The notes under the pieces: model-generated
What the model saw: only the letters and a program-made list of their open reading frames with translations
Database searches by the model: none
Told to the model about the DNA's origin: nothing
Program-made: the position numbers and the translations under genes
Origin: Candidatus Tyrphobacter aquilonaris
GTDB lineage: Bacteria > Vulcanimicrobiota > Vulcanimicrobiia > Vulcanimicrobiales > Vulcanimicrobiaceae
NCBI GenBank assembly: GCA_003133745.1
Contig: PKZD01000017.1
Location: 25,405-89,404 of the forward strand
Direction of reading: 5' to 3'
Length of the DNA: 64,000 bases
In this document: positions 1 through 64,000 of the stretch, piece by piece
Layout: every line of letters starts with the position of its first letter
Numbering within the stretch: position 1 is the stretch's first letter

Positions 1-1320
1 CTGATTGCGGCGGCCTTCGAGCGCACGCTCTGCTCCACGAACGTGGGTGTCCGCGCCAATGCGCGGCTCTACCGTCTGCTGCCGGAGTTCGCTGTTGCTG
101 ACGCTGCCAAAGACGAATCAGCGTGGCTGGCGCGTGTCTTCGCAGCCTTCGCACCATTCTTGCAAACTCCCGACGGTGTTCCGCGGCCGCTCACCGTGCG
201 GCTTATCGTGCAGCCAACCGATACTCCGGCAACCGTGCAGCGGCTCGTTGCGAAACTTGAATCCGGCCGTGCGCAAAGACAACTTGGCCCGGCGTCGCTG
301 CATCGTTTCGCGCTGCTCTCCATTGCAAACGGGCCCATCATCAACGGCGCACCTGTCGGCGAGATCAAGCGCGTGCTGGCCATCGCCGCGCAGGCCGGGA
401 TTGCCGAGGTTGCCGTCGACGGCGATCTCACGCCGGAGGCGCGCGAGCGCACGAGCGTTGCCTCGCTGCTCAACATCGTGGATGTGGGCACGCTGCGCGA
501 TCTGTTTGCTGCGGCACGGCAGAAAAGAGTCGGGCTCGTCTATCGCTACCAAGAGGACGCCGATTCCACGGCGCGGACGATCTGGACCGGCCTGCACACG
601 GCTCGCTCCTACGGCTTGGCGGCAGGCAAGTACGGCCTTGTGCCCCTGACGCTCGAGGAGCAAGAGCGGGTGGTCACGCTCGTCAGCCGCTGGACCAAAG
701 GATGGACAACGGTTCCGGCGTTTTACGTAGATACGCCGCTCGTCACCGCGGACGATGTTTTCGACGAGTCGCGCGTGGTCGAGGCCGCAACGCTGTGGAT
801 GGAGAGAATGCATGCTGCCGGCGCACGGGTGGTGCTCTTTGACTGCCCCGACCGCATCGCCGCGCGACGCCTCGTTCGCGACGCGCAGCATACGACCGGC
901 GTTCTGACGCTCGAACAGATCGTCGCTCTGAAAGTTCGCGCGAAGGAGTTAGGACTCAAACCCATGTGGTCGGGTGGACTCACGCCGCGGCTGGCGTTTG
1001 CCCTGGGCTCGCAGCGTGTCTTCGCCATCTTCTGCACGGGCGCTACGGCGCGGCAGGTTGGCGTGCACGGCAGCTTTGCCGACGATCCGGATCTGGCAAA
1101 CGAGATCGCGCCCACCGCGCTCGGCGTGCGCCGCGTGCATGCGGCGCTGCAGGCCGGATTTCTGACGACGGCGTTGCGCGCGTACCCCGCGCTCGCGGCG
1201 CAGATCGGCGCCCGCGCGCGGGAGCTGCTCGCGGCAATTGACGCGCAGAGCGGCGTGGAGCAGGCGCTCGCGGCGTTGGATGATGCGTTGGTCCGCGGCT
1301 GGACGGCGCACTGGACGTAG
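1..1320 (+). CDS. Hypothetical protein, 5' end outside the window
   Basis: Frame 1 is open from base 1 to the stop at 1320; protein-like composition; no family recognised with confidence. Confidence 0.6.
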   Translation: MIAAAFERTLCSTNVGVRANARLYRLLPEFAVADAAKDESAWLARVFAAFAPFLQTPDGVPRPLTVRLIVQPTDTPATVQRLVAKLESGRAQRQLGPASLHRFALLSIANGPIINGAPVGEIKRVLAIAAQAGIAEVAVDGDLTPEARERTSVASLLNIVDVGTLRDLFAAARQKRVGLVYRYQEDADSTARTIWTGLHTARSYGLAAGKYGLVPLTLEEQERVVTLVSRWTKGWTTVPAFYVDTPLVTADDVFDESRVVEAATLWMERMHAAGARVVLFDCPDRIAARRLVRDAQHTTGVLTLEQIVALKVRAKELGLKPMWSGGLTPRLAFALGSQRVFAIFCTGATARQVGVHGSFADDPDLANEIAPTALGVRRVHAALQAGFLTTALRAYPALAAQIGARARELLAAIDAQSGVEQALAALDDALVRGWTAHWT

Positions 1321-1334
1321 TTGGACGGGCCGGC

Positions 1335-1868
1335 ATGGCAATCGTAGTGTTCTTGCGCGGTGCGAACGTTGGCGGACATCGACGGTTTCGCCCTTCGCTC
1401 GTGGCCAAGGAGTTACAGCGTTTTGACGTCGTCAACATCGGAGCCACCGGCTTGTTTGTCGTTCGCAATCCTGGCTCCGGCAAGACATTTCGCGCGGAGC
1501 TCCTCCGCCGTTTGCCGTTCGATACGCACGTGGTTTTCTGCGAGGGTACGGACGTGCTCGCTCTCGAGAGACGCTCGCCGTTCCAACGCATCACGGTGGA
1601 TCGGGATCACGTTCGCTTCGTGAGCATCCTTACAGGACCGGTGCCCGGACGGCTACCTGCGATGCCGTTCGGAATCCCTTCGAACGACGATTGGTACGTG
1701 CGTATCATCGGACGGAAAAAGCAGTTCGTTTTCGGCGTCTACCGGCGCCACATGAAGACGATTTCGTATCTCGGCCGGATCGACAAAGCCCTCGGCGTGC
1801 CGGTTACAACGCGAAACTGGAATACGATCGACGCGGTGCTGAAGGTTCTGAAGGCGGAGGCCGTTTAG
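1335..1868 (+). CDS. DUF1697-family protein
   Basis: MAIVVFLRGANVGGHRRF N-terminus and overall length typical of DUF1697. Confidence 0.75.
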   Translation: MAIVVFLRGANVGGHRRFRPSLVAKELQRFDVVNIGATGLFVVRNPGSGKTFRAELLRRLPFDTHVVFCEGTDVLALERRSPFQRITVDRDHVRFVSILTGPVPGRLPAMPFGIPSNDDWYVRIIGRKKQFVFGVYRRHMKTISYLGRIDKALGVPVTTRNWNTIDAVLKVLKAEAV

Positions 1869-2062
1869 GGCGTCGGCCACCATCGCCTGACGTGGCGACA
1901 GTATGCTTCGTACTCTTGCCCGAAGTTTCGCCGTAGGCTGGGCTCCTCGTACAACACCACGAAGAGCTGAGTTGCAAGGAAGTAGAATGCAACATAGCCC
2001 AGAAGCTGCAGCCGAACTGCGGGGCGGACAATGCCCGAGGTTTTCTGACCACTGACGGTCAA
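1865..2062 (-). pseudogene. C-terminal remnant of an ICMT/PEMT-type membrane methyltransferase
   Basis: 65 aa ORF ending ATQLFVVLYEEPSLRRNFGQEYEAYCRHVRRWWPTP, the typical C-terminus of this family, with no upstream part. Confidence 0.6.
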
Positions 2063-2071
2063 TGGCGGAGG

Positions 2072-4030
2072 ATGTTCATGAACCGAACGCTACTGTGTGC
2101 CATCACATTCGCGTGCATCGGCGCCGTACCCGCCGCGGCGCAGACTTTGCCCTCGATGAGCAGCATTTTACAGAGCGTATTTTCGATGCGCTCGTACAGC
2201 GGTGTTGCAATTTCTTCAAGAGGTAACGCCGTTGCGTGGGAAGAGGCGACAACCGCAGGCGGTTTGACGCATCCGGTACGAGAAACGGCGCTCTTTATTC
2301 GCAACGGCAGCAACCCGCCGGTTCGGCTGACCGCAGGCGACCCCAAGTCGTACTACGATGAATCGAATCCGGTATGGTCGCCGGACGGTAGCCGCGTTGC
2401 ATTCCTCTCGAACGCGCTTCGTTCGCAGCAGCAGATTTTCATCGCTTCCTCCGACGGAAGCGGCGTTCGCCGGCTCACGAACCTTACCGGCGCCGCACAA
2501 TCGTTACGTTGGTCGCCCGACGGGCGGTATCTCGCGATGCTCTACATCGCGCATCCTCATCGCTCGGCGGGTGCGCTTGCAGCCGGAGCGCGGCAAGTCG
2601 GCGTCATCGGTTCCGTGGTCGACGAACAACGCCTGACGATCGTTGACGCGTCGACCGGTACGTTGCGCGCGCTGACGCCCGCGGATGCATACGTCTACGA
2701 GTACGGGTGGGCGCCGGACTCAAACCGCATCGCGTACACCTATGCGTACGGCAGCGGCGACAACAATTGGTGGGTCGCGCGCTTGGCGATTGCGAGCGTG
2801 CAGGGCGGCAGTCGCGACCTCTTACGCCCTGGGTTTCAAATCAACGATCCGGAGTGGTCACCCGACGGAAGGATCATCGCGGTCATCGGCGGCCTGATGA
2901 GCGACTTCGGCTCCGTGGGCGGCGACGTGTATCTCGTTAACGCTGCAACCGGGAAAGTACGCGATGTCGCGCCGGGGATGGCGCTCTCGGCGTCTGCGAT
3001 TCGATGGACGGGCAATGCGCGGATGCTCATGCTTGCGCACGAACTCGGCTCGCTCGAGCTTTTTCGGTTGAACGCGAGCACAGGGGCCATATCTCCGATC
3101 GGTTTCCGCGGCGAGACGCTTTCGAGCCTTTCGGCAACGCCGGACGGTTCGGGAGTGGCGTTCGTACGCACTTCATTTGGTCGGTCCACCGAAGTGTGGG
3201 CTGGAGCGCCGCGATCTCCAAGGCAAATTACGGACGGAAATGCCTACGCGCCGCGCTTCTGGAGCAAAGCCATATCGATGCGCTGGCGCGACGGCGCATA
3301 CCGGCCGCAAGGCTGGCTCATCTACCCCGCAAACTTTGATTCTCACAAACGCTACCCGCTCGTGATGATCGTGCACGGCGGCCCGAGTGCCGAAAGCTTG
3401 CCCAGCCATAGCAGCACGTTCGTTGCGGGACTAACCAGCCACGGCTACTTCGTATTCGAGCCGAATCCGCGCGGGAGTTTTGGGCAAGGCGAAGCGTACG
3501 CGCGAGCTAACGTCAAGGATTTCGGGTACGGCGATTGGCACGACGATCTCGCGGGCATCGACGCGGCGATTGCGACCGGGCACGTCGATCCAAATCGCCT
3601 CGGCTTGTTCGGATGGAGTTACGGCGGCTATATGGCGATGTGGGGTGAGACGCAGACGAGCCGCTTCAAAGCCATCGTCGCGGGCGCCGGCGTCGTCAAC
3701 TGGCAGTCGTATTACGGCCAGAACGACATCGATGAGTGGATGATTCCGTTCTTTGGCGCTTCGGTGTATGAGGATCCCGGCGTCTACGCAAGAAGCTCAC
3801 CGATCACGTTCATCACACACTCGCATACACCGGTACTCGTGCTGCAAGGCGAACGCGACGAAGAGGTTCCCGCACCGCAAGCCTTCGAATTTTATCACGC
3901 GATGAAGACGCTCGGCGTTCCGTCGCAGTTAGTCGTCTACGCGGACGAAGGACACGCGCCTCGCAAGCCTGCCAACCAAATCGACGTTCTCGTACGCATG
4001 GTCGCTTGGTTCGATAGATATCTTCGCTAA
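2072..4030 (+). CDS. S9-family (prolyl oligopeptidase-like) peptidase with TolB-like propeller, exported
   Basis: Signal peptide MNRTLLCAITFACIGAVPAAAQ; WSPDG repeats; GWSYGGYM nucleophile motif; GHAP near C-terminus. Confidence 0.9.
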   Translation: MFMNRTLLCAITFACIGAVPAAAQTLPSMSSILQSVFSMRSYSGVAISSRGNAVAWEEATTAGGLTHPVRETALFIRNGSNPPVRLTAGDPKSYYDESNPVWSPDGSRVAFLSNALRSQQQIFIASSDGSGVRRLTNLTGAAQSLRWSPDGRYLAMLYIAHPHRSAGALAAGARQVGVIGSVVDEQRLTIVDASTGTLRALTPADAYVYEYGWAPDSNRIAYTYAYGSGDNNWWVARLAIASVQGGSRDLLRPGFQINDPEWSPDGRIIAVIGGLMSDFGSVGGDVYLVNAATGKVRDVAPGMALSASAIRWTGNARMLMLAHELGSLELFRLNASTGAISPIGFRGETLSSLSATPDGSGVAFVRTSFGRSTEVWAGAPRSPRQITDGNAYAPRFWSKAISMRWRDGAYRPQGWLIYPANFDSHKRYPLVMIVHGGPSAESLPSHSSTFVAGLTSHGYFVFEPNPRGSFGQGEAYARANVKDFGYGDWHDDLAGIDAAIATGHVDPNRLGLFGWSYGGYMAMWGETQTSRFKAIVAGAGVVNWQSYYGQNDIDEWMIPFFGASVYEDPGVYARSSPITFITHSHTPVLVLQGERDEEVPAPQAFEFYHAMKTLGVPSQLVVYADEGHAPRKPANQIDVLVRMVAWFDRYLR

Positions 4031-4039
4031 GAACGTCAA

Positions 4040-4555
4040 TTAGACGTCGCGAATATACAGGGATACCGGCTTGTCCTGGTAGCAGCCATGCTGCCAAAAC
4101 CGGAAGCCGCACTTGTCGGCTACGCGTACGGAAGTCACATTTTCCGGCGTTATCATGCACGCGATTTGCGTAGACGGGGCGAAGTGCGTCTTCGCCCAGT
4201 CCAAGGAAGCTCGAACCGCCTCGGTCGCATAGCCTTTACCGTGCGCATGGCGTGCTAAGACCCATCCGAGCTCCGGTATACCATTGAGCGAAGGCTGGAT
4301 TACGCGATGGTAATCCGCGAAGCCGACTTCTCCGACGAACCGTCCGCTCTCGCGCTCCTCCACAAGCCAGTAGCCATAGTGAAGCAGTGTCCAGTGTCCG
4401 CTGTATCGCAAGATGCGACTCCAGCTCTGTTCGCGACTAGACGGCACACCGCTAATGTGTCGCACGACTTCAGGGTCCGCCCACATTGACGCACTTGCGT
4501 CAAAGTCGCCGGCTTCATGCCGGCGCATCACCAATCGTGCCGTCTCAATCCTCAT
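4040..4555 (-). CDS. GNAT-family N-acetyltransferase (RimJ/RimL-like)
   Basis: METARLVMRRHEAGDFDA..., HAHGKGYATEAVRASLDWA, NVTSVRVADKCGFR. Confidence 0.88.
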   Translation of the reverse strand: MRIETARLVMRRHEAGDFDASASMWADPEVVRHISGVPSSREQSWSRILRYSGHWTLLHYGYWLVEERESGRFVGEVGFADYHRVIQPSLNGIPELGWVLARHAHGKGYATEAVRASLDWAKTHFAPSTQIACMITPENVTSVRVADKCGFRFWQHGCYQDKPVSLYIRDV

Positions 4556-4654
4556 CGCGCGCCACGTCTGGCCTCCCCATTATGGAGGTCCGGGGCGGCA
4601 ACCTGCCCGTACGGCAGGAGAAACCGTCGTCGCATGCACACCTAAAGGCAGAGC

Positions 4655-5482
4655 ATGGAAATCGTCATTGCCGAGAAGGGCGCTTTCTGTTTCGAGCCCG
4701 CGATTTCTTTAGACGAAGCGCGCGGCCGAGCAAGCGCGCACAAAGGTGCCGCATTCGGGACGCTCTCGCGGCTCTTCTCGCGCCCCAAAGATGAAGACGT
4801 CACGATCTCGGATTTGGGCTTGTGCTACCTCCCCGTCTGGCACGCGAAGGTGCACCTGCGCTTCGTGTACGATCGTAGCGACTCGTACAAAGTTTCGGTG
4901 AAGTCGCCGCACGTTGCTACGGTGACGGTCAATGGAAACGACTACGTGCTCGCGGCCGGAGCGATCGACGTGCCCGTCGTCGAGCATTGCGAGCGCGACG
5001 AGCAGCGAGAACTTTGGATCGACGCGGTGAGCAGTCACCCCGTGGATCCGCAAGCATATCTCAAGGCGCGCGCGACGCCGATCGAGCTCGGCGAGTTCGC
5101 GCCGGAGGGCGCGAAGATCATCGCGCCGACGGTTCGAGCATCGGCGATCATCCGCACGCTTCTCGGCGACGATTTTCGTCCGACGGACGCCGACGACATC
5201 AAAGAGGAGAAGGTGAACGTCGAGTGCATCGATCTCTACCTCCGACCGACGTTCGGTTTCAAGTACGACTGGACCGCGAAGGGGAAGTCCGCCGAGGTTG
5301 CCGTGGATGCGATCACCGGAGACCTTCAAACAGAGCCGCCCGCAGCGATCGCCGCGGTCGGCAAACTTCTCAAGCCCGAGACACTCTTCGACCTCGGAGC
5401 GGAGACGCTCAATCTCGTCGTTCCCGGTGGCGCGATCGCGCTAAAAGTCGCAAAGGCGATCGCCGAGAAGCGTAAGACGTAG
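4655..5482 (+). CDS. Hypothetical protein
   Basis: 275 aa ORF with coding-like composition; no family recognised. Confidence 0.6.
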   Translation: MEIVIAEKGAFCFEPAISLDEARGRASAHKGAAFGTLSRLFSRPKDEDVTISDLGLCYLPVWHAKVHLRFVYDRSDSYKVSVKSPHVATVTVNGNDYVLAAGAIDVPVVEHCERDEQRELWIDAVSSHPVDPQAYLKARATPIELGEFAPEGAKIIAPTVRASAIIRTLLGDDFRPTDADDIKEEKVNVECIDLYLRPTFGFKYDWTAKGKSAEVAVDAITGDLQTEPPAAIAAVGKLLKPETLFDLGAETLNLVVPGGAIALKVAKAIAEKRKT

Positions 5483-5575
5483 CGCGGTCTGACCGGATAG
5501 GGTGTGCCGGCCCGTTGCCGAAACGTCGCGCTACTGACCCACGCCCTCTATTGCACGTTGCTTAAGGAGTCGTCT

Positions 5576-6508
5576 ATGAGCCGTCTTCCAATCGTCGCCC
5601 TGAGCCTTCTCGGCTTTGCATTCGTACTCGCAGGCTGCAGGGGCAACGGAACGGCGTTCAACCCGCCGGGTGGCTCGTTGACATTCAAGCATATGTACGT
5701 GTCGAACAATGATAACCCCGGCCTGATCTACGTCTACACGCTTCCCGTGAGCGCGGCAAGTACGCCGGTTGCAACCGTCACCGTCGGCGAATTCCCCGCG
5801 ATGCTCTTCGTCGACGCGAAGGGCCGACTCTTCGTCCCAGAATTTTACAGCAGCGCGACGACGGTGCAGGTCTTCAAGCTGCCCTTGACGGCCGCAAGCA
5901 CGCCGCTCTTCGACCTCACGACGTCGCAACCGGAGCCCGACGCCGTCACCGAAGATGCAAGCGGGACCGTTTATGTGGCCGACGAGCGCAGCGGCGGCTA
6001 CATCGACATCTACAACGGCCCGGTCACCGGTGCCGCATCTCCGTCGAGCACAATCTCGAATAACGCGGTCGGCAATTCCGGCCTCATGTACCCGTACGAC
6101 ATCGCCATCGCACCAAACGGCGATCTGTACGCCAGCGATTACCAAGATATCAACCAGTTCACACCGCCGTTTATCGCTTCGAGCGTGCCGTCGGCGAGCG
6201 TGACGCCGAACCAGGACAACTACGGCTTGCGCGTCGACTCGAACAATCGTGTCTTCGTCGCAGATGCAAGCGCGGATGGTATCGTCAACGTCTACACGCA
6301 GCCCGTTACCAACAGCAGTACGCCCGCTTTCAACCTCAGCGTGAGCGGAACGTACGTCGTTGGGCTGGCGTTCGACGGCTCCGGAAACTTGTGGGCGGTG
6401 GACGCCAACAACGCTCTTTGGGAAGTCACAGCGCCGATCACTTCGTCGAGCACGGCGACAAAGATCCTCACGCTAACGGAAGGCTACGGCATCGCCTTCG
6501 GCCCGTAA
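5576..6508 (+). CDS. Lipoprotein with beta-propeller-like repeats
   Basis: Lipobox LAGC (MSRLPIVALSLLGFAFVLAGCRG); repeated YVYTLPVSAASTP-type units; aaggag upstream of ATG 5576. Confidence 0.75.
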   Translation: MSRLPIVALSLLGFAFVLAGCRGNGTAFNPPGGSLTFKHMYVSNNDNPGLIYVYTLPVSAASTPVATVTVGEFPAMLFVDAKGRLFVPEFYSSATTVQVFKLPLTAASTPLFDLTTSQPEPDAVTEDASGTVYVADERSGGYIDIYNGPVTGAASPSSTISNNAVGNSGLMYPYDIAIAPNGDLYASDYQDINQFTPPFIASSVPSASVTPNQDNYGLRVDSNNRVFVADASADGIVNVYTQPVTNSSTPAFNLSVSGTYVVGLAFDGSGNLWAVDANNALWEVTAPITSSSTATKILTLTEGYGIAFGP

Positions 6509-6559
6509 GCCTGCGCACGAAACATTCGGGTCCGGGCCGGCGTATTGCGCAGCGTCGCA

Positions 6560-7876
6560 ATGAAAGGCTGGCCCACCCTGCAACAGGCGCATTTCCTGGC
6601 TCCCGTGGCTCTTTGCTCGCTGCTGCTCATGCTCTGCCCGACCGTTTCGCCGGCGCAGACGCCGCATCTGACCACAGCGCAGTGGGAAGCGGACCTGCAG
6701 TTCCTGGTTGCCCAGATGCGAGCCCGGCATGTGAGCCTCTTCCACCAAACTCCCGAGGGCACGTTTGGGGCGGCAGTCGACCGACTCGCTTCCCGCCTCG
6801 GTGAACTCGACGACGATCAGATTGTCGTGGAGTTCGCGAAGATCGCCACGATGGCCGGTGATGGCCACAGCGGGATCCTCTGGTTCCCTCCGGGAGATAC
6901 GTACTATCCTCTGCGTTTGCGGTATTTCGAAAACGAACTGTACCTTGACAGCACGACGAAGCAGAACGGATCGCTCGTAGGCGCTCGTCTGATCGGCGTC
7001 GACCGGACGTCCAGCGCAGAGCTGCTCCGCCTCATGTCCGGCGTCATTCCGCATGACCCCGAAAATCTTGGCCTAGTTCTGCGCTACGCGCCGACGCTCA
7101 TCGTATCTTCAAACGTACTTCATGGTCTCGGCGTGACCAACACGAGCGGTGAAGCGACCTTTCACTTTGAGAAGGGCGGCTCGGTATTCGATGTGACGCT
7201 GCAACCCGAGGCCGCGCTCACGACGCTCTTTGGCAATATCGAGTTCGTAGGTCGCGTGTACTCGCGCATCCCCGGATGGATCGACGCGCGGAAAGACGGT
7301 CCGGTGCCGCTTTGGCTGCAAAGTAACGATCGCAATTGGGCCACGTACATTCCAACCTCGAACGTCGAATACGTGCAGTTCAATCGAGTGCTGGACGGCT
7401 CCGATGAAACGCTGGCAGACTTCTTCGCTTCCGTCTTTGCGTCCATCGATCGCTATCATCCGGAGAAACTGATCCTGGACCTCCGGCTAAACAACGGCGG
7501 CAACAATACCCTCTTGACGCCACTTCTTGCAGGGATACGAGAACGCGCACCTATCAATCGCAGGCCGCACCTGTTCGTGATCATCGGCCCAACGACGTAT
7601 TCTGCGGCTCAGAATTTCGTGAACCGCCTTCAACTGGCCGCGCAGCCGATCTTCGTCGGCGAACCGACGGGAGAGAACGTCAACTCCTACGGCGATCCCA
7701 GCGTTTTCGAGTTGCCGAATAGCCACATCGCGTTTGGCATGTCAACCCGATATTGGCAAGACTTGCCCGGCGATGCTCGCATCGCAACGGCGCCGGACGT
7801 TCCAGCGCCAATGTCGATCGACGACTACATCAATAATCGCGATCCGGCAATGGATGCGATTCTACATTATCACTGA
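6560..7876 (+). CDS. Exported S41-like peptidase domain protein
   Basis: Signal-like N-terminus; LILDLRLNNGGNN and PTTYSAAQNFVNRLQ motifs typical of S41/CTP-like folds. Confidence 0.7.
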   Translation: MKGWPTLQQAHFLAPVALCSLLLMLCPTVSPAQTPHLTTAQWEADLQFLVAQMRARHVSLFHQTPEGTFGAAVDRLASRLGELDDDQIVVEFAKIATMAGDGHSGILWFPPGDTYYPLRLRYFENELYLDSTTKQNGSLVGARLIGVDRTSSAELLRLMSGVIPHDPENLGLVLRYAPTLIVSSNVLHGLGVTNTSGEATFHFEKGGSVFDVTLQPEAALTTLFGNIEFVGRVYSRIPGWIDARKDGPVPLWLQSNDRNWATYIPTSNVEYVQFNRVLDGSDETLADFFASVFASIDRYHPEKLILDLRLNNGGNNTLLTPLLAGIRERAPINRRPHLFVIIGPTTYSAAQNFVNRLQLAAQPIFVGEPTGENVNSYGDPSVFELPNSHIAFGMSTRYWQDLPGDARIATAPDVPAPMSIDDYINNRDPAMDAILHYH

Positions 7877-7892
7877 TCGGGCAGACCTGCGA

Positions 7893-8165
7893 CTACTCGG
7901 CGGTGGCGGGACCGATCATCGTGACAACTTGTGAGACGCGGTTCGCGGGAAACCCGCCGCGCTTCGCGTGGTCGAGAATCATTTGCTCGTTGGGCGCCGT
8001 GTAGATGCAATAGATCTTGTCGCCCGTCACGTAGCTCTCGACCCACTGTATATCGGGTCCCATCTCCCGAAGAACGCCGCAGGATTTCTGCGAAATCGCT
8101 TTGAGTTCGTCGGGCGTGAGTTTACCGGCTCCGGGGATTTCGCGTTCGATAACAAATTTCGGCAT
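7893..8165 (-). CDS. DUF4242 small protein
   Basis: MPKFVIEREIPGAGKLTPDELKAISQKSCGVLREM...IQWVESYVTGDKIYCIYTAPNE. Confidence 0.8.
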   Translation of the reverse strand: MPKFVIEREIPGAGKLTPDELKAISQKSCGVLREMGPDIQWVESYVTGDKIYCIYTAPNEQMILDHAKRGGFPANRVSQVVTMIGPATAE

Positions 8166-8252
8166 AGCGAGCGTTCATACGACGCTTCTCCGGCGCGGTC
8201 CTGGGCGGGAGGCAGGCGCCCATTCGTTCGCGAGAAACTCACCAGCGAACCG

Positions 8253-10460
8253 ATGATGAAACCTTGCATGTTCGTCACCGCGGCGGCCCTCGTTCTCGCG
8301 TCACTCTCGCCGGTCGGGGCGGAAATGCCGTCGGCGACAAGCGTCGTCGTCTCTGCATCCGACGGCGCTGCGGTCGCGGGCGCAACGGTTACGTTCGTCG
8401 CGCCGGATGGACGCGTCGTACGCATTCGAACCGACGGCGAAGGCCGCGCTTCCGTTCCCTTTCGGGCGGTGACGTTGCAGATTCGCATTGCGGGCTGCCC
8501 GCCGGAGACCGCCGTCCCGTCGGCGCACGTTCGCATCGTGCTCCCGTGCGCGGTTCCGGCAATTGCGATCGTACGCGTTGCAACGGGATCGCCGGAGACG
8601 CTGCACCTGCTTCCCTTTGCGGCCTCCGTGCTCGACGAGCGCGAGATCGCCAACGCCCCCGCCTCTACGGGCGATGCGCTGCTCGGCATGCTGCCGGGAT
8701 TCGATCGCGATCGCAGCAATAGCGCGTTCACAAACTACGGCCAGTTACGCGTGTCGTTCGACGGCGCCGGTTCCGACCGCGGTCTCGTTCTGGCTGACGG
8801 CGTGCCCGCGCAGGACGGCTTCGGCGGCCAAATCGATTGGGCGGAGTATCCGGCGGCCGATATCATCCGCGCGGAACTGCTGCGCGGACCCGGTTCCGCG
8901 CTCTACGGTGCAGGCGGCGTCGGCGGCGTTCTCTCGCTCGATACGTTGGCACCGACGAACTCGAGCGTGCCCGCACTCGGCGAGATCGCCATCGGCGGCG
9001 GAACGCACGGGTTCGAGCGGCTCTCCATCGGAGGGACGGCGCCGCTATCGCAGGCATTGACGATCTCGATGTTTGCTTCGTTCTACGGATTGCGGTATTA
9101 CGATCTCCCACCCGATTACTCGAGCCCGATCGACAATGCCGCGCAAGCGGAGCAGAGCATGGCGGCGGTGCGCGTGCAGTATGCCGCATCCGCCACCTCG
9201 ACGATCGCATACGAGTACCGCGCCGCATGGGACGATCAAGCGGAGGGGCGCCCGAACTACGACTTCGCGCGGCGGCTCTTGCAGAACGACCTTCATTACG
9301 TTTGGCGCGGCGAGCGCTCGTACGTCGAGATCATTCCCTATGTCCGCAACGTCTTTATCACGAACCGCGCGGATCAATACCCGACGGCGCCCGGCGTCTT
9401 GCGCTACACGCAGTACGTGCCGAGCGCCGAAGACGGGGCGGCGCTGCATTGGAACGTCGACGCCGGAGCATCGGCGCTCAACATTGTCGCCGATGCGCGT
9501 TTCGTTCACGGTCAGAGCGAGCAGTACGGGCCGACCGGAGCGTTTCAAAACCTCGGGAGCGGCCTCCAGCGGCTGGGTGGCCTCGGCGCACAGGAGACGC
9601 TGAGCGGCGCTCGATGGCAAATCGTCGCCGGCGCGCGCATCGACGTGGAGAGCTTCCTCGATGGCGCTCTCGTCGCAACGACGGGCGGCGGGTACGCAAC
9701 CTTCGCACCGCCGGCCCGGACGAGTCGGGCGATCTCGCCGAGGGCGGCGCTGCGTTACGACCTCAGCAAGCATCTGGCCTTTCGGATCGCCGACGGCGGC
9801 GGCTTGCGATTGCCGTACTTGAACGAACTCGTCCGCAGCTATCGCATCGCAGCCGTTACATACCAAGCGAACCCAAATCTCATTCCGGAGCGAAGCTCCT
9901 CGCTTTCGGCAGGCCTCGATTGGTTGAATGGTACGCAGCACGCGTCGCTCGATCTCTTTCGCACCTTCGTCGGTGACGCGATCATGTTTCGAACCATTAC
10001 GCCGACGGAGCAGATGTACGAAAACGTCAACCGCACGCAGACCGACGGTGTGACGCTCACGTACTCCGAGGCGATAACACCCGGCGCACGCGTCACGCTC
10101 TCCAGCACGGAACAATACGCGCGCGTCGTTTCCGGAGACCCGGCGATTCTCGGAAAGCGGCTCCAGTATGTGCCGGAAAGCGACGAAAGGCTTGCGTTCG
10201 ACGGCACGATCGGTGCGGTCGGCGTCGGCGTTACGGTCTCTTATCTCGGGCAGACCTTCGCCGACGACCTGAACACCGAGCCGCTCGGGAGCGCCGTCGT
10301 CGTTGGCGTGCACGCGGCCTTCCCGCTCACGAACGGCGAACAACTCGTGCTCGACGCGCAGAATCTGACCGGCGCGCGCTACCTTTCGAGCATCGATCGA
10401 TATGGGCAGCCGATGGTCGTGAGCCTCACCGTGCGCGCGGTGCTAGACTCAAGTCGTTGA
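8253..10460 (+). CDS. TonB-dependent outer-membrane receptor with N-terminal Ig-like (carboxypeptidase-regulatory-like) domain
   Basis: Signal peptide from ATG 8253; AGATVTFVAPDGRVVRIRTDGEG domain; plug motifs LRGPGSALYGAGGVGGVLSL; C-terminal beta-barrel sequence. Confidence 0.88.
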   Translation: MMKPCMFVTAAALVLASLSPVGAEMPSATSVVVSASDGAAVAGATVTFVAPDGRVVRIRTDGEGRASVPFRAVTLQIRIAGCPPETAVPSAHVRIVLPCAVPAIAIVRVATGSPETLHLLPFAASVLDEREIANAPASTGDALLGMLPGFDRDRSNSAFTNYGQLRVSFDGAGSDRGLVLADGVPAQDGFGGQIDWAEYPAADIIRAELLRGPGSALYGAGGVGGVLSLDTLAPTNSSVPALGEIAIGGGTHGFERLSIGGTAPLSQALTISMFASFYGLRYYDLPPDYSSPIDNAAQAEQSMAAVRVQYAASATSTIAYEYRAAWDDQAEGRPNYDFARRLLQNDLHYVWRGERSYVEIIPYVRNVFITNRADQYPTAPGVLRYTQYVPSAEDGAALHWNVDAGASALNIVADARFVHGQSEQYGPTGAFQNLGSGLQRLGGLGAQETLSGARWQIVAGARIDVESFLDGALVATTGGGYATFAPPARTSRAISPRAALRYDLSKHLAFRIADGGGLRLPYLNELVRSYRIAAVTYQANPNLIPERSSSLSAGLDWLNGTQHASLDLFRTFVGDAIMFRTITPTEQMYENVNRTQTDGVTLTYSEAITPGARVTLSSTEQYARVVSGDPAILGKRLQYVPESDERLAFDGTIGAVGVGVTVSYLGQTFADDLNTEPLGSAVVVGVHAAFPLTNGEQLVLDAQNLTGARYLSSIDRYGQPMVVSLTVRAVLDSSR

Positions 10461-11368
10461 ATAGTTGCGATTTGATAAAGCGGACGATTCTCGTCGCCGG
10501 CGGCCTCTGCGTTGCGGTTACGCTCGCAGCCTGCAGCGTCGTCCCCGTCCAAAAGCCGGGAGCGCCGCTCGTGGCGAAGCCCAATCCGCTCGCCGCAGTG
10601 CCGCTCCGCGATGCGTCAAACGGCTGCGGCCCCGGCGCGCACGCGACGACGGCCTGGCGCTTCGGCGACACGTGGACGTATCGTGACGGGAACGGCGGGA
10701 GCCATGAGGTCGACTTCCGCGCCGCGTGCGACATCCACGACGCAGGATACGCAGGCGCCGTCGTGCGCGATCCGTTTGCGAGGAATCAACTGGTGGATTT
10801 CTGGAGTTGGAGTCGCGAGCAAGTCGACGACGAGTTCTTGCGAAACCTCCGCATCCTGTGCAACGCACAGTTGCGGACGGCGGGCGCCGCTCTTGCCACG
10901 TGCGATGGCAACAATCCGTGGACCGCTAAGGCGACGGCCACGCGCTTGCGCTCTCTCGTTGGAGCGATCGGCGGCTTCTTCTGGGACGAGCGTCCGTACT
11001 TGGCGGGCCGGTGGGAGGAGATGAATGATCGCGCGGCACCGCCGTGGATCCTTACGCAAACCTCCGGCGGATACGATGGGCTGCGGCACGTTACGATCGA
11101 CTATCGAGAAAATCGCGGCCGCGTGCGCCTCGCGGGGCACTTCCAAGGCACGCTCAAGACGTACATCGATCGCTGGGTCGTGGAAGGAACCGATTTCGAA
11201 ACGCAGGGGAGCCTCCGCGTCGCGTCCGCGATGACGCTCGTCTTTCCGAAGGACGCGCAGCAACGCTCGTTCTCCTGGACTAGGACGTCACGATTCGGCC
11301 GATCCGAGGGGACGATGGTACGAAGCAGCTTACTGGGCTACGGAGTGGGCGTCGCCACAAGCCGGTGA
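10457..11368 (+). CDS. Lipoprotein with phospholipase A2-like catalytic motif
   Basis: Lipobox LAAC; CDIHDAGY matches the PLA2 CxxHDxxY helix; TTG start overlaps the receptor stop. Confidence 0.65.
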   Translation: MNSCDLIKRTILVAGGLCVAVTLAACSVVPVQKPGAPLVAKPNPLAAVPLRDASNGCGPGAHATTAWRFGDTWTYRDGNGGSHEVDFRAACDIHDAGYAGAVVRDPFARNQLVDFWSWSREQVDDEFLRNLRILCNAQLRTAGAALATCDGNNPWTAKATATRLRSLVGAIGGFFWDERPYLAGRWEEMNDRAAPPWILTQTSGGYDGLRHVTIDYRENRGRVRLAGHFQGTLKTYIDRWVVEGTDFETQGSLRVASAMTLVFPKDAQQRSFSWTRTSRFGRSEGTMVRSSLLGYGVGVATSR

Positions 11369-13593
11369 CCGGCGTACTGCGGCCTCCTCGCTGCGCTCGA
11401 CGTCGTTGAGCCGGTCGAGTAAGGAAGCGAAAACGCATACACGCTCCCTGAGCCGTCGGCGATATATACGCCACTTGGAACAACGACGGGCGAGGCTTCG
11501 GGAAGCGAAGCGAGCGCGTACGACCATAGTTCGTTGCCCGTTGTGATGTTGAGCGCGCCAAGGGATGAATCCAAGTCCGTGAAAACGACGCCGTTGTCGA
11601 TCGCCGGATAGCCGACGAGCATCGAGGTCGTGGGATGCTGCCAAATGATCGTGCCGCTGGCATTGATGCCCGTGATGTTGGACGTGTATCCCGAGACAAT
11701 CTGAAACGGATGCGCGCGCCGAGCCTGGTTCGAAAGCATGCAAACCTCCGGCGCGCTGCGCCCGCCGGCGGACGTAACGCTCTGCGGACTCGGCGTCGGA
11801 TAAAGGCCGCCGCCGATCACCGTCGTTACTCCATCGGACGCCGGAGAAGGAAACTCACCGTAGCCGTAGTTGCTGTCGACCGTCGTTTGCTGCACGAGAT
11901 GTCCGGTCGCAGCATCGACCGTGTAGAGGATTCCGTTCTTGTTAAAGAAGGACGCGTTGCCGTTGGAGACGAGCACGCTCGATCCGGTGTCGTAGTCGAG
12001 CGACGAGTTGGGCTGAGCCACGATGCTCCAGAGCAGGTTCCCGTTGAGGTCGAGCGCTGCTGCTCCGTTCGCCGTCATGACGGGGGTCTGGCACGTGTTT
12101 CCGGTGCCGAATATCAACCGCGATCCATCGAAGGCGATTGCACCCCAAACGCTGCCGCCGCCGTTGGGAGTTGTCGTGGCGTTCACGTCCCACACCCACT
12201 CCGTCGCCCCGGTCAACTCGTTGAGCGCTTCGACGCCGCCGTTCAAACATTGCGGCGGATCGCCGCCCGCCGTGCCCACGTACACGCTGCCGTTTGTGAC
12301 CACCGGCGTCGAGCGCGTGAGGCCATCGACGGTCGTGCTCCAGACCACGGATCCGTCTTTTAGGCTGAGGGCCGACTCCGTCGAAGGCAGGTTCGTCGAA
12401 CCGGTCGCGAGACGATTGCCGACGAAGACGAGCCCCGCCGCCGGATCGATCGTTGGCGTTTGAATGGCCCCGCCGCTGATCTCGCGCGCCCAAAGCACGC
12501 TTCCATTCACGGCGGAGAGATCGTATACGACCGCGGGAAAACTGTAGGTCACAAGAATGACGTTGCCATCGTAGACCACCGGACTCGCGTAGACGCCTGT
12601 GTTACCGGGCAAATGAGCTTGCCATCGCAGCGCGAGACTGGAAACCGTCGATGTTGAGATTCCGGTCGATTGGACCTCGTCACCGGTTCTCATGAAATCG
12701 TGAGCGTACGTCGACCAGTCGTCGCTCGCGATATTCAGAAAGTTGACCGTTGCTTTTCCCGAGCATGCGGCGTTCGGCTGCGTGCAAACCGTTGGATCCA
12801 AAAAGCTCGCCTGCACGTTCAACTGTGTCGTGGAGGGAGTATTGCTTGTCGGAGGCGTGAGGATCACCGTGTTGGGAGCGTCCGTCGTCGGCTGGGTCAC
12901 GTTGAAGTTGCTGTTCGATGACGTGGCCGTCAGGGTAGGAGCACCGGCGCCGACGATCGCAGCACCGTTTGCTTCATAGGCCGTTACCGCGAAAGACTGG
13001 TTCGAGGAAGCGTACAGGTCATAACCGGATGACTGATTGCCTTGAATGCTCGTCAGCGAGGGCGGCCCCGTCACCGCTGCAATGGCAATAGAGAACGGAA
13101 CTCCGCTGAGGGTGAACGTGATTTGGTTCGCCACGTTGCTTTCGATGCTGAAGGGATACTGTTGGCCCTCGGAGAGAACGCTGCCCTGGCCGTTCTCGCC
13201 GCTGTACGTAGCGATGTCGGCGAGGTACGAACCGGCTTGAAGCGTCAGTTGAATGGTGCACGTCATCGTGGATTCCGTCGCGGTGCACCCCGGCGAGCCG
13301 GCAGTCAGGTTTGTCGTGGAGTCATAGACCTGTTGACCGTTCGTCGTCGCGTCGATGATGATGCCGATGGATTGCGCAGCCGGTGCGACGGATGCGGGCC
13401 TTCTTTCACGCGACTGAGTCTGCGCGTTTGGTATCGATATGCTGATCGTCGTCGTGCCGAGCTTCGACGTGATCGTGCCGCCGTTGGGCGCACCGGCCGG
13501 CGATGACCCTCCTTGGCACCCGATAACCGTCATCGACAACGCCGCAACGGCTATCGCCGGAAGTAGGCGCGCGTAGCGACGTATGGCCGGCAA
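11338..13593 (-). CDS. PQQ-like beta-propeller lipoprotein
   Basis: Lipobox VIGC; repeated LYTVDAATGHLV / LGALNITTGNELW units. Confidence 0.8.
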   Translation of the reverse strand: MPAIRRYARLLPAIAVAALSMTVIGCQGGSSPAGAPNGGTITSKLGTTTISISIPNAQTQSRERRPASVAPAAQSIGIIIDATTNGQQVYDSTTNLTAGSPGCTATESTMTCTIQLTLQAGSYLADIATYSGENGQGSVLSEGQQYPFSIESNVANQITFTLSGVPFSIAIAAVTGPPSLTSIQGNQSSGYDLYASSNQSFAVTAYEANGAAIVGAGAPTLTATSSNSNFNVTQPTTDAPNTVILTPPTSNTPSTTQLNVQASFLDPTVCTQPNAACSGKATVNFLNIASDDWSTYAHDFMRTGDEVQSTGISTSTVSSLALRWQAHLPGNTGVYASPVVYDGNVILVTYSFPAVVYDLSAVNGSVLWAREISGGAIQTPTIDPAAGLVFVGNRLATGSTNLPSTESALSLKDGSVVWSTTVDGLTRSTPVVTNGSVYVGTAGGDPPQCLNGGVEALNELTGATEWVWDVNATTTPNGGGSVWGAIAFDGSRLIFGTGNTCQTPVMTANGAAALDLNGNLLWSIVAQPNSSLDYDTGSSVLVSNGNASFFNKNGILYTVDAATGHLVQQTTVDSNYGYGEFPSPASDGVTTVIGGGLYPTPSPQSVTSAGGRSAPEVCMLSNQARRAHPFQIVSGYTSNITGINASGTIIWQHPTTSMLVGYPAIDNGVVFTDLDSSLGALNITTGNELWSYALASLPEASPVVVPSGVYIADGSGSVYAFSLPYSTGSTTSSAARRPQYAGHRLVATPTP

Positions 13594-13671
13594 TCTAGCT
13601 GTTCAACCTCCGAAAGCGGTTCCTACTCGCGGATGAAGCTTCCCCCCAGAAACGTTCGACGTTGCGCGGCG

Positions 13672-14145
13672 CTAGGAACGAGGAGGGAGCAACCCTGTCA
13701 CTTTGAAGGTGAACCAGGGCGGGAGTGCCATCTTCGCGCCAAGCTCCCGCCAGCGGTCGCGGTCGGAGCGTACGTCCGGGCCGCTGAGCGTGAGCGTTGC
13801 GTAGCGTTCGATCCCGGCGAACGTCGGCGTGCCGTAGACCGGGCTCACGTCGCCCGTCTTGCTGTAGATCACGCGCACCGTAACGGACCTCGTCTCCCCG
13901 CCGAAGTTCGGTGCCATCGTCGCGAGAACGCGTGACGCATCGCGCTCGAGAAGCGCGTTCGCATCGGCATCGCTCAGCCTGTTTTTCACGATCGAGGCGA
14001 CGACGGGGCTCGCATCCCACAATATCAGCGCATCCTCAGAGGCACGGGCGAGCACGGCATGCCCCGGTACGCTCTCGTCCGCGAAAACCGGCGCTGTGGA
14101 AATGCAGACTGTGAGAGCGGCGGCGAGAACGGCGATCGCTTTCAC
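13672..14145 (-). CDS. Small exported protein, paralogous to the 27962-28483 product
   Basis: Signal peptide; overlaps upstream gene by 4 bp; shared VTVRVIYSKTGDVSPVYGT...AGI...PP pattern with the other copy. Confidence 0.6.
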   Translation of the reverse strand: MKAIAVLAAALTVCISTAPVFADESVPGHAVLARASEDALILWDASPVVASIVKNRLSDADANALLERDASRVLATMAPNFGGETRSVTVRVIYSKTGDVSPVYGTPTFAGIERYATLTLSGPDVRSDRDRWRELGAKMALPPWFTFKVTGLLPPRS

Positions 14146-15761
14146 GGAATCAGCGGTCGCAGCGCGTTGACGATGGCGTTCGCGGTCACGATGCGGCCAT
14201 GTTCGGTAAGGTGGGCGTCCGCCGAGTAGATCTCCTCGTGGCGCGCCGAACGAATGTCGGCCATGTAGGCAGACCAGAGATCAATCCAATGGACGCCGGA
14301 TGCTGCGAGTGCGGCGTCCCAGGCGTCTTGCTGCGAACGGTCCGGCGGCGCCAGGGCATTCTCCTGAATCTTCGCCCATAGGTGTTCGGTCGGGCCGAGG
14401 AAATTCGGCATTGGGCGCTCGACGACGAACAGCAGAACGTGCTGGCGCTCGAGCGAATCACGCAGCGCGCGGAGCGACGCCGCCATGTGCCCCTTCCAGG
14501 CCGCGGGTCCTTCGTTCAGTAACACATCGCCGAGCGTTCCGTCGTCGACGTGCAGGATGACCGCGTCGAAAAGGGGCGCGGTCTCGTCGACGTAGGAGAT
14601 GATCGGCGCAAGCTGCGCGCCGGCCATCTGGACCGGCACGACTTCGGTTCTCGCGCCGAGGCCGTGCTCGATCATGTTCGCGATCGAATCCTGCCACGTG
14701 TTGCCCCACCACGTGAACGAGTTGCCGATTTCCAGCACGCGATACGCTGCTCCCCGTCGCGCCGGGGCAGCGTCAAAGATCGGATCGATGACGTCGCGCG
14801 CGTCGAATCCATCAAGGCGCTCGACTTGCCGCGTCGCCGCGCTCGTGAATACGATCTCGCCGCCGGGCAACGCGGCGATGCCGAGCGGCTCCGCTACATC
14901 GGCGAGGATCGCCTCATTCCTCGTGTTGAGATTCATGTAGCGGATCGTTCCTGTCCGCGGATCGGTATAGACGATCGAGTCCGGCCCGATCCGCGCGAGT
15001 TCGTAGGGCTGTCCGATCGGCTGATTTTCTTGGACCGGCACGCCCGACGTCGCATCGGATGAGATGCGGATCCAGACGCCGTCCTGCTGCTGCACCATGA
15101 TGCCATGGTCGTCGGAGACCACGATCATGAAAGGGTGTTCGAAGATGACGACGCCGTATGGATGGAGCACCGGAAAGGCGACCGACGGCTCGGAGGCGCC
15201 GGTCACGGTGCCGTTCGGCGCGATCTTGAGGAGGCCGAGTTCGGAATCGGCGACGTAGAGGTTCCCGTCATCGTCAAATGCGAGGCCCCGAGGGAGCCCG
15301 AGTGCGGGAACAAACGTCGTTACGACTCCTGCGTTGCTGATCCGCCGAATGCTGTGGTTCACCGTATCGGCGACGTAGACGAATCCGTCGCGACCGACCG
15401 CGATCCCCGACGGCGTATTGAACTGCGCGGATGCGGCAGGGCCGTCGCGGTTTCCCGGCGTCCCCCACAACCCCGCATCCTGCAGAAGCGACGAGCCCGC
15501 GAGCGTTCGAACGACGCCGCCGGGCGACACCACGCGAATGCGCTGGGCGCCGGCATCGGCGACGTACAGATTGCCGTGCGCGTCGGCCGCGAGCGCCGCG
15601 GGCATCACGAACGTCGCGGTCGTCGCGGGTCCGTCCGCCGCGCCGCTCCGTCCGGAACCGGCAACGACGGATATCTTCACGCCCCGCACGGCGTGCGAAT
15701 CTGCCGCGGCGCTTGCCGCGAGAAGGAGTGCGCCGACGGCGATTATGCGGAGCAGCAACAA
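14142..15761 (-). CDS. NHL-repeat propeller fused to SGNH-hydrolase-like domain, exported
   Basis: NHL repeats (GNLYVADAGAQRIRVV); SGNH block I LEIGNSFTWWG and C-terminal SADAHLTEHG. Confidence 0.75.
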   Translation of the reverse strand: MLLLRIIAVGALLLAASAAADSHAVRGVKISVVAGSGRSGAADGPATTATFVMPAALAADAHGNLYVADAGAQRIRVVSPGGVVRTLAGSSLLQDAGLWGTPGNRDGPAASAQFNTPSGIAVGRDGFVYVADTVNHSIRRISNAGVVTTFVPALGLPRGLAFDDDGNLYVADSELGLLKIAPNGTVTGASEPSVAFPVLHPYGVVIFEHPFMIVVSDDHGIMVQQQDGVWIRISSDATSGVPVQENQPIGQPYELARIGPDSIVYTDPRTGTIRYMNLNTRNEAILADVAEPLGIAALPGGEIVFTSAATRQVERLDGFDARDVIDPIFDAAPARRGAAYRVLEIGNSFTWWGNTWQDSIANMIEHGLGARTEVVPVQMAGAQLAPIISYVDETAPLFDAVILHVDDGTLGDVLLNEGPAAWKGHMAASLRALRDSLERQHVLLFVVERPMPNFLGPTEHLWAKIQENALAPPDRSQQDAWDAALAASGVHWIDLWSAYMADIRSARHEEIYSADAHLTEHGRIVTANAIVNALRPLIP

Positions 15762-15776
15762 GTCTCGTACATTCTC

Positions 15777-17597
15777 TTAGTAGAGGGGCGTCGCCTCGAG
15801 CGAGCGTGCGATCACGTTCGCGAGCAACGCTCGACCGGCTGCGCTGAAATGCGCATCGGCGGTGCCCCAGAGCGCCGCGTGGTCCGGTGCAGACTCCGCC
15901 GCTTCGAACGCCGGCCATGCGTCGATCGTTCGGACCCCCGACGACAGCACGGCATTGCGCACCGCTTCACCGGCATCGCCTTGGGGCGTGATCGTAGTCT
16001 GCAGGCGTGTCTGTTCCCATGCAAATTCGGTGAGTGAAATCTCAAACGGAAGGGGCTGCTCCACGACGGCCAGCTTGACGCCCCGCGCAGCGAGACGCGC
16101 GTCGAGCTCGCGCAAACCCTGCACGAACGGCCCTCGCCACGCCGCGACGTTCGCGACGACGTCGTGCAGATCCGTATATCCGTATTCGCCGATGACGCTC
16201 GTCGTGTTGATATAGAGGAGTGCGCCTTTGATCGCATGCGCGTCGGCCAGCGTTTCCAACAGGCTGCCGAGCGCCGCGAGCGTCGGAGCGCCGGGCGCGG
16301 TCACGGCGACGATCCGCAGATCCGGCCGGCGTAAACGAAGCCGGCGCTCGAGAATGCCCTGCACTGAATCATCCCACGTCGTCGTCGACCATGTCGCGGA
16401 GGTTCCGATCAGCGCGATCCCGGTTCCGGCGCCGTCGAGCGGCAGCGGATCGACGCCGGCGATCACCGGTTCTCGCCCCGGTCCCGGATCGAGCACCGTT
16501 CGAACGCGGCGGTTCGCCCCGTCCGCGACGACGAGGCTTCCGTCGGGCGCGAGCGCGATTCCAAACGGCGCATCGAAACGTGCCGCGCTCCCGACGCCAT
16601 CCGCGAACGCACCGGTATCGCCTGCGCCGTCCTCCACGGACGCTCCGGCGACGACACGATCCGAGCGAAACTCGACGTTCAGCAAACGGATCGTGTTCGT
16701 TCGGATATCCGAGTAGAACACGTGCGCGTCATCGAGCGCAGCGAGAGCATACGGGAAGCCAAGCGGCTGCAATCCTTGCGTCGGGGCGGCGTTCGCGTCG
16801 TTCGCCGTCGCCGGAGCCCCTGACGTGGTGTCTGCGAAGAAACGCCGGCGCGTTCCGTCCTGGCGCAACACGAGCAAGCCTTTCGTGTCCGCGACGTAGA
16901 TGGTTTCGGCATCTCCGCGAACGCCCACGGCCACGCCGTACACGTGGTCCGTCGGCGTTTCGCCAAGCGCAATGGTCGTCACGACGCCGCTGCGCGAGAT
17001 GCGGCGTAATCCCGCCAGCATGTCGGCCACCAAGAGGCTTCCATCGCGATCGATTGCCAACTCTACGGGACGTTGGAAGCGCGCGAGCAACCGCGGGCCG
17101 TCGGCATCGCCGCTCTGCATCGGCATGCCGGCGTATGTGCTGACGATCCCGCCTGCGATGCGGCGGATCACGTGGTTGTTCGCGTCGGCAACGAACACCG
17201 TGCCGTCGGCGGCGACCGCGACGCCGAGCGGCAAATCGAAACGCGCCTCGTCGGCGGGACCGTCGGCGAAACCAGGCGCGCGATTTCCGCCGGCGATCGT
17301 CCGCACCATCCCGTGCTCGATGACACAGACCCGATTCGCGCCCGCGTCGGCGACGAATATCCGCCCGCCGGAAGCGACCGCGACTCCGGCCGGCATGACG
17401 AAGGATGCGCTCGCGGCGGCGCCGTCAGATGTTCCCGATAGGCCGCTTCCTGCCAATGTTGCTACCCGTGGTTCTCCGAACGCCGGCAGCGCGACGATGC
17501 CGACGAACACGGCACAGCACGCGCTTGCGAGCACCCATGGGAAACGGCGCGCAATCGTCGTGTGCATCGTCGTGCTACTAGGACGCCGCTCCGGCAA
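15777..17597 (-). CDS. NHL-repeat propeller fused to SGNH-hydrolase-like domain, exported
   Basis: NHL repeats (GRIFVADAGANRVCVI); SGNH block I LIGTSATWSTTTW and C-terminal TADAHFSAAG. Confidence 0.75.
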   Translation of the reverse strand: MPERRPSSTTMHTTIARRFPWVLASACCAVFVGIVALPAFGEPRVATLAGSGLSGTSDGAAASASFVMPAGVAVASGGRIFVADAGANRVCVIEHGMVRTIAGGNRAPGFADGPADEARFDLPLGVAVAADGTVFVADANNHVIRRIAGGIVSTYAGMPMQSGDADGPRLLARFQRPVELAIDRDGSLLVADMLAGLRRISRSGVVTTIALGETPTDHVYGVAVGVRGDAETIYVADTKGLLVLRQDGTRRRFFADTTSGAPATANDANAAPTQGLQPLGFPYALAALDDAHVFYSDIRTNTIRLLNVEFRSDRVVAGASVEDGAGDTGAFADGVGSAARFDAPFGIALAPDGSLVVADGANRRVRTVLDPGPGREPVIAGVDPLPLDGAGTGIALIGTSATWSTTTWDDSVQGILERRLRLRRPDLRIVAVTAPGAPTLAALGSLLETLADAHAIKGALLYINTTSVIGEYGYTDLHDVVANVAAWRGPFVQGLRELDARLAARGVKLAVVEQPLPFEISLTEFAWEQTRLQTTITPQGDAGEAVRNAVLSSGVRTIDAWPAFEAAESAPDHAALWGTADAHFSAAGRALLANVIARSLEATPLY

Positions 17598-17615
17598 AGT
17601 CCGCTTGCGGCGGCC

Positions 17616-18515
17616 TTATCTTGCGGTGAGGATGCAGGCGTAGTTGATTGGGGTGCGCGGCTCCTCGGGTCCCTTCCCGTCGCGCACGTTGAGCACGATC
17701 TCCGACTCGATGCGGAAGCGTGTCTCGAGCATGTCGCGAACCTCCTGCGCCGATATGTAGAGGTAGATATGGTCGATGTTCGCGGCCCAGACGGCGGTCG
17801 TGAGGAAGATCGTGCCGCCCGGCGCGAGCAGACGGCTTAGCGTCTCGAGCAGCTCGACCGGCTTCTCGAGATGTTCCAGCAACTCGCCGCAGATGATGCG
17901 GTCGAACTTGCGGTCTTCGGGGAGCGCGAACACGTCTTTCTTGTCGATCATGGGCGCCCCGCCGGCGTTGATCCGTGCAATCGCGCGGCCGAACGCGACC
18001 GCGCTCTCGCTGATGTCGATCCCTTCGGTCGTCCAACCGGGATTGCGGCGCGCGAACTCCGAGATGAAGATGCCGGTTCCCGCCGGCGCTTCCAGCAGTG
18101 TCCCCGTTGCCGATGCCGTGTCGCAGAACTCGCGGTGGAAGTAATCGAGGATCTTCGTGTGGTTCACCCAGAACGCGGTCGAGAGAAAGAGGCCGTTGAG
18201 GTACCGGCGGTCCATGACCTCAGGGTTGTCGTACACGATCGCCCGCACTTCGTCGTAGCTCGAGTACGCGTAGTGTCCGGACTTGTCGAGATCGATCTGC
18301 AGGCGCACGAACTCTTCGGAGAGCGCGATGAAGTCGCGCAGGGCGGCGCGAAACGCGTCGGAATCGCCGCCGCACTTCTCGAACATCAGCCGGCAGATCC
18401 TCTCGCCGATCGCGCGGTCGTAGTCGGCCGCGCGCACGCGTTCGGGGATCGCGGCCGTCGCCCAGCTCTCGGCCAGCATGGTCAGCGCCGATGCAAACAG
18501 CTCCGCGTCAGTCAT
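17616..18515 (-). CDS. Class I SAM-dependent methyltransferase
   Basis: LLEAPAGTGIFISEFARR, GIDISESAVAFGRA, FDRIICGELLEHLEKP. Confidence 0.8.
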   Translation of the reverse strand: MTDAELFASALTMLAESWATAAIPERVRAADYDRAIGERICRLMFEKCGGDSDAFRAALRDFIALSEEFVRLQIDLDKSGHYAYSSYDEVRAIVYDNPEVMDRRYLNGLFLSTAFWVNHTKILDYFHREFCDTASATGTLLEAPAGTGIFISEFARRNPGWTTEGIDISESAVAFGRAIARINAGGAPMIDKKDVFALPEDRKFDRIICGELLEHLEKPVELLETLSRLLAPGGTIFLTTAVWAANIDHIYLYISAQEVRDMLETRFRIESEIVLNVRDGKGPEEPRTPINYACILTAR

Positions 18516-18608
18516 CGTCGATGCTTCTTCGCACCTCTGCCGCGCAGGTCATCCGGCGCATCGCGACAGCCAGGGAGGCCGCAGGAAGGCGCGGTATAGG
18601 TCGGCGCG

Positions 18609-18998
18609 ATGCATTTTCACCACGTCGGCGTTGCGTGTGGCGATCTGGACGTCGACGAGCGCGCGTTCGCCGCGCTCGGCTACGCCCGCGAAAGGGACGA
18701 GTGCGTCGATCCCATCCAGAACGTGCGCGCGCGCTTCCTCGTCGGTCCGGGTCCGCGCGTCGAGCTCGTCTGCGATCTCGAGCCCGGCGGGCTCGTCTCC
18801 GATCTCGTCAAGCGCGGGGTGAAGGTGTATCACTTCGCCTACGAAGTCGACGATCTCGACGACGCGGAGCGACGGCTCTCGGAGTCAGGCGGGAAGCAGG
18901 TCGTCGCGCGGGCGCCCGGCGCCGCTTTCGGGATGCGGATGCTCTGCTTCTACGCGCTTCCCAACATGGTGCTGATCGAGCTTATCTCGCGGACATAG
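18609..18998 (+). CDS. VOC-family protein (methylmalonyl-CoA epimerase/glyoxalase-like)
   Basis: MHFHHVGVACGDLD start; YHFAYEVDDLDDAERRL; LPNMVLIELIS end. Confidence 0.75.
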   Translation: MHFHHVGVACGDLDVDERAFAALGYARERDECVDPIQNVRARFLVGPGPRVELVCDLEPGGLVSDLVKRGVKVYHFAYEVDDLDDAERRLSESGGKQVVARAPGAAFGMRMLCFYALPNMVLIELISRT

Positions 18999-20004
18999 GC
19001 GCGCCGGGCAGCGCGACCGGCCCGGCGGCGGCTCCGAGCGTTGCCGCGAGCATCGCCGCGAGCCGACGCTGCCCGTCCGCGCGCAAGTGCGCGTTATCGA
19101 AGAAATACTCGCCGGGGAACGCGCGGTCCCAGTCGACCACGCGCGCGCCGTGGCTGCGGGCCAGGCGCGCGAGGTAGTCGACGTTGGCGCGGTACTGCGG
19201 CGCGTCGATATAGTCGTGCATCAGCGCATGGTTGGTCGGCGTCATGAAAGCGAGCACGGAGATTCCAGCCGCACGCAGCGTGTCGAGCGTACGTTCGAGG
19301 TATCGCACACCGACATTGCCCTCGGTCAGCGGTGAGAGGTCATAGGTTCCTTCCAAAATATCCGCAGTCGGATGCGGGACGACGACGGTATCGACGTCAC
19401 CGTAGAGCGTCGCGCGTATGTCGGCGCGCATTGCGTAGACGAGCGAGAGCGAGTCGAGATCGCGGTCGACGCGTGCGCGCAGGCCGTCGTCGCTCGGGAC
19501 GCCGCGCAGCATCGCTCGATCTTCGGCGCTCAGCAGTGGTGCGGCGAGCCCCGCGATCCCCGGATCCAGCGTTTGGTACGTATCGTCCGCGGCGTTGAAG
19601 GCCTTTTGGTTGATCTCGATCACGACGAGGCGCGGCCGGATCCCTTGCGCGACGAGGAGCTTTGCCAACACGTAGTAGTTCGGCGGGCTCCCCGCTTTGA
19701 GCGCGAAGTTCGCACACGCGCAGCCGTGCGACTCGAGGAGCGAGACGGCGTTGGCAGCCGGCGGCAGGCGATAGCCCCACACGACCGAGTCGCCGAGAAA
19801 GATCGTCTGCGGCGGGCGCTCGCGCACGTATGCGAGCTCGCGCTGCAAGTACGTCGGCGAGAAGTCGCTATCGAAGCGCAGCAGATGCGGGAACCAGCGC
19901 GCGAGCGAGGCGTTCTCCGCGGCGACGGTCGACACGATCGCCAAGAGCGCGACGAGCGTCGGCGCGATCCAGCGCGACGCGCGTGCCGCAAATGACCATC
20001 TCAT
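18982..20004 (-). CDS. Membrane-anchored SGNH-like protein (module A)
   Basis: N-terminal TM; IFLGDSVVWGY block I; FFDNAHLRADGQRRLA C-terminal D-x-x-H-type motif. Confidence 0.78.
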   Translation of the reverse strand: MRWSFAARASRWIAPTLVALLAIVSTVAAENASLARWFPHLLRFDSDFSPTYLQRELAYVRERPPQTIFLGDSVVWGYRLPPAANAVSLLESHGCACANFALKAGSPPNYYVLAKLLVAQGIRPRLVVIEINQKAFNAADDTYQTLDPGIAGLAAPLLSAEDRAMLRGVPSDDGLRARVDRDLDSLSLVYAMRADIRATLYGDVDTVVVPHPTADILEGTYDLSPLTEGNVGVRYLERTLDTLRAAGISVLAFMTPTNHALMHDYIDAPQYRANVDYLARLARSHGARVVDWDRAFPGEYFFDNAHLRADGQRRLAAMLAATLGAAAGPVALPGAPMSAR

Positions 20005-20008
20005 CGCG

Positions 20009-21445
20009 TCAGAACCCCTTGTACACGATGTGCGGCGCAGGCGAGTTGAGGATCACCGTTACCGAGACGAGGAGGACCGCGAGCGCGGAGTAGAGCGCGA
20101 TTCGCGCATAGCGCGTCGGCGCGAGCAGCGGCCCTTGGGCTTCGAGCATCGTGAGGGCGTCGGCGGCGGCCTTCAGCATCGCCAAGAGAATCGTCGCGCC
20201 GGCGAACAGCAGCGCCAGCGCCAATGCGACGCCGCCGACTCCGAGGCTCGCGACGAACGTTCCGAGCTGCGCCCACGTCGACCAAAACCAGAGGGACGCG
20301 AAGGCGAAGTAGGCCAGCGTCGCGCCGCGCGAGAGCGCCGCGTGGACCGGGTTCGCGCACAGGTTGCCGTACCGCGCGCGGCCGAGGCGTCGCGTCATCG
20401 CGATCTCGTACAACTTGTTCACGCTGACGCCGAAGCCCAGCAGCACGCCGAGGAAGATGAACATCGACGTCTGTCCGTGCCAGACGCCGACGAAGAAGAA
20501 CGTCACGAAGTAGGCGAGCACGCCGAACACCGGTGCGACGCTCGGCGACGGATAGCGCCGCATCAGCGCCAGCAGCAGCGGCGAGTAAACGTACGTCTTT
20601 GCCCAGTTGGCCAGCGTGATGTGCCAGCGCCCCCAGAAGTCGATGAACCCCGAGGCCATGAATGGCCGATTGAAGTTCTCCGGCAGTTCAAGCCGCAGAA
20701 AGCGTGCGACGCCGATCACGAAGTCGGTGTAGCCGGAGAAGTTGAAGTAGAGATAGACCAGAAAGACCGCGGTCAACAGCGCCGCGTCGGCCGCATTCCG
20801 CGCAACGCCGCCCGAAGCGGAGAGGTTTGCGAGCAGAATCGCCTGCGCGTGTGCGAGCAGCGGTGAGACGATGCTGACCTTGAAAAACCCGACGAGGATG
20901 CGGCGTAGCGCAATCGCGGCGTCGGAGGCGCCGAGCGGCGCCGGCCGTACCGATTCGAAGCGGTGATAATCGCGATAGAATTGGATCGGTCCCGCGACGA
21001 GGCTGGTAAAGTTCAGCGTATAGTTGACGTAGTCGACCGGTCCGACGCGTTGCGGGAGCGCGTCCTGGTACGCGTCGATGATCAAGTGAAGCACGCGGAA
21101 GAAGACGTACGACATCCCGACCGTGAAGTACGCAAACGGCAGGAATGCATCGGAGGGAATGAACGCATAGCGCTTCAAGCAGCAGAATGCGAAGACGATG
21201 CCCACGCAGATCGCGGCGAACACCACGCGCTGCTTGCTCCGTTCCACGAGCTTCATGCAGCCGTAGCCTGCGAACAGGAGCGCCGCGAACGGCGCGAGCT
21301 GCCGTGGATCGTGGGTAAAGCTGAGGATGAAGGCGAGGTTCGCGACCAGCAGAACGGCGCGCCGCCAGCCGCTCGCGCGCGAACAATTGATCGCGATCGC
21401 GACGACTGCCGCGAAGCCGAGAAACTCGTACGATGGGACGTTCAT
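20009..21445 (-). CDS. MBOAT-family O-acyltransferase (AlgI/DltB-like, module A)
   Basis: Multi-TM; GFIDFWGRWHITLANW and FVGVWHG; start chosen at ATG 21445, overlapping the upstream stop. Confidence 0.88.
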   Translation of the reverse strand: MNVPSYEFLGFAAVVAIAINCSRASGWRRAVLLVANLAFILSFTHDPRQLAPFAALLFAGYGCMKLVERSKQRVVFAAICVGIVFAFCCLKRYAFIPSDAFLPFAYFTVGMSYVFFRVLHLIIDAYQDALPQRVGPVDYVNYTLNFTSLVAGPIQFYRDYHRFESVRPAPLGASDAAIALRRILVGFFKVSIVSPLLAHAQAILLANLSASGGVARNAADAALLTAVFLVYLYFNFSGYTDFVIGVARFLRLELPENFNRPFMASGFIDFWGRWHITLANWAKTYVYSPLLLALMRRYPSPSVAPVFGVLAYFVTFFFVGVWHGQTSMFIFLGVLLGFGVSVNKLYEIAMTRRLGRARYGNLCANPVHAALSRGATLAYFAFASLWFWSTWAQLGTFVASLGVGGVALALALLFAGATILLAMLKAAADALTMLEAQGPLLAPTRYARIALYSALAVLLVSVTVILNSPAPHIVYKGF

Positions 21446-23364
21446 TTCTGCGCGGGCGAGCGCTCGAACCCGCTGCGGTCGACCGCCATCGATTCCTCCG
21501 GCGGTTCTGCCGCCGTCTCCAGTTCCCACGTCGCCGCCTCGGCGCCGTCGGTGACGAGGCGGAAGCCCAGCTTCGCGTAGTGATCGCGCACCATCGCGTT
21601 GCGCTCGGTCGGAACGTAGCGTCCGACGAGGCGCTCGATCTTAACTGCGCGCGCGTGCCGGATGATCTCGCGCAGCACCATGTGTTCGACCCGCCGCCCG
21701 AGGACGCGGCAACTCATTACCCACGTGTCGATCTCCCACGTCCGCTCATTCGTGGGGCGGCAGATCGCGACGCTGATCATTCCGTTGTCGCCGTACGTGT
21801 CGATCAGCCGCACTTGCAGCGTGAAGAAATCCGGATCGGCTTCGAAGCGCGCTACCTCGGCTTCGTCGTAGCGGCGCGTCGTGAGGTTGAACTGGTTCGA
21901 CTTATTGATGAGTTGCGCGATCCGGCTGCGCCCCGTCACGTTGAAAGGCCGGAAGACGATGCGCATCTCGAGCGAGGCGAGATACGCCTCGACGTCGCCG
22001 ATAGCACCGCGCAGCGCCAGCCGCAGCGCGTTGTCCTGGTAGAAGCTCGCGCGCTTGCGATCCTCGTCGGAGAATGCGATCGTTTCGAAGTAACCGGCCG
22101 CCGCGAGCGTGCGCGCGTAGAGCGCCGGGTCGTCCGGCAGCTCCGGAACGGCGACCTGCGGCAGCATCTCGCGGACCAAACCGCGCTCCACGCGGTTATT
22201 GTCGAGTAGCACCATCGAGTCGAGCCCGAGCGCGAGCTCCTCGGCGATCGTTGCGATGTTCGTTGCCTTGTCGCTCCAGTTCGCTTGAAATGCAGCGATG
22301 TGCTCTTCACGCAGCAGCATGTCGGGGTGCTCGGCGAACGGCCGGCGCGCAACCGCGTCGTCGTTCTTCGAGGAGACGGCCAGAACGATGCCGCGCTCGC
22401 GCAGCGCGAGCGCCGCGCGCTGCACGTCGAGGAACGCTTCGCCGGTCCAATCACCTTGGCCGAGCACAATTCCCTCGAGCCCGTCGTCGCCGATCACCCC
22501 GCCCCATAGCGTGTCGTCGAGGTCGAGGATCAAGCAGCGGCGGCTCTTCCCGCGCAGCGCGCCGACGATGCGACAGACGTGATCGGCATAGAGCGGAAGG
22601 AAGCGCGCGTCGAAGGGCAGCTTCGCGACGTTCCATTGCCGAGGCGAATGCCAACTCGCGAGGCCGACGGTCTCCGCCAGCGCGGCGACGTCGAACACGA
22701 CGTCGTCGCTGCCGCGTACGCTCTCCACGAGCGCCGCATTGAACCTCGCGCAGAGGCTGCGCATCGTGCCGGGGACGACGCGGTCGTAGCTGCCGAACGC
22801 GGTCTCGGGCGGCGGCGCCAACGTCTGGACGATCACGCGTGCGCCGGCGTTGGCGTGGAATGCGGCGCGCAGCGCGTCGAGGTGCGCGACAGCGCCGGCG
22901 ACGATGCCGCGCGCCGTCTCCTCGTCGTAGAGTCCCGTCGTCAGCGGCAGCCCGCGAAAGTCGAGCGCAAGCAGCACCGCGTCGGGACGCGCGCTGTTGA
23001 TCCGCGACTCCGGCGACATCGCCTCCTGCACCGTCTGCGCGAAGTCGGCCTCGACGCAGCGCAAGGAAATGCCGTGGCGCGGCGCGGAGCCGATCAGCGC
23101 CGGCAGCAGCGGCTCGAGCATGACGTTCCCGACGACTGCGAGCAAGAACGGCGTGAGCGGCGACAACGAAGCGTCCCGCGCGGACAGCGCGCCGATTGCT
23201 TCCGCGAGCTGGCGCAGATGATTTTCGTTCAGCGCATGGTTCGCGAGGAGCGCAATCGCGCGGCCCGACGCTTCGGGATCGCCGGCGAGCGCACGACAGC
23301 GGGCGCGGAAATCCGCAGGCGGCTGTGGCAGCCATTCGAGCTTCGCGTAGAGGTCCTGACTCAT
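21442..23364 (-). CDS. HAD-IIIC phosphatase family protein, FkbH-like
   Basis: LILDLDDTLWGGVIGDDG motif; C-terminal GNAT-like segment (SNQFNLTTRRYDEAEV...GDNGMISVAI). Confidence 0.9.
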   Translation of the reverse strand: MSQDLYAKLEWLPQPPADFRARCRALAGDPEASGRAIALLANHALNENHLRQLAEAIGALSARDASLSPLTPFLLAVVGNVMLEPLLPALIGSAPRHGISLRCVEADFAQTVQEAMSPESRINSARPDAVLLALDFRGLPLTTGLYDEETARGIVAGAVAHLDALRAAFHANAGARVIVQTLAPPPETAFGSYDRVVPGTMRSLCARFNAALVESVRGSDDVVFDVAALAETVGLASWHSPRQWNVAKLPFDARFLPLYADHVCRIVGALRGKSRRCLILDLDDTLWGGVIGDDGLEGIVLGQGDWTGEAFLDVQRAALALRERGIVLAVSSKNDDAVARRPFAEHPDMLLREEHIAAFQANWSDKATNIATIAEELALGLDSMVLLDNNRVERGLVREMLPQVAVPELPDDPALYARTLAAAGYFETIAFSDEDRKRASFYQDNALRLALRGAIGDVEAYLASLEMRIVFRPFNVTGRSRIAQLINKSNQFNLTTRRYDEAEVARFEADPDFFTLQVRLIDTYGDNGMISVAICRPTNERTWEIDTWVMSCRVLGRRVEHMVLREIIRHARAVKIERLVGRYVPTERNAMVRDHYAKLGFRLVTDGAEAATWELETAAEPPEESMAVDRSGFERSPAQK

Positions 23365-23406
23365 CGAAGTTCTCGTCTCACCCCTCCGAGCGCGCGCCGC
23401 GCGACG

Positions 23407-23652
23407 CTACGCGTTGACCTTCGCGTCGATGAGCTGCGCCAGCTCTCCGACGTTCTTCAGCGAAGTGATCTCCGAGGCGGCGAAATTGATTCCGAAAGCC
23501 CGCTCGACGGTAAAGATCACGCGCAGGTACGCGAAACTGTCCCAGCCCGCGACCTGATCGGCAGTGAGATCGGGCCGCGCGACGATCGAATCGTCGTTGA
23601 ACACCTCGCGGAGAAGTTCGGTGAGGCGCTGGTAGATGTCGTCGAGGGACAT
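23407..23652 (-). CDS. Acyl carrier protein
   Basis: 81 aa; AGWDSFAYLRVIFTVERAFGINF with phosphopantetheine-site DS. Confidence 0.85.
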   Translation of the reverse strand: MSLDDIYQRLTELLREVFNDDSIVARPDLTADQVAGWDSFAYLRVIFTVERAFGINFAASEITSLKNVGELAQLIDAKVNA

Positions 23653-23724
23653 AGAAGAGGCGTCATTGAATCCCCCACGCTGTGCCTGAAGTCCTTTTCA
23701 CGCACGGCGCCGGCCGTTGATCGC

Positions 23725-24483
23725 ATGACCGCCGTAGCGTTGTACCTCGACCTGCTGAAAGGCGTTCTCACCGACACGCTGTACGCGCCGGAGCCAGATC
23801 CGAACGCGAGCGACGCTGCATTCTTGCTGCAGTTCACGAGTCACTATGTCAAAGGCCGCGCGATCTCGATGCTGCCACGGGCGCGCCTCGACAACATTCA
23901 GGCGTGCGTCTTCGACGTCGTCGAGCGGGGCGTTCCGGGCGATCTCATCGAAACCGGGGTGTGGCGGGGCGGCGCGACGATCTTCATGCGCGGGATCCTC
24001 AAGGCGCTCGGCGTCACCGACCGCAGCGTCTGGGTCGCGGACTCGTTCGAAGGTTTGCCGGAACCCGACGCGGAGCGCTTTCCGCGCGAGGCTCAGGCGT
24101 ATCATAGCGGCGTCATGACGAACGTATTCGATCGCTTCGCGGACACGGAGGAAGCGGTGCGGCGCAACTTCGAGGCATTCGGGTTGCTCGACGATCAGGT
24201 GCGCTGGCTGAAGGGCTGGTTCAAGGACACGCTGCCGCAGGCGCCGATCGAGCGGCTCGCGGTCATGCGGCTCGACGGAGACTTCTACGAGTCGACGATG
24301 GATGCGCTGACGGGCCTCTACGAAAGGTTGTCGGTCGGCGGCTACGTGATCGTCGACGACTATGGCGAGGACGACTGGACGTACTGCCGTCGTGCCGTCG
24401 ACGAGTTTCGCGCGGCGCGCGACATCGCCGACCCGTTGATCCAGATTGATCGGCGCTGCTTCTACTGGCGTCGCGGCGGCTAA
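23725..24483 (+). CDS. TylF/MycF-family methyltransferase
   Basis: LIETGVWRGGATIFMRGILKA, WVADSFEGLPEPD, MRLDGDFYESTMDAL; start ATG 23725. Confidence 0.82.
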   Translation: MTAVALYLDLLKGVLTDTLYAPEPDPNASDAAFLLQFTSHYVKGRAISMLPRARLDNIQACVFDVVERGVPGDLIETGVWRGGATIFMRGILKALGVTDRSVWVADSFEGLPEPDAERFPREAQAYHSGVMTNVFDRFADTEEAVRRNFEAFGLLDDQVRWLKGWFKDTLPQAPIERLAVMRLDGDFYESTMDALTGLYERLSVGGYVIVDDYGEDDWTYCRRAVDEFRAARDIADPLIQIDRRCFYWRRGG

Positions 24484-24508
24484 AGCGCGCCACAGTCATG
24501 CGCAGACC

Positions 24509-26140
24509 TTAGAATACGCTCCGCTCGACATACCTGCCGTAGACTGCGACCATCGCTTCGACGAGCTCACCCTCCGTGCAATAGGCATTGGCACACGCGA
24601 TCAGGTGCGGCATGACGTTGTCGTTCGGGTCCGCGCAGGCGCGCTGCAGGCGTTCGAGCGTGGCGCTCACCTTCTGCGGATCGCGCGACGATCGCACGTG
24701 CCGCACGGCCTGCACCTGGTCGCGCTCCGTCTCGTCGGTGACGCGCAGGAAGTCGATGCCGGCTAAGTCGTCCGGCTTCTTGAACGCATTGACGCCGACG
24801 ATCACGCGCTCTTTGTTCTCGATCGACCGCTGGTAGCGATAGCTGGCATCGGCGATCTCTCTTTGGAAGAATCCTGCCTCGATTGCCGCGATGACGCCGC
24901 CGTATTCGGCGATCTGCGCGAAGTAGGATTCTGCTTGGCGCTCCATCTCGTCGGTGAGGGACTCGACGAAGTACGAGCCGCCGAGCGGGTCGACGACGTT
25001 CGTCACGTTCGTCTCGTATGCGAGCACCTGTTGCGTGCGCAACGCGGTCTCCGCCGATTTCTCGGTCGGAAGCGCATAGGCTTCGTCCATCGAGTTCGCG
25101 TGCAGTGATTGCGTCCCGCCGAGCACCGCAGCGAGCGCCTCGTACGCGACGCGCACGAGGTTGTTCTCAGGCTGCTGCGCCGTTGCGCTGCAGCCCGCGG
25201 TCTGCGTGTGGAAGCGCAAGTGCCACGACCGCGGATCATTCGCGCCGTATTGCTCGCGCATGTGTCGGGCGTAGATGCGACGAGCTGCACGGAACTTCGC
25301 GATCTCCTCAAAGAAGTCGATGTGCGAGTTGAAGAAGAACGAAAGGCGCGGCGCAAAGGAGTCGACGTCCATGCCGGCAGCGATGCACGCCTCCACGTAC
25401 GCGAAGCCGTCTGCGAGCGTGAACGCTAGCTCCTGCGCGGCCGTCGATCCCGCTTCGCGAATGTGATAGCCGGAGATGGAGATCGTGTTCCAACGCGGCA
25501 TTTCGCTCGTGCAGAATGCGATCATGTCGACGATGAGACGCATGTGCGGACGCGGCGGAAAGATCCACTCCTTCTGCGCGATGTACTCCTTGAGAATGTC
25601 GGCTTGCACCGTTCCGCCGAGCACGCGGCGTGAAATGCCTTTCTTCTCCGCGGCGGCGACGTATTGCGCGAGCACGATCGCCGCGGGCCCATTGATCGTC
25701 ATGGACGTCGTGATCGCGCCCATGTCGATGTCGGAGAAGAGCGTCTCCATGTCCGCGAGCGAGTCGACGGCAACGCCGCACCGCCCAACCTCGCCGCGCA
25801 CTTCGGGTGCATCGGAGTCGTACCCCATGAGCGTCGGCATGTCGAACGCAATCGAGAGCCCCGTCTGCCCTTGCGAGAGCAGGAACTTGTAACGCCCGTT
25901 CGTTTGCCGCGGCGTACCGAACCCTGCGACCTGGCGCATCGTCCACAGCCGGTCGCGATAGCCGTTCGGATGCAGGCCGCGCGTGTACGGATAGAAGCCC
26001 GGATCGGCGAGATCGCGCTCGTAGTCGAGATGCGCAACGTCCTCGGGCAGGTAGAGCGCTTTGAGCGAAACGTCGGAGATCGTGCGGTCGAGGGCGCCGG
26101 AGCCGGGTTCCTTTCGCACCTTCGAGCGGGGCTCGATCAT
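24509..26140 (-). CDS. Methylmalonyl-CoA mutase-like catalytic subunit
   Basis: PYTRGLHPNGYRDRLWTMRQVAGFGT, ISISGYHIREAGSTAAQELAFTLADG, SWHLRFHTQTAGCSATAQQPENN; ATG 26140 overlaps upstream stop. Confidence 0.88.
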   Translation of the reverse strand: MIEPRSKVRKEPGSGALDRTISDVSLKALYLPEDVAHLDYERDLADPGFYPYTRGLHPNGYRDRLWTMRQVAGFGTPRQTNGRYKFLLSQGQTGLSIAFDMPTLMGYDSDAPEVRGEVGRCGVAVDSLADMETLFSDIDMGAITTSMTINGPAAIVLAQYVAAAEKKGISRRVLGGTVQADILKEYIAQKEWIFPPRPHMRLIVDMIAFCTSEMPRWNTISISGYHIREAGSTAAQELAFTLADGFAYVEACIAAGMDVDSFAPRLSFFFNSHIDFFEEIAKFRAARRIYARHMREQYGANDPRSWHLRFHTQTAGCSATAQQPENNLVRVAYEALAAVLGGTQSLHANSMDEAYALPTEKSAETALRTQQVLAYETNVTNVVDPLGGSYFVESLTDEMERQAESYFAQIAEYGGVIAAIEAGFFQREIADASYRYQRSIENKERVIVGVNAFKKPDDLAGIDFLRVTDETERDQVQAVRHVRSSRDPQKVSATLERLQRACADPNDNVMPHLIACANAYCTEGELVEAMVAVYGRYVERSVF

Positions 26141-27975
26141 CTTCGCCACGGCGCCATCGCGTGAAGGCGCGCGGCCACGGCGTTCGCGATGATTGCCCGC
26201 GCGCGCCGCGTGAAATGGTAGTCGGCGGTGCCGAAGAGCGGCACGTGCGGCGACGCCGCCTCTTCGGCCGTGAACTCCGGCGTCACGTCGACGGCGGGGA
26301 CACCCGAGCGCATGATCGCGTCCTCGAGCCGGCGCATCGCTCTCGCGTCGGGCGCCATCGCGTACGGCGGAGCGAACTCCTCGGCGATGGGATACCACGT
26401 CCCCTCGCTCGGGGCGAACGACGTCGGCACCGGATGGACGATGACGAGGAAGCCGATGTTCTTTGCCGAGAGCGTGCGGCTGATGTCGACGAGCGTTCTC
26501 GTGAGCTCGGCGGGCCAGTCCGCGCCGGCGAGGTCCGGCGTGCGGTGCTCGTTTTCATACGTAGTATAGACGTTGCCGAGGTTGATGTTGAGGACGACGA
26601 AATCATAGAATCCGGTCAGCGCCGCAAGCGTAGCGAAGTTCCTGAACTCCGCATTCGCGAGCTTGATGATTGGAACGATCTTCGGATGCTTGCCCAACGC
26701 GCGCAAGCCGGGATCGACGGCAAGGCGGTCTTGCAAGAGACCTTCGATCGACGTCGCCCAGTCCGTGCCGTAGTAGATGTAGGAGTCTCCGACGTACGCG
26801 ATGCGGTATTCCGAAGGATCGGGATGCTCTGCGACGCCGGGAAACGCGACTTCGAGCGAGCCCCATGGGTCGACGCGCTCGGTCGGAGATAGCTTGCGCA
26901 CGCGGCGATTTCCGCCGTCGGCGACGACCAGGCCGCCGTCCGGCGCGCGCGCGATTCCGAGCGGCGTGAAGAACTTCGCTGCCGGTCCCGGTCCGTCGTC
27001 ATAACCGCCCGTATCGCCGGAGCCGTTCTCGGAGGGCGTTCCCGCGAGCAGTGCGGTCTGCCCCGAGATGATCTCGAGCGAGCGGATCGTGTTCGTGCGC
27101 AGTTCGGTGTACGCGACGGTGTTTTCATCGATCGCCGCGAGAAACGCCGGTTCACCGAGCGGCTGTTCCGCCGCCGTTGTGAGCGTCCGTTCCGCGTTCG
27201 GGATTCCTTCACGGGAGAAGCCGCGATCCTCGCTCGGGCTGCGGCCGAGCCGGCGTGCGACAATGCCGTCCTGATCGCCCGCGAAGACCGTCACCTCGCG
27301 CGGTCCGTCGAAGACTGCGACGGCATACGGCTTGTTGCCGAGCGATGGTATCGTCGTCACGTTCCCGGCGGGATCGATTTCGCGGATGCCGGTGTAGTCG
27401 GCGACGAACAGGTCGCCCTGATGGTCGACTGCGAGGCCCGTCGGATCGCCGAAGCGTGCCGTCGACCGCGGTCCGTCAACGTGCCCGGGCGCGCTCGGCG
27501 AGCCGGCGTACGTCGTGACGTCGCCGCGTACGTCGATTGCGCGAATGCAATGGTTCAGCGTGTCGGCGACGTAGATCGTCCCGTCGCTGCGAATCGCAAT
27601 CCCGGCTGGGCGATCGAAACGCGCCGCCGTGCCGCGGCCGTCCGCGTAGCCGCCGGTCACCCAGAATCCGCTGGAATCAAGCGCGCCGCCGCCGGCAATC
27701 GTCCGCACGCTGCCGTCGGGATCGATGCGACGGATCCGCTGCGCGGCACCATCGGAGACGTAGAGTCTGCCGGCTGCGTCGTACGCGAGGCCGGTCGGCA
27801 TGAGGAACGTTCCGTTCGAGCCGTCGGCGAATCCGAGTTCTCCCGTCCCGCTCAACGTGCTCACCACCGTCGTCTCACCGAGCGCCTGCGGCGCTGCGGC
27901 GGACGGGAATGCGAGCGGCAGGGACGTCGCTGCGATCGCGCAGACGACCGCGCGCAGCAATCTAGTGCGGAGCAT
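26137..27975 (-). CDS. NHL-repeat propeller fused to SGNH-hydrolase-like domain, exported
   Basis: Signal peptide; NHL repeats; SGNH block I YVGDSYIYYG and C-terminal TADYHFTRRA. Confidence 0.75.
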   Translation of the reverse strand: MLRTRLLRAVVCAIAATSLPLAFPSAAAPQALGETTVVSTLSGTGELGFADGSNGTFLMPTGLAYDAAGRLYVSDGAAQRIRRIDPDGSVRTIAGGGALDSSGFWVTGGYADGRGTAARFDRPAGIAIRSDGTIYVADTLNHCIRAIDVRGDVTTYAGSPSAPGHVDGPRSTARFGDPTGLAVDHQGDLFVADYTGIREIDPAGNVTTIPSLGNKPYAVAVFDGPREVTVFAGDQDGIVARRLGRSPSEDRGFSREGIPNAERTLTTAAEQPLGEPAFLAAIDENTVAYTELRTNTIRSLEIISGQTALLAGTPSENGSGDTGGYDDGPGPAAKFFTPLGIARAPDGGLVVADGGNRRVRKLSPTERVDPWGSLEVAFPGVAEHPDPSEYRIAYVGDSYIYYGTDWATSIEGLLQDRLAVDPGLRALGKHPKIVPIIKLANAEFRNFATLAALTGFYDFVVLNINLGNVYTTYENEHRTPDLAGADWPAELTRTLVDISRTLSAKNIGFLVIVHPVPTSFAPSEGTWYPIAEEFAPPYAMAPDARAMRRLEDAIMRSGVPAVDVTPEFTAEEAASPHVPLFGTADYHFTRRARAIIANAVAARLHAMAPWRR

Positions 27976-28483
27976 TCGCGGCTCGCAGAAGATCGGCGGC
28001 CGGCACGACGCTCAAACCCGGCGGAAAGACGCCGCGCTGCGCATCGCTCTCCCACGTTCGCGGGAACGATGCTCTCTTGCGCGGGTCTCCTTCGACCGTC
28101 AACAACGTGCGAATGCCGGCATCGGGACGCGTCGCATACGGTCCGGAGACGAGACCGCTCTGCGCGAACACGACGACGACCCGTAGATGCGTCGTGCCCG
28201 CCGGGAGCTCGCCGGCGCGCGTGACGAAAAGCTTCACCGCTTCGTATTCGAGCGCGCGCAGCGCCGCCTCCCGCGGCGTCGCGTTATCCAGCAACCGCTC
28301 GACCCAAAGCGTCGCGTCCCACCACAGCACGCCTCCCGATGCGTCGAGGCTGAGCACGACGCGCGGTTGCGGATAGTGAGCGAGGTCGACGGATGCGGCG
28401 GGCGCTGCGGCGGCCGCGCTCAGGAGAATCGTCACCGCGGCGAGCGCGCGACACGCGTTTGCGCGAAGGAGCGCGATCTTCAT
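27962..28483 (-). CDS. Small exported protein, paralogous to the 13672-14145 product
   Basis: Signal peptide MKIALLRANACRALAAVTILLSAAAAAPA; LRVVVVFAQSGLVSGPYATRPDAGI resembles the other copy; overlaps both neighbours. Confidence 0.6.
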   Translation of the reverse strand: MKIALLRANACRALAAVTILLSAAAAAPAASVDLAHYPQPRVVLSLDASGGVLWWDATLWVERLLDNATPREAALRALEYEAVKLFVTRAGELPAGTTHLRVVVVFAQSGLVSGPYATRPDAGIRTLLTVEGDPRKRASFPRTWESDAQRGVFPPGLSVVPAADLLRAANAPH

Positions 28484-29688
28484 AGGAAGGCCCGGTAGAT
28501 GCTGAACGCATCGGCTGTCGAGGGCGCCGCGATCCAACCCAGGCCGAACGTGAAGCTCGCATAGGTGAGGCCCACGGAGAGCACGCGCAGGACCGGGTTC
28601 GGCGCGCTCAGCCATGCGATGCGGCGCGACACGCCGGCGCGCCACAGATGATAGAAAGCCAGGCACGCGCCGTTCCATACTCCCCAGATGACGAAATGCA
28701 ATCCCGCGCCGTGCCATACGCCGATAATGATCATGACGGCGACCATCGAGACGAGCACTCCGGGCCGGATCCCCCCGATACGAATGCCGCCGCCCGTGCG
28801 TTTCGTCAGCGGCAGAAAGATGTAATCGCGGACCCACGATGTGAGCGACATGTGCCAGCGCTGCCAGAACTCCAGCAGGTTGCTCGCCCGAAACGGGTGC
28901 GCGAAGTTTTCGGGAACGCGCACTCCGAACAGCAAGCCGAAACCAATCGCCATGTCCGTATATCCCCCGAGGTCGTAATAGACCTTGACGCTTCCGGCGA
29001 CCAGCGCAAGCGCGTACGTCGCCGCCGTGTACGACGGATCGGGGTGAAAGATGGGAGTGGCGAAGAGCGAGACGGGATCGGCGATCGCGATCTTCTTGAA
29101 TAAGCCGCTGAGGATGCGGTAGAGCGCTGCGTGCAAGTCCGGGCCGGTTGCCATCCGCAGCGCCTGCACTTGCGGTGAGAACATGCGATAGCGCTTGATG
29201 GGGCCGGCGACCATCGTCGGGAAGAAGAGTGCGAAGAGCAGGAACCGCTCGAACGTGAACTCTTTGATTCTGCCGGCGTGGACCTCGACGATGAAGTGGA
29301 TGAACTCGAACGTGAAGAACGAGATCGCGAGGGGCGCGATCAGCGGCCCGACGACCGGCACGTGCCAGCCGGGAACGGCGGCGCCGAACGCGGCGCTCAG
29401 CCAACGCGCGTACTTGAAGTAGCAGAGCAGCAACGTCAGCGCGGTGATCGCACCGCCGGCGAGGACGGCACCGCGCATGCGTTCGCCGCCGGTTTGCAGG
29501 AGCCGCGCGACCGCATAGGTTCCGAGCGTTGCACCGACGATGACGAGCAGGTTCGCGGGCCCGGCGTTCGCGTAAAATGCGAGCCCGGCGAGGATCAACA
29601 CCCAGGCGCGTATTCGCGGCGGGGAGAGCGCGTACGCCGCAACGACGACGACGGCGAACACGGCAAACGGCCAGGTGTTAAAGAACAT
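28480..29688 (-). CDS. MBOAT-family O-acyltransferase (module B)
   Basis: Multi-TM; LLEFWQRWHMSLTSW and IIGVWHGAGLHFVIWG. Confidence 0.88.
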   Translation of the reverse strand: MFFNTWPFAVFAVVVVAAYALSPPRIRAWVLILAGLAFYANAGPANLLVIVGATLGTYAVARLLQTGGERMRGAVLAGGAITALTLLLCYFKYARWLSAAFGAAVPGWHVPVVGPLIAPLAISFFTFEFIHFIVEVHAGRIKEFTFERFLLFALFFPTMVAGPIKRYRMFSPQVQALRMATGPDLHAALYRILSGLFKKIAIADPVSLFATPIFHPDPSYTAATYALALVAGSVKVYYDLGGYTDMAIGFGLLFGVRVPENFAHPFRASNLLEFWQRWHMSLTSWVRDYIFLPLTKRTGGGIRIGGIRPGVLVSMVAVMIIIGVWHGAGLHFVIWGVWNGACLAFYHLWRAGVSRRIAWLSAPNPVLRVLSVGLTYASFTFGLGWIAAPSTADAFSIYRAFL

Positions 29689-30709
29689 GGAGCAACTTTG
29701 CGAGACGCGGGCGGATTGCTTGCGCGAGCCGCGCGCTGCCGATCGGGTTCAGGTGCGTGTTGTCGATGAAATCGCTCGCGGCGAACCGGCTGTCGAGATT
29801 CAGAACGGCCAGTCCGCGGTCACGCGCCAGTCGCTGGACGCGCGCAAGATTGGCGGCGTAGGCGGCGTTGTCGATGTAGAGGTGCAGCAGCGCATGGTTC
29901 ACCGGCGGCAGCACGACCAGCGCCGGAATTCGGCGCGCCGCGAGCATCGTGAACAGATGCTCGGCGTAGGCGTAGGAAACATTGCTCGCATCGAGCGGCG
30001 TCAGATCGTACATCATTGCGTACGCCGCGGAGTCGGCACCCCGTGGCATCGGTTGCAGGAACGGTTCGATCAATCGCTGGAGGGCCGTCGCGAGATCGGC
30101 GTCGCCGAACAGCGCTTGGTGCACGTCGACGCGCAAACCGTACAGCAGCCAGTGATCGGCGACAAAGCGGTCGAGCCGTTCTCCCGCGCCGTCTTGAGGG
30201 TGGACGACGGCGTTAAGCCTATCGCGATCGAACGGTTCGACGAGCGCGGGAACGCAGAGCTCCGCGAGCGCTGCGTTCAGCGTGTCGTAGGCCGGGGCGG
30301 TCTCGTTGAAGGATGCCGGATTGATCTCGACCAGCACCGCGCGTGGGCGCAGATTGCGCGCGAGCAAGTAGCGCAGCACGAAGTCGGCGTTGACCGGCGT
30401 CTCGGCTTCGTAGGCGAAGTTGGCGACGCGGTCGCCTTGCAGCGCCGACGCCAACTGGGCGACGGGCCCGTCGGCGGCGCGGATACCGTAACCCCACATC
30501 TCCGAGTCGCCGAGAACGACGACGGCGCCCGGCCCCGCGTTCTCCGCGTAGCGCTGCAGGTACTCACTCGAGAAGTGGGTGGGAAGCCGCACGCCACCGT
30601 GCCAGGTGCCGAGGGCAAGGTCGGTGAGCGCGAGCAGTGACAACGTCACCAGTGCGCTCAGCCAGATTCGGGCCGGCCGAGCGACCGGTCTCTCCTTAGA
30701 AGTTGCCAT
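29678..30709 (-). CDS. Membrane-anchored SGNH-like protein (module B)
   Basis: VVVLGDSEMWGY; FIDNTHLNPIGSARLA; clearly paralogous to 18982-20004. Confidence 0.78.
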   Translation of the reverse strand: MATSKERPVARPARIWLSALVTLSLLALTDLALGTWHGGVRLPTHFSSEYLQRYAENAGPGAVVVLGDSEMWGYGIRAADGPVAQLASALQGDRVANFAYEAETPVNADFVLRYLLARNLRPRAVLVEINPASFNETAPAYDTLNAALAELCVPALVEPFDRDRLNAVVHPQDGAGERLDRFVADHWLLYGLRVDVHQALFGDADLATALQRLIEPFLQPMPRGADSAAYAMMYDLTPLDASNVSYAYAEHLFTMLAARRIPALVVLPPVNHALLHLYIDNAAYAANLARVQRLARDRGLAVLNLDSRFAASDFIDNTHLNPIGSARLAQAIRPRLAKLLHVL

Positions 30710-30875
30710 AGAAGAAGCGGTACTGCGTCGCGGAGCTCAGGACGATCATGGTGACGATCAGCAGGTAATAGACGACGCCCATCGCGAGTGCGTCGTCGAA
30801 CGGAAGCCACCAGCGGCGCTTCGGCTGCTCCGCCACCGTGCGCGGAGCCTTGCGCCTCGAAAGGTCAACATCCAC
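30696..30875 (-). CDS. Small single-TM protein (59 aa) at head of module B
   Basis: Hand translation from GTG 30875: MDVDLSRRKAPRTVAEQPKRRWWLPFDDALAMGVVYYLLIVTMIVLSSATQYRFFYGNF; below the ORF-track length cutoff; overlaps next gene by 14 bp. Confidence 0.6.
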   Translation of the reverse strand: MDVDLSRRKAPRTVAEQPKRRWWLPFDDALAMGVVYYLLIVTMIVLSSATQYRFFYGNF

Positions 30876-31080
30876 TGCTCAGTAGTGTCCTATGAGCAAG
30901 GCCTTTGCTCGTCGAGAGCGATTTGCCTCGTTTCGTTCTCTCGCGGCACCCGGACCAGGTGGTACCAATGCGCTATTGAACTGTTGCCGCTATGCCGGCT
31001 GAATACGGGTTTGCGGGCAGGCTGCACCTTGGCCATGTCGCGATGCGACGGATGCTCGGCCGGTGCAAGAGGGCGCCGAC

Positions 31081-31938
31081 ATGAGTTATGGGCCGATGTC
31101 GTCCGCCTCGATCTCGGTGATCATGCCCGCGTACAACGAGTCCGAGCACATCGTGACGAACCTGCTGGAAGTAGTCAACGTATTCAATACCTTCGGCAGA
31201 GAGTTCGAGATCATCGTCGTCGATGACGGGAGTTCCGACAACACCTACCTCAACGCGGCGACGACGCTGCTACAGCACCCGGAGCGCGTGCGCATCGTCC
31301 GTTACGAAGTGAATAAGGGCAAGGGGAACGCCCTCATCGCCGGTGTCTGCAAAGCCCGTGGGGAGTACGTCGTTTTCCTCGACGCCGACATGGACTTGCA
31401 TCCGCGTCAACTGCCGCTGTTCCTGGCCCTCATGGAGTCGCAACACGCCGACGCCGTCATCGGCTCGAAGTGGCATCCGCAGTCGCAGGTCGCGTATCCG
31501 AAGATCAGGCGATTTTACAGCACCTGCTACTATGCCTTCGTGCGCATTCTCTTCGGCCTACCGGTGCGTGATACGCAGGCCGGTCTGAAGCTCTTCACGA
31601 TGAAGCTGTTGCGCGACGTCCTTCCCCGGCTGCTCGCGAAGCGGTTTGCGTTCGACATCGAAGTCCTCGCGGTCGCTCACGCGCGCGGCTACAAAATAGT
31701 CGACGCTCCGGTGACGCTGCGTTTTCAGCGCCCGATGGGCCGGCTGCGATTGCATCATGCCTGGTCCACACTGGTCGATACGCTGGCCATATTTTATCGC
31801 CTGAAGGTGCTTCATTACTACGATCAACTGACGATGCTCGAAGTAACGAACGGCATCGAGAACGGAACGGTCAAGGAACTCTCGGCGGCAGATGAGCCCA
31901 TGCCGGCGGAGGCCGGCTCCGCCATGCGTGTAAGCTGA
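31081..31938 (+). CDS. Glycosyltransferase family 2 (dolichyl-phosphate-sugar synthase-like)
   Basis: SVIMPAYNESEHI, IIVVDDGSSDNT, YVVFLDADMDLHP. Confidence 0.88.
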   Translation: MSYGPMSSASISVIMPAYNESEHIVTNLLEVVNVFNTFGREFEIIVVDDGSSDNTYLNAATTLLQHPERVRIVRYEVNKGKGNALIAGVCKARGEYVVFLDADMDLHPRQLPLFLALMESQHADAVIGSKWHPQSQVAYPKIRRFYSTCYYAFVRILFGLPVRDTQAGLKLFTMKLLRDVLPRLLAKRFAFDIEVLAVAHARGYKIVDAPVTLRFQRPMGRLRLHHAWSTLVDTLAIFYRLKVLHYYDQLTMLEVTNGIENGTVKELSAADEPMPAEAGSAMRVS

Positions 31939-31946
31939 CCGGGGAA

Positions 31947-33086
31947 ATGCGGGCTGACACGGGAGCGGACGTCGTTCCTTTCGTGGACCTTCGCTCTGGG
32001 TACCGAGCGATATCTTCCGAGATCGACGCCGCGATTGGAGCAGTTCTCGAGAGCGCAGGTTTCATCATGGGACCGGAGCTCGAAGCCTTCGAGCGCGAGT
32101 TCGCAGATTTCCTCGGGGCTGCGCACTGCGTCGGGGTTGCTTCGGGGACGGACGCTCTAGCGCTCTGCCTACGGGCCGCAGGCGTCGGCAGCGGCGACGA
32201 AGTGATCATCCCTGCGAATACGTTCATCGCTTCGGCGATGGCCGTCTCGCAGGTCGGCGCCACTCCGCGGATGGTGGACATCGACGACCATTATCTCATC
32301 GACACGAGCGTAATCGAGGCGGCAATCACGCCGCGGACGAAGGCGATCATGCCGGTTCACTTGTACGGCCAGGCTGCAGACCTCGGTCCGCTCATGGCGC
32401 TTGCAGAGCGGCACAAACTTCACGTCATCGAGGATGCGTGTCAAGCCCATGGCGCCCGCTACGATGGGCGTCGCGTCGGCACGTTCGGTACCGCCGCGGC
32501 GTTCAGCTTTTACCCCGGCAAGAATCTCGGCGCGTACGGCGACGGGGGTGCAGTCGTCACAGCAGATCCGGAGATCGCAGAGCGCGTCCGTCTGCTCAGG
32601 GATTTCGGCCAGCGCAAGAAGTACGAGCACGTGATCATTGGCGGGAACTCCCGCCTCGACAGCATGCAAGCCGCAATCCTGCGAGTAAAGCTCAGGTATC
32701 TCGATCGATGGAACGCGTGCAGGCGTGGCGCAGCTCGAACGTACGACGAGCTCCTTGACTGCCCCGGCATCACACGTCCCCTCTGCCGAGATCTCGACGG
32801 CCACGTGTACCATCTCTACGTCGTGCGCGTCGCTCGGCGTAACGCGGCGCTCCAAACATTGGCTCAGAGCGGAATCCAGGCCGGCATTCACTACCCCGTA
32901 CCCGTGCACTTGCAGCCGGCGTATGCCCATCTCGGCCTGCGGCGTGGCGCGTATCCGCGAACCGAAGCCGCTGCGGGCGAGATCATCTCGTTGCCGATGT
33001 TTCCGGAAATAACAAACTCCCAGATCGAGCGGGTCGCGGCAACCTTGAGGCAGCATGTAGGCGGCGCTCAAGAAGCACGCTCGTGA
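31947..33086 (+). CDS. DegT/DnrJ/EryC1/StrS-family sugar aminotransferase
   Basis: VPFVDLRSGYRAI, GVASGTDALALCLRA, EDACQAHGARY, FSFYPGKNLGAYGDGGA. Confidence 0.92.
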   Translation: MRADTGADVVPFVDLRSGYRAISSEIDAAIGAVLESAGFIMGPELEAFEREFADFLGAAHCVGVASGTDALALCLRAAGVGSGDEVIIPANTFIASAMAVSQVGATPRMVDIDDHYLIDTSVIEAAITPRTKAIMPVHLYGQAADLGPLMALAERHKLHVIEDACQAHGARYDGRRVGTFGTAAAFSFYPGKNLGAYGDGGAVVTADPEIAERVRLLRDFGQRKKYEHVIIGGNSRLDSMQAAILRVKLRYLDRWNACRRGAARTYDELLDCPGITRPLCRDLDGHVYHLYVVRVARRNAALQTLAQSGIQAGIHYPVPVHLQPAYAHLGLRRGAYPRTEAAAGEIISLPMFPEITNSQIERVAATLRQHVGGAQEARS

Positions 33087-33913
33087 CGGAGCGTCCGACC
33101 GTCAGCGTGTTGATCCCGACGCGAAACGCGTCCGTGTACCTCGCATCGTGTATCGATAGTTTGCGAAAGCAGAAGGGCGCGGACGTCGAGGTGATCGTCA
33201 TCGACAACGGCTCGACGGATGGCACGGTGGAAACCGCGGAGCGCATCGCGGATGTCGTGCTGGCTGCCGGACCGGAGCGATCGACGCAGCTGAACACCGG
33301 CGCGCGAGACGCATCAGGGACGTTTCTGTATCGAGTGGATGCGGACTTTATCGTCGGAGACGGCCTGCTCGCGGCGGCGGTCCAGGAGTGCAGGAATGGG
33401 TCCGACGCGGTCGTCGTGAGCAACATCTCCTCGCCGCACGTCAGCTGGTGGGCTCGCGTTCGCCATTTTGAGCGCCAAATGTACGACGGTGACCACCTCA
33501 ACGTTGCAGCGAGGTTCTTTACTCGGGAAGCGTTTGCGGCCGTCGGTGGTTTCGACGAGTCGCTGATCGCCGGCGAGGACTATGACATCCATAACCGGTT
33601 GCTCGCCGCCGGTTTCAGGATTGGCACCATCGCCTCGAGCGAAGTTCATCTCGGCGAACCGCGAACGCTCGGCGAGTTTGCCGCCAAGTGCTACTACTAC
33701 GGAAAATCCATGAAAGCGTTCCTGCGTCGCAACGGCCTGCGAGGCGCGTGGCAGATGAGTCCGCTGCGCCCGGCGTTTCTACGGCATTGGCGTACCTTCG
33801 TACGGAACCCGGCACTTTCGGCGAGCTTCATCGTGTTGCTCGTCGTGAAGTACGCATGCGGCGCCGCCGGCATGGTGGCCGGCGAGTTCAGCTCCGTGAG
33901 AAAACGACGATAG
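33083..33913 (+). CDS. Glycosyltransferase family 2
   Basis: VSVLIPTRNAS, VIVIDNGSTDGT, RVDADFIVG. Confidence 0.87.
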   Translation: MTERPTVSVLIPTRNASVYLASCIDSLRKQKGADVEVIVIDNGSTDGTVETAERIADVVLAAGPERSTQLNTGARDASGTFLYRVDADFIVGDGLLAAAVQECRNGSDAVVVSNISSPHVSWWARVRHFERQMYDGDHLNVAARFFTREAFAAVGGFDESLIAGEDYDIHNRLLAAGFRIGTIASSEVHLGEPRTLGEFAAKCYYYGKSMKAFLRRNGLRGAWQMSPLRPAFLRHWRTFVRNPALSASFIVLLVVKYACGAAGMVAGEFSSVRKRR

Positions 33914-34707
33914 TGAACGCTATCACTGCGAGCGTGGTGCGCGGGCTCAAGTCAATCGCTCCGAGAATTTACCTGCAAGGTCTCTCCGACTGCGACGCTT
34001 TGGGAGAGAGGCTCCTCCTCGACGCGCCGAGCGCGGAGGTGTTGCTCGACGTCGGCTGCGGCGACGGGAAGAAGACGATGCGGTGGTGGAGCGCCGCGCG
34101 CGCGAAGCGGTGCGTTGGGCTCGAGTTCGTAAGCAGTGAGATTGATGCGTCTCGGGCGCGCGGCATTGATGCTCGCAAGACCGACCTCTCGACGACGTGG
34201 CCGGTCGCCGACGACGAATGCGATCTCGTCATTTCCAGCCAAAACATCGAGCACATGCACCGCACGTTGTTCTACGCGAGGGAGATGTTCCGCGTCCTTC
34301 GGCCCGGAGGCCGAGCCCTGGTCTTGACCGAGAACCTCTCCGGCTGGGCCAACGTCATCGCTCTTGCATGTGGCTGGCAGCCGTTCTCTTCGGCTCCCAT
34401 AGACGGCGCGATCCTCGGCTGTCCGCTCGCTCATCTTGCCGACGTAGAGCTGGAACGCTTCTCCGAGTTGGGCGAGGCATTCGAAGCGGGCATCGTCGGT
34501 GCCGCCGCTCACGTATGCGTCCTTGCATACCAGGGTCTCTTCGACGTGATGCGCACGACAGGGTTTGAGGTACTCACGTACCGGACGACGGGCTATTCGC
34601 CGTTTTGGGGATGGCCTTCGCGCGGGTTGTGCCGCCTCGACCCCAGACACGGACACTTTCTCGTCATGGAGGCGCGCAAACCCCACGAAGCACCTCAACG
34701 AGTTTGA
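33913..34707 (+). CDS. Class I SAM-dependent methyltransferase
   Basis: LLDVGCGDGKKTMRWW; CDLVISSQNIEHMH; GTG 33913 overlaps the upstream stop. Confidence 0.78.
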   Translation: MNAITASVVRGLKSIAPRIYLQGLSDCDALGERLLLDAPSAEVLLDVGCGDGKKTMRWWSAARAKRCVGLEFVSSEIDASRARGIDARKTDLSTTWPVADDECDLVISSQNIEHMHRTLFYAREMFRVLRPGGRALVLTENLSGWANVIALACGWQPFSSAPIDGAILGCPLAHLADVELERFSELGEAFEAGIVGAAAHVCVLAYQGLFDVMRTTGFEVLTYRTTGYSPFWGWPSRGLCRLDPRHGHFLVMEARKPHEAPQRV

Positions 34708-35878
34708 ATGCGTTCTCCAGGCCGAAAGAGCGGCGCGCGAACGCGGCGACGTCGTGCCGAATCGCATTGAGCTCGTTCCGACGGGCTATCGCCTCACGAA
34801 TGGCCGCGTGAATCCCTTCCGTCGTCGGTGGAAACAGTTTGGCAAATAGTGGTGCGCCGATGATCGACGGATCGACCTTTGCGCCGTCATACCAGGCGTT
34901 CATCGTCTCCTCCGACGTGAACACGGCAAGTCCCGACGACATCGCTTCCATGACGACAAGCCCGGGATAGTCGATGTCAACGCTTCCCCAGAGCTGCACG
35001 TCCGCGGCCGCGTGAACCGACGGGAGCTCATGCCGGGGTACGGTTCCCAGAAGACGAATATTTGGATCGTGCGCGGCGAGGGACGCGAGCTCGCCGGCGA
35101 GCACGCCGTCGCCGGCGAACAAGAAGACCGCACGCGGGTCGTGAAAATCGGTGAGGGCGCGAATCAGCCGGTCCACGTGCTTCGAGTCGTCAAAGCGCCC
35201 GCCAAAGAAGAATGCAGTCTGTTCGTCCGTGATTCCGAATCGAGCGCGGTGCTCTCCACGCTGCTCGTAAGGTCGAAAGAGATCCTGGTCGATCCAGTTG
35301 AAGACCCAGTGACACTTCCGGGTTGGAACGCCGAGAGCGACTGCGTCTTTCCCGAGCATGGGGCAGTTGCCGATGAGCGCGTCCGCTTGTTCGTAAAACG
35401 CGCGCACAATTTTCCGCATGAGCGGTTTGGCCGCGCTGAAATGGTACGTAAACTGAAAATGCATCGCCAACGGAAGCCTCAGCTTCCGCTTGACGCGTAT
35501 GCCGGCGAGGCCCGCGATCGGACCGCCGGCAGCGTAAATGAGATCGTAACGCGTTTCGCGAGAGAGTCGAAGCGCTTCTCGAGAAAGTACGTATGCCGTA
35601 AGGCAGAGCAGGAAGAACGACGCGATTGGATTTTTCCCCTCACGGTGTTTCCAAAGCCACCGGTGGAGCCGTGCCGATCGCACATAGCGAATGCGCACGC
35701 CGTTCGGCGCTTCGATCGGCACGCCGAGCGGCATCAGTGCCACGACGTCGAGGCGCAAGTCCGGAACCGCCTCCGGCAAGTGGATCAACGATTCGATAAA
35801 CGTGTCGCCGCCTCCACCGCGATCGACCGGGATAACGGTCGCTGCGGGCATGTGACGAGTCAGCAGAAGAACGTGCAT
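34664..35878 (-). CDS. Glycosyltransferase family 4/GT1-like
   Basis: FFGGRFDDSKHVDRLIRAL; WGSVDIDYPGLVVMEAMSSGLAV. Confidence 0.85.
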   Translation of the reverse strand: MHVLLLTRHMPAATVIPVDRGGGGDTFIESLIHLPEAVPDLRLDVVALMPLGVPIEAPNGVRIRYVRSARLHRWLWKHREGKNPIASFFLLCLTAYVLSREALRLSRETRYDLIYAAGGPIAGLAGIRVKRKLRLPLAMHFQFTYHFSAAKPLMRKIVRAFYEQADALIGNCPMLGKDAVALGVPTRKCHWVFNWIDQDLFRPYEQRGEHRARFGITDEQTAFFFGGRFDDSKHVDRLIRALTDFHDPRAVFLFAGDGVLAGELASLAAHDPNIRLLGTVPRHELPSVHAAADVQLWGSVDIDYPGLVVMEAMSSGLAVFTSEETMNAWYDGAKVDPSIIGAPLFAKLFPPTTEGIHAAIREAIARRNELNAIRHDVAAFARRSFGLENAFKLVEVLRGVCAPP

Positions 35879-35979
35879 ATCTACTTAGAAGAGTTGGCTC
35901 TGTTTGCGTGGAGAGGACACCATTGGAAGACCGCCTAAAGCGCGGCTCGGTGGCATTCTTGGCGATCTCGAGGAAGTCG

Positions 35980-38900
35980 ATGTTCGCGCGCGCTCCATCG
36001 TTCGAGCGATACGCCTATCCCTTAGGCCTTATCCTCCTCGCGCTCATAGCGCTCGAGGTTGCGCTCGCAAACCTTCCGCCGAATCATGTCTTCGCCGGTC
36101 ACGACAGCGGTTTTTATGTCTACTATCCGCACGAACTCATCCGCACGTCGGCCGGCACGTGGGAAGTAAAATCGGATTTCGGCTTTCCGAATTTCCAGGC
36201 GATGGTGACGTTGCCATATGCGCTCCTCGTCACCGCCATCAACGCGTTGCATCTCGGTCAAACTGCGGTCGGCCGATTTTTCTACGGCCTCGAACTCTTC
36301 TTGGGTTTGGCCGGCTGTTACAGCCTTGCATGGGTCGTCCTGAGGCGCGCCTACCCGGAAAAAACCACTGCCGTGACGTTCGGTGCCGCGCTCGTCGCGG
36401 CGTTCGCCGGAGGCTTCAACGTGTTTACGGCGGTGCTGCTCATGTATCCGCCGAGCAACTTCCAGACTGGGATCATGACCTGGCCCGCAGTCATCTCGTG
36501 CGAACTGTATTTGTTGTGGTTCCGGCCTCGGCTCTGGGTCGCGCTCTGCTTCTACGTGCTTTTCATTCTGGCAACGATCGGCAATCCTGCCACGACGATG
36601 CTGGGTTGCGCATTGGTTGCGGCGTGCTATGCGGCAAATGGTTTCATGACGCGGTCGTGGTTGCCCAAGCTCGCGATGTTCACCGGCGGACTCATCGTCG
36701 CAACCCTCTCGTATGTATGGATGCCCGCCTTGGCGTCGATGTTCTTGTACCACGGGGCAGTCGCTGCTCCCGAGCAAGTCTCTCCGGCGTCGTTGCTGCG
36801 GTCACAAGACTTGATTGCCGTGCGGACGAGCTTGAGCAATTTGCTCCGCTTCGATGGACTGCTCTGGTGGCCGAAGACTCCCGCGGCAGAACTCTACGGA
36901 GGATTTCCGCTCGCGTTTCTTGGCTTCGTTCCCGTCGTGCTCGGCATCGTTGCGCTTCGAAATCGACGGCCGCTCGTCGTGGCCGCATGGGCGCTGCTTC
37001 TCGTAGGAATCTGGCTGGCGAAGAGCGTGCACGGCCCGTTCGGCCTCAACATGATGTGGCTGATGACGCATATCGGATTCATGGCGGCGTTCCGGGAGAC
37101 GTACGATAAGTTCATGCTGTTGGCGATGATCGCCGTGCCGGTCCTGGCCGGATCCGGATTCGTCATGCTCGCGTCATCCGGAAAGCGCGGGCGTGTCGTC
37201 GCGGGCGCGTTGGCGGGATGCGTTGCGCTGTTGGCGTGGCCATTTGTCGGTGGAGCGGTCGCGGAGCCATATTTCTCAACGGCGGTCCCACAGGACTACG
37301 CGACGGTGAATGCGCTCATGGGCGACGATCCCGAAACGCGATTTCTGTCCCTACCGGGAGCTCCGGGAGAAATCCATGTGACGACGTGGTTCAAGGGGGG
37401 AAACTTCGAGAACCTCTTGGACCACGCGGGTTACGTGAACGCCGCCATCTTCAAGGAGCGTTCAATCTCGGCGGCACCGTTCTACGACGACGACGCGCTT
37501 GAGTTCTCGCGGGAGCTTCCATCGATTGTAGGATTGCTCGGCGCGTACGGCATCAACTATATCGTCCTGCATAAAGACTATCTTACCGAGTACCGCATGG
37601 CGTTTGATTTTGAACCGTACCAAGTTCTCGGTCCGCTTACATCGCGCGCGATGGAGCGCGTTCTCGACCGGGATAACAGGGTTGCGAAAGTCTACGAGGG
37701 TCCCAACGTAGTCCTTTACCGCGTGCGCTCGTTCGCCACTCTTCCGCGGGCGTACGCGAGCTATCAGGCAGACATCCAAGTCGGCTTCGAAAACAACCTG
37801 CTTGCCTCTTCGGAGAGCGGCATGATGAGCGCCGCGGCGCATCCGGTGCTGCTCTTCACCGGCAATCAAGTCTATCCGACCTCGGCGACCGAGGCGGATC
37901 GCTTCAATCGGATCCTCTCGCACGCGGATGGACTTGTCGAGGCGCCCATTTTTCAAGAGGATCCAGATCTGTATCGAGACGAGATTACGGGTCCAGAGCC
38001 GTATGTGGAGCGCTGGTCGGAGCAATACAGCGCTGCGACCCCCGCAGCCGAGTATCTTTTTGCGCAGGGCCATGGCGACTATCTGAACGGTTCCATCGGC
38101 GTGCCGGCAAATATGACGGCGCTTTTTCAGGTACGTCGCGGAGCCTCGATGACGCTTCGGATGTCACTACGGGCGCGCCGCGCTCCACGTGAAATCCTTG
38201 CCCAGTTCTTCGGATCACACGGTGCGGCTCCGTGGGCGGTCGTGCCGTACGATGCGCCGAACCAGCGCGTCGCGACACGCGTTCCGGTGAAGGTATTCGT
38301 CGACCCAACCGGCGTTCGTTATCAGCTTACGTTTACGCAGCCTGGCCCCGCCGTCGAGCACGTCGCGGCGGAACAGTTCGTGACAGCCGACCTTGCTGAC
38401 GATCCGCAAGTCTCAATGCGATACGAATACGCGCCGCTCGACGGCGCTGCCGCCTTCCTGCAGCTCGATTTCGTTGGGCCCGACGGGCACGTGGCTCGCC
38501 TCGACAAACCGCTTCCGCCGGAAGGACGAGATCTGGAGTTCGACGTCCGCGATGCATTGCAGGCCGTCCTGGACGAGCGCTACGCGAACGTTCTCGGAGC
38601 GCATCGCTTCGATGAGGGTTGGCGCGCGTCGCAGCCCTTCATCAATCCGGAGCAAGCCGACGGTTTCGAACTGAAAACGGTTCGATTGATCATGGCGGGG
38701 ACGCCAAACGCCACAGCAGCAGGGCGTGCAATGCCGCACGACTTCAGGCTCTATTCTTTTCAGCTCGCGCTGGCGGAAGCATTTGACAGCTATCGCATTC
38801 GCGGATTTTCACGCACGTTCGTCGCGGCCGGGAGATTGATAGAGCAGCGAAACGTCGCGTTCGCCAAGGCGTCCGCACGGGGCGACACTTGGCTCGTTCA

Positions 38901-40104
38901 TGCGCGGGTGACGACTCGCCCGCTCCCACTTGCAGCCGGCACCCTGCACCATAGCGTCACGCTGCAGCTGCATGATAACAGGACGGTCACGGGTGACGTC
39001 GTCCTCCAGACCCGAGACTCGTATCTTCTTCGACTCCTCAACGGATATCAGTTGGTGCCGCGAGCGAGGGTTGCCGGGATCCTCTCAGTCCGCACTCCCC
39101 AGATCGGCACGTACGAGATTCGGGTACCGTTGCCGTCGGTCAACGTGCAACGATATCCGACTCTGCGCGTTCGGTACTGGGTAGGCGATCCCAATGAGAC
39201 CGCCACGGTCGTCATTGGGCTACGGACGCCGCAAGGGCCAAGAGAGATCGTGCCGAGTCTTGACCTGCAAACGCAATCGGGCCTCGATACGACGCCGCCA
39301 ATCTTCCTGAACGAGGCGAACTCGATGCCACGTCCTACGGGGTGGGTGCAGTTGTCCTGCGACATGCGGCAGGTCATCGCATACGAGACCGGCTCGCTTG
39401 CAGCGGTGCCGACCTATCTCATCTTACGCTTCTCTTTCGTTGCAACAACGCTCGACGAAGCAAGTGAGTACGATTTCGGCTTCGGCGACGTCGCGTTCTT
39501 TGGCGAGGCGCGCGAAAGCGCGCTTCCCGACGCCCGCGTCGGAACGGTGACGCTCGATGCCAAGCCGCTTCAGCTCGTCTCCGTCGTGCCGCAGGACGGT
39601 CAAGCCGACGAAACGGAAGCGTCGTTTGCTCCGACCCGCGTTCTGCCGGGAATACATTCGCTTGTCACGCGCGTGCAGGACCCGTGGATGGTGACGAGCG
39701 CAATGCTCGGCGCGGGCCGCGCATCGCCGGTGAACGCGTATCCGCAGACGACGATCCGGCACATCGATGACGAGCTCTATGCCGTTCACGTCGCGAAAGG
39801 TGCAAGATCGGCGTGGCTCGCGTTTGCGGAGACGTATCACGGTGGATGGAGGCTCATTCCCGGGAACGCACCCCACGATCGTCTTTCGTGGCTGCGCTCC
39901 CTTGCATGGCTCGGGCAGGGAATCGGGACGCACGTGGTGGGAAATGCCTATGACAACACCTGGTATTTGGCCGCGGACGCGCCCGAGAACTACGTGCTCG
40001 ACTTCGAGCCGCAAGACTTTGCCGTCATCGGTGAGATCGTCGCAATGGGAGCACTGGCAATCGCAATCGTAGCACTCGCTCTGGGATGGCTTCGCCGGTG
40101 GTGA
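35980..40104 (+). CDS. Very large GT-C-like multi-TM protein with long C-terminal extracytoplasmic region
   Basis: Many TM segments in the first ~450 aa, then ~900 aa beta-rich region and terminal TM; alternative GTG start 35908. Confidence 0.7.
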   Translation: MFARAPSFERYAYPLGLILLALIALEVALANLPPNHVFAGHDSGFYVYYPHELIRTSAGTWEVKSDFGFPNFQAMVTLPYALLVTAINALHLGQTAVGRFFYGLELFLGLAGCYSLAWVVLRRAYPEKTTAVTFGAALVAAFAGGFNVFTAVLLMYPPSNFQTGIMTWPAVISCELYLLWFRPRLWVALCFYVLFILATIGNPATTMLGCALVAACYAANGFMTRSWLPKLAMFTGGLIVATLSYVWMPALASMFLYHGAVAAPEQVSPASLLRSQDLIAVRTSLSNLLRFDGLLWWPKTPAAELYGGFPLAFLGFVPVVLGIVALRNRRPLVVAAWALLLVGIWLAKSVHGPFGLNMMWLMTHIGFMAAFRETYDKFMLLAMIAVPVLAGSGFVMLASSGKRGRVVAGALAGCVALLAWPFVGGAVAEPYFSTAVPQDYATVNALMGDDPETRFLSLPGAPGEIHVTTWFKGGNFENLLDHAGYVNAAIFKERSISAAPFYDDDALEFSRELPSIVGLLGAYGINYIVLHKDYLTEYRMAFDFEPYQVLGPLTSRAMERVLDRDNRVAKVYEGPNVVLYRVRSFATLPRAYASYQADIQVGFENNLLASSESGMMSAAAHPVLLFTGNQVYPTSATEADRFNRILSHADGLVEAPIFQEDPDLYRDEITGPEPYVERWSEQYSAATPAAEYLFAQGHGDYLNGSIGVPANMTALFQVRRGASMTLRMSLRARRAPREILAQFFGSHGAAPWAVVPYDAPNQRVATRVPVKVFVDPTGVRYQLTFTQPGPAVEHVAAEQFVTADLADDPQVSMRYEYAPLDGAAAFLQLDFVGPDGHVARLDKPLPPEGRDLEFDVRDALQAVLDERYANVLGAHRFDEGWRASQPFINPEQADGFELKTVRLIMAGTPNATAAGRAMPHDFRLYSFQLALAEAFDSYRIRGFSRTFVAAGRLIEQRNVAFAKASARGDTWLVHARVTTRPLPLAAGTLHHSVTLQLHDNRTVTGDVVLQTRDSYLLRLLNGYQLVPRARVAGILSVRTPQIGTYEIRVPLPSVNVQRYPTLRVRYWVGDPNETATVVIGLRTPQGPREIVPSLDLQTQSGLDTTPPIFLNEANSMPRPTGWVQLSCDMRQVIAYETGSLAAVPTYLILRFSFVATTLDEASEYDFGFGDVAFFGEARESALPDARVGTVTLDAKPLQLVSVVPQDGQADETEASFAPTRVLPGIHSLVTRVQDPWMVTSAMLGAGRASPVNAYPQTTIRHIDDELYAVHVAKGARSAWLAFAETYHGGWRLIPGNAPHDRLSWLRSLAWLGQGIGTHVVGNAYDNTWYLAADAPENYVLDFEPQDFAVIGEIVAMGALAIAIVALALGWLRRW

Positions 40105-40520
40105 GGAGTCGCGAAGCGGCAGTTCGGTGGCTCGTCGTCGTCGGAGCGACCCTCGCCGCCCTCGGCGCGCTCGCCTCCAGCTATTCTTATCAAACGGTCG
40201 GTCTCGTGAACAGCCTGCTCATCGCCGCAGCGGTCCTCGGCATTGCATACGTGTACCGAGACGACGAACGCCTGATCAGGGTGGCCATCGCGCTGATCAT
40301 CTTTGCCGGTCTCATCGGCTCTCTCCCATTTCGCGCAGCGCTGGACAATGTCGCCGACACCGCTGCATCGCTTGCAACGTGCGTCGTGATTGTGATCCTC
40401 GTGCGGCCGGCGTTGCAACGGGACAGACTTTCGACCGGCCTGCGGCGCATGTCCGGCGCCGGCATGGCGTTCATGCGTCGTTCACGAGAACTCGTAGCAG
40501 AGCATTTTCCCTCCCGATGA
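40086..40520 (+). CDS. Small multi-TM membrane protein
   Basis: About four hydrophobic segments in 144 aa; overlaps both neighbours. Confidence 0.65.
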   Translation: MASPVVRSREAAVRWLVVVGATLAALGALASSYSYQTVGLVNSLLIAAAVLGIAYVYRDDERLIRVAIALIIFAGLIGSLPFRAALDNVADTAASLATCVVIVILVRPALQRDRLSTGLRRMSGAGMAFMRRSRELVAEHFPSR

Positions 40521-41500
40521 TCCGCGTCGGCCTCGTCGGCTTTGGTTACTGGGGGCCCAATTATGCTCGGATCCTCTCGTCGATGGGAGACGCCGAAATG
40601 GCCTGGTGCGCCGATACGGACGCCGCCGCACTCGAGCGCGTCAGCACGGCGCATCCCCACGTTCGTCTCACGAAGAATTACAGAGATCTTCTGGTCGCAG
40701 ACGACTGTGACGCCGTTATCGTCGCGACGCCGACGGTCTTTCATGAGGACATTGCCAGAGCAACGCTCCAGGCCGGCAAACCCATTCTGGTGGAGAAACC
40801 TCTTACAAACCGCTGGGAGAGCGCCGCGTCGCTCGCACTCGAAGCCGAGCAGAGAGGCGCAATTGCGGTAACCGGTCACGTGTACTTATTCAGTCCAGCC
40901 GTTCGATACATCTGCGACGAGCTGGAGCGCGGCGTCATAGGAAACATTCTCTATATGACCGCGTCACGCATGGGTTTTAGCCCCATTCGCGCCGACGTCG
41001 ACGCATTGTGGGACCTTGCTCCTCACGATCTCTCAATGTTCATGGCGTTCACGAAAACGATGCCGCGGCGCGTCAGCGCGACGGCGTCAGCATACATCAG
41101 GCGGGATCGGAGCGACGTAGCGTTTGCCAGATTGGAATTTCCCGGCAACGTCATTGCGAATATCGGCGTTTCGTGGGATTGTCCGTTCAAAGAGCGGCGC
41201 ATGCTCATCGTCGGTTCTCACGGAACGATCGCGTGCGACGACCTGAGCGAGAACAAACTCACCGTGTACCATTCCGAGCAGAAGGCTCCGCTCAATCGCG
41301 CGGGCGTCGTCGACCGGCCAACGCTCGACGGCGCGGAACCCCTTGAACGGCAACTTCGGCACTTTCTCGATTGCATCCGAGATCATGAGCGGTCGCCGGT
41401 GGACTTCAAGGCTGGAGCAGATGTCGTGCGCGTCCTTCAGGCGCTGTCGGAGTCGGTCTCTGCGGGATTGCCGGTCGACTTGGACCGCGATCCCTCGTAG
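40517..41500 (+). CDS. Gfo/Idh/MocA-family oxidoreductase
   Basis: IRVGLVGFGYWGPNYARIL; VIVATPTVFHEDIARATLQAGKPILVEKPL. Confidence 0.9.
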   Translation: MIRVGLVGFGYWGPNYARILSSMGDAEMAWCADTDAAALERVSTAHPHVRLTKNYRDLLVADDCDAVIVATPTVFHEDIARATLQAGKPILVEKPLTNRWESAASLALEAEQRGAIAVTGHVYLFSPAVRYICDELERGVIGNILYMTASRMGFSPIRADVDALWDLAPHDLSMFMAFTKTMPRRVSATASAYIRRDRSDVAFARLEFPGNVIANIGVSWDCPFKERRMLIVGSHGTIACDDLSENKLTVYHSEQKAPLNRAGVVDRPTLDGAEPLERQLRHFLDCIRDHERSPVDFKAGADVVRVLQALSESVSAGLPVDLDRDPS

Positions 41501-42231
41501 GCCATGCACGGCCTATGCGTCGAGGCGCGCCGCTCCGCGAACCTGCGCAGGATTTCCGCTACGTTTGGTTCGTCGCATTTCTCCAGATCGCCGGCCTGCC
41601 ACGCGCTCCTAATTTTTTCGACGAGTTCGGCGGAGAAGCCGTTGCGGAGTAAGCCAACGTCGTTGAGCCCTCGCAGCGTTGCGGGGTTTCCCGTTGCTTT
41701 CGAAAACGGCGGTACGTCCTTTGCGACGACGGCACCCATGCCGATCATCGCAAACGCGCCGATCGTCGTGTGCTGGTGAACGGCGACGGAGAGACCGACG
41801 GTGGCAAACTCCTGAATCTCCGTAAACCCTCCGATCTGGACGTTGTTGGCGAGGTTCACGTTTCGCCGCAACACCGTGTCGTGAGAGACGTGGCAATATG
41901 CCATGAGATAGCAATCGTCCTCGATCATGGTTGTGTGCATTGAAGGCTGATGGACGGTCGTGTACTCGCGTAGGACGCAACGGCTACCAATTGAAATGCC
42001 CGACGAACGCTCTCCGATGAATTCGAACTTTTCGGTCGTGTACTGCGCCGGCGTTCCTATGGTAACGTGCGGTCCGAACCAATTCCCGTCGCCAATCCGA
42101 ACCCGGCCTTGTATGACGGAATAGGGCCCTACAACATTGTCCGACCCCAGAAGTACTTCCGTCCCGACGATGGCGGTAGGATGAATGCTGTTTGAAATAC
42201 GCTGACTCCTCGAACTTAAAGGTGGCCCCAA
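41437..42231 (-). CDS. LpxA-like left-handed beta-helix acyltransferase
   Basis: Hexapeptide repeats; IHPTAIVG, VLREYTTVHQP, GNPATLRGLNDVGLLRNGFS. Confidence 0.8.
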   Translation of the reverse strand: MGPPLSSRSQRISNSIHPTAIVGTEVLLGSDNVVGPYSVIQGRVRIGDGNWFGPHVTIGTPAQYTTEKFEFIGERSSGISIGSRCVLREYTTVHQPSMHTTMIEDDCYLMAYCHVSHDTVLRRNVNLANNVQIGGFTEIQEFATVGLSVAVHQHTTIGAFAMIGMGAVVAKDVPPFSKATGNPATLRGLNDVGLLRNGFSAELVEKIRSAWQAGDLEKCDEPNVAEILRRFAERRASTHRPCMAYEGSRSKSTGNPAETDSDSA

Positions 42232-42288
42232 CGGGTCCCGTCAATAGGGAACGTCTACTTAGAATGGAGAGCCGGGAATCCTTCGAGC

Positions 42289-43596
42289 ATGTTGAGAGTT
42301 GCAATCTTTGGCGTCGGCTATGTCGGGCTTGTCACGGCCGCATGTCTAGCGGACTTGGGCAATCGCGTCGTCTGCTACGATGCCGACGCCGACAAGATTG
42401 ATACGCTGCGACGCGGTGCCGTACCGATATACGAGCCCGGACTGGCGGAGATGATCGCTCGAAATGTCAGCGGCGGCCGGTTAGCGTTTTCAGACTCTTC
42501 GCGCGCCGCCGTTGCAGAGGCAGAGATCATCTTCATTGCGGTTGGCACGCCCCAGGGTCCGGGCGGTGAGGCGGATCTTCTCCAGGTGCGAAGCGCCGTC
42601 ATCGAGATCGCAAAGCACATCAACACTCCTGCGATCGTCGTCAACAAATCCACCGTTCCGGTGCGGACCGGCGACCTCGTCAAGTCGCTGCTGAGCGAGC
42701 ACGCCATCGATGGATCCCGGGTCCGCTTCGTGTCCTGCCCGGAGTTCGTCCGTGAAGGGTGCGCCATCAGCGACTTCATGAATCCGGACAGAATCGTCAT
42801 CGGCGCGGATGACGCCGAATCGGCCGACGTCATGCGGCTCTTGTACCAACCCCTCAACGCACCGCTCATCTTTACGAGCGTCCGAACCGCTGAAATGATT
42901 AAGCACGCCGCCAATGCCTTTCTGGCAACGAAGATAACGTTTGCGAATGAGATTGCAAATCTCTGCGAATCCGTCGGGGCGGACGTGACGGACGTCATGC
43001 GCGGCATCGGCTGCGATAGCCGCATCGGCATGGAGTTCCTCCAACCAGGCCCGGGCTTTGGCGGATCATGTCTTCCGAAGGATGTCGCCGCTTTGGTGTA
43101 CGCGGCCGAGAGCCGCGGCGTGCCGCAGCGCGTCTTGCGTGCGGTGCTCGAGGCCAATGCGGCGCAAGTTGAGCGTTGCGCGCAGAAGATACGAGCGCGC
43201 CTGCCGGAGCGATGCCGTTTGGCGCAGCTCGGCCTGGCCTTCAAGGGAAATACGGATGACACGCGCGAGTCTCCGGCATTGGCGGTGCTGCAGCGGCTCA
43301 TCGCGCTTGGGTACGAAATGCGCGTCCACGATCCAGCGGCGCTCAAAGCGACGGAAGAACGCTTCGGGACTGCAGCGGAATACTTCGCCGATCCCTACGA
43401 GTGCGTAGAAGGAGCGGCGGCTGTCGTCGTAGCGACGGACTGGAACGAATATCGGAACCTCGATTTTGAAGCGCTCGGCCGCGCGATGGCGGGCAGGCTC
43501 ATATTCGATCTCCGTAACCTGTATGATTTCGCGGAGGCGGCCGCACATGGCTTCGCAGTCGTCGGAGTCGGCCGCGAAAGCGAAATCGCATCATGA
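42289..43596 (+). CDS. UDP-glucose/GDP-mannose dehydrogenase family protein
   Basis: VAIFGVGYVGLVTAACLADLGNRVVCYD; GPGFGGSCLPKDVAAL. Confidence 0.9.
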   Translation: MLRVAIFGVGYVGLVTAACLADLGNRVVCYDADADKIDTLRRGAVPIYEPGLAEMIARNVSGGRLAFSDSSRAAVAEAEIIFIAVGTPQGPGGEADLLQVRSAVIEIAKHINTPAIVVNKSTVPVRTGDLVKSLLSEHAIDGSRVRFVSCPEFVREGCAISDFMNPDRIVIGADDAESADVMRLLYQPLNAPLIFTSVRTAEMIKHAANAFLATKITFANEIANLCESVGADVTDVMRGIGCDSRIGMEFLQPGPGFGGSCLPKDVAALVYAAESRGVPQRVLRAVLEANAAQVERCAQKIRARLPERCRLAQLGLAFKGNTDDTRESPALAVLQRLIALGYEMRVHDPAALKATEERFGTAAEYFADPYECVEGAAAVVVATDWNEYRNLDFEALGRAMAGRLIFDLRNLYDFAEAAAHGFAVVGVGRESEIAS

Positions 43597-44552
43597 ATGT
43601 CGTCATCACGGGAGCCGCGGGATTCGTCGGGTCGCACCTCTGCGAGCGCTTCTTGTCCGAAGGAGCATGCGTCTTCGGAGTAGACAACTTCAGCACCGGC
43701 GTCAGCGGGAATCTCTCCGACGCCGTGCGCAATCCGGCATTTCAGTTGCTGACGGCCGATGTCTCGCACGATTTCGATGACGTCATATCGCGCGCCGCGG
43801 CGCCGGATATCGTGCTGCATCTCGCTTCGGCTGCGAGCCCCTTGGAGTACTCCGTGCGCTCAATCGAGACGATGGAGGTCAACAGCGCGGGAAGCGCTCA
43901 TTGTCTCGAGTGGTGCAAGCGCGTGGGCGCGCGCTTCGTCTTTGCCTCGACCTCTGAAGCGTATGGGGATCCCACCGAGCATCCCCAATCCGAGGAGTAC
44001 TGGGGGAACGTGAATCCCATCGGACCTCGCTCCTGCTACGATGAATCGAAGCGGTTCGGCGAAGCGCTGTCGATGGCATATTCGCGCTTACACGGAGTAG
44101 ACGTGCGCATCGCGCGCGTCTTCAACACGTACGGACCGCGCATGCGCGCCCATGACGGACGCGTCGTGCCCAACTTCATTCGACAGGCTCTGTGCGGCGA
44201 CGCCGTCACGGTGTACGGCGAAGGTTCGCAGACGCGCTCCTTCTGCTTTGTCGAGGATCTCTGCGAAGGATTGTATCGTCTCGCGACGCGCCAGTCGGCC
44301 TCCGGTACGGTGGTCAACTTGGGAAACCCGGACGAACGTACGATCGCAGAGCTTGCCGAGGTCGTCTCTCGCCTCATCGGCGTGCCCCTCCGCGTCGAGC
44401 ACGGACCCTTGCCTGTCGATGACCCGAGGCGTCGCTGTCCCGATATCAGTAGAGCGAAACGGTTGCTCGGCTGGGAGCCGACAACCAATCTTGAAGAAGG
44501 CTTGTCAAAGACGATCGCTTATTTCCGGGGTGAGCTCGTTGCTGCAAAATAA
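43593..44552 (+). CDS. NAD-dependent sugar epimerase, UDP-glucuronate decarboxylase-like
   Basis: VVITGAAGFVGSHLCERFL; SCYDESKRFGEAL; RIARVFNTYGPRM. Confidence 0.87.
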   Translation: MNVVITGAAGFVGSHLCERFLSEGACVFGVDNFSTGVSGNLSDAVRNPAFQLLTADVSHDFDDVISRAAAPDIVLHLASAASPLEYSVRSIETMEVNSAGSAHCLEWCKRVGARFVFASTSEAYGDPTEHPQSEEYWGNVNPIGPRSCYDESKRFGEALSMAYSRLHGVDVRIARVFNTYGPRMRAHDGRVVPNFIRQALCGDAVTVYGEGSQTRSFCFVEDLCEGLYRLATRQSASGTVVNLGNPDERTIAELAEVVSRLIGVPLRVEHGPLPVDDPRRRCPDISRAKRLLGWEPTTNLEEGLSKTIAYFRGELVAAK

Positions 44553-45279
44553 GATAGCCCTCGTCACGGGCGCATCGCGAGGTATCGGCGCCGGCATTGC
44601 CGCCGAGCTCGCTCGCATCGGAGCGCACGTCATCATCAACCACCTGCAGACTCCCGAAGAGGCGGAATCTGTCGCAAGGCGGATCATCCAGGACGGCGGA
44701 AGCGCCACCGTCCGGTGCTTTGACGTATCGGACTCAGCCGCGGTGAAGCATGACGTTGAGGAGTTAGAAGAGCAGGTTGGACCGATCGGCATTGTCGTAA
44801 ACAATGCAGGCATCGTGCGCGACAGATCCTTTCGGAAGATGAGCGCCGACGAATGGCATGCGGTCCTCGGAGTGAACCTGAACGGCGCGATGCACGTCTG
44901 TTCCGCCGTTGTGAACTCGATGGCAAGTCGGGGCTACGGCCGGATCGTCAATATCTCATCCTTTGTTGCCCAGGCGGGCAACTTCGGACAGACAAACTAC
45001 GCGGCGTCGAAAGCCGGGATGATCGGGTTTTCACGGGCCCTCGCGCTCGAGCTCGCGCCGCACGGCGTTACGGTAAACTGCGTGTGCCCGGGATTCATCG
45101 AGACGGAAATGTGGCGATCGATACCGGAGCAAATGCGAGAGTCGATCCTCAAGCGAATTCCTCAGGCACGTGTCGGCTCCGTTTCGGAGGTCGCGGCGGC
45201 GGTGCGATTCCTCGTCGATGAAGGATCGTACATAACGGGACAGACGCTGAACGTCAACGGCGGAATCTTCATAGGATAG
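44530..45279 (+). CDS. SDR-family oxidoreductase (FabG-like)
   Basis: IALVTGASRGIGAGIA; VNNAGIVRD; YAASKAGMIGF; VNCVCPGFIETEM; start GTG 44530 or TTG 44539. Confidence 0.85.
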   Translation: MSSLLQNKIALVTGASRGIGAGIAAELARIGAHVIINHLQTPEEAESVARRIIQDGGSATVRCFDVSDSAAVKHDVEELEEQVGPIGIVVNNAGIVRDRSFRKMSADEWHAVLGVNLNGAMHVCSAVVNSMASRGYGRIVNISSFVAQAGNFGQTNYAASKAGMIGFSRALALELAPHGVTVNCVCPGFIETEMWRSIPEQMRESILKRIPQARVGSVSEVAAAVRFLVDEGSYITGQTLNVNGGIFIG

Positions 45280-45286
45280 GACGGTC

Positions 45287-47599
45287 GTGCCGCTTCGAGC
45301 CTTGCTGCGCCGCGTTGTAGCGCTCGCTCTCGCCGACGCATGGATTTGGCCGGTGGTCTTTGCGTCGTTCGCGTACGCCGTCGCAACGCTCTCGGGCGTA
45401 CCGATGCTTCGGCAAGACTGGGGCACGTCGCCATTTCACACCGGCTGGTATAACCTGATCGACGATGGCTTCAGCGGTTGGGCGCCTGCCGGCATTGGAT
45501 CACCGCAACCCTACCTCGTCGACTATCTCATTTGCCTCCCGATCACGGTTGCGACGGTATGCCTCGGCGGACGTGCTACGCTCTTTCTTCTGCTGCTCGC
45601 AATAGGAGGGTTCTGCGCGTTTGGTGCGCGCGCCCTCGCGAAGGACGTCGGTTGTAACGGCGTCGGAAGCAGCGCCGCTGCCCTCTTTGCCATCTTCAAT
45701 CCATGGGCGTATACGGAGCTCGTTGCGGGACACGTGTACATGTTGCTCGCGTACGCTGCGAGCTTTTGGCTCTTCCGAGAGGTCCTGCTTCGGCGGCCTC
45801 GACCGATCGTGCTCACCGTCGCGGCGCTGCTGACGTTGCAGCAGTTGCAATTCTTCATCGTGAGCACGCTTCTGCTTGGGGTCGTTGCAGTCTGGCGACG
45901 CGTTTGGCAGCCCCTCGCCATCGCGGCCGTCGTGTGGCTGCCGTCCGTGATCGGCATTCTGGCGGAGCGCAAGGCGCTCGACACGATTCCGTTTACGTTG
46001 GTCTGGGAGCGAGATCAATCCGTTCGGCCGCTCGACGCGCTGCAATTAAATGGATATTTCGCCAAGTATGCCGACGGTTTCCGCGGCTTTTTTGCAACGC
46101 CGGCCTTTGCGACGTTCGCCGTAGCTCTCGTAAGCCTTCGTGAACGGCGTCGCGTCGTCGTCGCCGTAGCGGTAGGAACATTGGCCGCGCTCCTGTTCTC
46201 GATGGGAACGTTCGGTCCCGGCGCCGCGCTCTTCACCACGGCGATCGAGCACGTTCGCATCGTTGCGGTGTTCCGGGAACTTTTCGACGTGCTCGGGTAT
46301 GTCGCCATCGGTTACGTCATCCTCGCGAGCATCGCATCCGCACGGTGGCAGTTCCTGGCGTGGTTTTGGCTGGCGACAACGATCTTGCTCTGCGGCGGTT
46401 GGTTTCTGGGGCCTCCGGCGCGGTTTTGGGTGCCGGCCCAGACGTTGCCCACGACGGTCGTCGCGACGGATGCGAATACGCGCTTTGCTCTCATGCCGGC
46501 GTTTCAGCCGCTGTCGTTTTACGACCAAGGATCGGGAGCCGATCCGGACGCGCGCCCTTGGCCGGGCAACGTGACGCCGCTCAATCAGTACCTCTCGACA
46601 TATCCGGCGAATGCTGCGATGGCTTCTTTCCTGCTTCGCGACGACATAAGACCACTCCAGGCGCTCAGCGTCGGCGTCGTCGTGGAACGGCCATGGCTGC
46701 ATACCAATGCCGGCGCGCAAAGAATGCAGTGGGCCCTGCCCGTGCGTAATGATGTGGGAGCGCCCCAAGCGCGCAGGATGACATTGCGCGCCGCCCCCGA
46801 GCTTGCGCTCGTACCGATGCCGGCCGTCGGTGCTCTCGATGCACGTCTTGGCAACAGCGGCATCTTCTTCGCGGATGCTGCCGTTGCGAACGGTCCGTTG
46901 GTACCGCCGGCGTGGAAGGGATACTCACCGATCCTCCGCGTCACGCCGCCGAACGACGAGGTCGACGCCCGGCGGGGCTGGGTCGATGCGCGGTTGGCTT
47001 TTGCGGAGCGCCCGGAACTCGCGCAATCCCTCGGTGGAGCGCTGACGACAAACCAAAGCGCGCTGCTTCCCGTCAACGGCGCGCTGGAAGCGCTCGTGCT
47101 CGTGGACGGCACGCTTCGCTCGAGCGCTTCACGGATTCTTACGACTACGACGCACGGGTATCGCTGGATTTCACTTGCGCCGAGCGTACGCGCCGTAACG
47201 TGTTCGGGGCTTTGCGTCGTCGCCGCGCAAGGGTCGCCCCCGGCGGGAGTTCCCCTCGAGCCGCCTCCGCATCCCGAATACGGCGTTGCTTTTCACGCCC
47301 TGACGCCGTGGCTGCTCACAGCGACGGTCTCCCCCGGTGCGCTCGGCGCTCTTCGCTATAACACTGCGTACGACGACAACTGGGTTGCCTTCATGGGCGG
47401 AGTACGGCTCTCGCACGTGCGTTTAGATGGGACCGTCAACGGCTGGCTTCTTCCAACTCGCTCGACGCCGCAGCGGCTTGTGATCGTCGAAACGACGGCC
47501 GCCGCGCAGTTTGGTACCGAGATCCTAGCGCTCATACTCCTGGTCGCCGTTGCGTGTTTAGAAATTGTTCGAAGGCGCCGACAAAGCGCTCGCGCGTGA
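45287..47599 (+). CDS. GT-C-like multi-TM membrane protein
   Basis: Many TM segments, FRELFD motif, C-terminal soluble region ending AYDDNWVAFMGG...GWLLPTR then terminal TM. Confidence 0.7.
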   Translation: MPLRALLRRVVALALADAWIWPVVFASFAYAVATLSGVPMLRQDWGTSPFHTGWYNLIDDGFSGWAPAGIGSPQPYLVDYLICLPITVATVCLGGRATLFLLLLAIGGFCAFGARALAKDVGCNGVGSSAAALFAIFNPWAYTELVAGHVYMLLAYAASFWLFREVLLRRPRPIVLTVAALLTLQQLQFFIVSTLLLGVVAVWRRVWQPLAIAAVVWLPSVIGILAERKALDTIPFTLVWERDQSVRPLDALQLNGYFAKYADGFRGFFATPAFATFAVALVSLRERRRVVVAVAVGTLAALLFSMGTFGPGAALFTTAIEHVRIVAVFRELFDVLGYVAIGYVILASIASARWQFLAWFWLATTILLCGGWFLGPPARFWVPAQTLPTTVVATDANTRFALMPAFQPLSFYDQGSGADPDARPWPGNVTPLNQYLSTYPANAAMASFLLRDDIRPLQALSVGVVVERPWLHTNAGAQRMQWALPVRNDVGAPQARRMTLRAAPELALVPMPAVGALDARLGNSGIFFADAAVANGPLVPPAWKGYSPILRVTPPNDEVDARRGWVDARLAFAERPELAQSLGGALTTNQSALLPVNGALEALVLVDGTLRSSASRILTTTTHGYRWISLAPSVRAVTCSGLCVVAAQGSPPAGVPLEPPPHPEYGVAFHALTPWLLTATVSPGALGALRYNTAYDDNWVAFMGGVRLSHVRLDGTVNGWLLPTRSTPQRLVIVETTAAAQFGTEILALILLVAVACLEIVRRRRQSARA

Positions 47600-48635
47600 A
47601 GCCACGCAGCATGTCTGCAGCGCCGACTCCAAGGGCTTCCCGTAACGCGCGATTCTGGATGACGCGCAAGAGCCCGTCACAGAGCGCCTCCGGATCCTGC
47701 CGCGCCGTGATGATTCCGGAGCGCTCGTGTTGCACCGAGTCGACGAGCCCCGGGACCGGATACACGACGCTCGGAACATAAAATCGCGCGGCCTCTGAAA
47801 CGACGAGTCCCCAGCCCTCTCGCAGCGAGGCGAGCGCGAGGACATCAAAACTGCGCATATACGCATCCCGCTCCGCCGACGAGACGTGCCCGGTAAACGT
47901 GACGGCATCCGCAATTCCCAAGCGGTCCGCTAGGCTGCGGAGAGACCGCTCCTCGTTTCGGGTGCCGCGCCCTACGACGATGAGTTCAGCATGGGGAACG
48001 ACGGAGCGCACGCGGGCAAGCGCCCTCACGAGATGATCGACTCGCTTTGACGGCGTGATGCGCCCGACGTATCCGATGCGGCCGGGGATGCTTTCGCCGC
48101 GGTTTCCTTCCTCTGGTTGCTGCAGCGGGTAGTGGATGACGTGAACGGGATTCCCGAGGCCGAGGCCGGCAAACGACGCGGCGCTCGAAGGCGCACCCGT
48201 GATGAGCGGCAGGTTACGGTACAGCGATAGAAGCGCAGCTTCAACCGCGTATCCTATGGGGCCGATGATCGGTGGGGCTTCCGCCAGCCAAATCTCGCGC
48301 GCCAGTTGGTGCATCCACAATACGACCGGCGTTCGGGTTGCGAACCGCGAGAAAAATGGGAGTGTGTTGACCTCGTCGATGACGACGTCAACGTCGTTCC
48401 GGTGTCTCCGCAACCATACGAACGCGTGGAGACGGCAACTGAGTTCGGTCCCGTGGCGCTCGACGACGTAGCCGTTTCGCTTACTCCGCGATGCGGCTCC
48501 GCGATGACGGCTCGTGAACCAGGTGATGGAATGGCCGCGTTCTGCGAGACCGCTCGCGAGCTCGTCGGTCACCACCTCGGCGCCCCCGGCTTTGGGATGC
48601 TCGAGATCACGCCAGTTCACGATGGCGACGTTCAT
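47532..48635 (-). CDS. Glycosyltransferase family 4
   Basis: YVGRITPSKRVDHLVRALARV; FDVLALASLREGWGLVVSEAARF. Confidence 0.88.
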   Translation of the reverse strand: MNVAIVNWRDLEHPKAGGAEVVTDELASGLAERGHSITWFTSRHRGAASRSKRNGYVVERHGTELSCRLHAFVWLRRHRNDVDVVIDEVNTLPFFSRFATRTPVVLWMHQLAREIWLAEAPPIIGPIGYAVEAALLSLYRNLPLITGAPSSAASFAGLGLGNPVHVIHYPLQQPEEGNRGESIPGRIGYVGRITPSKRVDHLVRALARVRSVVPHAELIVVGRGTRNEERSLRSLADRLGIADAVTFTGHVSSAERDAYMRSFDVLALASLREGWGLVVSEAARFYVPSVVYPVPGLVDSVQHERSGIITARQDPEALCDGLLRVIQNRALREALGVGAADMLRGFTRERFVGAFEQFLNTQRRPGV

Positions 48636-48739
48636 CGTTCCGAGATTCTCGGCGTGAGCGTCACCCTCCGGCCCGGAGAAAACGCGAGCCCGCGACGTGC
48701 AACGCCGCGGGCATCGTGTCTATGGGGATTCGCTGAGGC

Positions 48740-48964
48740 TTAGGAACCGGCAGCGATGCCGGCTTGTACCTGTACGATTGCTTGATTGACGAGGGTGATT
48801 GCTTGGAGGCGGTGGCCGCCCTTGTTGGCCGTCGCCGCTTGCAGTTGCCCAACAGCTGCATTGAGATCGCTCAGCGCGGTGTTCATGTGCGGCTGATACG
48901 CGATTGCTGCGCCGCTGCCGAGTCCGAGTGCGAAGATGAATGCGATTATGGCAAAACGTTTCAT
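48740..48964 (-). CDS. Small exported protein (74 aa)
   Basis: Signal peptide MKRFAIIAFIFALGLGSGAAIAYQ; AGGAGG upstream of ATG 48964. Confidence 0.65.
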   Translation of the reverse strand: MKRFAIIAFIFALGLGSGAAIAYQPHMNTALSDLNAAVGQLQAATANKGGHRLQAITLVNQAIVQVQAGIAAGS

Positions 48965-49117
48965 AGATGATATCCTCCTGTCGATGAGCCTTCCGGCTGC
49001 CGCCGGTCGCTCCCTTCGTCGCCCAAGCAGGCCCCGCCGGCCTGCTCGGGTGCATGGGCTCCGCGCTTTGTCGCAGAACCCAGGCCGCTTGGAGATGCGC
49101 CCTCGTGGGAGGTAGTC

Positions 49118-50809
49118 GTGCTGCGCTGGGCCGGTAGCATCGGCGTGCTGGTCGTGACGTACCTCGTTGTCATGGCCGCGGCCGTCCTTTGGATGCCGCA
49201 CGAATGGGACTGGCGAGTTTTCGGGTGGCTCAGTTCGCGCGCAACGCCCACGTTCTCCCAAGAGGTCAGCATCGTCGATGTCGATTGGAGCTCCGACATT
49301 CCAACGGATCGCCGGCGTGTCGCGGACTTCCTCAACGGCCTAGTAAGAAGCAATCAGCGGCCAAACGCGGTGATCCTTGACATTGAGTTCGATCCCTGTC
49401 AATCCACGCCATGCGGGGAGCCGATGGAATCCGCGCGCGACGCTCTCGTCACGAGCATCCGTGCTGCGACACGGTACTTCCCGGTGTACGCTACCGAAGA
49501 ACCAGATGTCGGCCGAGATGATATCGTCAGCGGGCCGCTCGATCGGCAAGACGCGCGGATATACGATGCGCTCAGCGGTGCGGCGCAAACGCGCTTTACG
49601 AGCGTTCCCGAGGAAAACGGCCTATTTTATCGGATGTGCTATGCCGACGTTCCGTTCGCGAATGAGTCCGGCGAAGTCCAAGGAACGCAGAACGTCTGGG
49701 CCATGGTCGTCCGCGTCTTGATGACGCCACGCGTTTTTGCGAGTTCGCCCCCTTGCGACGCGAGCTACGTCCCCGTTCGCCTCGGGCCAAGGATAGCGCC
49801 CGCGCCGCCGACGGTGTACAGATTTACCAATGCGCGTGCGTTTGGAAAAAACTACGCGCAGTTCGATGACAAGATGTACGTGATCGTCGGAACGATGGCG
49901 AACGACAGCTCGCCGTTCACGGATCGAAGTGGTCCCGAGTTGCTTGGCTGGGCGCTCAGTAACGCGCTCGATCAAGGTTCATTGGTCGGAAGGGGGCCGT
50001 ACTACGACGTGCAGGCGCAGAACGCGATGCTCTTGCTGCTTGTGCCGGCGTTCTCCGGACTTGCCGTCGTTGCGTACATGGCAATATTCTTTCAACTGAA
50101 GCGAACCCGCTTACGCAGGTTGCGATACCTCCTGCCTTGGCTGTCGTCCGGCGTTGCCGGCGCCGTGGGCCTGAGCATCTTCGTCGCCTTCGAGTCATGG
50201 ATGCTCCTCTCGCACCATATTCAGCCGCAGGTTTCGCTCATCGCTCTCGGCATCGTACTTGCCTCCGGGTTAAGCGCGTTCCACGGCTCCCAGGTTCTCC
50301 GCGACGAGGCGAATGCGATCGAGCCCACACTCGGAGATACGTACGACTACGACGTCTTCATAAGCTACGCGCACGAAGAAGGGGCGTGGGTCTCGGAACA
50401 CGTCTACGTGCCGTTTCGAGACGCCACGCTTCCGAACGGAAAGAAGCTGTCGGTGTTCTTCGATACGTCGTCTATCCGCTCGGGGAGCAGTTGGCAGACG
50501 AAGTTGTCGATGGCGATCGACGCCAGCCGCTTCATCGTTCCGGTGTACTCGGAGACGTACTTCAAACAGCCCTACTGCCGTTTCGAGATCATGCGCGCCC
50601 ATCGCAAGTGGGTCCTCGCCGGCCAAGAGTCGCGCTGCGTCTTACCGATTATGCGCGGTCATCCGAAGATCTATGGTACGGTAGACGATATCCAAGCCCT
50701 CAGCATCGACGATCAGCCGGACTTAGTCCAGCAGCATATCGCCGAGATTGCGGGCCAGCTGTCCCGTGAGGCTGCCTCCAAGGAATCCCAGAAAGGTGTC
50801 ACGCCGTGA
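49118..50809 (+). CDS. CHASE2-like sensor - TM helices - cytoplasmic TIR domain protein
   Basis: N-terminal TM, VSIVDVDWSSDIPTDRRRVADFL...VILDIEFD CHASE2-like segment, three TMs, then YDVFISYAHEEGAWVSEHVY...SRFIVPVYSETYFKQPYCRFEIMRA. Confidence 0.8.
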   Translation: MLRWAGSIGVLVVTYLVVMAAAVLWMPHEWDWRVFGWLSSRATPTFSQEVSIVDVDWSSDIPTDRRRVADFLNGLVRSNQRPNAVILDIEFDPCQSTPCGEPMESARDALVTSIRAATRYFPVYATEEPDVGRDDIVSGPLDRQDARIYDALSGAAQTRFTSVPEENGLFYRMCYADVPFANESGEVQGTQNVWAMVVRVLMTPRVFASSPPCDASYVPVRLGPRIAPAPPTVYRFTNARAFGKNYAQFDDKMYVIVGTMANDSSPFTDRSGPELLGWALSNALDQGSLVGRGPYYDVQAQNAMLLLLVPAFSGLAVVAYMAIFFQLKRTRLRRLRYLLPWLSSGVAGAVGLSIFVAFESWMLLSHHIQPQVSLIALGIVLASGLSAFHGSQVLRDEANAIEPTLGDTYDYDVFISYAHEEGAWVSEHVYVPFRDATLPNGKKLSVFFDTSSIRSGSSWQTKLSMAIDASRFIVPVYSETYFKQPYCRFEIMRAHRKWVLAGQESRCVLPIMRGHPKIYGTVDDIQALSIDDQPDLVQQHIAEIAGQLSREAASKESQKGVTP

Positions 50810-51808
50810 ATGTATTGCGTACCGTCTCTATCGCGAGCTTCTTCGTCCTTGCGGCACTCTCTCTATCGGGGTGCGGCTCGAGCACGCCTTCTTCGTCGCC
50901 GACTGCGGCGCAAGTCCGCGTGCACACGGTGCAAGGGATTTTGCTCGACGGGAAATCGGTGAAATCAGCCACGGGCGTGACGGTCAGCCGTGGCGCCACG
51001 GTGGAACACGCGCTCACGCGCGGTGAGACGATCTCCGACGGGACGCGAATCGACGTCCCGGCGCACCTGGTCGTGGTCATCACGAGTTCCGGCGGAAAGA
51101 GCACGACGACCCTTGAGCCCGGCGCGAGCGTGACCTTCGTGAGCACGGCTTCCGGAGAGCTCATCTCCAGCAACGGCGGTCACGCGACGTTCAGCGTCGT
51201 ACCCGGCTCGCTCGACTTCTTTCGGGTGCAGTCCGGCGAAGCGTTGATGGCATCGGTTCACGGCACGGTGTTCTCGATCGACGCGGGCCCGGGCGGCGTT
51301 ACGTTCACCTGCACGCGCGGTGTCATCAACGTCATAAAAAGCGGCTACTTGCTGATTGGGACGTCGAGCGTGAGGACGTCGCTCGTCGACGTGATCTCCG
51401 CGGCGAATCGGCCGCGCGCGACCTACAGGCCCACCTCGACGTGGTACTTGGCGAAGTTCGCGAACCGGGCGCAAGCCGACGCATTTTATCGTGAGCAGCT
51501 TGCGGCTGCGCGACGGAGCGGCGATGCCAACGTCGTGTATGCAGCTCGCATGAACCTTGGATATTTCCAACATCCGCGATGGAGAGGCGAGCGACTTCAT
51601 GGATATTGGCATCAATATCGGCATCGCCCGGGAGGATTTCGCCCGGGAGGATTTCGCCCGAGAGGATTTCGCCTGCGAGGATCAACGCCCAGATACCGGC
51701 GCGCTGCAGGCGTGCCGCGACACGCTCGCGCCCTTCCGGGAGCTGGGCGACACCGGCGCAGAGGCGAAGGCCTTCGGCATCCTCGGCGTCGCCGCTAAAG
51801 CGGTATGA
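50806..51808 (+). CDS. FecR-domain lipoprotein with apparent frameshift near 51555
   Basis: Lipobox LSGC; FecR-like VHGTVFSIDAGPGGVTFTCTRGVINV; after MNLG the frame becomes Arg-rich (stop 51798) while the +1 frame gives DISNIRDGEASDFMDIG...(stop 51808). Confidence 0.7.
51626..51682. repeat. 15-bp tandem repeat, about 3.8 units (gcccgggaggatttc)
   Basis: Units at 51626-51640, 51641-51655, 51656-51670 and partial 51671-51682. Confidence 0.9.
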
Positions 51809-53162
51809 CATTCTCGTCCGCAGAGCCGGCCAACGCACGGAGCTCGTCGCCCAGCCAAGACCCCATATAGTCCCGCAGCTGCTCGCCGGCGATCGAAAGG
51901 TACGTGACATCGCGCGTCTCGGCGAACAAGCGTAAGGCGCAACGCCCCGCGCGCCAGGCGTACGCATGCGCGCGAAACGTCTCGAGCGCTTCCTTGAGCA
52001 TGTCGAGGGCGATCTTGCGATGACCGCTCGACAAGTCGACGATCGCAGCGGAATACTGTGCTAACGCGGCAAGGCGCGGATCGTTTTTCAGATGGAAGTT
52101 CGCCGCCTTGATGTCCTCGTACTCACTAAATCGTGCTTGATAGTATGCAGCCTTCGCCGCGTCGATCGGAACGAACAACTGAGCGAGAAGGAGAAGTCCG
52201 AGCCGAGCTTCGTCGCGCAGCGCGGCCCAATTGACGTTCGCAGCGTATCCCTCCGCCTGCGCGAGTTCTTGTCGCGACCAAAGGTGCTCCCCCATGCAGC
52301 GCGCGAGCTCGGCGCGATCCGCCGCGGCGATCGAGCGCCACGCGTTCGTCGTGGCGTATCGCGAACACAGACGCAGCAATCGAAAAGCGTTGAAGTGGTC
52401 TCCACGAAGCGCGCATGCCCAGCCCAGCCCTTTGAGCGCTTGGAAACGTTGATCGTTGAGATCCGGTGACCAGTCCACGCCTCCCAACTGTCGCTCGATC
52501 TCCGGCAAGGCTTCGGGCAGGTAGAGTTCGCGTGCGAGGCCGGCGAGCGTTTGCGTTGCCCACGCCCTGATCTCCATGTAGTCGGTTCGATTCGGATCGA
52601 CGCACGCGAGCAGATCGAGCAAGACGTGCGCCTGTTCGTGATGCCGGCCTTCCTGATTGAGAATCGCGCTCTCGAGATGGAGCGCGCGGATCCGGCAGAA
52701 CGGCTTCGCTACCGCGTGTACTTGCGGCAGCAGTGGCCTTGCACGATCCACGCGTCGTTCGAACAGATGTCGGTGAGCTCGGGAGTACGCGACGTCGCTC
52801 ATCAGTTCCGCGTCGAGCAGACGCGACGCGGCGCGCGCGGCTTCGTCGAAGAGTTCATCGGCCACGGCGTAGTTCCCGATCAGTGCATGCGCCATAGCTA
52901 AGACCTTCGATCGGCGCACGGAGAACGATGCTCTTCCCGGACGGGTTCTTTCGAGCAAGCCGATCGCGGCCGGAGCCTCGCCGCTCTTCAAGTACGCCCG
53001 AGCGCGCAGAATCATCGCTTCGGGAGTTGGCTTCTCTGACGACTCGGTGTCGTAGATGGCGGCCGCGTCCTTGAAGCGGGCGGCCTCCCAAAGCGCCGAC
53101 ATCCTCGCCGTAAGCGTCGGTTCTCCGGCATCGGCGGGGCCGCGATGCGATGGCGGATCCAT
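51795..53162 (-). CDS. TPR-type helical-repeat protein
   Basis: 455 aa alpha-helical repeats (AIGLLERTRPGRASF, AMAHALIGNYAVADELFDEAAR). Confidence 0.65.
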   Translation of the reverse strand: MDPPSHRGPADAGEPTLTARMSALWEAARFKDAAAIYDTESSEKPTPEAMILRARAYLKSGEAPAAIGLLERTRPGRASFSVRRSKVLAMAHALIGNYAVADELFDEAARAASRLLDAELMSDVAYSRAHRHLFERRVDRARPLLPQVHAVAKPFCRIRALHLESAILNQEGRHHEQAHVLLDLLACVDPNRTDYMEIRAWATQTLAGLARELYLPEALPEIERQLGGVDWSPDLNDQRFQALKGLGWACALRGDHFNAFRLLRLCSRYATTNAWRSIAAADRAELARCMGEHLWSRQELAQAEGYAANVNWAALRDEARLGLLLLAQLFVPIDAAKAAYYQARFSEYEDIKAANFHLKNDPRLAALAQYSAAIVDLSSGHRKIALDMLKEALETFRAHAYAWRAGRCALRLFAETRDVTYLSIAGEQLRDYMGSWLGDELRALAGSADENVIPL

Positions 53163-53229
53163 TGGAGGTCACGGATTCCTGGGGGAGGAGGCCGGCTCAT
53201 GCGACCCCTCCCCCGATGAGCCCAAGTGG

Positions 53230-53403
53230 CTAGTTGCCTCGTCCGCCGCCCCCGTCGCCGCCGCTTCCGCCGTCGACCGGTAGGCCGCCCCCGTTATCGA
53301 GCGGCTGGAGATGGATCGCGCCCGTATGCGCCACAGACCCCGTCTCATGCACCGAGGCGAAGCCGACGTTGAGAAGCAGTAATAGGGCCGCTAAAAAGGC
53401 CAT
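53230..53403 (-). CDS. Small exported glycine-rich peptide (57 aa)
   Basis: ATG 53403 after AAGGAGG; MAFLAALLLLLNVGFASVHETGSVAHTGAIHLQPLDNGGGLPVDGGSGGDGGGGRGN. Confidence 0.55.
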   Translation of the reverse strand: MAFLAALLLLLNVGFASVHETGSVAHTGAIHLQPLDNGGGLPVDGGSGGDGGGGRGN

Positions 53404-53600
53404 GGTGGAGCCTCCTTGCCCTCGAGCTACGAGGGCGGAGAAGAGTACAAAGGCCAACCCAAATGGGTTAGCCCAAGTAGGCTACGACTAATGTCGCTCT
53501 CGACCTACTGGCCGTTACGGCCCGTGCGGTTGGAATCCGAGGGTGCTGGGGGGAGGGCTCTCCGCGTTCTGTCTGGATTCGGCGATACTCTGAGGCTGAA

Positions 53601-55091
53601 ATGTCAGCTACAACGCAATCGCTCAACGCCCCGAACGCGCAGATCGCTCGCGCGCTGGACCGAATCCGAGCTCTCCTGCGCAACCGCTTCGCGCTCGCCG
53701 GGATCGCACTCGTCCTCGTCATCGCGATCGTCGCAAGCGTCGTCATCGTGCGATCGCGCGCCGCAACGACGTACACGACGCAGCCGGTGGTTCAGCAGAC
53801 GCTCGTGCAGAGCGTCTCCGCCTCCGGCACGGTCAATCCGCAGAACACCGTGACGGTGGGTTCGCAGATCTCCGGCACGATCTCCGAGATCGACGTCGAT
53901 TACAACAGCCGGGTGCACAAGGGTGAAGTCCTCGCGCGCATCGATCCGAGCACGCTCCAAGCGCAGCTCGATCAAGCGCAGGCATCGCTTGCGCAAGCCC
54001 AAGATCAAGCCGCCGCGCAGGCGGATGCGGCGGCCTCGGATCAGGCGGGCATCCCCGCGGCCGGCGCCGGCGTGACGAAAGCGCAGAGCGCGCTCGCGCT
54101 CGCACAGAGCGCTCTGCAGCGCGACGAGAGTCTGCTCGTGCAGGGCTACGTCTCGCGCGTGCAAGTGCAGACGGATCAGGACAGCGTGGTGAGCGCGCAA
54201 GCCGCGCTCGAAACCGCGCAGTCGCAGGCGTCGCAAGCATCTTCCTCCGCCGCGGGTGGCGGCGCTTCGACCGCGGCCGCACAGGAAGCCGCAGTCGCGC
54301 AGGGCGCGGCGGTGCAGCAGGACTCCCTGAGCCTGCAGCGTTCGGTGATCACGTCGCCCGTCGACGGCACGGTCATCGCGCGTGACGTCTCGGTCGGCCA
54401 GACGGTGGCCGCGAGTTTGCAGACGCCGACGCTCTTCACGATCGCGCAAGATCTCACGAAGATGGAAGTCGACGTCGCCGTCGGCGAGCCGGATATCGGC
54501 TCGGTCCGCGCGGGCGAGAGCGTGAGCTTCACGGTCCTCGCCTATCCGAACCAACTCTTCCACGGCGTCGTCACGCAAGTGCGCGTCAATCCGACGACGG
54601 TCAACAACGTCGTCACCTACACGGTCGTCACGAAGGTCGACAACCCGCAAGGGAAGCTGCTGCCCGGAATGACGGCGACCGCGACGATCAACGTCGCGAG
54701 CGCACCGAACGCGCTCGTCGTGCCGCTCCAAGCCCTCCAATATCACCCGCGCGGTGGCAGCGGCCGCCGTCCGCAGACCGTCTCGGCGCAGACGCAATCC
54801 GGCGCATCGACGGCGTCGCCGTGGGGCCAAACCGCGCAGAGTTCATCGACGCAGACGATCGTCGCGGGCGGCACGGGAACGATCTTCGTCGATGCCGGCG
54901 GCACGCTCGTGCCGGTTGCCGTGCACGTCAATCTCATCACCGGCACGCAAGCCGCGGTGACGCCGCTGCGGGGAAGCCTTGCAGCGGGTGACGCGATCGT
55001 GATCGCCGACTCCGGCAGCACGCGCGCCCATCGCACGGCGACGACGTCGTCGCCGACCTCCGCCTTCGGCGGAACGCGGGGTATCCACTGA
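53601..55091 (+). CDS. MacA-like HlyD-family periplasmic adaptor
   Basis: N-terminal TM; SGTVNPQNTVTVGSQISGTISEIDVDYNSRVHKGEVLARID; coiled-coil; VITSPVDGTVIARDVSVGQTV. Confidence 0.9.
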   Translation: MSATTQSLNAPNAQIARALDRIRALLRNRFALAGIALVLVIAIVASVVIVRSRAATTYTTQPVVQQTLVQSVSASGTVNPQNTVTVGSQISGTISEIDVDYNSRVHKGEVLARIDPSTLQAQLDQAQASLAQAQDQAAAQADAAASDQAGIPAAGAGVTKAQSALALAQSALQRDESLLVQGYVSRVQVQTDQDSVVSAQAALETAQSQASQASSSAAGGGASTAAAQEAAVAQGAAVQQDSLSLQRSVITSPVDGTVIARDVSVGQTVAASLQTPTLFTIAQDLTKMEVDVAVGEPDIGSVRAGESVSFTVLAYPNQLFHGVVTQVRVNPTTVNNVVTYTVVTKVDNPQGKLLPGMTATATINVASAPNALVVPLQALQYHPRGGSGRRPQTVSAQTQSGASTASPWGQTAQSSSTQTIVAGGTGTIFVDAGGTLVPVAVHVNLITGTQAAVTPLRGSLAAGDAIVIADSGSTRAHRTATTSSPTSAFGGTRGIH

Positions 55092-55792
55092 TGCGTCCCG
55101 TCGTCGACGTCCGAGGCGTGACGAAGATCTACGATCTCGACGGACAATCCATTCGCGCGCTCGACGGCATCGATCTCACGATCGACCCGGGTGAGTTCGT
55201 CGCGGTGATGGGTCCGTCGGGATCGGGGAAATCAACGTTCATGCACATCGTCGGCATGCTCGACCGTCCGACCGCCGGCACGTACTCACTCGAAGGCACC
55301 GACGTCTCGCAGCTCGACGGCGACGCGCGTGCCGACATTCGCAGCCGGCGCCTGGGCTTCGTCTTTCAGGCGTACAACCTGCTCGCGCGCACGAGCGCGA
55401 TCGAGAACGTCGAGCTCCCGATGGTCTACGCGGGCGTTCCCGCGGCGGACCGGCGGCGTATCGCGCTCGAGAAGCTCGAAGAGGTCGGGGTCGCGCAACT
55501 GAAGGATCACTTGCCGAACCAAATGTCCGGCGGCCAACAGCAGCGCGTCGCGATCGCACGCTCGCTCGTGAACGATCCCGGCTTGATCCTCGCCGACGAA
55601 CCGACGGGCGCGCTCGACAGCAAGGCTGCCGAAAGCGTCATGCGGCTCTTCCGCGACCTCAACGAGCAGCGCGGGATCACGATCATGCTCGTCACGCACG
55701 AGCCCGACGTTGCCGCGCACGCAAAACGCGTGGTGACGTTCCGCGACGGCCATATCCTCTCCGACGCGACGCAGGATCGGAAGGCGGCATGA
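55091..55792 (+). CDS. ABC transporter ATP-binding protein (MacB/LolD-like)
   Basis: Walker A GPSGSGKST; NQMSGGQQQRVAIARSLV; LILADEPTGALD. Confidence 0.93.
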   Translation: MRPVVDVRGVTKIYDLDGQSIRALDGIDLTIDPGEFVAVMGPSGSGKSTFMHIVGMLDRPTAGTYSLEGTDVSQLDGDARADIRSRRLGFVFQAYNLLARTSAIENVELPMVYAGVPAADRRRIALEKLEEVGVAQLKDHLPNQMSGGQQQRVAIARSLVNDPGLILADEPTGALDSKAAESVMRLFRDLNEQRGITIMLVTHEPDVAAHAKRVVTFRDGHILSDATQDRKAA

Positions 55793-57006
55793 ACACGCGC
55801 GCCACCCTCTCGCTTGCCATGCGCGCGCTGTTGCGCAACCGCTCGCGCTCGCTGCTGACGATGCTCGGCGTCATCATCGGCGTTGCCGCGGTCATCGTCA
55901 CCGTCGCGATCGGCGTCGGCGCGCGGACCTCCGTGCAGCAGCAGATCGCGAGCCTCGGCAGCAATCTCTTGATCGTTCAACCCGGCAGCGTCACGACGAG
56001 CGGCGCCCGTACGGGGTACGGCGGAGCATCGACGCTCACGCCGGCCGACGGCCTCGCGGTCGCGACGCTCCCCGGCGTCGCCGCCGTCTCGCCGACCGTC
56101 ACGGCGCGCGAGCAAATCGTCGCGGGCACGCAGAACTGGCAAACGACGATCGACGGCGTCGCCCCGACGTACACGTTCGTCCGCAGTTGGCCGCTGGCGT
56201 CGGGCACCTTCTTTTCAGAACAGGACGTCGCGTCGGCCGCGAAGGTCGCCGTCCTCGGTCAAACCGTCGTGCAGAATCTCTATCCCGACGGCTCGTCGCC
56301 GATCGGCAGCAGCATCCTCATCGACGGCGTTCCGTTCACGGTCGTCGGCACGCTCGCGCCGCTCGGCCAGAGCGGAATGGGTCAAGACCAGGACGACACC
56401 GTTCTCGTGCCTTACACCTCTGCGATGGAACGGCTCACGGGCCAAACGACGGTGAGCGCGCTCGACGTTTCGGCGAGCAGCGCCGCCTCCGTCGACACGG
56501 TGCAAACCGAGATCACCTCGCTGCTCGAGCAGCGTCACCGCATCGTGGCGCCGCAACCCGACGATTTCCAAGTCCGCAATCTCCAGGATGTCGCGGCCGC
56601 GGCGTCATCGACCGGCGCGATCATGGAGTTCTTGCTCGCGGGCGTCGCCGCGGTATCGTTGATCGTCGGCGGCATCGGGATCATGAACATCATGCTCGTC
56701 TCCGTCACCGAGCGGACCCGTGAGATCGGTCTGCGCATGGCGCTCGGCGCGCGGGCGAAGACGATCCTGCGCCAGTTCTTGACCGAAGCGGTCATGCTCT
56801 CGACCGTCGGTGGAACGATCGGCGTCTGCGTCGGCATCGTCGGCACGCTGCTCGTCTCGCTGCTGGCGAAATGGTCGACGGTGATTCCGATCTCCGGCGT
56901 GATCGCTGCCGTGCTCTTCTCGGCGCTCGTCGGAATCTTCTTCGGATACTATCCGGCACGCAAGGCCTCGCTGCTGAGCCCGATCGAAGCGCTGCGCTTC
57001 GAATGA
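55789..57006 (+). CDS. MacB-like ABC permease
   Basis: LLTMLGVIIGVAAVIVTVAIG; GGIGIMNIMLVSVTERTREIGLRMALGA. Confidence 0.92.
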   Translation: MNTRATLSLAMRALLRNRSRSLLTMLGVIIGVAAVIVTVAIGVGARTSVQQQIASLGSNLLIVQPGSVTTSGARTGYGGASTLTPADGLAVATLPGVAAVSPTVTAREQIVAGTQNWQTTIDGVAPTYTFVRSWPLASGTFFSEQDVASAAKVAVLGQTVVQNLYPDGSSPIGSSILIDGVPFTVVGTLAPLGQSGMGQDQDDTVLVPYTSAMERLTGQTTVSALDVSASSAASVDTVQTEITSLLEQRHRIVAPQPDDFQVRNLQDVAAAASSTGAIMEFLLAGVAAVSLIVGGIGIMNIMLVSVTERTREIGLRMALGARAKTILRQFLTEAVMLSTVGGTIGVCVGIVGTLLVSLLAKWSTVIPISGVIAAVLFSALVGIFFGYYPARKASLLSPIEALRFE

Positions 57007-57695
57007 CGGCCGGGCTCTCGGAGATCACGCGCGTGCTCGTCATCGACGACGAGCCGCGCATTCGCGATCTCCTCGAACTTGCGCTCGGCCATCACGGCTA
57101 CGCCGTCCGCAGCGCCGCCGACGGCGCGGCCGGGCTCGCGCTCGTACGCGATTGGGAGCCGGACGTCGTCGTGCTCGACGTCATGATGCCGAAGATCGGC
57201 GGCATCGAACTCTTGCCGATGCTCCGCAAGGTGACGGACGCGCCGGTGATCATGCTCAGCGCAAAGGGTGAGTTGGAGGACCGGGTCGAGGGCCTCGCTC
57301 ACGGTGCCGACGATTACTTGAGCAAGCCGTTCGAAATCTCCGAGCTCCTCGCGCACATCGAAGCGAAGCTGCGGCGTCCGCGCCTCGAGCATCCCACCGC
57401 GTTGAACTTCGCCGATCTCCACGTCGATCTCGAAACGCGCAGTGCGCAGCGCGCCGGAAAGGCGCTCGATCTCTCGCGCCTCGAGTACGACCTGCTCGTC
57501 ACGCTCCTGCGTCGCCCCAAGCGCGTCTTTACGCGCGAGGAGTTACTCGATCTCGTCTGGGGTGACGACCGCGACGTGACGGAGGCGGCCGTCGAACGCT
57601 ACGTTTCCTACCTGCGTGCGAAGGTCGACGACGGATTTGCTACGCGGCTGATTCATACCGTTCGCGGCGTCGGGTACGCGCTGCGCGCACCGTGA
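57003..57695 (+). CDS. OmpR-family response regulator
   Basis: VLVIDDEPRIRDLL; VVVLDVMMPKIGG; winged-helix C-terminus VERYVSYLRAKVDDGF...IHTVRGVGYAL; start ATG 57003. Confidence 0.92.
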   Translation: MTAGLSEITRVLVIDDEPRIRDLLELALGHHGYAVRSAADGAAGLALVRDWEPDVVVLDVMMPKIGGIELLPMLRKVTDAPVIMLSAKGELEDRVEGLAHGADDYLSKPFEISELLAHIEAKLRRPRLEHPTALNFADLHVDLETRSAQRAGKALDLSRLEYDLLVTLLRRPKRVFTREELLDLVWGDDRDVTEAAVERYVSYLRAKVDDGFATRLIHTVRGVGYALRAP

Positions 57696-59032
57696 ACGCG
57701 TTCGCATCATTCGCCGGCCGCATCACGCGCGGATACGTCGTGCTCGCGTGCGCGCTCATCCTCCTCGTCGTCCTCGCATCGACGCTGCTCGCATTCTTGC
57801 TCTACGCGGGGACGCTCAACGAAGCCGTCACGCAGACGGCGGCGCGCGCCGCCGACCTGGCCGCGCAGGAGCGCGCGGCGCATCACACGCTCGCGCAGAC
57901 GGCCGCCGCGATCGCGAACCGGTTCGGCCGCAGCCGCGTGCAAGTGCTCGTCTTCGACGATCGCCGGAATCTGCTCGCCGGGCGACCGGAGCCGCCCTCG
58001 CTTGCGCAAGCGCTGCTGCGCTCGGTCGGGACGCTCGCGGGCGTGCACCGCGAGAGCGTACCGATCGCGGGAGGCGTCGTCTCCGTCGAGCCGGATCTCT
58101 CGCGCTTTCTTTCGCTCTTGGGATGGTACTGGTCGATCATGCTGCCCGTGGGCATCGTCGCCGTCTTGTTGGCGTGGCTCGCGGGGCGCAGCATTACGCG
58201 CCGCGCGCTCGATCCGCTCGAACGCGTGACCGCTTCGCTGCGCCGAATCGCCGGCGGAGACTTTCAACCCGAACCGCTCGCGAACGGCGGAACGGAGTTG
58301 AGCGCGCTCACAAGCGCGTATAACGCGGTCGCGCATCGCCTGACCGCTGCGACCGCGGAGCGCCAAGAGAACGAGGCGCGCATGCGGCAGTTCATTGCCG
58401 ATGCCGGACACGAGCTGCGAACGCCGCTTACGGTCATCATGGGATACCTCGACCTGCTCGAGAAGGGAGCGGTTCGCGACGGCGAGGGCGTCGGCCGCAT
58501 TCACGCGACGATGCTCGATGAGAGCCGGCGCATGCGAACGCTCATCGAGAAGTTGATCCTCTTGGCGCGCTTCGAGCGTCCGCCCGAAGCCGTCGCGGGA
58601 GACGTCGACGTGGCGGCGGTGGCGCGCCGCGCGGTTGCGTCGCTCGCGCCGATCGCCGGCGATCGCATCGCGCTGCATGCCGTCGAGGGCGCGGTGACGC
58701 GCGCCGACGAATCGGAACTCTACGAGGCGATCAAGAACGTCATCGACAACGCGGTGAAATATGCGCCGGATTCACGCATCGACGTCGACGTCACCGCGGA
58801 TGACGGCGCGATCGTCGTGCGCGTCTCCGATCGCGGCCCGGGCATCGACTCCGCCGATTTACCGCACGTCTTCGAGCGGTTCTACCGCGGCAACGCGAAG
58901 TATGCGATTGAGGGCGCCGGGCTCGGAATGGCGATCGCGAAGAGCGCCGTCGAACGATCCGGCGGCAGCATCGCAATAGAAAGCGCGACAGGCGAGGGAA
59001 CGCGCGTGAGCCTGCGGTTCCCGGCTCGCTAA
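57692..59032 (+). CDS. Sensor histidine kinase
   Basis: HAMP-like region; FIADAGHELRTPLTVIMGYLDLL; DRGPGIDSADLPHVFERFYRG; GAGLGMAIAK. Confidence 0.93.
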   Translation: MNAFASFAGRITRGYVVLACALILLVVLASTLLAFLLYAGTLNEAVTQTAARAADLAAQERAAHHTLAQTAAAIANRFGRSRVQVLVFDDRRNLLAGRPEPPSLAQALLRSVGTLAGVHRESVPIAGGVVSVEPDLSRFLSLLGWYWSIMLPVGIVAVLLAWLAGRSITRRALDPLERVTASLRRIAGGDFQPEPLANGGTELSALTSAYNAVAHRLTAATAERQENEARMRQFIADAGHELRTPLTVIMGYLDLLEKGAVRDGEGVGRIHATMLDESRRMRTLIEKLILLARFERPPEAVAGDVDVAAVARRAVASLAPIAGDRIALHAVEGAVTRADESELYEAIKNVIDNAVKYAPDSRIDVDVTADDGAIVVRVSDRGPGIDSADLPHVFERFYRGNAKYAIEGAGLGMAIAKSAVERSGGSIAIESATGEGTRVSLRFPAR

Positions 59033-61929
59033 CGAAATGTTGCGAGGGCGTCTTCGAAAGCGGTCTCGAAATCGGCGGGAGCATCGACGACGGGGAGCGC
59101 CCCCGTGACGCCGAGCATCTCGCGGATTGCGCGTTCGGCGCCGAAGAGCGGGGCTCCGGAGCGTTCGATGAGCGCGTCGGCGCGGCGCACGAGCCGCGCG
59201 GCATCCTCGTCGCGACGCCGCGTGGCGAGCAGGCGCGCACTCGTGAGCAATGCCATCGCGAGACCGCGCCGGTCGCCGATGTCGCGGTAGAGCAAGAGGC
59301 TCTCGCGAGCCGAGCGCCAGGCCTCACCATCCTCTCCAGAGGAGAGTTGCGTGTTTGCGAGCAGCAGCCATGAGGCCGCCAGGCCCGGCCGGTGGCGCAG
59401 TTCGAGACGAATATCGAGGCTGCGATGTGCAAGCTCGAGCGCTTCGTCGTAACGTTCTTCCAAGAAGCGGACCTCGGCCAGATTGTTTGTGACGAGCGCT
59501 TCCAGCGAGGGATCTTTGAGCGCCGCTGCGCGGGCCATGGCATCGCGCATGCGCCGATCCGCCTCGGCGTAGTCTCCGCGAAAGCTTGCGAGGCCGCCGA
59601 GATTGTTGACCGCCATCGCAACGCCGAGTGCGTCGTTGCGGCGCTCGCTGTACTCAAGGGACTCTTCGTATAGCGATTGCGCGCGGTCGAACTCACCGAG
59701 CGTGTGCGCGATGAGCGCGAGCCCGTTGAGCGCCGAGCCGATGCCCTCGGCGTTGTCGAGCTTACGCCAGATGCGAAGCGCCGACTCGTTGTACGCGCGT
59801 GCAGGGACAAAGTCGCCGAGAAGCCGGCAGACCATGCCGGCGTAGCGGAATGCCTGCGCGACCTCGGGCCCTTCCGTCTCGATTGGCCGCTCCAGCGCGC
59901 GATGCAGCCAGCGTGCAGCCTCTCTGAGATGCCCGTGGCGCAGCCAGAACGGCACGAGTGCGGCAACGAGCGCCAAGATGTCCTCGTGACTGCGCGCCGA
60001 GGCTGCGTAGTCGAGTGCGACCGCGTAGTTTTCGCGTTCGCGTTCGAACTGCTCGTAATCGTCGTTGCGCGCAAGATCGCGATAGTATGCGAAATGCCGC
60101 TCGCGCAGCGAATCGAGCTCCGGTGCGGGAACGCTGCGAGACGCGAAGCTGCGCATCGTGTCGAGCATCGCGTATCGGACCCCGTCGCGGTGCTCCGCGA
60201 TGAGCAACGACTTCGCTTCGAGCGCTTCGATGTCGCCGGCTTCCGCGCTCGCGATCGTCGCCGCCGCATCGGCGGAGAATCCGCCGTCGAAGACGGAGAG
60301 CAAATTAAAGATGCCGCGCTGCCGCTCGTCGAGGAGCGCAACGCTCCAGGCGATCGCTTCGTCGAGGGAGTGCAGCGGAGCCGGCGGCGCGAGCTCCGAT
60401 TGCGCGGCGAGCAGTTCGATGCCGAGCGGTAGGCAGTCGACCTGCTTGCAGAGCGCTCGGATGCGCGCCTCGTCGCGTACTCCGGAAGCGTGTGCCGCGG
60501 CGAGCTCGGAGAAAAGCCGCACTGCCTCGTCGGGTTGCAGGCCGCGCAGTCGCAGCGGCGATTCGCCCGGAACCCCGAGGCATTCGCGGCTGACGGCGAG
60601 CACGCGGAGATGTTCGGTTCGGCGTAGCAGTTGATCGACGACGTCTCCGGCTGCCGCAGTGCAGTGTTCGCAGCCGTCGAGCACGAGCAAGAGCCGGCGC
60701 ACGTGGAGCCGCTCGAAGAGCGCGGCGGCGACCTCAACGTCATGCTCGATTCCGAGCGCGGCCGCAATCTTCGCGAAGACATCGGCTGCATCGCGTGCGG
60801 CAGAAACATCGACGTACCATGCGCCATCGCGAAAACCGGGAATCTGCGCGAACGATCCTTGCACGGCGAGGCGAGTCTTGCCCGCACCGCCGGGTCCGAC
60901 GATCGTGACGAGGCGGCTCCGCGCGAGCGCGTCGCCGAGCGTTTGCAGTTCGCGCTCGCGACCGACGAACGCCGAACGCACCGGCGGCAAATTGTGCGAG
61001 GCCGCCGCACTGCGCGTAGCCGGCGCCGATGGAGAGAGGTACACCGAGCCCGCGACGTGATTTCGCCCCACACTCTTCGCGCGATAGAGCGCGGAGTCGG
61101 CTTCACCGAGGAGTTCGCCCACTTCGGTGAGTTCGCGCGGAACCGTCGATGCGACGCCCGCGCTGATCGTCACGACGCCGAGCGCGGACTCTTCATGCGT
61201 GATGCCGAGTTCGATCACGGTCGTGCGCATGCGCTCGGCGACGGCGACCGCCGCGGCCTCGTCGGTATCGGGGAGCAACACGACGAACTCTTCTCCGCCG
61301 AAGCGTGCCACGAGATCGCGCGGGCGATGCAGGCACGCCTGCAACGCTTGTGCGACGCGGCGCAGCGTGGTGTCGCCCGCCAAGTGGCCGTAGCGATCGT
61401 TATAGGGCTTGAAGTAGTCGATATCGATGATGACGACGGCAACCGAGTTCCCGAACTCACGCGCGAGGTTCCACTCGACGCGAGAGCGCGCGTCGAATGT
61501 GCCGCGGTTCATGATGCCGGTCAGCTGATCGCCTTCGGCAATCTGTCCCAGTCGCTTGTTCTCTTCTTCGATGGAGAGCTGGTGCACGCGCATCGAAAGA
61601 ACGGCGGCCCACGTTTCTAGCGTGAGCAAATCCTCATCGTCGAAATCCGCGCCCGTGCGCGCGAGCGCGATGCCGCCTAATGCGTTCGATGCAAACGGCA
61701 TCGTCGCGGCGATGATGCCCGGCTCGCGAAGCGGGCGGCCCGACGCAACCGCGTGCGTCGCCGCACCTTCGACCGCTCCGAGGCCGGCCTTCTCGCCGGT
61801 TCGATATGCCGTGCGATAGCCGCTCGGGCCGCGCAACACGAGCGCGACCGCGTTTGCGTCGAATGATGCGAGGAGATCGTCACAGAGATTCGGGAGAAGC
61901 TCCCGCAGCGGCTTTCCCGATGCGAGCAT
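59029..61929 (-). CDS. GAF - GGDEF diguanylate cyclase - STAND ATPase - TPR fusion protein
   Basis: GDQLTGIMNRGTFDAR, RPRDLVARFGGEEF (I-site plus active site), FVGRERELQTL, GPGGAGKTRLAV Walker A, RRLLLVLDGCEH Walker B, C-terminal TPRs. Confidence 0.85.
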   Translation of the reverse strand: MLASGKPLRELLPNLCDDLLASFDANAVALVLRGPSGYRTAYRTGEKAGLGAVEGAATHAVASGRPLREPGIIAATMPFASNALGGIALARTGADFDDEDLLTLETWAAVLSMRVHQLSIEEENKRLGQIAEGDQLTGIMNRGTFDARSRVEWNLAREFGNSVAVVIIDIDYFKPYNDRYGHLAGDTTLRRVAQALQACLHRPRDLVARFGGEEFVVLLPDTDEAAAVAVAERMRTTVIELGITHEESALGVVTISAGVASTVPRELTEVGELLGEADSALYRAKSVGRNHVAGSVYLSPSAPATRSAAASHNLPPVRSAFVGRERELQTLGDALARSRLVTIVGPGGAGKTRLAVQGSFAQIPGFRDGAWYVDVSAARDAADVFAKIAAALGIEHDVEVAAALFERLHVRRLLLVLDGCEHCTAAAGDVVDQLLRRTEHLRVLAVSRECLGVPGESPLRLRGLQPDEAVRLFSELAAAHASGVRDEARIRALCKQVDCLPLGIELLAAQSELAPPAPLHSLDEAIAWSVALLDERQRGIFNLLSVFDGGFSADAAATIASAEAGDIEALEAKSLLIAEHRDGVRYAMLDTMRSFASRSVPAPELDSLRERHFAYYRDLARNDDYEQFERERENYAVALDYAASARSHEDILALVAALVPFWLRHGHLREAARWLHRALERPIETEGPEVAQAFRYAGMVCRLLGDFVPARAYNESALRIWRKLDNAEGIGSALNGLALIAHTLGEFDRAQSLYEESLEYSERRNDALGVAMAVNNLGGLASFRGDYAEADRRMRDAMARAAALKDPSLEALVTNNLAEVRFLEERYDEALELAHRSLDIRLELRHRPGLAASWLLLANTQLSSGEDGEAWRSARESLLLYRDIGDRRGLAMALLTSARLLATRRRDEDAARLVRRADALIERSGAPLFGAERAIREMLGVTGALPVVDAPADFETAFEDALATFR

Positions 61930-61967
61930 CGAGGTGGCCGCGTGGACGATGGAGCCGGTGCTGGAGC

Positions 61968-62267
61968 TTATGTTCGGCGCGCTTCTCCGGCGCGATAACG
62001 GTACACGATGCGGCCCTTCGTCAAGTCGTACGGCGAGATTTCAACGTCGACGCGATCGCCGGGCAGAATCTTGATGCGATGCCGGCGCAGGCGCCCCGCG
62101 ATGTGCGCGAGGATCACGTGGCCGTTGTCCAATTCGACCGAAAAGGTCGTGCTCGGAAAGACTTGCTTGATCGTCCCGAATACCTCGAGCGGGGCTTCTT
62201 TCGTGTCCGACGGTGGTTTCGGCGCGCGCTTTTCGGTGCTGCGGCGCTTGCGATTACGAACCGGTAT
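61968..62267 (-). CDS. infA: Translation initiation factor IF-1, apparent ATA start and basic N-terminal extension
   Basis: Hand translation: [69 protein letters not shown]; upstream in-frame TGA; AGGGAG 7 nt before ATA 62267; absent from ORF track. Confidence 0.8.
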
Positions 62268-62384
62268 GGTGCGACTCCCTACTCTTCAGTTAAGCGTCTC
62301 ATACTATCCCACAATTTTCCCACCGAGGCAAGGCCGGCGTCCACTTCGCGGGCGCCCACGAATACCCCGGCGAAGCCGCAGGCC

Positions 62385-63440
62385 ATGATGCCGATGGCTC
62401 GGCTCGCTGCGATCGCGACCGCAGTCCCTCCGTACGCGCTCGAACAAGATGACGTCGCTCGGCGAGTACGCGCGGTCTTCAGTCATGAGGGGATCGTGGA
62501 GCGCCTGCTTCCCGTCTTCGAGAACAGCGGCATCGAACGCCGTTACTCGTGCGTGCCGCTTGAATGGTACTATGACGAGCACGGCTGGAGCGATCGCAAT
62601 GCGGTCTACCTCGATTCCGCCGTTACGCTCCTCGAAAGCGCGACGCGCGGCGTGCTCGAACGCGCGGGCCTGCGCGTCGAGGACGTCGATGCGATCGTCG
62701 TCGTATCGACCACCGGCATCGCCACGCCGAGCCTCGACGCGCTGCTCGTGGAGCGGATGGGCTTCAAGCGCAACGCGCGTCGTCTGCCGATCTTCGGTCT
62801 CGGCTGCGCCGGCGGCGCGCTCGGGTTGGCGCGTGCGGCAATGGTCGCGCGCGAACGCCCCGGCACGACGGTGCTCTTTCTCGTCGTGGAACTCTGCGCG
62901 ATTTCGTTTCGCCGCGACGACACGAGCAAGAGCAATATCGTCGCAACCGCACTCTTCGGCGACGGCGCGGCCGCCGCGATTCTCTCCACGGCGCAACGCG
63001 GACCCGGTGTCGCCGCATCGGGTGAGTATCTGTTCGAGGACTCACTCGACATCATGGGTTGGGATGTTGTCGATGACGGGCTGAGAGCCGTATTCTCGCG
63101 CGACATTCCCGTGCTCGTCGAGACGCGCTTCCGCGCGGTCGTCGACGGGTACCTCGCGGAGAGCGGTTTGACGATGAAGGACGTCGATCGCGTCCTTTGC
63201 CATCCCGGTGGAGCGAAGGTGCTCGCAGCGCTCGAGCACGCATTCGAGCTCGGCGACGGAGCGCTCGTCGATTCGCGTTCGATCCTGCGTGAGTTCGGCA
63301 ACATGTCGGCGGTCACGGTCATGTTCGTGCTCGAGCGCGCGCTCGCGAGCGGCGCCCTCAGCGACGGTCGCTGGCATCGCGCTCTCGTCACCGCGATGGG
63401 CCCCGGCTTCACGGCAGGCTTCGTCACGCTCGAGCGATGA
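62385..63440 (+). CDS. Type III polyketide synthase (chalcone/stilbene synthase family)
   Basis: FGLGCAGGALGLARAA active-site Cys; GDGAAAAIL; CHPGGAKVLAALE; FGNMSAVTVMFVLE; start ATG 62385 or 62394. Confidence 0.88.
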   Translation: MMPMARLAAIATAVPPYALEQDDVARRVRAVFSHEGIVERLLPVFENSGIERRYSCVPLEWYYDEHGWSDRNAVYLDSAVTLLESATRGVLERAGLRVEDVDAIVVVSTTGIATPSLDALLVERMGFKRNARRLPIFGLGCAGGALGLARAAMVARERPGTTVLFLVVELCAISFRRDDTSKSNIVATALFGDGAAAAILSTAQRGPGVAASGEYLFEDSLDIMGWDVVDDGLRAVFSRDIPVLVETRFRAVVDGYLAESGLTMKDVDRVLCHPGGAKVLAALEHAFELGDGALVDSRSILREFGNMSAVTVMFVLERALASGALSDGRWHRALVTAMGPGFTAGFVTLER

Positions 63441-63937
63441 GCGTTCCGCCGCTCTACTGGATCGTCGGGTTCGTCGCGGCGCAGCGAATCGCCGAGGCAA
63501 TCTATGCCGAGCGCAACGCGCGCGCATTGCGAAGGCGGGGCGCCCGCGAGCATGCCTCCGTGCAGCATCCGTTCTTTATCGCGCTGCACGCGGCGTGGCT
63601 GCTCGCGATGCTGCTCTTCATTCCGCCGGCGACCGTCCCAAACTGGGCGCTCGTCGGCGCGTTTGCCGTCGTGCAGGTCGCGCGTCTTTGGGTCCTCTTC
63701 GCACTCGGCCCTCGGTGGACGACGCGCGTGCTCGTGCTACCTGGAGTGCCGCTCGTGCGGAGCGGTCCGTATCGCTTCATGCGCCATCCGAACTACGCGA
63801 TCGTCGCGATCGAAATCGCGCTCCTGCCGCTCGCGTTCGGCGCGCTCCGCCTCGCCATTGTCTTCACGATTCTCAACGCCGCGTTGCTCGCGTGGAGGGT
63901 GCGAGCGGAGGACGCTGCGCTTACGGACGCTCGCTGA
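63437..63937 (+). CDS. ICMT-family membrane methyltransferase
   Basis: LVRSGPYRFMRHPNYAIVAIEI; multi-TM; overlaps PKS stop by 4 bp. Confidence 0.85.
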   Translation: MSVPPLYWIVGFVAAQRIAEAIYAERNARALRRRGAREHASVQHPFFIALHAAWLLAMLLFIPPATVPNWALVGAFAVVQVARLWVLFALGPRWTTRVLVLPGVPLVRSGPYRFMRHPNYAIVAIEIALLPLAFGALRLAIVFTILNAALLAWRVRAEDAALTDAR

Positions 63938-64000
63938 TCTCGACGTACTCGCGTTCGCCGCTCTGCGGGTTGTAGCGCACTTCGGTGAGCTTTCCGCTCG
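63921..64000 (-). CDS. C-terminus of a minus-strand gene running off the window
   Basis: Open frame SGKLTEVRYNPQSGEREYVEISERP to TAA at 63921. Confidence 0.4.
   Translation of the reverse strand, partial: SGKLTEVRYNPQSGEREYVEISERP

Follow-up and report, generated by a model that had tools for sequence, protein, structure and literature searches.

A candidate FkbH-loaded, carrier-protein-fed MBOAT-SGNH cassette for surface acylation

The present analysis of a 64,000-nucleotide stretch of DNA from Candidatus Tyrphobacter aquilonaris (the window) favors a model in which four consecutive open reading frames on the minus strand (23652-18982), in the order ACP, FkbH, MBOAT and SGNH, probably constitute an acylation machine whose MBOAT-SGNH pair is fed by a carrier protein, with FkbH acting as the loader. 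The transferred group is probably a glyceryl unit that may be methylated or epimerised, and the acceptor may be a surface glycan. No description of an FkbH-loaded ACP-MBOAT-SGNH cassette was found in the literature searched, which left some of the work on Dlt and GmACP3 uncovered; its Dlt-like build with another enzyme as loader suggests that such machines are modular.

Composition of the core cassette

The minus-strand layout given in the first-pass annotation, including a 4-bp overlap and a 4-bp gap, proved exact to the base. The acyl carrier protein, ACP (23652-23407; 81 aa), is followed after a 42-bp gap by FkbH (23364-21442; 640 aa), a member of the glyceryl transferase/phosphatase family and the proposed ACP loader. 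FkbH overlaps MBOAT1 (21445-20009; 478 aa, counted from the ATG within the ATGA overlap) by 4 bp, and SGNH1 (20004-18982; 340 aa) lies 4 bp from MBOAT1. All catalytic motifs of the four products are intact. ACP scores 25.7 bits against the Pfam PP-binding profile (cut-off 20.8), its profile matches 2lml, a putative ACP of solved structure, and it resembles DltC weakly (16.8 bits, cut-off 68). The expectation that it would carry a modifiable serine was borne out, as the phosphopantetheine Ser39 in GWDSF is invariant across all aligned ACPs. FkbH exceeds the cut-offs for FkbH_N (37.1 bits versus 27; Pfam), TIGR01686 (280.2 versus a curated 146.65) and HAD-IIIC (53.6 versus 35.75), and it is the single FkbH_N match in the genome. 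Residues D281, D283, K333, D388 and C552 never vary in the alignment of homologues, the invariance of D281, D283 and C552 extending over 93 aligned homologues, with one further row showing a gap at the site. We take D281/D283 to be the catalytic Asp pair and C552 the catalytic Cys.

MBOAT1 matches PF03062 at 61.5 bits (cut-off 27), and H275 and H323 are invariant in the alignment. Its AlphaFold model (pLDDT 89.7) finds its best PDB matches in DltB (TM 0.69), although its score against the DltB equivalog TIGR04091, 154.7 bits, is below the cut-off of 375. The model also contains two extra C-terminal TM helices (391-436 and 445-466), and the protein ends in HIVYKGF, a fused FxYxxF-type motif with Ile for the first Phe; the terminal hexapeptide IVYKGF (20012..20029, minus strand) is the proposed acyl-Tyr shuttle, with Tyr475. 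An FxYxxF acyl-Tyr shuttle has been shown for PatA and DltX (PMC12148441). The [FILV]xYxxF ending was found in 45 FkbH-linked MBOATs, and each of the three complete FkbH-linked MBOATs lacking a fused motif (L050, L071 and L105) is accompanied by a separate DltX-like TM microprotein, whose motif has almost no background among 24,922 ORFs.

The sequence match of SGNH1 is weak (GDSL, 27 bits against a Pfam cut-off of 32.9) and no DltD Pfam match was found for it, as is often the case for SGNH proteins at distant loci, which frequently fall under Pfam cut-offs. Its AlphaFold model (pLDDT 78.9), however, returns DltD for all of the top 12 PDB fold matches (E 3e-05), and the SGNH family assignment is firm by this predicted fold. 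SGNH1 is membrane-anchored by a TM helix (5-37), and its GDS and DxxH motifs are invariant among its close relatives. The cassette had initially been likened to a Dlt system; the carrier serine and the predicted folds of MBOAT1 and SGNH1 are in keeping with this likeness, whereas the shuttle departs from it, forming part of the MBOAT itself, as it does in PatA, with no separate DltX.

Conserved linkage, accessory genes and a second cassette

In a neighborhood survey, relatives of FkbH from at least seven phyla were flanked by ACP and MBOAT genes, so that the co-occurrence looked for in related genomes does exist, albeit in reshuffled order. MBOATs are concentrated near FkbH, with 50 within 3.5 kb (502 kb searched) versus 2 in 790 kb farther out, and this enrichment together with the cross-phylum recurrence rules out a chance neighborhood. 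Because gene order and strand vary between loci, the linkage is maintained rather than merely inherited, although the opposite orientation of FkbH in L018, L019 and L154 counts against the model. The ACP gene is often the immediate neighbor of the MBOAT or SGNH gene, their ends overlapping. The orthologues of MBOAT1 (n = 10) separate sharply, at 53-60% versus about 36% or less for other MBOATs; the neighborhood is resolvable in nine, all nine having an adjacent ACP. Seven of these nine cassettes carry FkbH as the loader, one a DltA-like and one a fatty-acyl-AMP-ligase-like (FAAL-like) enzyme, such that two related genomes hold the same ACP-MBOAT-SGNH cassette with another enzyme replacing FkbH. 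The DltA-like loader, that of the G016 cassette, scores 347.5 for AA-adenyl-dom (cut-off 317.4) and 301.8 for DltA (cut-off 476). In light of these swaps, FkbH appears, from gene content, to hold the place of DltA. The earlier proposal that FkbH and ACP replace DltA and DltC and feed the MBOAT/SGNH pair is thus supported by the modifiable ACP serine, linkage, folds, the shuttle Tyr and the loader swaps. Against the model, the cassette was absent from the seven same-genus genomes searched. It is carried by sphingomonads (L051, L053, L055, L057 and L063), and a Stutzerimonas homologue of MBOAT1 lies in L107 (8267-9805). FkbH-ACP pairs without an MBOAT make up 19 of 59 well-flanked loci, and FkbH-ACP therefore also serves other pathways.

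The initial delimitation of the cluster to 18982-23652 captured the core genes but was too small, as a VOC protein, a methyltransferase, two NHL-SGNH proteins, a small secreted protein and a TylF methyltransferase recur with the core in relatives. VOC (18609-18998, plus strand; PF13669), a possible tailoring enzyme, accompanies FkbH-ACP at 15 of 80 loci. It was rejected as a true methylmalonyl-CoA epimerase and is termed only epimerase-like, because it scores 29 bits for metmalonyl_epim against a cut-off of 115 and because Glu48, which we take to be the general base of the known enzyme, is seemingly missing. The SAM methyltransferase MT23 (18515-17616, minus strand; PF13489), another possible tailoring enzyme, also recurs with FkbH-ACP, together with VOC in eight loci, and a TylF-type O-methyltransferase gene (23725-24483, plus strand; PF05711, 290.6 bits), divergent from ACP, neighbors the cassette in L017 and L019. 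Farther along the minus strand lie NHLa (15777..17564), a secreted protein combining an NHL beta-propeller (NHL match) with an AlgX-like SGNH domain (ALGX 22.5 bits, under the Pfam cut-off) and likewise linked in relatives; NHLb (14142..15761), of the same NHL and AlgX-like SGNH composition; and hypA (14145-13672), a small secreted protein in an AlgF-like position, with no Pfam match and with orthologues in L017, L018, L019 and L154.

The window also contains a second cassette of microprotein, SGNH and MBOAT on the minus strand. A DltX-like microprotein ending in FFYGNF (30699..30836; GTG start at 30836 or 30875, stop at 30698-30696) precedes SGNH2 (29678..30709; DUF1574 above cut-off) and MBOAT2 (28480..29688; 402 aa; PF03062), which has no fused shuttle. 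In relatives, SGNH/MBOAT genes of the MBOAT2 type are likewise preceded by a conserved microprotein of this kind. The MBOAT2 C-terminus, SIYRAFL, was considered as a shuttle motif and rejected, since the protein lacks the two extra helices and the FFYGNF microprotein lies upstream. The cassette further includes hypB (about 28483-27962), found with the NHL-SGNH gene NHLc (26137..27975, minus strand), which recurs in relatives. No ACP lies near MBOAT2 in the window, and no ACP or FkbH/loader was found near MBOAT2-type cassettes of the same lineage, in contrast to those of the MBOAT1 type.

Proposed mechanism and competing explanations

The model proposes that FkbH, if it follows the chemistry of its family, would use 1,3-bisphosphoglycerate to load a glyceryl unit onto the phosphopantetheine of ACP (PMC7489565 for the family chemistry), and that holo-ACP may then dock at the cytoplasmic face of MBOAT1. 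Via His323, MBOAT1 would carry the acyl group through the membrane and onto its own Tyr475 in IVYKGF, a step known from PatA and, with DltX, from Dlt, and this acyl-Tyr tail could deliver the group to the Ser of the DltD-like SGNH1. SGNH1 would in turn esterify a surface glycan, probably the product of neighboring glycosyltransferase genes, possibly with the secreted NHL-SGNH proteins as a relay, in the way that AlgX may receive the group from AlgJ. Epimerisation or methylation, of either the transferred group or the glycan, may fall to VOC and the methyltransferases.

An alternate scenario, to which we assign rather less than an even chance, keeps the same machine with a group other than plain glyceryl (lactyl, O-methylglyceryl or L-glyceryl), formed on ACP through the action of MaoC-SDR, methyltransferase or VOC partners. 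Both VOC and MT23 are found repeatedly with FkbH-ACP, whether or not an MBOAT is present, and the MaoC-SDR-type proteins that adjoin several FkbH-ACP pairs suggest that the acyl group is perhaps not always glyceryl. However, these partners differ among loci that share a common core, and since sugars are frequent substrates of the TylF family, the glycan may instead be the target of the methyltransferases. It is unlikely, in our estimation, that two unrelated functions simply lie side by side, with MBOAT1-SGNH1 an ordinary acetyl-CoA-dependent O-acetyltransferase and FkbH-ACP making a cytoplasmic acyl-ACP, for example for nucleotide-sugar acylation. Acetyl-CoA is the donor in PatA and AlgI-type systems (PMC12148441), FkbH-ACP pairs are known without an MBOAT, and MBOAT2 in the same window has no ACP in its vicinity; yet the retention of ACP in every resolvable MBOAT1 orthologue cassette, even where an adenylating loader stands in for FkbH, as well as its frequent overlap with MBOAT or SGNH and the recurrence of the linkage across phyla, argues against such a separation.

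A glycerate pathway of secondary metabolism, of the tetronate or methoxymalonyl-ACP type, whose product is tailored by the MBOAT is highly improbable. FkbH and ACP are the known opening steps of such pathways (PMC7489565), and FkbH and MBOAT are both mentioned in a review on aeruginosins and in a paper on suomilide. However, a polyketide/tetronate pathway is largely refuted by a single convincing ketoacyl synthase (a 444-aa ORF) and the lack of a PKS in the genome (93% of which is covered), no FkbI-type acyl-CoA dehydrogenase or FabH was found among the window genes examined with Pfam, and a DltD-like membrane-anchored SGNH is present together with glycan genes.

Relation to known acylation systems

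In a 2025 account, a carrier protein and DltX go together in the Dlt case, while other MBOAT-SGNH systems have a fused shuttle and are inferred to use acyl-CoA (PMC12148441). Both couplings are apparently broken in the window, as MBOAT1 pairs a carrier with a fused shuttle and MBOAT2 has a microprotein of the DltX kind but no neighboring carrier. Carrier-fed MBOAT-SGNH acylation may, with about an even chance, be a general plug-in architecture in which loader (FkbH, DltA-like or FAAL-like), shuttle (fused or microprotein) and terminal SGNH swap independently. Dlt would then be a single instance within a far broader system for decorating surface glycans with glyceryl and other acids, of which gellan L-glycerate may be an example. 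If the two couplings are indeed broken, gene content would predict which acid decorates which glycan, and the cassette would be a candidate source of glyceryl substituents that are still orphans, among them the L-glycerate borne by gellan (PMC9104527), a connection for which the sphingomonad carriers provide a lead.

The cassette shares with Dlt (DltA, DltB, DltC, DltD and DltX; teichoic-acid D-alanylation) a carrier protein with a dedicated loader, an MBOAT of predicted DltB fold, an SGNH protein closest in predicted fold to DltD and a Tyr acyl-shuttle motif. It differs in that its loader is FkbH and not an adenylating enzyme, that its shuttle is fused to MBOAT1 whereas Dlt has the separate DltX microprotein, that it is largely a feature of Gram-negative lineages that have glycan clusters, and that it has extra NHL-SGNH, VOC and methyltransferase genes. 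As for FkbH and ACP of the tetronate and methoxymalonyl-ACP pathways, an FkbH family match above cut-off and a stand-alone ACP are held in common (PMC7489565), but no PKS, FabH or dehydrogenase partners were found here, and export of the product in ester form is predicted. The operon resembles, by analogy, AlgI/AlgJ/AlgF/AlgX (alginate O-acetylation) through its extra secreted SGNH proteins: both combine an MBOAT with an SGNH anchored in the membrane, another SGNH that is secreted and bears an additional domain, and a small non-catalytic secreted protein (PMC4148444). However, Alg has no carrier protein or loader, and in the present cassette the additional domain of the second SGNH is an NHL propeller and hypA is likened to AlgF by position. 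PatA/PatB (peptidoglycan O-acetylation) likewise has an MBOAT with two extra TM helices and a fused C-terminal FxYxxF-type motif, and a separate, membrane-anchored SGNH, but PatA uses acetyl-CoA with no carrier protein, whereas the present cassette includes ACP and a loader (PMC12148441). The combination of a carrier protein with a PatA-like fused shuttle therefore makes the proposed machine a Dlt/PatA hybrid.

The four-gene cassette and its proposed loading enzyme

The minus-strand genes for ACP (23652-23407), FkbH (23364-21442), MBOAT1 (21445-20009) and SGNH1 (20004-18982) stand in the window sequence in the layout, and with the overlaps, described in the first-pass annotation. Profile searches place ACP, FkbH and MBOAT1 firmly in their families, the match of SGNH1 being weak at the sequence level, and the catalytic motifs of the cassette proteins are all intact. 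In AlphaFold models, the predicted MBOAT1 structure (pLDDT 89.7) has DltB as its top PDB match (E 8e-12, TM 0.67-0.69), and the first 12 PDB matches of the predicted SGNH1 structure (pLDDT 78.9) are all DltD.

The same annotation had proposed that FkbH and ACP stand in for DltA and DltC of the Dlt system and feed the MBOAT/SGNH pair. That FkbH does the job of DltA is most strongly supported by a natural exchange of the loader, the enzyme proposed to charge the ACP, in two genomes (G031 and G016). Orthologues of MBOAT1 in the class, at 53-60% identity and set off by a sharp gap from other MBOATs, occur in 10 genomes, 9 of which have a readable neighbourhood; an ACP with its Ser adjoins the orthologue in all 9, and FkbH is present in 7. 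Within an otherwise orthologous cassette, the place of FkbH is taken in G031 by a fatty-acyl-AMP-ligase-like (FAAL-like) enzyme (L155:7393-9135) and in G016 by a DltA-like amino-acid adenylating enzyme (L156:7333-8883). No FkbH match was found in G031, and the sole match in G016 is 31% identical and lies on a different contig.

Conservation of the FkbH-ACP-MBOAT linkage

Within the family, ACP, FkbH, MBOAT1, SGNH1, a protein joining an NHL propeller to an AlgX/SGNH-like domain (NHL-SGNH) and a small secreted protein occur together in three genomes of other genera, in which the order and orientation of the cassette genes differ. Two peptide patterns, run against 85,462 species genomes, yielded at least 80 FkbH relatives, and counts of these apply to the matches listed from the two patterns, not to the FkbH family at large; the closest named relative of the cassette among the matches listed is Candidatus Eremiobacterota (L034). 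Among these listed matches, an ACP lies within 3.5 kb of FkbH in 75 of 80 relatives and an MBOAT in 50 of 80. The 80 listed loci hold 50 MBOATs in 502 kb near FkbH versus 2 in 790 kb of more distant sequence, and of these two one is a split MBOAT gene barely beyond the 3.5-kb line. On the FkbH tree of the listed relatives, the MBOAT label takes 15 changes, compared with 30.5 when labels are shuffled, and falls in Vulcanimicrobiota/Eremiobacterota, Pseudomonadota, Acidobacteriota, Nitrospinota, Omnitrophota, Elusimicrobiota and Bacillota. The conserved ACP-FkbH-MBOAT co-occurrence, for which a neighbourhood search had been suggested at first pass, is borne out across these phyla.

Gene order in Stutzerimonas is MBOAT, FkbH, ACP, SGNH, and on pSymB of S. 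meliloti 1021 it is VOC (an epimerase-like neighbour gene), MBOAT, SGNH-like protein, FkbH (L114 6486-11685), the FkbH of this strain being split across two reading frames; judged by eye, the pSymB cassette adjoins capsule-export-looking genes. Five sphingomonad loci (L051, L053, L055, L057 and L063) carry ACP-FkbH-MBOAT-SGNH, mostly with VOC, and a link of these cassettes to the glycerate of sphingan polysaccharides is possible. VOC and methyltransferases are repeated neighbours of the cassette and may tailor the acyl group. Fusions of MaoC dehydratase and SDR, an assignment checked by Pfam in L152 only, also repeatedly adjoin FkbH-ACP (L152:12579-13976, L071:8186-9640, L093:4266-5690), hinting at non-glyceryl acyl groups.

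The C-terminal tyrosine and the second cassette

PatA and DltX each have an FxYxxF hexapeptide at the C-terminus, the Tyr of which bears the acyl group (PMC12148441). The C-terminus of MBOAT1 reads IVYKGF, and an exact [FILV]xYxxF terminus is found in 45 FkbH-linked MBOATs among the listed loci. The three complete FkbH-linked MBOATs lacking the motif among these loci (L050, L071, L105) are each accompanied by a transmembrane microprotein ending IAYQQF or VIYQKF; two more MBOATs lack it, one at a contig end (L067) and one with an odd C-terminus (L081). When further shuttle-type ORFs were sought in 24,922 ORFs of 80 loci, MBOAT tails aside, only L061 had one; it lies between FkbH and an SGNH gene, and its contig breaks off without reaching an MBOAT. 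Tyr475 is invariant in the MBOAT alignment (A5), in part by selection, because most of its rows were picked for the motif.

A second operon in the window comprises MBOAT2 (29688-28480), SGNH2 and, upstream of both, an unannotated DltX-like microprotein (30696-30836, minus strand) with a TM helix and the C-terminus FFYGNF. The microprotein recurs in relatives, ending F(I/F)Y(T/G)(D/N)F, and these share the order microprotein, SGNH, MBOAT, hypAB, NHL-SGNH. MBOAT2 falls in a tree clade separate from MBOAT1. Near the MBOAT2-type cassettes of relatives neither ACP nor FkbH was found, and MBOAT2 could conceivably draw on a carrier encoded elsewhere.

A family of secreted proteins that combine an NHL propeller with an AlgX/SGNH-like domain at the C-terminus (14142-17597 and 26137-27975) accompanies both MBOAT cassettes in the lineage. 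The small secreted proteins hypA (13672-14145; no Pfam match) and hypB (27962-28483) are mutually similar and conserved alongside MBOAT cassettes, in an AlgF-like position.

Genomic setting and proposed mechanism

The source genome, a 2.28 Mb draft that is 93% complete, holds two MBOATs, both inside the window, one FkbH and one convincing ketoacyl synthase (a 444-aa ORF). Adjoining the cassettes, the stretch at 31-48.6 kb encodes glycosyltransferases, a DegT aminotransferase, UDP-glucose dehydrogenase and an epimerase, and by its gene content is a surface-glycan region. A methylmalonyl-CoA mutase large-subunit gene (24509-26146, minus strand) sits between both cassettes.

The proposed model begins with FkbH, which, by analogy with the chemistry of its family, the transfer of glyceryl from 1,3-bisphosphoglycerate to ACP (PMC7489565), would charge the cassette ACP with this group. 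MBOAT1 would then move the acyl group to Tyr475, from which SGNH1 would receive it and pass it to a glycan. The secreted NHL-SGNH proteins may complete the transfer, much as AlgX carries out the final acylation step on alginate (PMC4148444). No description of FkbH with MBOAT-SGNH was found in the open-licence literature searched; the single parts are already known, and what appears to be new is their combination and the exchange of the loader.
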